DNA of 21,072 bases from a virus, in the IMG/VR virus record IMGVR_UViG_3300009537_000212, positions 1 to 21,072 of that record, one strand, 5' to 3'. Below are positions 1-21,072 of this stretch, piece by piece. The notes below the pieces were generated by a model, which was given only the letters and a program-made list of their open reading frames with translations, ran no database searches and was not told the DNA's origin. The translations under genes were made by a program, and so were the position numbers. How positions within the stretch are numbered: position 1 is the stretch's first letter; every line of letters begins with the position of its first letter.

Positions 1-582
1 CTCGATGACATCCTTCCGGAACTTCAGTGTGAAGACTTCTCCTTGATTGGGATCCACGTAGTATGGGCGCACGAAATGCAATTTTTTGCCGTGGTAGAAA
101 ACCTGTGAGTCGAAATCGTTTTTGAGATTCTCGATAGCCCTGGCGATCTCTATATGTTCGAACTCAAGCTTCTCTTTGATGAAATGCGTGGAGTTTATAT
201 CGTCCACCACATCGCCGGCGGTGATCTGTTTCAGTGCATCAAACACGCTTTTGTACTCCAGCGTCGCGTTGATCGACTTTTCCATGATCTGCCAGGCTTC
301 GTCCATACACTCAATGGTCAACGGTGTGTTAGGAGAAATTTTGTAAACATATCCTTCAAACTCCGTGAACAATCCCGTGGATAGATACCCGAGCCGGATC
401 AGAACCGGATCTCCGTCAGAAAACGTATTCCCCGTGATCCCTTTGATCAGCGGAAGAAAGATAAACGCCTTCTGAAACAAGTCGTCCTGGTCTTTGATGA
501 TCAGCACTTTGGCTGCTCTCGGTGTCTTTTCAGATGAGACCGTTTTCCCGCCGATCATTATTTCCTGAACAGGTATCAGCAT
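1..582 (-). CDS. Baseplate hub protein, late control gene D-like (3' end cut off by window)
   Basis: The first 194 codons are visible and the frame is open to base 1, so the C-terminus is missing. The ATG at 582-580 shares its A with the TAA of the gene before it (TAATG), which fixes the start by translational coupling. I translated it from the minus strand: the N-terminus reads MLIPVQEIMIGGK, and around residues 75-95 there is the stretch FEGYVYKISPNTPLTIECMD, a pattern typical of phage tail hub proteins of the gpD/gp27 type. Proteins of this family form the trimeric hub on which the spike sits and through which DNA passes. Its place after the tape measure and the DUF6046-like gene fits a baseplate gene. 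Full-length relatives are roughly 350-400 residues, so about half is seen. The family call is by motif style and context, not by search. Confidence 0.7.
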   Translation of the reverse strand, partial: MLIPVQEIMIGGKTVSSEKTPRAAKVLIIKDQDDLFQKAFIFLPLIKGITGNTFSDGDPVLIRLGYLSTGLFTEFEGYVYKISPNTPLTIECMDEAWQIMEKSINATLEYKSVFDALKQITAGDVVDDINSTHFIKEKLEFEHIEIARAIENLKNDFDSQVFYHGKKLHFVRPYYVDPNQGEVFTLKFRKDVIE

Positions 583-1031
583 TATTCAAAATCCAGAATT
601 TCGCCATCTTCCAACAGTTGCAGAGAAACCGCCTGCGCGTCCGAACCCTGAGGTCCCGGAAACGATATCCGCTCCAAAACAACGTAAATGATCCCGAGGC
701 TGGAACAGAGATTCGAGTAGATTATCTGACGCTTGTTCTGATCGAACAGGTCTTTGATTTTCTCCACCCATTCCTGGATCCCCGAAAACTCATCGATGCC
801 CAATCCGAACGGATCGATTCTCTGTAGCTCATCCGGAGTGAAGACTGCCTCAATGTTGATGATCGCGTCCTCGGTCTCCATGTATTCCTTCACTGTGCCG
901 CGCCTCCCCGGTACCTTGGTTTTGACGATGTTTTTCCGGAACGAGACAGAGATGATCGGCTCAAGCGGAAACGTGAAGTCTCCGATTGAAACCTCTTCCT
1001 GTCGGCTAAGAAGTCGGCTGATGATTGGCAT
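582..1031 (-). CDS. DUF6046-like phage baseplate/tail protein
   Basis: A 149-residue soluble protein. The segment FTFPLEPIISVSFRKNIVKT (residues 19-38), followed by RRGTVKEYMETEDAIINIEA, resembles DUF6046, a family from phages of Bacteroidota and relatives where the protein lies beside hub genes. The order beta-rich domain, then PDEL, then a C-terminal beta segment (IIYVVLERISFPG) also fits. The exact role is not established. Position between a large tail protein and the gpD-like hub suggests a baseplate or tail-terminator part. Start and stop are both shared with neighbours through TAATG junctions at 1031 and 582. The DUF6046 match is from memory of the pattern and should be treated as probable. 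Confidence 0.55.
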   Translation of the reverse strand: MPIISRLLSRQEEVSIGDFTFPLEPIISVSFRKNIVKTKVPGRRGTVKEYMETEDAIINIEAVFTPDELQRIDPFGLGIDEFSGIQEWVEKIKDLFDQNKRQIIYSNLCSSLGIIYVVLERISFPGPQGSDAQAVSLQLLEDGEILDFE

Positions 1032-2497
1032 TATTCCTTCCCACGGACATTGATCAGGTTCGTCGCCAGTTCATTCAGATCGGCCGCATTAACAACAGCT
1101 CGGACGATGTCTTCCCGGACACCATCCAGTAGCTTCTGAACCTTTATTTTTTCCTTCGCGGCCCGGATGTTCCGGATAGCCGCGTCAATCTGCGTGACCG
1201 TGTTTCCACCGATATCGAATGCCCCAACATCCAAAGATTCACCGTCAGGATACGCCGATGTAGCCCCGAAGTCGGTTATCACCCGAACGAAAACAACGAC
1301 ATTGTCTTCAGGTTTGACTTCGAAGGAAAACACTTCAGAAGTGTTGTCAACCCGATAAGAATCCCCGGCCCAGGTTTTCATGGGGAAATGGATCCGCTTA
1401 ATGTCCAGGGCCGCTGAATCCGTAACAACGATCGTCAGCCAGTCCCACGGATCGAACTGAGGATAATTGTCGAAATATTCCTGGCTGACGTACACAACAG
1501 CAATTTCATAAGCCAGGACCTCTGCTTCGTCGTCCGGGATCACTTCGCCCCAGGTAACCTTGCACAGGTATTTAAACTCGATGTCGTCAAGTGTTTCGTT
1601 CTCGACAAACGATGCTTGAGCGGTCCTGGAAGCGATCGCTGAATCTTTGTTGTCAACGTTCGTCTGCAGGAAAGCGGCCTGTTCGTCCAGGACCGTCGTA
1701 ACCGAGTCAGTTGGTAATCCGGCCCCGTTCCCCAGCTGGACCTGCGTCGCGTATCCGCGATTAACGATCGAATCGCGTAGCTTTGTTATTTCTGAGTCTG
1801 CCATCATGGCTGAACGGTCCGCGAATCCGACAATCGCTTCCCTGGCGACCAGCAGATCATAATATCCCCCGATGGCGTCCGCGATCAACTGCTTCTGATA
1901 CGCGGTTGTTTGTATAGCCGCGAAATCGACGATCGCGGTTTCAAGCGTCGTTTGCTTGGCCGGGTTTTCCTGAAATTTCGAAACGGACAGTGCGATATTA
2001 GACACTAACGGAAGGGCGTCAGCGTTTACAACATGCAAAAACTTCGCAGAAGCCTGCGTCAACGGATACGGGACAGCCGGAACGCGGCGGTCGGTGTAGA
2101 CCGGGCCAGTTGCACGTTGATAAAGCAGCAGCGCGGTCGCCGGCACTTCAGGTTCCGTGTCATACCGGGTCAGCGTCGCCGTGTACGTTCTGTAAATGTC
2201 TTCAGGAAGTCCCGAAACAGGGTTTACTCTCGATTCACTATCAGAGAACGATACAACGAGCGCCCAGAATCCATCCTGGGACATCGTGCCTGGAGAAGTC
2301 GTGAATTCAACGTAGAGCCCGTCCACGATCGCTTTACCAGCCGCAATAACACCGGCAGACTGAGAGAATCCTTCAAATGTGCCGTTTCGCCATTTGTAGC
2401 GGTTCCCGTCGATCGTCTGCTTCACGATTGAATCCTGAAGGAAAGTCAGATCGTCAGTGTAAAACGGCTGCCCGCTGTATGGATTGATCCTGTTCAT
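1031..2497 (-). CDS. Large tail/baseplate structural protein, possibly fibre-like
   Basis: A 488-residue protein. It starts MNRINPYSGQPFYTDDLTFLQ, an N-terminal style seen in tail or baseplate-attachment proteins. Residues 30-120 are beta-rich (GVIAAGKAIVDGLYVEFT), the middle (about 165-300) is helical with few aromatics and could form a trimeric coiled coil, and residues 300-440 are again beta-rich (VLAYEIAVVYVSQEY; DNVVVFVRVITDFG). The last 50 residues are helical (IRAAKEKIKVQKLLDGVRED). It lies 3 bp after the tape measure stop and is coupled to the DUF6046-like gene. I do not recognise a named family. A fibre, baseplate wedge or hub-attached spike is possible, and virion location is inferred from context. 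Confidence 0.5.
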   Translation of the reverse strand: MNRINPYSGQPFYTDDLTFLQDSIVKQTIDGNRYKWRNGTFEGFSQSAGVIAAGKAIVDGLYVEFTTSPGTMSQDGFWALVVSFSDSESRVNPVSGLPEDIYRTYTATLTRYDTEPEVPATALLLYQRATGPVYTDRRVPAVPYPLTQASAKFLHVVNADALPLVSNIALSVSKFQENPAKQTTLETAIVDFAAIQTTAYQKQLIADAIGGYYDLLVAREAIVGFADRSAMMADSEITKLRDSIVNRGYATQVQLGNGAGLPTDSVTTVLDEQAAFLQTNVDNKDSAIASRTAQASFVENETLDDIEFKYLCKVTWGEVIPDDEAEVLAYEIAVVYVSQEYFDNYPQFDPWDWLTIVVTDSAALDIKRIHFPMKTWAGDSYRVDNTSEVFSFEVKPEDNVVVFVRVITDFGATSAYPDGESLDVGAFDIGGNTVTQIDAAIRNIRAAKEKIKVQKLLDGVREDIVRAVVNAADLNELATNLINVRGKE

Positions 2498-2500
2498 GTC

Positions 2501-4573
2501 CTATCTCCGTTTTTCAGTTGCGCCGAGCACGATGTTTACCATACTGTCTTCCAGATCCTTGTCGTCAAACGACGATGCTGTCGTATGAATGATTGTGTCT
2601 CCCATGGTAACAGTTGTGGACCCGCCACCGCCTGCCGCCGCTGCAAAATTTGCTCCGCCAGCTCCGCCGGCAATGTCCGGGATCTTCGGACCGTTGGCCA
2701 GACCAGCAGCTTTTTCGATATTTGTCCTGAGAGTATGTAGTTTACCACCACTGTCTACGATATGATCAAACAGCTCAGTAACCCCGAGTTCACGAAATAG
2801 AGAAGCAACTGAACCAATTAGCCACTTAATAAAACTTCCGATCGCCTCCACGATTTTGAAAAGCCACGGAAATTCCGTGTGAAAATATGTGAACGCTTTC
2901 TGAATTTCCTGGGTGAACTCTCCCCAATGCGATATCAAATACCGGATCGGAATGATCGCGAATTGAAGCATTTCCCAAAATGTTGAAAGAACAGGCTCTA
3001 TCCATCCCCAAAACACCTTAACACCATCGGTGATCTCATCCCAATACTTGATTACGAGCGCGAGCGGACCCAGCAGAAACCAGAGGTTCTCCCATGTCCA
3101 CGTGACAGCCGGCTCAATCCAGGACCAGAAACGCTGAACGGCGCCGGAGATATCTTCCCAATAGACAAACATCACACCCAGCAAAGCGATGACCGCAGCA
3201 ATCCCCAAAGCGATCCAACCCCCGGGACCCATACTGGCTAAAGTCCCTGAGGCGCCAAACAATCCGGTAACATTGTCCAGAATAGTTTTGATGGATCCGC
3301 CGATGTAGAGAATCGCTCCACCTAACCCGAGAGCCGCGGCGCTGATTGCAGCCACCGCGCCCGCGATTCGAACCAGTTCAGGATGCTTCTCAGCCATTGC
3401 CGTGATTCGTTCGACCACCGGTGTGAACCACTCGGCCATGGTTTTGAGACCAGGGATCAACGCTTTTCCTATGGTCTCACTCATCAGACCCAGAATGTTT
3501 TTGGTTACCTCCATCAAACCCTTCGAGGTAGAGATTCGGACGTTGAATTCTTTGATAACACTCCCGGCGTACTGAGTTTCATCACCGGCAATTCCCATGA
3601 TCTTGTTGTAGGCATCCATGTTGCCGGTGATCAGTGCGATATCATCCGACCACTCCTGCCCGAAAAGAAGACCGGCCGTCATCGCACGTTTTTGCTTATC
3701 CATGCTGGCTAACTTTTTCAGGAAACTGTCGAGGGCGCCGTTCGCGTCTTTCCCGATCGCAGTCTGCAGGGCTGTAGCATTAAGCCCCATCATTTCCAGA
3801 CCTTGTTGGAATTTTTTTCCCTGGATCGTCGCCGACTGCATTTTCTGAAGCATAACACCAATCCCGCGGCCGGCAACCTCCGGAGGCTTACCCATGGCGA
3901 TAAAGTGCGCCACCAGCCCGGCGACCTTTTCATCCGTTAGACCGAACTGGCGCGAAACACCTCCGACACGGCCCAACGCTTCAACAATACCAGGCGCTTT
4001 TGCTGCAGTGTTGTCAGCGAGAAAGTTGATCAGATCGCCGAGCTTCATCAGCTGCTGTTGCCCTTTTTCCGTGAACGGGATCTGAAACACATTGGACATT
4101 CTGGCGACGCTCTCGCCGGCAGCCTGAGGAACTATATCCCACGCTGTAGCGAACATCGCGATCGACTCGGTAAAACCGGCCAACTCATCAGGGCCTTTAA
4201 CACCGAGTCGCCCGATCTCAGATGCGATTTCAGCCAGACCGGTTTTCGCTATTGGGATCCTCTTTGACATGCCACTCAAAAGCGTATCGAGTTTACTCAT
4301 CCCCTCAGGATTCAGATCCGTTACCTTCCGGATGTCCGCGAACACTTCTTCGATCTCTATTGCCGGTTGAACCAGGTCCCACAGTCCCCTGGATGCCGTC
4401 TTGAAACCTTGAAGCATGTTCATTCCGGCCTGCTGCAACTGCGGTCCGCTGATCACCCGTTCCAGGCGTTCAGCGCCGGCAACGACCTGGTTCATATTGG
4501 TGTTGACGGTGTTCAGGACTCTTGAGGCGCCATCGGTGGCGCGAACCAGTATGTCAATGTCGCGATCTGGCAT
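2501..4573 (-). CDS. Tail tape measure protein (TP901-like)
   Basis: At 690 residues this is the longest gene in the window. Residues 1-60 have the heptad-like start of TP901-family tape measures (DILVRATDGASRVLNTVNTN). A core follows with EEVFADIRKVTD and ELAGFTESIAMFATAWDI, then IGKDANGALDSFLKKLASM and the QEWSDDIALITGN block, all typical of this family. Residues about 400-620 hold several Trp-rich hydrophobic stretches (for example GGWIALGIAAVIALLGVMFV), and the C-terminus is Gly/Ala-rich. The protein sets tail length and occupies the tail lumen. At about 0.15 nm per residue, 690 residues predict a tail near 100 nm. Unusually, the chaperone frameshift pair is not directly upstream: lysis-type genes and a LysM fusion separate them. 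Confidence 0.9.
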   Translation of the reverse strand: MPDRDIDILVRATDGASRVLNTVNTNMNQVVAGAERLERVISGPQLQQAGMNMLQGFKTASRGLWDLVQPAIEIEEVFADIRKVTDLNPEGMSKLDTLLSGMSKRIPIAKTGLAEIASEIGRLGVKGPDELAGFTESIAMFATAWDIVPQAAGESVARMSNVFQIPFTEKGQQQLMKLGDLINFLADNTAAKAPGIVEALGRVGGVSRQFGLTDEKVAGLVAHFIAMGKPPEVAGRGIGVMLQKMQSATIQGKKFQQGLEMMGLNATALQTAIGKDANGALDSFLKKLASMDKQKRAMTAGLLFGQEWSDDIALITGNMDAYNKIMGIAGDETQYAGSVIKEFNVRISTSKGLMEVTKNILGLMSETIGKALIPGLKTMAEWFTPVVERITAMAEKHPELVRIAGAVAAISAAALGLGGAILYIGGSIKTILDNVTGLFGASGTLASMGPGGWIALGIAAVIALLGVMFVYWEDISGAVQRFWSWIEPAVTWTWENLWFLLGPLALVIKYWDEITDGVKVFWGWIEPVLSTFWEMLQFAIIPIRYLISHWGEFTQEIQKAFTYFHTEFPWLFKIVEAIGSFIKWLIGSVASLFRELGVTELFDHIVDSGGKLHTLRTNIEKAAGLANGPKIPDIAGGAGGANFAAAAGGGGSTTVTMGDTIIHTTASSFDDKDLEDSMVNIVLGATEKRR

Positions 4574-4866
4574 TATCCAATCACCTTGTAGTGAATGATC
4601 ATCTGTCGTTCCAAGATTCCACCGTTGTCGACCAGGTTGGTTACCTCAATCTTTTTGACGGCCAACGAGCGGCCGGCTATTTTCCTGTTAAGTGAGTTCA
4701 GCACCTTGAATACAGGAAGGTCGTTGATGTTTGGTGCCGCATCCTGATTTTCGAAAGTAAACCTGTAGCTTTTCACCCCATCAACATTCGGATCGAACAT
4801 CACAGCGAACTCCTTTTCAGACCATGCAAGCCATTTTTTCGCGTCTGCTGTGATATCTGTCATCAT
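4573..4866 (-). CDS. Small tail-associated protein, unknown
   Basis: A 97-residue protein starting with a double Met (MMTDITADAKKWLAW). It overlaps the LysM-FN3 gene by an ATGA at 4866-4863 and the tape measure start by TAATG at 4573, so all three are translationally coupled. Visible features are an acidic amphipathic start, an aromatic centre (SYRFTFENQDAAPN) and a beta-rich C-terminus ending ERQMIIHYKVIG. No membrane segment or recognisable domain is seen. Lying between a LysM tail protein and the tape measure, it is probably a tail or baseplate component, but I cannot name a family. Confidence 0.6.
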   Translation of the reverse strand: MMTDITADAKKWLAWSEKEFAVMFDPNVDGVKSYRFTFENQDAAPNINDLPVFKVLNSLNRKIAGRSLAVKKIEVTNLVDNGGILERQMIIHYKVIG

Positions 4867-6503
4867 GCCCCCGGATCCCAGGATCCGCCATTAATTGTTA
4901 TGTTGTCGGCGTTGACGGTATCCGTCAACGTGGTTCCGGATCCGTCCGTATGCGCCCAGTGATTAGTAATCCCCGCGGGAACGTCCGCCGGGTCCACCTC
5001 GTAATCGGTGATTTCCTGCGCCGTCGCCAGGGCCCCCTTCATGACCCAAATCGAACGAGTCCACATGTCGGCGTGATTCCCGCCGCCGATGTCGTCATCC
5101 CTTTCTGCGATCCACAGTGAATCGTTAGCGTTGATTGCGTTCGCAGATGCTGAGCTTATCGAAATTAACGCCGTGGTTGTGTCGTCCACCTTCAGCGTCG
5201 CGTTGCCGTCCCGGTCGACGTTAACGACAGCCGTATGCCAGGCAGTCGTGGGATTCGATAGCGTGATATCCGGGCTTGTGATGTAATTCGTGTTGTCTAT
5301 CCGGATGACAGCCCTTAATTTCTGGGTGTCTGTCCAGTAGATTAACCATCTGTCAACCCCGTCGGAGCAATCCATCAGGAACATAAAGCTGGCCGGTGTG
5401 GACGCTAACTTGAAAGACATCCCGAAACTGAAATCATTGGTCCCAAAATCGAAGCGCGTTGAATGTGCGGCCACGCCGTAGTCGCTTTCTGAAGCCGTCC
5501 ATCTTAACGGTACAACCGAAGAGGTCGTCGTCTCGGACCCGGACAGCGGGGCTGTCTGCTTGTAATTGATGTCAGGACCGGATCCACGGTAGGCATACAC
5601 TTTGAAGGAATATTCCGTGCCGGAAGACAACCCGCTGGCGGTAAAATTCGTCCCCACTCCAACAAACTTTACAGTCCCGTCGCCAAGCGCTTCATCTACG
5701 TTATACACCGTTCCGTCTGACGGGTCCGTGGTTGGGGCTGATCCAGCTTTCATTACGACGATGTATCCATCAGGTGTCGGCGATCCCGTTGAAGCCGTCC
5801 AGGAAACGTCGGTCGAATCCGTATCGGTGTTGGCAAACTGAAGATTTGTCGGGTTGTTAGCGGGTTCAGCAACGGGATCCGTCGCCTGATTTCCCGTGAG
5901 TGGTGTATCTGTCTTGTAATTTCGCTGAGATCCTGTGCCGTTGTAGCTGAATACCGCGAAATGATACGTCGTGTTCGGGTCCAACCCGCTCAAGATTTTC
6001 GAAACAGCTGAACCGGAATGGACCACAGTCGAACTCCCGATCGTGTTTCCTTCAGTATACGTCACACCGTCTGAAGGTTCTGATGCAACAGCCGAGTCGG
6101 CACGCATCAGGACGAGGTATCCATCAGCTCCTCCAGCTGCCGCAGTCCAATCAATAGTCATTCCGATTTCGCCGATGGAAGAAAACTGCAGGCTCGTCGG
6201 TTGATCAGTGGGTTCATCAGCGAGTGTCGGGGCTGTGTAAACCGCGCCCACCTGAAGCCGGTCCGGGTCCAGAATGAGATGGCTGTTTTCCTGCCACCAT
6301 TTCACTTTCCGGAGGTTTACCAGCTTTGGATCCAACTCATCGACCGACGGAATCTCAAGGACAGTGCCCGGGTCCGGCGCCATGCTGGCGTTTTCAGCAG
6401 CTATTCCGTTCCTCGTCGCTACAATCTGCCACGCTCGGACGTCGCCAAGCGTCAGAGCAGCTACCCTGAATAGATTGTCACCTTGTCGAACCACGTATTT
6501 CAT
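4863..6503 (-). CDS. LysM tail protein with two FN3 domains and a LamG-like C-terminus
   Basis: A 546-residue multidomain protein. Residues 1-55 form a LysM module (MKYVVRQGDNLFRVAALTLG ... VLEIPSV), like the short tail protein gpX that binds at the baseplate hub. After a linker come two FN3-type domains, about residues 100-210 (PTSLQF ... SGLDPNTTYHFAVFSYNGTG) and 215-328 (PTNLQF ... SGTEYSFKVYAYRGSG). They share the layout GY(L/I)V(L/V)M with a following PSDG. Residues about 340-546 look like a concanavalin/LamG laminin-type jelly roll (RWLIYWTDTQKLRAVIRID; TAWHTAVVNVDRDGNATLKV). gpX-type LysM proteins are normally 65-80 residues, so this is a strong extension, probably surface-exposed and carbohydrate- or receptor-binding. 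It overlaps genes on both sides by 4 nt. The domain calls are pattern-based. Confidence 0.75.
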   Translation of the reverse strand: MKYVVRQGDNLFRVAALTLGDVRAWQIVATRNGIAAENASMAPDPGTVLEIPSVDELDPKLVNLRKVKWWQENSHLILDPDRLQVGAVYTAPTLADEPTDQPTSLQFSSIGEIGMTIDWTAAAGGADGYLVLMRADSAVASEPSDGVTYTEGNTIGSSTVVHSGSAVSKILSGLDPNTTYHFAVFSYNGTGSQRNYKTDTPLTGNQATDPVAEPANNPTNLQFANTDTDSTDVSWTASTGSPTPDGYIVVMKAGSAPTTDPSDGTVYNVDEALGDGTVKFVGVGTNFTASGLSSGTEYSFKVYAYRGSGPDINYKQTAPLSGSETTTSSVVPLRWTASESDYGVAAHSTRFDFGTNDFSFGMSFKLASTPASFMFLMDCSDGVDRWLIYWTDTQKLRAVIRIDNTNYITSPDITLSNPTTAWHTAVVNVDRDGNATLKVDDTTTALISISSASANAINANDSLWIAERDDDIGGGNHADMWTRSIWVMKGALATAQEITDYEVDPADVPAGITNHWAHTDGSGTTLTDTVNADNITINGGSWDPGA

Positions 6504-6721
6504 TCTTCGGTCACCTGTTTCATGAATTCGAAATATTCCGCCATCTCCTGGGTGAGCTCATCCATGTCGGTGTCTTTTTCCTGGAGTTTTTCCGCATAGA
6601 AATTATCGTTGTGGCTGTTTGTGAACCACCCGGCACCACCAGCGCCAATGATTAACGGAATGACGATTTTCAGGATCTCTTTCAGGATCCCGGTGAGGTT
6701 GTCACCGATCTCCAGCTTCAT
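6500..6721 (-). CDS. Small single-pass membrane protein, candidate spanin-like lysis protein
   Basis: A 73-residue protein. An amphipathic N-terminus is followed by one hydrophobic segment at about residues 15-33 (ILKIVIPLIIGAGGAGWF), then a charged, probably coiled-coil tail rich in Glu, Asp and Lys (YAEKLQEKDTDMDELTQEM). One N-terminal transmembrane helix with a helical ectodomain is the layout of i-spanins (Rz-like), but it is short for one and no lipoprotein partner is seen. It overlaps the upstream membrane protein and the downstream LysM gene by ATGA junctions. A role in lysis or membrane anchoring is inferred from its place after the holin. Confidence 0.55.
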   Translation of the reverse strand: MKLEIGDNLTGILKEILKIVIPLIIGAGGAGWFTNSHNDNFYAEKLQEKDTDMDELTQEMAEYFEFMKQVTEE

Positions 6722-7068
6722 GGCCAGGATACCTTTGTCAAAAGGAAAATGATGGCTGTCACCAAGCCGCCAACGATAGGGATAAACGTCATAATCAGGG
6801 TGGCGTTTTTCCCGATTTTGGCCTGGAGTTTGTCCAGGTTTTCGGGGGCCTTGCCCATGGCGTTCCAGATAATCGATTTAAACTCTTCGGAATAACGGAC
6901 GTTCACCTGTCTGATTTCCTTAAAGATCTCACTGTTTTTTTCAGAGATCTTTTCCAGTTGGGTCAGGATTTTCCTGTCAATATCGATCAAATCCCGGATC
7001 ATCTGCTCGATTTTTTCATCCATAAATCTCCGCCTTGTCTCACCGTTTTTTTCTGTGGATGGCGTCAC
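6718..7068 (-). CDS. Small coiled-coil protein with C-terminal membrane anchor
   Basis: A 116-residue protein. The first 75 residues are charged and helical (IEQMIRDLIDIDRKILTQLE; EKNSEIFKEIRQVNVRYSEE), and one strong hydrophobic segment lies near the end (about 92-112, IMTFIPIVGGLVTAIIFLLT). The GTG start at 7068 forms a GTGA overlap with the holin stop and has GGAGG 9 nt upstream. An internal ATG at 7023 (MDEKIEQ) is an alternative with a short-spaced GGAG. Its place in a run of three small membrane proteins suggests lysis control (a holin partner or antiholin), but no family is recognised. Confidence 0.6.
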   Translation of the reverse strand: MTPSTEKNGETRRRFMDEKIEQMIRDLIDIDRKILTQLEKISEKNSEIFKEIRQVNVRYSEEFKSIIWNAMGKAPENLDKLQAKIGKNATLIMTFIPIVGGLVTAIIFLLTKVSWP

Positions 7069-7628
7069 TCTTTTTTTCCTCCTGGCGCCATCGTTAGCAT
7101 TGTTGTCTTGTCTTTGGACCCCTTGCTTGATCCAAACCAGTAGGCAATCACAGCCACGAAACCCGTGTTGGCCAGCGTGGCCATGAGCATATAAAGCACA
7201 CCGCTCGAGTCTTTCGGGACGCCGTTAATGAGGCAAATCCCCAACATTGTGAAAAACCCGACCACCAAAACCCACGTCAAAACATAGAGATTAACGTCGC
7301 TTTTGCCCGTGGCGCGTTCGTGTTCAATCTGACGTTGCCTGGCGTTCTGCACGTCCGCCAAATATGCCTGCGTTTCCTGAAGCTGGATCCGCTCAAGATC
7401 AACCTTGTGTTCCATCTCAAACTTCTGCAGTTCCACGTACAGTTCCGGATTAGCTTCCAGCATCGAGATTATCTCATCCTCAGAAGCATCCGGACCCAGA
7501 CCAACCATGTTGGCGATGGACTGTCCAACCTTCTTCCCGGCACCGCCGGCGACGACCGATCCCAAGAGTGGCAGCCCTTTGCCCACGAGCACCTTTCCAA
7601 GGCTTTTAAGACCGTCTACGAGACCCAT
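7065..7628 (-). CDS. Holin, resembling the 3-TM gene-transfer/phage holin family
   Basis: A 187-residue protein. The Gly-rich N-terminal part (LGKVLVGKGLPLLGSVVAGG) is followed by MVGLGPDASEDEIISMLEAN, the DAS..E..I...L..NPE pattern of the 3-TM holin family. A charged helix runs through residues 70-105, and two hydrophobic segments lie at about 112-135 (LYVLTWVLVVGFFTMLGICL) and 143-165 (VLYMLMATLANTGFVAVIAY), before a Lys-rich tail. Holins of this type make membrane lesions that release endolysin. The only endolysin-like gene is almost 9 kb upstream, which is unusual. Its start region overlaps the last codons of the frameshifted chaperone reading frame. A run of seven A residues precedes its stop. 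Confidence 0.7.
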   Translation of the reverse strand: MGLVDGLKSLGKVLVGKGLPLLGSVVAGGAGKKVGQSIANMVGLGPDASEDEIISMLEANPELYVELQKFEMEHKVDLERIQLQETQAYLADVQNARQRQIEHERATGKSDVNLYVLTWVLVVGFFTMLGICLINGVPKDSSGVLYMLMATLANTGFVAVIAYWFGSSKGSKDKTTMLTMAPGGKKE

Positions 7629-8066
7629 GTTTTTTCCCGCCTTCCAGTTCTTTTACGAAGTGCAGTTCAGCCAGCAACCGAACAAATGTTTCGCGATCCA
7701 CGTTTTCAGGATCGATCCTGTAGTAGTATCGGATCAGGGCCTTGCCCCGGATCCACGGAGACGTCTTCAGGAGGTTTTGCCACTTCCTGAAGCTCTTACG
7801 AAAAAAGCTTCCTGCACTCCCATCAGATCAGCCAGCGCGTTGGAAGCGTTCATTGGCAGCGCCGGATTCTTCTTGATCAGCTCCCGGACCGCATCTGCGT
7901 CTTCAGCCAGGTCAATCAGCAGCTGCTTGTTCGCCTGGTAAATATTCCTGCTCGCCCGCTGAAAATAGGCTTCAAAATGCTCTTCCTTCGGCTCTTTGAC
8001 GGAGATCTCAGTTTCTTTGACCTTGATAACTCCCGCGCTTTCTTTGGCGGTTTTTACCTCGCTCAT
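7606..8066 (-). CDS. Predicted -1 frameshift product of the tail assembly chaperone (gpGT-like)
   Basis: Reading zero frame from 8066 to the TTC codon at 7802-7800 (89 residues) and then slipping back one base gives a further 64 residues ending at TAA 7608-7606, 153 in all. The extension begins RKSFRKWQNLLKTSPW, contains IRYYYRIDPENVDRETFVRL and ends GGKKHGSRRRS. It looks like genuine protein (amphipathic, aromatic, then a basic tail) and fills the only 138-bp stretch in this region that otherwise has no gene. The -1 frame has no ATG of its own before it and opens after a TGA in the overlap, so it can hardly be expressed except by frameshifting. Its end overlaps the holin start by 23 bp. Confidence 0.65.
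7765..7806 (-). promoter_or_regulatory. Programmed -1 ribosomal frameshift signal
   Basis: Read on the minus strand: slippery heptamer TTTTTTC at 7806-7800, phased T TTT TTC relative to zero frame; a 7-nt spacer GTAAGAG (7799-7793); then a perfect 8-bp stem CTTCAGGA (7792-7785) and TCCTGAAG (7772-7765) with a 12-nt loop. The zero-frame stop TGA (7769-7767) sits inside the 3' arm. Heptamer phase, spacer length and downstream hairpin all match known bacterial and phage -1 frameshift sites. Confidence 0.75.
7767..8066 (-). CDS. Tail assembly chaperone, zero-frame product (gpG-like)
   Basis: A 99-residue acidic/helical protein. The N-terminus is charged and low in complexity (KVKETEISVKEPKEE), followed by helical blocks (HFEAYFQRASRNIYQANKQL; LIDLAEDADAVRELIKKNPA). 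The sequence itself resembles no family strongly. The call rests on architecture: ten codons before its TGA there is a T TTT TTC heptamer in the correct phase, and a 64-codon open frame continues in the -1 register. This is how tailed phages make paired tail-assembly chaperones (gpG/gpGT of lambda, E/E+E' of P2). SD GGAG lies 9 nt before the ATG at 8066. The chaperones bind the tape measure during tail assembly and are absent from the virion. Confidence 0.65.
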   Translation of the reverse strand: MSEVKTAKESAGVIKVKETEISVKEPKEEHFEAYFQRASRNIYQANKQLLIDLAEDADAVRELIKKNPALPMNASNALADLMGVQEAFFVRASGSGKTS

Positions 8067-8072
8067 GGCGTT

Positions 8073-8549
8073 TTACTCCTCTCTAAAGATGTAGGTGATG
8101 CCTGCCGGCCGGGATTTCAAAACCTTCCGTTTGTGTTCGGCCGTCACGACCGGCGTCGTCTGAATTACTGCAAAAAATGTCCCGAAGGACTTTTTCATCA
8201 ACGTGAATTTTTTAAGCTTCGCATATTCTCCGGTAGCGCCCTTCTCAACCAGGTGTGGAACCAGGGCGACCCCGGCGAAGTCTTTTCTGAACAGCTGAGT
8301 AGAAAAATCATCACCGTCTGTAATCGTAACCGAATAACCTTTGGCATCGAGGTAATTCTTGATTTTCTGATCCGTCGGCGCAATCTGAGCCTGTTCTATC
8401 ACATCGTCATAAAAAGCCTGGAAGCTGCTCACGAACATCGAAATTGAATCGAACACAACCTCCAGAAGCTTTGCAACACGCGTGTTCCGGAGAACAGCTG
8501 GAAGCAGCTGTCTGAAAAAATCATCAAAATTTTGCGTGAAGGTTGCCAT
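8073..8549 (-). CDS. Baseplate tail protein, P2 gpI / Mu gp48-like by position
   Basis: A 158-residue protein directly after the J-like baseplate gene, where contractile phages normally encode gpI/gp48. The N-terminus MATFTQNFDDFFRQLLPAVL with the following helix VAKLLEVVFDSISMFVSSFQ resembles the helical start of tail protein I families, which help join the J subunits of the wedge. The C-terminal half is beta-rich (KSFGTFFAVIQTTPVVTAEH). Overall sequence similarity to P2 gpI is not obvious to me, so the assignment leans on gene order. SD and start are close to the upstream stop (6-bp gap). Confidence 0.5.
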   Translation of the reverse strand: MATFTQNFDDFFRQLLPAVLRNTRVAKLLEVVFDSISMFVSSFQAFYDDVIEQAQIAPTDQKIKNYLDAKGYSVTITDGDDFSTQLFRKDFAGVALVPHLVEKGATGEYAKLKKFTLMKKSFGTFFAVIQTTPVVTAEHKRKVLKSRPAGITYIFREE

Positions 8550-8555
8550 TAATCC

Positions 8556-9251
8556 CTACTGTTCAAAGAACCAGGCGTGCGAGCCCTGGCGAATCAGTGT
8601 GACAACCCCAAGCGTGACGTTCCCTGGGGCCACGTTTTCTGACGGAGTTACAATGTAAAAATCCGACAGCTGAGCGTTTTCATTCAACACAACCTGAATC
8701 AACCTGGATAGCACAACACCCTCATGGAAAGCCAAATTCGTGAAGAAATCTGTGATCGACGTATCGATATTCGTTTCAATCTCGGCCTGTGAAAGGCCGG
8801 AACTCTCGGAGATCTGATACACAGCGTCAATTTTTACTGTCTGCGAAGCCATCTGTTGACATCGAATTGGAAATCCAAGCAGCTTGATCCCATTGATAAT
8901 CACCTGCAGCTGTCCGATTCTGGTTGCCGTCGGGATCCCGTTGCCGGCCAAAAGAGGGTAAAGAACGAGACCGTGGCTGGTTTCGTCATGATAGACCGTC
9001 ACGATGTCTGACTCCTGAAGCAGACGTTCCTTGTAGAAACCGATCGTACCTTCTCTGTGAAGACTCAACTCTGCTTCGATATCGGTTTTCGCCCGTTCAA
9101 AAAATTCATAGAGACGGTGAAGTCCGGTTGCGAAGATCTCAAGGATCAGTTTCCAGATCGACGTTTCAGATGTGCTGGTCAGTTCCGGAAGCAGCTCATC
9201 CTTTTTAGTCTCCAGATCCTGATATATCTCATCAAACGTTTTTTCAGCCAT
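8556..9251 (-). CDS. Baseplate J-like protein
   Basis: A 231-residue protein. The N-terminal helices TFDEIYQDLETKKDELLPEL and SETSIWKLILEIFATGLHRL are typical of baseplate J proteins (T4 gp6, P2 J, Mu gp47 group), which form the wedge ring. The central part (IVTVYHDETSHGLVLYPLLA; GQLQVIINGIKLLGFPI) and C-terminal part (EIETNIDTSITDFFTNLAFH; FHEGVVLSRLIQVVLNENAQ) follow the family order, including the region before the final beta strands. It is shorter than P2 J (about 300) and Mu gp47, mainly through a reduced middle domain. It overlaps the gp25-like gene by 8 bp. Confidence 0.75.
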   Translation of the reverse strand: MAEKTFDEIYQDLETKKDELLPELTSTSETSIWKLILEIFATGLHRLYEFFERAKTDIEAELSLHREGTIGFYKERLLQESDIVTVYHDETSHGLVLYPLLAGNGIPTATRIGQLQVIINGIKLLGFPIRCQQMASQTVKIDAVYQISESSGLSQAEIETNIDTSITDFFTNLAFHEGVVLSRLIQVVLNENAQLSDFYIVTPSENVAPGNVTLGVVTLIRQGSHAWFFEQ

Positions 9252-9558
9252 TGAGCTCTACCTCGATTTCGAACTCGTTATCTTCGTTTACATTGAAGCG
9301 CGGCCGTCCTTTCAACCCCAAGATGTCAAGATTCAGCTTTACTCGGCGCTTCATTTCCTGGACTTCACGAGAATCGATATCGGCGTTAATCATCCGCTTC
9401 AATCCAATCCCAACCATCGGAGCAAAAAGCCAATCGCCCGGATCCGTGTGCAGAGCCAGGCGAACGTCTTGAATATTGAGCGGACTGTCGGACAGTTTGG
9501 CAAAATCACCACTCTCGACGGCGAGCTCGAATGCCGTATCCATCTTTAGGTCAGTCAT
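9244..9558 (-). CDS. Baseplate wedge protein, gp25/gpW-like
   Basis: A 104-residue protein. The sequence around TDLKMDTAFELAVESGDFAK and NIQDVRLALHTDPGDWLFAP, followed by MVGIGLKRMINADIDSREVQ, matches the T4 gp25 / P2 W family pattern: an early region, then a helix of the form (R/Q)xxLxTxPGDxxxxPxxGxGL. Family members are part of the inner baseplate wedge and trigger sheath polymerisation. Length is normal for the family. Gene order with the J-like gene immediately after supports the call. ATGA overlap with the small gene upstream. Confidence 0.85.
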   Translation of the reverse strand: MTDLKMDTAFELAVESGDFAKLSDSPLNIQDVRLALHTDPGDWLFAPMVGIGLKRMINADIDSREVQEMKRRVKLNLDILGLKGRPRFNVNEDNEFEIEVELNG

Positions 9559-9749
9559 TTGACATCACACCTCAAGGGAGCCGGGTTCGGTACCGGGACC
9601 GCGATTGAGGCGGCGCTAACAACGACCTGACCCGGAGGGATTGTGATCTCGAGGTTTTCCACTATCGCGCGCGCGAGCGCGTTGGCAAAATCATCAGGAT
9701 CCTCGAGTTCTTCCAACGCCGCTTTGATAACAGATCCGGTCAGTGCCAT
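9555..9749 (-). CDS. Small hypothetical protein in baseplate operon
   Basis: A 64-residue protein coupled to the gp25-like gene by an ATGA overlap (9558-9555). The first 35 residues are an acidic amphipathic helix region (AALEELEDPDDFANALARAI), and the rest is hydrophobic and Pro-rich (ITIPPGQVVVSAASIAVPVP), suggesting beta strands. No known family is recognised. Small proteins at this place in Mu-like operons may be baseplate components. Its tight coupling on both sides supports that it is a real gene. Confidence 0.55.
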   Translation of the reverse strand: MALTGSVIKAALEELEDPDDFANALARAIVENLEITIPPGQVVVSAASIAVPVPNPAPLRCDVK

Positions 9750-9758
9750 TTTTTTCTC

Positions 9759-10097
9759 CTACAAAGTGAAAGTCAGAACGAACCCCAGAACGTCGCCCAC
9801 GGTGTCCCAGAAATATCGCGCCCACCAGGACAGTTCCCCAGGCGCTGGAATATTTTCGGAACCAAAGTCCTTGAATCCAGCCCACCGATGTTTCCTGGTC
9901 CCTTTAGATAATCGTACCAGGAACTGAACCACCTCAAGAAAAAACACTATTGCAGCAACGATCGGGGTTATGCTGACGCCATAAGTCGTCAGAAAGAACG
10001 CGTGAACACGGCCGAACAGTTCTCCTCCAACGATGTGCCAGGCCACCCAGCGATTGTTCAGCACTGCTGCTTCATGAATCTGAATCAGGATGCTCAT
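9759..10097 (-). CDS. Putative small membrane protein in baseplate operon
   Basis: A 112-residue protein using the ATG at 10097, which forms an ATGA overlap with the spike gene stop. A longer in-frame start at 10151 would run 55 bp into the spike gene and has no better ribosome site. There are two hydrophobic segments, about residues 42-63 (VSITPIVAAIVFFLEVVQFL) and 94-112 (YFWDTVGDVLGFVLTFTL), with a basic Trp-containing loop between them (SKGTRKHRWAGFKDFG). The function is unknown. A two-TM protein between spike and gp25 is out of place for virion structure: it may be a second holin-like protein or a membrane-acting factor. Confidence 0.55.
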   Translation of the reverse strand: MSILIQIHEAAVLNNRWVAWHIVGGELFGRVHAFFLTTYGVSITPIVAAIVFFLEVVQFLVRLSKGTRKHRWAGFKDFGSENIPAPGELSWWARYFWDTVGDVLGFVLTFTL

Positions 10098-10642
10098 GGT
10101 TTCGCCTTCACGGTTTGGGATCCTCGAAACGGTGCGCCGGTTACGAAGCACGCCGGCTGTGTGATTACGGTAAGAACACCCCCGTTGGCGCCCTTTCCCA
10201 ATTCCACGGTTCCCGCCGCATCCAGTTTAACATTGCCATCGGTCTTGATCTCGGTGTTGCCGCTGTTTTCGATCATGATGTTGACCGCTTTTTTGATCGT
10301 GACATTGTCGCCGGCTCCAATTTCAACCGTAAACCCGGATTCTTTTCGGAGAATCACTTTTTCAATCTCAAGACATCTTTGAATCACCGGAAGATCCCGC
10401 CTGCCGTCAACAAACTGAATCAAAACAAAAGATCCGACTTTCGGCAACTCAAAAAATCCGAGATCGTGATCCGCGTTAAGAGATCGGATCCGGACGTCCT
10501 TCAATTCTTCTCCTTCATCATCCGGGAGCACATTACAAGTGACTGCGGTTTCGTCCACAGATTGAACGACACCGGTGATGTGTGTATCGGGAGCGCCCAC
10601 GACCTCACGGATCGCATCGAGAACGTTACGCTTTCGGTTCAT
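10094..10642 (-). CDS. Baseplate spike / assembly protein V-like
   Basis: A 182-residue protein. An OB-fold-like N-terminal domain is seen at about residues 18-90 (HITGVVQSVDETAVTCNVLP; ELPKVGSFVLIQFVDGRRDL). It is followed by short regular strands typical of a spike beta-helix (NVTIKKAVNIMIENSGNTEI, then KTDGNVKLDAAGTVELGK). The C-terminus (ITQPACFVTGAPFRGSQTVK) resembles the end of Mu gp45/P2 V-type or PAAR-like tips. These proteins form the trimeric membrane-piercing needle. Its place after the tube gene and before gp25 and J is the usual order in contractile phages. The stop overlaps the next start by ATGA. Confidence 0.75.
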   Translation of the reverse strand: MNRKRNVLDAIREVVGAPDTHITGVVQSVDETAVTCNVLPDDEGEELKDVRIRSLNADHDLGFFELPKVGSFVLIQFVDGRRDLPVIQRCLEIEKVILRKESGFTVEIGAGDNVTIKKAVNIMIENSGNTEIKTDGNVKLDAAGTVELGKGANGGVLTVITQPACFVTGAPFRGSQTVKAKP

Positions 10643-10668
10643 GTGCCAACTTCTTTAAATGCCAAAGA

Positions 10669-11082
10669 TCAAAGCTCTTTGATCAGACCCATAATCTTAA
10701 ACTCAACATCGACGGTGACCTCGGTGTCACCCTGGGATGCGGATTTGCTCTTCTTGGTGAAGACACAGTCGATCAGTGTGTCGATCGACAGGGGTTGGTC
10801 GTCATTCTTGTAGGAGACAACGATCGGGAAGGGTGGAATCCTCAAGATGCCGCCAACGGCTGCCGCAGCGGCTTTGAGATTGTTATATTCGTGAAGCAGG
10901 AGTGTCACTTTTCCGGCGGCTTTATGGTTGCCCCGCCCGTAGCCGATTGGTTTTGTGCCGCGGCCATAAACCTCGTTCTTTTCGCCCTCTTCATCATACT
11001 CGATGTCGGTGATTCCTTCGAGTGCCAGGCCCAGGACATTGACCTTGATGGATTCCCAGTCGTAGAGTTGACCGTTGATCAT
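10669..11082 (-). CDS. Tail tube protein
   Basis: A 137-residue protein immediately after the sheath gene (27-bp gap), the standard place of the tube gene. Visible features are an N-terminal MINGQLYDWESIKVNVLGLA, then IEYDEEGEKNEVYGRGTKPI and GYGRGNHKAAGKVTLLLHEY. The EKxxVYGxGxxPIGYxxGN segment is characteristic of Mu-like tube proteins, which form the hexameric rings of the inner tube. The C-terminal beta strands DTEVTVDVEFKIMGLIKEL fit the family fold. Length is normal. Confidence 0.8.
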   Translation of the reverse strand: MINGQLYDWESIKVNVLGLALEGITDIEYDEEGEKNEVYGRGTKPIGYGRGNHKAAGKVTLLLHEYNNLKAAAAAVGGILRIPPFPIVVSYKNDDQPLSIDTLIDCVFTKKSKSASQGDTEVTVDVEFKIMGLIKEL

Positions 11083-11109
11083 GGATTTTTAAGCTCCTGG
11101 TTTATGGCG

Positions 11110-12249
11110 TTAGAGCGCCGGGTTCTTCAATGCGAAACGCAGATTGATCACGCGCGAGACAAAGCGCGGTGTAATGGACACATCGACATTGATTTGCGAC
11201 GTCCCCAGAAAATCCTGCCCCGGATCGATAACAACCATTCGGTCCATCGCTGTGATTTCCTGGGCCGCAATCATTCGATTCAAAGGGACTTCACCTTGAG
11301 CTTCCAGCTCCGCGAGAGCTGACAACAAATCATCGCCGGATGCGGGAAAGTCAGCGTTCAGATTCGGAAGCATCGCGGCTCGGACTTCACGTATCGCTTT
11401 AAACACTGTCCGGACTGTCTCAAGTTTGGCATAATCAGACCCAGCCGCCGCCAATGTGGGCGCATCAGTGATGTAAAATCCTGTGATGCCGGTGATTGTT
11501 CTCGCGGTGATGAACTTCGCGGTGTTCAACGTGTCAAGCTGCGCTTCGGTGTAAGCTTCAAACGTGGGATCCGGGGGAGCAATCGCAACGGCGTTTACGA
11601 TCTGGTTGTACCGGACGTACCCGGGGTTACGCGACACTTTGCTTTTGCCAAGGATCCCCATCATGGCGCCGCCGGCGCGGCCGGTCCATACTTCTCCACG
11701 ACCGTTCACAAAATCGACAAATCCTGCGGAAACACCAACGTACTTTGCAGCGCCCGTATAGGCGCCTGTGAGGGTTGTGATATAAGTCGCGGTGTCGGGC
11801 TCGGCTGCCACATCTTTGGCTTCCATCGTGAAGAAACTCGGACGATGACCTGTTAGCCAGGCATCGGCTTTCGTCTGCAGGCTCGCCACAAACGTTTCGG
11901 CTTGTGGTTCCGGGCAATACACCCCACGGATTTCCTCATTCGCAACGAGCGTGTCGATCGCGGCAAGGATATTCGTTGGAGTCGCATCGGTGGCTTTTAC
12001 AAGCCAGACCTTTTGGGCGCCGTTCTGGATGGCTAACTCGCCATAGGCAGCCAGTGGGTTGTCAGGCACTTTCCCTGTGACGGTAATCGCGCCGAACTCA
12101 TCCAGGATGTCATTGACGCTGGAGAAAGCCTTGGGTACATTGTCTGTGCCCTGGGCCGCGGTGGCTACGATCGCAAAAACGCCGTCCGTGTTCGGTCTGC
12201 CTAACCCGAGACCACCCTCTTTGATGGTTTCAACGACATTTGGAAGCAT
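11110..12249 (-). CDS. Tail sheath protein (DUF2586-like)
   Basis: A 379-residue protein. The start MLPNVVETIKEGGLGLGRPN, then VFAIVATAAQGTDNVPKAFS, NPLAAYGELAIQNGAQKVWL and the C-terminal GTSQINVDVSITPRFVSRVI follow the DUF2586 family, which are contractile tail sheath proteins. The sheath drives tail contraction. Family proteins are about 370-480 residues, so this is a compact version. It lies between the major capsid and tube genes, with no neck or connector genes in between. Its ribosome site (AGGGA) overlaps one arm of a 14-bp palindrome in the 44-bp upstream gap. Confidence 0.85.
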   Translation of the reverse strand: MLPNVVETIKEGGLGLGRPNTDGVFAIVATAAQGTDNVPKAFSSVNDILDEFGAITVTGKVPDNPLAAYGELAIQNGAQKVWLVKATDATPTNILAAIDTLVANEEIRGVYCPEPQAETFVASLQTKADAWLTGHRPSFFTMEAKDVAAEPDTATYITTLTGAYTGAAKYVGVSAGFVDFVNGRGEVWTGRAGGAMMGILGKSKVSRNPGYVRYNQIVNAVAIAPPDPTFEAYTEAQLDTLNTAKFITARTITGITGFYITDAPTLAAAGSDYAKLETVRTVFKAIREVRAAMLPNLNADFPASGDDLLSALAELEAQGEVPLNRMIAAQEITAMDRMVVIDPGQDFLGTSQINVDVSITPRFVSRVINLRFALKNPAL

Positions 12250-12259
12250 ATCAGAAGTC

Positions 12260-12273
12260 CCTGAATATTCAGG
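12260..12273. promoter_or_regulatory. 14-bp perfect palindrome overlapping sheath ribosome site
   Basis: CCTGAATATTCAGG lies in the 44-bp gap between the capsid stop and the sheath start. On the minus strand its second arm runs into AGGGA, which is the only reasonable Shine-Dalgarno for the sheath ATG (8-nt spacing). As RNA it has little loop, so a short hairpin or a protein-binding site are both possible. Function is not shown. Confidence 0.35.
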
Positions 12274-12293
12274 TGAAAGTTAAACCCCGTTGG

Positions 12294-13172
12294 TTATGTA
12301 TTCTCGCGGATCGAGATCACACCGTTTGCACGAAGTTTCGCCCGGCCGTAGTTGGACTGGATGACGATTTCGTCACGTCGTTTCGTAACGTTGTACGCCG
12401 TCCGCGCAACCAGCTTGAGCTGCATAACAGCAGCGGTGGATCGCTGCTGGTATGCAAGGAACGCGTTCTTGTCCTGGGTGCCGGCTGCCTGTCCATCGGC
12501 TGCCAGCAGAGGCACTGCTTCGGACTGCAGGACGTTAAATCCCAGGATCTTGCCGATCGTACCGTTTGTGATCGGGGATGCGGCCGGATTGAACCCGACC
12601 TTGTCCCAGCTGATGAATTGGTCGATCTTGAACAGCTGGGATTCCAACGCCGCGGTGATCGCAATGTATCGACGCATCTTCGAGAACTTTGCCTGGTTCA
12701 ACTTCTGTCGAGCGAAGATGAACATGTTCAGGTTGATTTCCGTGAGACCGGTTCCGCTGCCAGCCACATCGAACACGAAGTGCTGGGAATCGGCATAGGC
12801 TGACGTTGCCATCACCTTGGCAACGTTTTTGTCGATGCCGAAGCGGATGACCTGTCCACCCTGTTCGCCGTACGCACGGATTTTGTTCACGTTTGCCTGT
12901 ATGGCATCGATATTCTTGACACCGAAGGCCACGAAACTTTCCTGGTCGATCGGAATGTTTACGCTACTCTCATTGCCGAGCTCGTCAACAGTCGTGTCGC
13001 CGGTGGTTTGTTCGTCCAGCGTGTCCAGGACGGGAACCTCGACGGCCTCTCCTTTGTCCTGAACCAGGGGATCGAACTCACGCACAACGCTGTCGATGAT
13101 CGACTTGTCGTCGTCGCCCTGAATGAAGGGCTTCTGTGCGTTTGCTGTCCAGATTGTTGGATTAAAAGCCAT
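12294..13172 (-). CDS. Major capsid protein (HK97 fold, probable)
   Basis: A 292-residue protein preceded by a good GGGAG site 8 nt before ATG. The N-terminus MAFNPTIWTANAQKPFIQGD is typical of capsid proteins, then EVPVLDTLDEQTTGDTTVDE and SVNIPIDQESFVAFGVKNID (a P-domain-like strand and spine helix region). The C-terminal part has ITNGTIGKILGFNVLQSEAV, a common HK97-fold motif where a Gly-(Y/F)-x-(I/V) strand follows an insertion site, and ends with KRRDEIVIQSNYGRAKLRAN. Position after the protease/scaffold gene supports the call. It carries no long N-terminal extension, in line with a separate scaffold. Confidence 0.8.
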   Translation of the reverse strand: MAFNPTIWTANAQKPFIQGDDDKSIIDSVVREFDPLVQDKGEAVEVPVLDTLDEQTTGDTTVDELGNESSVNIPIDQESFVAFGVKNIDAIQANVNKIRAYGEQGGQVIRFGIDKNVAKVMATSAYADSQHFVFDVAGSGTGLTEINLNMFIFARQKLNQAKFSKMRRYIAITAALESQLFKIDQFISWDKVGFNPAASPITNGTIGKILGFNVLQSEAVPLLAADGQAAGTQDKNAFLAYQQRSTAAVMQLKLVARTAYNVTKRRDEIVIQSNYGRAKLRANGVISIRENT

Positions 13173-13222
13173 CTTTTCTGCTCCCGTGTTGGTTTATTGC
13201 TCAGGAAAAAACAATCGTTTTC

Positions 13223-13609
13223 TTAGTGGTTCGAACCTGCGAGACACTTCTGCAGGTACACCGCCTGGAGCTTTTCGTACTCCTGCGGCTTTTCCCCCGC
13301 AAACTTGATGAGCTGCTCGGGGTCATTCAGCATCTCCTCGAACCCGCCTGCCGGTGCGTTCGGATCGTCGCCAGTCTTGCGTTCCTTCGCGAGAGCCTGG
13401 ACGCTGTCCTTCACCTCTTTCAGTGTGGATTCGATCGACGTGAACCGCTTTTCGACCGGATCATCACCGGCTTTGACGTCCTTGCCGTCATCCCCTTCGC
13501 CTTCGCTTTTCTTCAGGCCGTAGTTTTTGACCAGGCCCTGCTCGAAGGTTTCCAACTGGGTCTTGATGACACCGCCGATGGCTTCAAGGTTTTCTTTGGT
13601 GAGTTCCAT
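13223..13609 (-). CDS. Possible internal-start scaffold protein
   Basis: Within the protease/scaffold gene, codon 198 is ATG (13609-13607) with GAGGG exactly 7 nt upstream. It would make a 128-residue protein starting MELTKENLEAIGGVIKTQLE, precisely the scaffold-like C-terminal half. Several phages (lambda C/Nu3 and relatives) make a separate scaffold from such nested starts. The position of the ATG at the domain boundary and the quality of its ribosome site support use, but this remains inferred. Confidence 0.4.
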   Translation of the reverse strand: MELTKENLEAIGGVIKTQLETFEQGLVKNYGLKKSEGEGDDGKDVKAGDDPVEKRFTSIESTLKEVKDSVQALAKERKTGDDPNAPAGGFEEMLNDPEQLIKFAGEKPQEYEKLQAVYLQKCLAGSNH

Positions 13610-14200
13610 GTCTTCGCCCTCTTTCTTCGGGTTATTTGATCCACCAGCGCTCTTGTCGATGCCGATGAGCTTATTCAAAGATTCCACACGATCCATGACC
13701 GCATCCCAGATCCAGTTTCCCAGCGTCCGTTTTGCTGATTCCTCAGCTGATTCAGCCTTCTGAATCCGTTGTGCCTGGCCGGCCATGGAAAATCCGGTAA
13801 GATTTCCGGCGTTGACCTGTTTGATGATCTCCGGATCCGAGATTTCAGCGCTTGCCCGCCATGCTCCGTCTTCACCAACCCAGGATTCCACAAAATCAAC
13901 TCCATCAGCCTTCTTGAAGCTGTGTTGGACGTCGACGTTGCCGGCTTTCAGCCCCTTCATGAAGTCAAATGCTGCGCGCCTGATTGTATCCGGATCTGCG
14001 AAGTCGCCGTCAGTGTCTACTTCGTTCGGAGCGTAGACAACACCGGTGACTACAACGGAGGATTCGTTCTTGGTGATTTTTTCAAACGGAAAGTCAACTC
14101 GGAAGGAATCGTCGTCTTTCAGCGTCCAGTTACGCCTGTTTGCAGGCGATTTGACCAGGCTGATCCAGTCCACGACGAGTTTTTTGAGTTGATTTGGCAT
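13223..14200 (-). CDS. Prohead protease fused to scaffold (XkdF-like)
   Basis: A 325-residue protein. Residues 45-140 match the XkdF-like phage serine protease pattern: VVVTGVVYAPNEVDTDGDFA, the candidate catalytic His in NVDVQHSF (H93) and the candidate Ser in LTGFSMAG (S138). The following 185 residues are acidic and helical with low-complexity linkers (KKSEGEGDDGKDVKAGDDP) and a coiled-coil-like section (VEKRFTSIESTLKEVKDSVQ), as expected for a scaffold that is cleaved and expelled during head maturation. It is the first gene after the intergenic palindrome/terminator-like site and lies 50 bp before the capsid gene. An internal start could make the scaffold part alone. Confidence 0.75.
   Translation of the reverse strand: MPNQLKKLVVDWISLVKSPANRRNWTLKDDDSFRVDFPFEKITKNESSVVVTGVVYAPNEVDTDGDFADPDTIRRAAFDFMKGLKAGNVDVQHSFKKADGVDFVESWVGEDGAWRASAEISDPEIIKQVNAGNLTGFSMAGQAQRIQKAESAEESAKRTLGNWIWDAVMDRVESLNKLIGIDKSAGGSNNPKKEGEDMELTKENLEAIGGVIKTQLETFEQGLVKNYGLKKSEGEGDDGKDVKAGDDPVEKRFTSIESTLKEVKDSVQALAKERKTGDDPNAPAGGFEEMLNDPEQLIKFAGEKPQEYEKLQAVYLQKCLAGSNH
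13750..13773. repeat. 24-bp direct repeat, copy A (in protease gene)
   Basis: This stretch matches 14594-14617 at 23 of 24 positions, in the same orientation. Here it encodes QRIQKAE in the protease/scaffold gene. The other copy is at the end of the 55-residue gene in a different reading frame, so the match is not due to shared protein sequence. Confidence 0.6.
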
Positions 14201-14242
14201 TCTGGCAGCCCCGTTTTTTTACTGCATGATACAAACGGAAAC

Positions 14243-14270
14243 CGCAAAAACACCTATCACAGAGACAGGT
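14243..14270 (-). terminator. Possible intrinsic terminator or operator after the 77-residue gene
   Basis: On the minus strand ACCTGTCTCTGTGATAGGT (14270-14252) folds into a 7-bp stem including one G-T pair, followed by GTTTTTG. It begins 12 bp after the stop of the upstream gene and precedes the protease operon. The same 19-mer with two changes appears at 14536-14554, where no T-run follows, so a protein-binding site is an alternative reading. The stem is short for a strong terminator. Confidence 0.35.
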
Positions 14271-14281
14271 AGGAAAATTTT

Positions 14282-14515
14282 TTATTCGTCGAGAAGTGTT
14301 TTTTCGATAAGAGGTAGGAGTAAGTTCACTGAATACGTGACTTGGATGGCTCTCGCAGAGGCGTAAATTTGAATCCTTTCCAGCTCAGAAACCGACACAT
14401 TTTTTACGATTGTGAACGGTTTCGACTGCTGAAACTCGAATCCGGCTTCCTGACAAAAAACCATCAATGCCCGGTGAGCCTTGATAGACGGGCTCTCACA
14501 GATAGCTATTCCCAT
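14282..14515 (-). CDS. Orphan small protein between two palindromes
   Basis: A 77-residue soluble protein starting MGIAICESPSIKAHRALMVF, with SELERIQIYASARAIQVTYS near the end of its core. No membrane segment and no family I recognise. Unlike its neighbours it is not translationally coupled: there is an 80-bp gap upstream and an 81-bp gap downstream. The region before ATG has no good Shine-Dalgarno (GATCGTGTAA), so the start is less sure. The gaps hold two related 19-bp palindromes. A self-contained gene inside a head operon suggests a late insertion (moron-like). Confidence 0.5.
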   Translation of the reverse strand: MGIAICESPSIKAHRALMVFCQEAGFEFQQSKPFTIVKNVSVSELERIQIYASARAIQVTYSVNLLLPLIEKTLLDE

Positions 14516-14535
14516 TTACACGATCCCGGCGATTC

Positions 14536-14554
14536 ACCTGTCTCAGAGACAGGT
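14536..14554. promoter_or_regulatory. 19-bp perfect palindrome, operator-like
   Basis: Two 9-bp arms around a central A: ACCTGTCTC A GAGACAGGT. It sits 20 bp before the ATG of the 77-residue gene. A near copy (17 of 19) lies at 14252-14270 just after that gene. No clear -35/-10 promoter was found beside it. A dimeric repressor site or an RNA hairpin are both possible. Confidence 0.4.
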
Positions 14555-14593
14555 TGAATGTGGATATGTTTTTTCAGCGCCGCCATCATTATC

Positions 14594-14617
14594 ATTCAGC
14601 TTTCTGAATCCGTTGTG
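14594..14617. repeat. 24-bp direct repeat, copy B (end of 55-residue gene)
   Basis: Matches 13750-13773 at 23 of 24 positions, 844 bp away. Here it covers the last codons and stop (NTTDSES-stop) of the 55-residue gene. The two copies bracket the 77-residue gene, both palindromes and the start of the protease gene. Confidence 0.6.
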
Positions 14618-14763
14618 TTGCTACAGGCCATCAGAATCCTTCGCCATCGTCTGATTGTATCAATACCGACACCGGCGCGATCCATATCCATTGCCTCGAT
14701 GAGTTTGACAATCTCGTCCAGCTCGTGAATCATTTGCTCCAGTGTTTCAGGTTTTTGTCTCAT
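14596..14763 (-). CDS. Small helical protein after MuF, unknown
   Basis: A 55-residue protein starting MRQKPETLEQMIHELDEIVK. I chose the ATG at 14763 because it overlaps the MuF stop as ATGA and has GGAG 6 nt upstream; a start at 14790 would extend into MuF. The protein is a helical, charged peptide with IRRWRRILMACSN near its end, which could bind nucleic acid or another head protein. No family is recognised. Its last 23 bases belong to a 24-bp repeat also found in the protease gene. Confidence 0.5.
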   Translation of the reverse strand: MRQKPETLEQMIHELDEIVKLIEAMDMDRAGVGIDTIRRWRRILMACSNTTDSES

Positions 14764-15671
14764 GCGACTCTCCGGATTGTAGTGCGGCATCGTCCGTGAA
14801 AAGGCGGTAGAAGCCCGTCGGGGATATCGTCCTCGTCTTCATACTCGTTTGGCCACGGCATGATTTCCTTGCTTTTATCGTGGTCACCTTCCTCCACGGC
14901 TGACAAATAACGGTCGATCCGATCTTTCGCGGCCTCAACACTAAACTCCTTCCCGGCCAGCTGCCGGCAGACAGCCGAGGTCCGGTCATCCAAAACAACT
15001 ACCAAACGATATCTTTTCGTTCCGATTCGGTCCAAGCCTTGAATCTTCCCGATCTCTGACGTTCTGTTGACCGCGATCTGTGCGAAAAGATCCCAATAGG
15101 CTTTCTCGCCATACCGCTCCTTGAACGTTTGAGGTGTGAGAGACCCGTATTTCTCCTGGAGTTCTTGGGCGATCTTCCCACGGGTCCACCCGGCTTTGCG
15201 TCCATCAACCAACGTCTGCGACACCTCACGGAGCAGTTTTGAATCTTTCGCGTGACCTTTGATCCAGAACAGATTCGCCTGGTTCGTGAGTTTGATCGCG
15301 CGAGAATCCGGCTGACTCAAAGTGACGGATATTCCTGTCTGATCAATATCGGCGACCTCACCGTAGCCAAGCAGGTACATTCGCTCTGTGAGGTCCAACG
15401 CTGAGACCTCAATATCCCTGGCGAAGTTAACCCCGAGTTCTCGCCTGAGCAGCTTCAGATACTTCCTCTGATCCATGATGTTGAATTTCCCACGGACAGA
15501 AGACAGATCCGCGATCGCTGTCAAAAGGAAGTTTTTCTGACGGCCGCTGAAACCGTTGAACAGCAGTTTGTAGAGATCCCGGACGAGACGGTCCCGGGGA
15601 TGAAGCTTCAGGACCGTCTCCAGGATGCCGTCAATGGCTTTGATTAGGCTTTTCGCTATCTTTTGCTGCAT
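14760..15671 (-). CDS. Minor head protein, Mu gpF / SPP1 gp7 (MuF) family
   Basis: A 303-residue protein. The helical N-terminal region is followed by the MuF domain: LFAQIAVNRTSEIGKIQGLD and RYRLVVVLDDRTSAVCRQLA (about residues 185-232), then the closing LLPPFHGRCRTTI with H292 and C295, the hallmark end of the family. MuF proteins sit inside the procapsid near the portal and are needed for head morphogenesis or DNA entry. There is no extra C-terminal toxin domain. The family gene usually lies directly after the portal gene, but none is present here. The start overlaps the upstream gene by 41 bp. Confidence 0.85.
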   Translation of the reverse strand: MQQKIAKSLIKAIDGILETVLKLHPRDRLVRDLYKLLFNGFSGRQKNFLLTAIADLSSVRGKFNIMDQRKYLKLLRRELGVNFARDIEVSALDLTERMYLLGYGEVADIDQTGISVTLSQPDSRAIKLTNQANLFWIKGHAKDSKLLREVSQTLVDGRKAGWTRGKIAQELQEKYGSLTPQTFKERYGEKAYWDLFAQIAVNRTSEIGKIQGLDRIGTKRYRLVVVLDDRTSAVCRQLAGKEFSVEAAKDRIDRYLSAVEEGDHDKSKEIMPWPNEYEDEDDIPDGLLPPFHGRCRTTIRRVA

Positions 15672-15957
15672 AGATAATCAATGCTCCGGGATTTTCCAGC
15701 TCCATTAGTTGATTCAGTGGAACCATGAACTTGATGAGGTTGAACGGGCTCTCAGTCAGAAAATCTTTCACTTCCTGCTGTTCCGTAACCAGGCTACAAA
15801 TCAGACCCTCGTACGCTGAATAACTGTTGTTTTTCATCATCTGGTTCAGGAAGTTTCCGACGTCCGTCGCGGTCGGACGTCGAATCTGAAACATCTTCCC
15901 GTCCACCATAATCGAGCCGAAAGGGTCAGCTTCCGGATTCTTCGGACTTTTTCCCAT
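15631..15957 (-). CDS. Small phage protein upstream of MuF, unknown
   Basis: A 108-residue protein using ATG 15957, which has AGAAGGG and AAGG directly before it. Longer in-frame starts upstream read through the tandem-repeat region of another gene and give a Cys/Arg-rich, unlikely sequence. The protein begins MGKSPKNPEADPFGSIMVDG, followed by MFQIRRPTATDVGNFLNQMM and LTESPFNLIKFMVPLNQLME. The (I/V)RRPT.xD pattern is reminiscent of some small tail-assembly chaperone-like phage proteins, but this is weak. It overlaps both neighbours (32 and 41 bp). Confidence 0.5.
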   Translation of the reverse strand: MGKSPKNPEADPFGSIMVDGKMFQIRRPTATDVGNFLNQMMKNNSYSAYEGLICSLVTEQQEVKDFLTESPFNLIKFMVPLNQLMELENPGALIIYAAKDSEKPNQSH

Positions 15958-16309
15958 CCTTACCCTTCTTCGGTTGATTCTCCGCGTTTCTCGGGCTCGT
16001 CTTGATCTTTTCGTCGTAGTCAGCATCCAACAAGCTTCCGAGCTTGTCGATCGTCTTGATCTTTTCGTCGTAGTCAGCATCCAACAAGCTTCCGAGCTTG
16101 TCGATGTGCCTTTTCGTGGACAGCTGACTGAATCCGTCTCGCGACAGCAGCTGCGGCATGTCACAGATGACTTTTCCGTCCAACTGCTTCAGCTCTGCGT
16201 GGACGTCTTCCAATGCCTTTCGATCCTTTTCGCTCAACATAGCTTTGATCCTTTCCAAGGTTTGTGTGATTATCAGGGGACGGGTCTGAATTCCCGGGCT
16301 CAGACCCAT
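15926..16309 (-). CDS. Helical protein with duplicated 18-residue repeat
   Basis: A 127-residue charged, helical protein (LERIKAMLSEKDRKALEDVH). It contains the block IDKLGSLLDADYDEKIKT twice in tandem, encoded by a perfect 54-bp DNA duplication, and ends in a Lys-rich tail (NQPKKGKDGKKSEESGS). The start is uncertain: ATG 16309 has a poor ribosome site, while ATG 16240 (MLSEKDRK, 104 residues) has AAAGGA about 8 nt upstream. The family is unknown. It lies between the endolysin and the MuF-side genes and may be a head-region accessory protein. Confidence 0.5.
   Translation of the reverse strand: MGLSPGIQTRPLIITQTLERIKAMLSEKDRKALEDVHAELKQLDGKVICDMPQLLSRDGFSQLSTKRHIDKLGSLLDADYDEKIKTIDKLGSLLDADYDEKIKTSPRNAENQPKKGKDGKKSEESGS
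15997..16105. repeat. Perfect 54-bp tandem duplication
   Basis: Two identical 54-bp units, 15997-16050 and 16051-16104, plus one further matching base. The unit is a multiple of three, so the reading frame is kept and 18 residues are repeated. No silent difference separates the copies, which points to a very recent duplication or active copy-number variation. Confidence 0.95.
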
Positions 16310-16352
16310 CTGCGCGGATCCCGGTCCCGCTTGGCCAATACGTCCCCGCCTT

Positions 16353-17207
16353 TTACAGATTGACTGTCGTCAGCTTGAGCGCCTTCTGCAGCAGCGCCCA
16401 CAGCGTCGGATCCGGGTAGGGATCTGACTTTTCCGCACGCACGTGCACGTGACCAATGATCCCGCGGAACGTATCCATCTTCTGTGGACCGTAAAACTTT
16501 GCCGGATCCCCAGGCATCTGCCGCGGAATGTGCGGGTACTTCCTAAACAACGCTTCCAGAAGCATGATCAGCGCTGCAACCTGTGCCGGCTCATAGGCGT
16601 CAAAAATCTGGTAGTCCCGAAACGGTTGCGGAGAATGCCAGAGTTCCTGGCCGTCCGGTACCGGGCGATCGCCCCAACCTTTGAAGAACACGAGCTTTCC
16701 GTCCTTCATTCGAGCCGGGCCCTCACTCGCGATCTCAATTCCGATCGTGGTTCGCTCGTAATTAATCGCCGAGTACTGTGAGATCCATGAGCTGTAGATT
16801 CCAAGCTGATAGGCCCAGAATCCCTCGGATCCGAAGATGTCGTATACTTTGCCGCCGCGGTCAATAACGTATCTCGTTCCCTTGTACCATGGGACGTGCT
16901 TCGGATCTGCTTTTGCCTTTTCGATCTGGGCTTCGGCATGCTGCTGCCAATATTCGATCGAAGACACGGCGGACCCGCCAACCGTATGGTGCAGACAGAT
17001 CCGATAAGGTGGTTTGTTGGTCTCGTGTTTGAAGACCTTCACCTTCTCCGGGAGTTTGTGGCCGAACACTTCATCCGGCGACAGATCCGGCAGGTCATCA
17101 ACCGACCAACTCCTGTTCTTTGGCGCTTTCGGTTCTGGCTTGACCTCCGGAGCTTTAACTTTCGGCTCCGCTGTTTTAGCTGCGGCTTTGGTGCTCTTGG
17201 CTGTCAT
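16353..17207 (-). CDS. Endolysin, N-acetylmuramoyl-L-alanine amidase (Amidase_2)
   Basis: A 284-residue protein. An N-terminal Lys/Ala/Pro-rich region (residues 2-35) is followed by an Amidase_2/PGRP-type domain at about residues 67-275. RICLHHTVGGSAV gives the first zinc His (H73/H74), RYVIDRGGKVYDIFG and TTIGIEIASEGPA (E159) follow, and GHVHVRAEKSDPYPDP supplies the second His (H253) and the likely third ligand D262, with K260 nearby. These enzymes cut the amide bond between MurNAc and L-Ala in peptidoglycan. No signal peptide is seen, so a holin would release it. It lies among head genes, far from the holin at 7065, which is unusual. A structural (virion-associated) lysin is an alternative. 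Confidence 0.85.
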   Translation of the reverse strand: MTAKSTKAAAKTAEPKVKAPEVKPEPKAPKNRSWSVDDLPDLSPDEVFGHKLPEKVKVFKHETNKPPYRICLHHTVGGSAVSSIEYWQQHAEAQIEKAKADPKHVPWYKGTRYVIDRGGKVYDIFGSEGFWAYQLGIYSSWISQYSAINYERTTIGIEIASEGPARMKDGKLVFFKGWGDRPVPDGQELWHSPQPFRDYQIFDAYEPAQVAALIMLLEALFRKYPHIPRQMPGDPAKFYGPQKMDTFRGIIGHVHVRAEKSDPYPDPTLWALLQKALKLTTVNL

Positions 17208-17241
17208 TTGGTTCTCCTGGTTAATTATGAACTCCGGTTGA

Positions 17242-17664
17242 TTAACGTCGGACTATGTGTTTGACAAACGCTTCGATCGCCGGATCTGCGCCCTTCTCAA
17301 GCGCCCGGTCCATCCACGGATTTTTTCTCTGGCCGGCGACTGACTTCCGATAACCAATGCCAGGGATCCTGAGCGCCTTCGCTTTTCTCGGCCGGATCCG
17401 TTTACCGCGGATCCCGTGAATCCCGGTACCGAAATGAACAAACGGCGCGTAGTTTACGGTGCCGGGTAGTTGAGCTGGATCCACACCGACCGTAACCGAC
17501 ACAATGCCGGCGGACCTCTCCGGCTCGCTGACATGGTGAGATCTCCGGAGCGCGCCATGGTCTACCGGAACCTCATCCAGCGCGTAATCCAGAATCGCGT
17601 ATCCGGCTGCTGTGAGCGCGCCTTCGATGTCAAGCTCGATTGGATCCCAGTTACCTTTCGGCAT
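17242..17664 (-). CDS. HK97-gp10-like neck / tail completion protein
   Basis: A 140-residue protein. The N-terminal helix (LDIEGALTAAGYAILDYALD) is followed by VPVDHGALRRSHHVSEPERS and the key motif NYAPFVHFGTGIHGIRGKR, typical of the HK97 gp10/virion-morphogenesis family, then NPWMDRALEKGADPAIEAFV at the end. Members form a connector or tail-completion ring at the head-tail junction. ATG 17664 overlaps the upstream stop (TAATG) with AAGGA 7 nt before it. In most phages this gene lies between capsid and tube genes; here it lies about 4.5 kb upstream of the capsid gene. Confidence 0.8.
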   Translation of the reverse strand: MPKGNWDPIELDIEGALTAAGYAILDYALDEVPVDHGALRRSHHVSEPERSAGIVSVTVGVDPAQLPGTVNYAPFVHFGTGIHGIRGKRIRPRKAKALRIPGIGYRKSVAGQRKNPWMDRALEKGADPAIEAFVKHIVRR

Positions 17665-17855
17665 TATCGTGTCCTTCGTTTCGGTTTCGGCCGACGCCCG
17701 ACGTGGTAACCTCCACAGAACTTGCAGTGGTAAATATCCACAGGGACCCGGCTTTTTTTCTGAGTGACATATCTTGCGCCTTGAGCAGCTTTCTTTGATT
17801 CAAACCGTTTCTTCCCCTCGCACTGCCGCCGGCGTATTCTCCGTCTGCTGGACAC
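17664..17855 (-). CDS. Small basic CxxC protein, zinc-finger-like
   Basis: A 63-residue, very basic protein. It starts SSRRRIRRRQCEGKKRFESK and has YHCKFCGGYHVGRRPKPKRR in its second half. The order C...HCxFCxxxH is a zinc-binding knuckle seen in many small phage and bacterial proteins of unknown role. A GTG start (17855) with AGAGG about 7 nt before it is preferred. It overlaps the gene upstream by 56 bp and shares TAATG with the gp10-like gene. A nucleic-acid-binding role is likely from charge and zinc motif, but unproven. Confidence 0.6.
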   Translation of the reverse strand: MSSRRRIRRRQCEGKKRFESKKAAQGARYVTQKKSRVPVDIYHCKFCGGYHVGRRPKPKRRTR

Positions 17856-18078
17856 CTGCGAACCTCTTGTTGGTAAGAATAGCCCAGATCTTTGCGATCA
17901 AATTTGTTTCAGCATCGACCAACTGCTTCACAACAGTCCCTTTTGGCCGACGCGACTCCAAAGCTTTGATCTGCGCTTCGGACAGCGGGCCTTCAAACGA
18001 TACCATCAGGAATGTCGTCTCTTTGGCTTTGTTAATAATCTGATAGCCGTGCATCATAGCACGTACCTGTGATGTCAA
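17800..18078 (-). CDS. Small hypothetical protein, TTG start preferred
   Basis: A 92-residue protein. I place the start at TTG 18078-18076, which has GGAGG with 5-nt spacing and overlaps the stop of the preceding 30-residue peptide by 4 bases (TTGA). The longer ATG at 18135 has no clear ribosome site and lies inside that peptide gene. The sequence starts TSQVRAMMHGYQIINKAKET and has TFLMVSFEGPLSEAQIKALE and TNLIAKIWAILTNKRFAG. The family is unknown. The beta-helix alternation suggests a small soluble domain. Confidence 0.5.
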   Translation of the reverse strand: MTSQVRAMMHGYQIINKAKETTFLMVSFEGPLSEAQIKALESRRPKGTVVKQLVDAETNLIAKIWAILTNKRFAGVQQTENTPAAVRGEETV

Positions 18079-18167
18079 TTTATCCTCCGGATCCCGCGTT
18101 TGGCGATCACAGCGAGAACGACTATCATCAACCACATTCCAATCACAAGAAAATCAGTTGCGTTCAT
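18075..18167 (-). CDS. 30-residue single-pass membrane peptide
   Basis: A short reading frame: ATG at 18167-18165, TGA at 18077-18075, sequence beginning MNATDFLVIGMWLMIVVLAV and ending IAKRGIRRIN. It is one hydrophobic helix with a basic end, so an N-out, C-in membrane peptide is predicted. GGGGAGAAGGAAG lies directly before the ATG, one of the best ribosome sites in the window. The gene overlaps the upstream HTH gene by 14 bp, and its stop overlaps the TTG start of the next gene. Role unknown. Confidence 0.55.
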   Translation of the reverse strand: MNATDFLVIGMWLMIVVLAVIAKRGIRRIN

Positions 18168-18621
18168 CTTCCTTCTCCCCGAAAGTTTCCACCAGGATCT
18201 CCTGAGCCTCTCCGAGCGGATGAGCAGCTCCGCGCTGCTGGATGACTGTGACGTTGATTATCGGTTGGATGCCTTCGTTAGCGAGTTCACGGTACAGTTT
18301 CAACTGTAAATCGTAAAGGTCCTTCAACTCCATGCTATCCAGCGCGCCGGTCTTGATCTTCTTCTCAATCGCCCGGGTGACACGTCCCAGGTGTTTGCCG
18401 AACAGTTTAAGCTTCTCCTCCTTGCTGAGTTTGTATTTCGTGGTCAGTTCTTCCCACTTCTGGTCTTTGAGTTGCTGGATTTGGTTATCCAGTTCAACGA
18501 TCCACGCATGTATTGTTGAAACTCCACGGCCGAGCTTCTCAGCAATGTGATTGATGCTCTTGCCTTGAGCGCGGAGCTCCACGAACCTCATCTTTTCGGC
18601 TATGTCGGCTTGTTCTGGCAT
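18154..18621 (-). CDS. HTH/coiled-coil protein, possible small terminase or regulator
   Basis: A 155-residue protein. The N-terminal helix-turn-helix is at about residues 9-43 (MRFVELRAQGKSINHIAEKL, then GRGVSTIHAWIVELD), followed by a long coiled coil (QQLKDQKWEELTTKYKLSKE) and a mixed C-terminus (IQPIINVTVIQQRGAAHPLG). This layout is common in phage small terminase-type or HTH proteins of Mu-like elements. The large terminase that usually follows is absent. A DNA-binding role is fairly safe; the exact role is not. It lies 5 bp after the upstream gene. Confidence 0.5.
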   Translation of the reverse strand: MPEQADIAEKMRFVELRAQGKSINHIAEKLGRGVSTIHAWIVELDNQIQQLKDQKWEELTTKYKLSKEEKLKLFGKHLGRVTRAIEKKIKTGALDSMELKDLYDLQLKLYRELANEGIQPIINVTVIQQRGAAHPLGEAQEILVETFGEKEDERN

Positions 18622-18625
18622 ACTT

Positions 18626-19198
18626 TTACGCCAAAGCGTCCTCTGTTTCAGCTTCTACCAGGTCAAGTTCAACCTGCGCGGCCGCACCGGCAAGATAATC
18701 CTCGGTGCACCGGAGAACCTCCTCCAAAGCCAGAATAGCGTCTTTGCTGAGGTGTTTGTCTGTCGGCTCTTTGTCCGACGGCGCCTCGAACTTCTCCGGG
18801 GGATTCAGGTTCAATGGCTTGTTGCTCGTGTTCAGCCTCAGGTGATAAAACGGGGCACAACCACGGCGCCCGTCCTTGCCTACAATCCGGATCCCGGAAC
18901 ACCGGAAGTGAGCGTAGACCTGCTCAGTGCGAACTTTGTCCACGTCGGTATCGGTGTGAATCGCGGTGTACTCCTTCGGATCCATCTCACAAAACCCATC
19001 AGCCAAAAGTGAGAATTTCTGAATCGCCGCGACCAACTCCGGTTGAGGTTGGCGCTCGAAGGTGACTTTCGGATAGGTGTTGCTGTAGAGCTGATTCCCG
19101 ACTTTGAAGTTCTCCGTCCAGGAAACCTGAACGCGGTCATCACCCATGAGTTTTACCCGCTGGATGGTCACGCTTTTCGTGATTTTTACATCGCTCAT
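18626..19198 (-). CDS. Hypothetical protein of early/middle region
   Basis: A 190-residue protein with a beta-rich N-terminal half (VTIQRVKLMGDDRVQVSWTE; YPKVTFERQPQPELVAAIQK), a Cys-containing middle (YAHFRCSGIRIVGKDGRRGC) and an acidic helical C-terminus (DAILALEEVLRCTEDYLAGA). No family is recognised. It follows the replication-like genes and overlaps the next upstream gene by ATGA (19198-19195), so it belongs to the same transcription unit. Confidence 0.5.
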   Translation of the reverse strand: MSDVKITKSVTIQRVKLMGDDRVQVSWTENFKVGNQLYSNTYPKVTFERQPQPELVAAIQKFSLLADGFCEMDPKEYTAIHTDTDVDKVRTEQVYAHFRCSGIRIVGKDGRRGCAPFYHLRLNTSNKPLNLNPPEKFEAPSDKEPTDKHLSKDAILALEEVLRCTEDYLAGAAAQVELDLVEAETEDALA

Positions 19199-19383
19199 TT
19201 GGACCTCCGTTTTGGTTGAATGTCCCGAAGAAATTTCAGGAAAAGGTTGTTTTCAACTACTTGTTTCTCTCCAAACTTCACACGGATTACGCGATCTTGC
19301 CCTTTGAACTGACTGTTTGCCCGCGGCAACTTCCCAGCTGATCTTTTCAACTGTTTCACTGGTTTTGGAAGAAAACTGCTCAT
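19195..19383 (-). CDS. Small basic hypothetical protein
   Basis: A 62-residue basic protein (SSFLPKPVKQLKRSAGKLPR; QVVENNLFLKFLRDIQPKRR). It overlaps the genes on both sides by 4 bp (ATGA at 19383 and 19198), which supports that it is real. High Lys/Arg content suggests nucleic-acid binding or a small structural partner. No family recognised. Confidence 0.5.
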   Translation of the reverse strand: MSSFLPKPVKQLKRSAGKLPRANSQFKGQDRVIRVKFGEKQVVENNLFLKFLRDIQPKRRSK

Positions 19384-19661
19384 GATTTTGCCACCTCGAG
19401 CTTGGGATCCCGGAATTTAATGTTGTGTTCATCCAAAACTTCCCACTCCACTCCGTATGGCTTGCAGATGGAGTTGATCCAGTCACGGTCCTGGAAAATC
19501 CTCCGGTTGATCACCAGACGCCGCCCGAGTTCGATCTCATGCCCCTCCGGCGTGCCGGTGTCGTGAAGCTTCGGCCCTGGGTAGGACTCCACGTACAATG
19601 CTTTCATCTTGATCCGGTAGGCCGGCTCAAAGACCTGCTTGTAAAATTCGTGGGCGGTCAC
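19380..19661 (-). CDS. Hypothetical protein
   Basis: A 93-residue soluble protein. It begins MTAHEFYKQVFEPAYRIKMK and contains HEIELGRRLVINRRIFQDRD and SICKPYGVEWEVLDEHNIKF. It is coupled to both neighbours by 4-bp overlaps. No membrane segment or recognisable domain. It belongs to the block between the initiator-like gene and the HTH gene, so a role in DNA metabolism or regulation is possible but not shown. Confidence 0.5.
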   Translation of the reverse strand: MTAHEFYKQVFEPAYRIKMKALYVESYPGPKLHDTGTPEGHEIELGRRLVINRRIFQDRDWINSICKPYGVEWEVLDEHNIKFRDPKLEVAKS

Positions 19662-20179
19662 GATGCGGCCTTTTCGGTTTCGGGTTTGTTTTGAGCTCTG
19701 AAAACCGGTGAATTCTTCATGGCTCTCCGGTAGCGCTCATCTGTGGGGGCTTCGTATATCGCGAAAAGTTTTTCGTATTCATCGCAGTACTGTTCAAATT
19801 TCTGAGACTCCTGCTTCAACCACCTGCTGCCATTTAGGTCAATACCGCGTTTGATCCAGTAAAGGCAGATCACTCGTTGGTCGTCATTAAGATCTTCCCG
19901 GAATTCCTGGAAGATGGTTTTCGTCTGCCAGTCAGCCGGCGGGATCCCGGTATCATCATGTTTCCGGAACTGACGAAGGTAAAACGCGAGCAGCTGTTTT
20001 GGTGATGGCGGTTTCTCTGTTTCTGATGCCAGCGCGTGTTTCTTGTACCGCTCGCAAAGTTCAGTGAAGCGATCGTCCGAGAGGTTTTTGAACGCGTTGA
20101 AGTAATGCGTCCAGTTTAACCTGGTCCCGAAGTAACCACCGAGATCGGAGATTTTGACTTCGCAGTGTTTATCGGTCAC
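19658..20179 (-). CDS. Hypothetical protein following replication initiator
   Basis: A 173-residue, charged, helical protein. It starts MTDKHCEVKISDLGGYFGTR and has YFNAFKNLSDDRFTELCERY, PKQLLAFYLRQFRKHDDTGI and IFQEFREDLNDDQRVICLYW. The stop of the initiator-like gene overlaps its ATG (20179-20176). Gene pairs in this place in phages often encode helicase loaders or accessory replication factors, but I see no Walker motif, so I give no function. Confidence 0.5.
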   Translation of the reverse strand: MTDKHCEVKISDLGGYFGTRLNWTHYFNAFKNLSDDRFTELCERYKKHALASETEKPPSPKQLLAFYLRQFRKHDDTGIPPADWQTKTIFQEFREDLNDDQRVICLYWIKRGIDLNGSRWLKQESQKFEQYCDEYEKLFAIYEAPTDERYRRAMKNSPVFRAQNKPETEKAAS

Positions 20180-21072
20180 GGTGTGTTCTCCAGATTTTCG
20201 TCAAGGTCTTCAGGATTGAACAGCTCCTTAAACGGTGAATCACCAGATGTGACCTCTGAATCCTTCTCCGCGTTCTGGCAGATTCCCTTGAAATAATTCA
20301 CCAGCCTGGTTGGTCCTTCCGGTGGTTTTTTCGGGAAGTTGGAGCGTGTTAATCGGTCCATTGCTTTCACGACTGTCTCAGGGGTGTGTTCTCCCCAGAT
20401 CTCAACCGCGACTCGAGTTTGGAGGATTTTATCAAAACCACCAGGCTCGACATACCCGGTTTTTTCGAACCATGAAATCAAATCCCCAAAAGACGAGACC
20501 GATCGATCGACCGGCTTTTCAAGATCGGTTTTTTTGTCGATGTCAGCAGATGTCAACATCGGTACGTCAGCATCTGTTTCGGTCTCAGTTTCAGTTTCAG
20601 TCTCAGTTTCAGTCTCAGTTTGTGTACCGATGTTATCATTTTTTTGTGTTGTGTTAACATTTACCTTGTTTTTGTTGACACGTGTTAACATTAAAGGTGA
20701 AAATGTTACCTTGTGTCGGTTTTTTATGTCTTCCGGTATACACGATAGAAGAAACAGCTCCTCGAACACGACTACCGACTTCCGCCTTTCGGCGCTTTTC
20801 AAGAACCGTTTTTGGATCCCTTTTGAGGTCAAAACACCGTAATTTTGGAACACGGTTTTGTCAAAAAGATCCTCCTTCAAACAGGTCTGAATGATCCGAT
20901 CCAGGGTGTCCAAATCGACCTGATATTTGATCGAAAACTTCTTTTTTACCCGGTCATCCCAGACCAGAAAATACCCTTTGTCCCGGTACACCCGTTCCAA
21001 TAATTTGAAGTATACCCCGAACCCCAGAATCCCCGTCTCGGCCCATATTTCCAGGTCCACCAGCGGCGCGGT
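20176..21072 (-). CDS. Replication initiator-like protein, DUF4373 / Lin1244-Lin1753 N-terminal domain (5' end cut off)
   Basis: The frame is open to the window edge. The first possible start inside the window is GTG 21060, but the domain normally begins 15-25 residues earlier, so the true start is probably outside. Residues counted from that GTG: GILGFGVYFKLLERVYRDKG (10-29) is the G..G.G.Y..LLE..Y pattern of DUF4373; then VDLDTLDRIIQTCLKEDLFD and YGVLTSKGIQKRFLKSAERR complete the winged-helix-like domain. A linker with seven Thr-Glu pairs follows at about residues 148-161, then a helical C-terminal domain (LISWFEKTGYVEPGGFDKIL; AVEIWGEHTPETVVKAMDRL). Phage proteins of this type initiate replication or help load helicase. 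An iteron-like AT-rich cluster lies inside the gene. Confidence 0.7.
   Translation of the reverse strand, partial: TAPLVDLEIWAETGILGFGVYFKLLERVYRDKGYFLVWDDRVKKKFSIKYQVDLDTLDRIIQTCLKEDLFDKTVFQNYGVLTSKGIQKRFLKSAERRKSVVVFEELFLLSCIPEDIKNRHKVTFSPLMLTRVNKNKVNVNTTQKNDNIGTQTETETETETETETETDADVPMLTSADIDKKTDLEKPVDRSVSSFGDLISWFEKTGYVEPGGFDKILQTRVAVEIWGEHTPETVVKAMDRLTRSNFPKKPPEGPTRLVNYFKGICQNAEKDSEVTSGDSPFKELFNPEDLDENLENTP
20578..20619. repeat. Six-base repeat encoding seven Thr-Glu pairs
   Basis: Seven 6-bp units of the form ACTGAG/ACTGAA (one ACCGAA) on the minus strand, 42 bp. It encodes a flexible acidic linker between the two domains of the initiator-like protein and is directly next to the AT-rich repeat cluster. 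Confidence 0.9.
20632..20711. other. Candidate replication origin with iteron-like sites inside the initiator gene
   Basis: Plus strand: GTTATCATT at 20632, GTTAACATT at 20653 and again at 20684 (the last two within the identical 11-mer GTGTTAACATT), and the inverted AATGTTACC near 20703. A near-palindrome GTTGACACGTGTTAAC lies at 20674-20689. The stretch is clearly more AT-rich than the rest of the window. Lambda-type origins lie inside the initiator gene and use such repeats. The evidence here is pattern only. Confidence 0.35.

Follow-up and report, generated by a model that had tools for sequence, protein, structure and literature searches.

The DNA analysed here contains a small open reading frame (ORF) near tail genes whose 3' end overlaps a long open stretch in the -1 frame, which raises the question of whether the locus encodes the two forms of a frameshifted tail assembly chaperone (TAC). 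The window, the whole stretch that was analysed, is an IMG/VR virus fragment of 21,072 bp from a single metagenomic contig. Judged from the sequence of the locus and of its relatives, positions 8066-7606 very probably constitute a -1 frameshifted, two-form TAC gene. This reading, already proposed in the initial annotation, is strongly supported by homologues of both parts, by the join between them, by the -1 arrangement and by the tail-gene setting.

The putative slip site and its two reading frames

The features of the window that bear on this question are as follows.

2501..4573, minus strand: tape measure protein (PF10145, phrog_28)
7065..7628, minus strand: holin-like protein (phrog_1544; similar to the ICP1 TeaA holin)
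7606..7806, minus strand: putative T-domain extension in the -1 frame, FF and then 64 new codons; stop 7608-7606; motif ALIRYYYRIDP at ~7740-7708; three-helix model
7765..7792, minus strand: hairpin of 8 bp with a 12-nt loop (arms 7792-7785 and 7772-7765), not conserved in relatives
7767..8066, minus strand: zero-frame ORF, putative short form of the TAC (gpG-like), with a DUF6848 domain (PF20941, 29.4 bits; phrog_20303)
7800..7806, minus strand: slippery heptamer T TTT TTC in zero-frame phase X_XXY_YYZ, seen in the sequence; L135 and L138 carry it at an identical protein position
7817..7821, minus strand: GGGAG, 10 nt upstream of the heptamer, a possible Shine-Dalgarno-type stimulator proposed from sequence
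10669..11082, minus strand: tail tube protein (phrog_4579, E 1e-33)
11110..12249, minus strand: tail sheath protein (phrog_907, E 5e-43), the bait for relatives

The zero-frame ORF comprises 99 codons (99-aa product), has AGGAG at 8080-8076, 9 nt ahead of its ATG, and ends with TGA at 7769-7767. The heptamer lies near its 3' end, inside the -1 overlap, and slipping back by a single base there would yield a 153-aa fusion ending at the stop 7608-7606. Two features of G/GT-type TACs are thus present, namely a short ORF within a tail cluster that the open -1 frame extends far beyond its stop (99 aa plus 64 codons) and a zero-frame slippery heptamer within the overlap (7806-7800). In the window, the -1 frame contains no ATG, GTG or TTG from its upstream stop (7830-7828) until GTG 7701, and this first start codon falls past the conserved motif ALIRYYYRIDP. 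The initial annotation had located heptamer, spacer and stem and given the ORF lengths exactly, base for base, and was likewise right that the -1 frame lacks a start codon of its own. As the fusion spans two frames rather than one continuous reading frame, the N and T parts were folded separately; the T part was modelled as three helices with a pLDDT of 87.

In-phase heptamers of comparable class occur at 0.33% of the codon positions of the window, and an equally strong one is expected in the overlap by chance in ~5% of cases. The heptamer alone is a modest finding and not decisive. In a comparison with dinucleotide shuffles, the folding of the 36 nt immediately behind it beats 99.3% of them and that of all 60 nt only ~94%, and there are 12 perfect 8-bp stem matches on the window strand, several of them overlapping. 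Because these chance and folding statistics are only modest, it is the homology and comparative evidence that decides the case.

The T domain in relatives

Scanning viral contigs with one protein at a time (fusion, sheath, holin-like, major capsid) turned up no close relative, nor did searching for the fusion in genome contigs and in phage records, so that selection on this exact slip site is not measurable, a point against the TAC reading. The window sheath is distantly similar (27-33%) to those of Flavobacterium phages of the Winoviridae. With an alignment of three sheaths as bait, 80 viral loci were obtained, and with one of five sheaths a further 21 loci in bacterial genomes, mostly Bacteroidota; an alignment of 19 sheaths was dropped, being too diverse to scan with. 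In the phages FPSV-S1 and lotta8-1, the short ORF immediately preceding the tape measure gene bears RYHFKIDPETLSDEDWFKRWGELRFVLKLE or similar, matching RYYYRIDPENVDRETFVRLLAELHFVKELE in the -1 part of the window. A T profile seeded with the window and these two phages matched in 60 sheath-selected loci at E≤0.01, the matches sitting just downstream of an N ORF of about 100-180 aa, in the -1 frame relative to it. After refinement, a -1 T domain was found in 97 of the 103 sheath-selected loci. Of the six T-negative loci, five lie on contigs that stop within ~1 kb of the sheath, and the other, L084, carries an N-like ORF and no T domain. Extra loci from a scan with the T domain were left out of this count, since loci chosen by T are no evidence for its frequency.

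The overlap contains an in-phase XXXYYYZ heptamer in 86 of the 95 non-redundant members, most often A AAA AAN (79 members); the remainder are G GGA AAC/G, C CCA AAC, C CCT TTA and the T TTT TTC of the window. A canonical heptamer is missing from 9 of the 95, which counts against the TAC reading. Relatives lacking the heptamer or carrying stops in the -1 frame, named in the initial annotation as the observations that would speak against a frameshift, are therefore few on both the T-domain and the heptamer counts. At 78 of the 80 A6 sites, the distance to the zero-frame stop is exactly 0 or 3 nt. In the Bacteroidota-type relatives (L002-L130, for example L005:6878, L025:2641 and L016:3236), A AAA AAN sites have the stop after 0 nt (n=39) or 3 nt (n=39) and rarely a hairpin; from this spacing, slippage may be coupled to termination at such sites.

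Several side observations were made on these loci. The published annotations of L002 (MK764442.1) and L003 (NC_048829.1) overlook the frameshift, T is unannotated in FPSV-S1, and two papers on Winoviridae say nothing of a tail frameshift. The N part of the Winoviridae-type TAC is seemingly duplicated internally (L002:13280-13804, L003:13043-13582), with similar segments around TAGE/TAGK, as is that of L039. One further locus (L004:9539-13932) combines sheath, tube and TAC N/T genes with a nearby DEAD-box helicase, lacks a long tape measure gene and is possibly a tailocin or a remnant.

Alternatives to programmed frameshifting

The two frames could be one continuous ORF split by a sequencing or assembly indel, or by gene decay. 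The window is a single metagenomic contig, with neither reads nor close relatives for checking, which leaves room for such an error. However, relatives from unrelated samples as well as isolates keep the -1 relation with a heptamer at the junction, and a single continuous ORF was not seen among them. The fusion of the window also aligns without a break to that of L066 from the N part to the T part (phmmer E 4e-11), with the slip residues of both in one alignment column. An alignment running through the slip in this way rules out a frame that is open by accident and leaves an assembly indel very unlikely; overall, we give a split ORF hardly any probability. The same continuity of homology across the join argues against T being a separate small protein, made by re-initiation or coupling and never fused. 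In lotta8-1 it is indeed annotated as a CDS of its own, the hypothetical gp39. In the window, however, no start codon precedes the conserved motif, and in relatives the -1 frame often opens precisely with the heptamer. A separate T protein is thus highly improbable, if marginally less so than a split ORF.

The frame might instead change by transcriptional rather than ribosomal slippage, on the T run of the window, and a homopolymer is present at most sites (T6 in the window, A6-A9 in relatives). The same arrangement is nevertheless found, with no long homopolymer, at G GGA AAC, C CCA AAC and T TTA AAG sites, and a run of six T is short for polymerase slippage. We consider this origin as improbable as a split ORF. 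Ribosomal -1 frameshifting in a two-form TAC gene is the reading that we retain.

The N part and DUF6848

The initial annotation had stated that neither product resembles a recognised family. This does not hold for the N part, which belongs to a known if unnamed Pfam family, DUF6848 (PF20941): the 99-aa form scores 29.4 bits and the fusion 27.6 bits against a curated cut-off of 27, a match only just above that cut-off and to a family without an assigned function. The 99-aa protein also matches phrog_20303, annotated as minor tail protein. With an N profile of relatives from which the window was left out, the window scores 17.7 bits, compared with at most 8.0 in 300 shuffles. An alignment that includes the N part of the window matches the solved protein 3fgx (RBSTP2171 from Geobacillus stearothermophilus) with an E of 1.5e-7, and 3fgx is itself a strong DUF6848 member (122 bits). 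No mention of DUF6848 was found in the papers searched. Foldseek gave nothing significant for the N model against the PDB and viral libraries or for the T model against the PDB, a result weighed against the TAC reading. The N model, with a pLDDT of 67, compares with 3fgx at a Z of 4.2, and with HK97/YqbN-type folds at an E of 2.5 (YqbN, 3klu) and 6.6 (HK97, 2ob9). The P2 gpE family PF06158 does not match the window up to an E of 1, the HMMER filters limiting weak matches.

DUF6848 served as a second bait, independent of the T domain. It was found in 10 of 398 genomes of the phylum of the Clostridiaceae assembly G001; it was unmatched in the first five genomes and in 14 control genomes alike, which leaves the controls uninformative. 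Loci L131-L138 are prophages of this Clostridia-group phylum, and in them the -1 frame is open for 68-71 codons beyond the stop. The heptamer is T TTT TTC in L135 and L138, T TTT TTG in L136, T TTA AAG in L131 and L132, A AAT TTA in L133 and A AAA AAC in L134, with no canonical heptamer in L137. The residues at the slip are GVNQDFF or GTNQDFF in these loci and GVQEAFF in the window. Six neighbourhoods were fetched, and all have the order sheath, tube, TAC N part, a gap holding T and a gene of 719-924 aa. The last occupies the place of the tape measure gene, with a sequence match to the window tape measure protein in three of the six. The -1 arrangement, a feature of G/GT-type TACs, is thus kept among homologues reached by the sheath as well as by the DUF6848 route.

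Candidate stimulatory elements

In the window, a spacer of 7 nt (7799-7793) separates the heptamer from the hairpin, whose loop covers 7784-7773 and whose 3' arm contains the zero-frame TGA (7769-7767). The two relatives that share T TTT TTC (L135 and L138) have no clear downstream hairpin (folding z above 0), and one is also absent from most A AAA AAN relatives. Clear hairpins 5-7 nt past the heptamer are found in L106/L107, L120 and L126, those of L106 and L107 differing by one compensated pair; overall, non-A6 heptamers showed no significant association with downstream hairpins (p 0.14). Of the heptamer and stem for which the initial annotation had suggested looking in homologues, the heptamer is widely held, as counted above, and the stem is specific to the window. 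The hairpin is not a family trait, which was weighed against the TAC reading, and may help with slippage in this phage.

Gene order around the TAC gene

The TAC gene of the window lies among baseplate, lysis and tape measure genes. It follows the tube gene by 2.6 kb, with baseplate genes between, and precedes the tape measure gene by 3.0 kb (T ends at 7606, the tape measure gene starts at 4573); genes for the holin-like protein, two small proteins, a LysM/fn3 protein and a 97-aa protein lie in this interval. In relatives, a gene of ≥420 aa begins ≤250 nt after T in 72 of the 83 non-redundant loci that have one. That a TAC gene usually comes immediately ahead of the tape measure gene is a habit and not a criterion of membership; that the window gene does not adjoin the tape measure gene was counted against the TAC reading, and the distance is an unusual feature of the window. 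The start of the holin-like gene overlaps the T frame by 23 nt, and such close overlaps with the neighbour on either side speak against a misjoin, if not conclusively so for a single contig.

The 97-aa gene (4573-4866) occupies the usual TAC position immediately before the tape measure gene, and has no convincing family match in PHROGs or Pfam. Between the lysis and tape measure genes, positions 4863-6503 encode a protein of 546 aa that begins in LysM-like fashion and also has two fn3 domains and a C-terminal stretch. The holin-like gene has an in-phase A AAA AAA close to its end (7077-7065), followed by a GTGA overlap, and a -1 slip there would join the holin-like protein directly to the next ORF of 116 aa; the AGGAGG just upstream suggests that ordinary re-initiation is likelier. 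Capsid, protease and tail genes are present. Terminase large subunit and portal were not recognised among the window proteins scanned, and may be missing from the fragment or lie in unscanned ORFs.

Comparison with known chaperones and proposed mechanism

The lambda slip site is G GGA AAG, in place of the T TTT TTC of the window. In lambda, as proposed for the window, a small tail gene yields an N form and, by a -1 slip close to its end, a rare and longer N-T form (PMC5009743). Both lambda products, gpG and gpGT, attach to the tape measure protein, and their tube subunit is recruited by the T part (PMC5009743). The two systems differ in that they share no family in a Pfam scan and that the window gene is set apart from the tape measure gene. 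P2 offers a further parallel, having a contractile tail and a T6 heptamer, T TTT TTG, that gives E and E+E' products of 91 and 142 aa (PMC3091744), and T7C-type sites are predicted in P2-like prophages of xanthomonads (PMC3931495). The 99/153 aa and T6C of the window fit the P2 pattern closely. The P2 site differs in lacking a hairpin (PMC3091744), E/E' lies between the tube and tape measure genes whereas the window TAC is displaced, and the N part of the window matches DUF6848 and not the Pfam family of P2 E. The Winoviridae phages FPSV-S1 and vB_FspM_lotta8-1 share the -1 T domain with the window, but have a larger N part (175-180 aa) and a different heptamer, A AAA AAG, between the tube and tape measure genes.

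Most ribosomes would accordingly be expected to produce the 99-aa N form, while a minority would shift by -1 at T TTT TTC and continue for a further 64 codons, giving the 153-aa fusion with its three-helix T domain. On the model of lambda gpG/gpGT, the N part would coat the tape measure protein, the T part would bring tube subunits to it, and neither form would be retained in the virion. What we infer is that ribosomes slip in vivo, how efficiently they do so, that the hairpin or GGGAG might assist them, and what each part binds.

Frameshifted TACs as such are already well known, and the window gene is another example. A broader proposal is put forward tentatively, and we lean slightly against it: a single TAC family, with a DUF6848-like N part and an unnamed three-helix T part, would span phages of Bacteroidota and Clostridia-group hosts. 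Its slip site would have been replaced repeatedly, with the zero-frame stop coming exactly 0 or 3 nt after it in most Bacteroidota members, which would couple slippage to slow termination, and in the window the gene would have left the tape measure gene and work at a distance. The findings provide a likely function for DUF6848 and for the unnamed, short T domain encoded in the -1 frame, which gene callers overlook or split in many phages of Bacteroidota and the Clostridia group. They also offer a natural case of a chaperone gene apart from its tape measure gene, in which to ask whether adjacency is needed for the ratio of the proteins.
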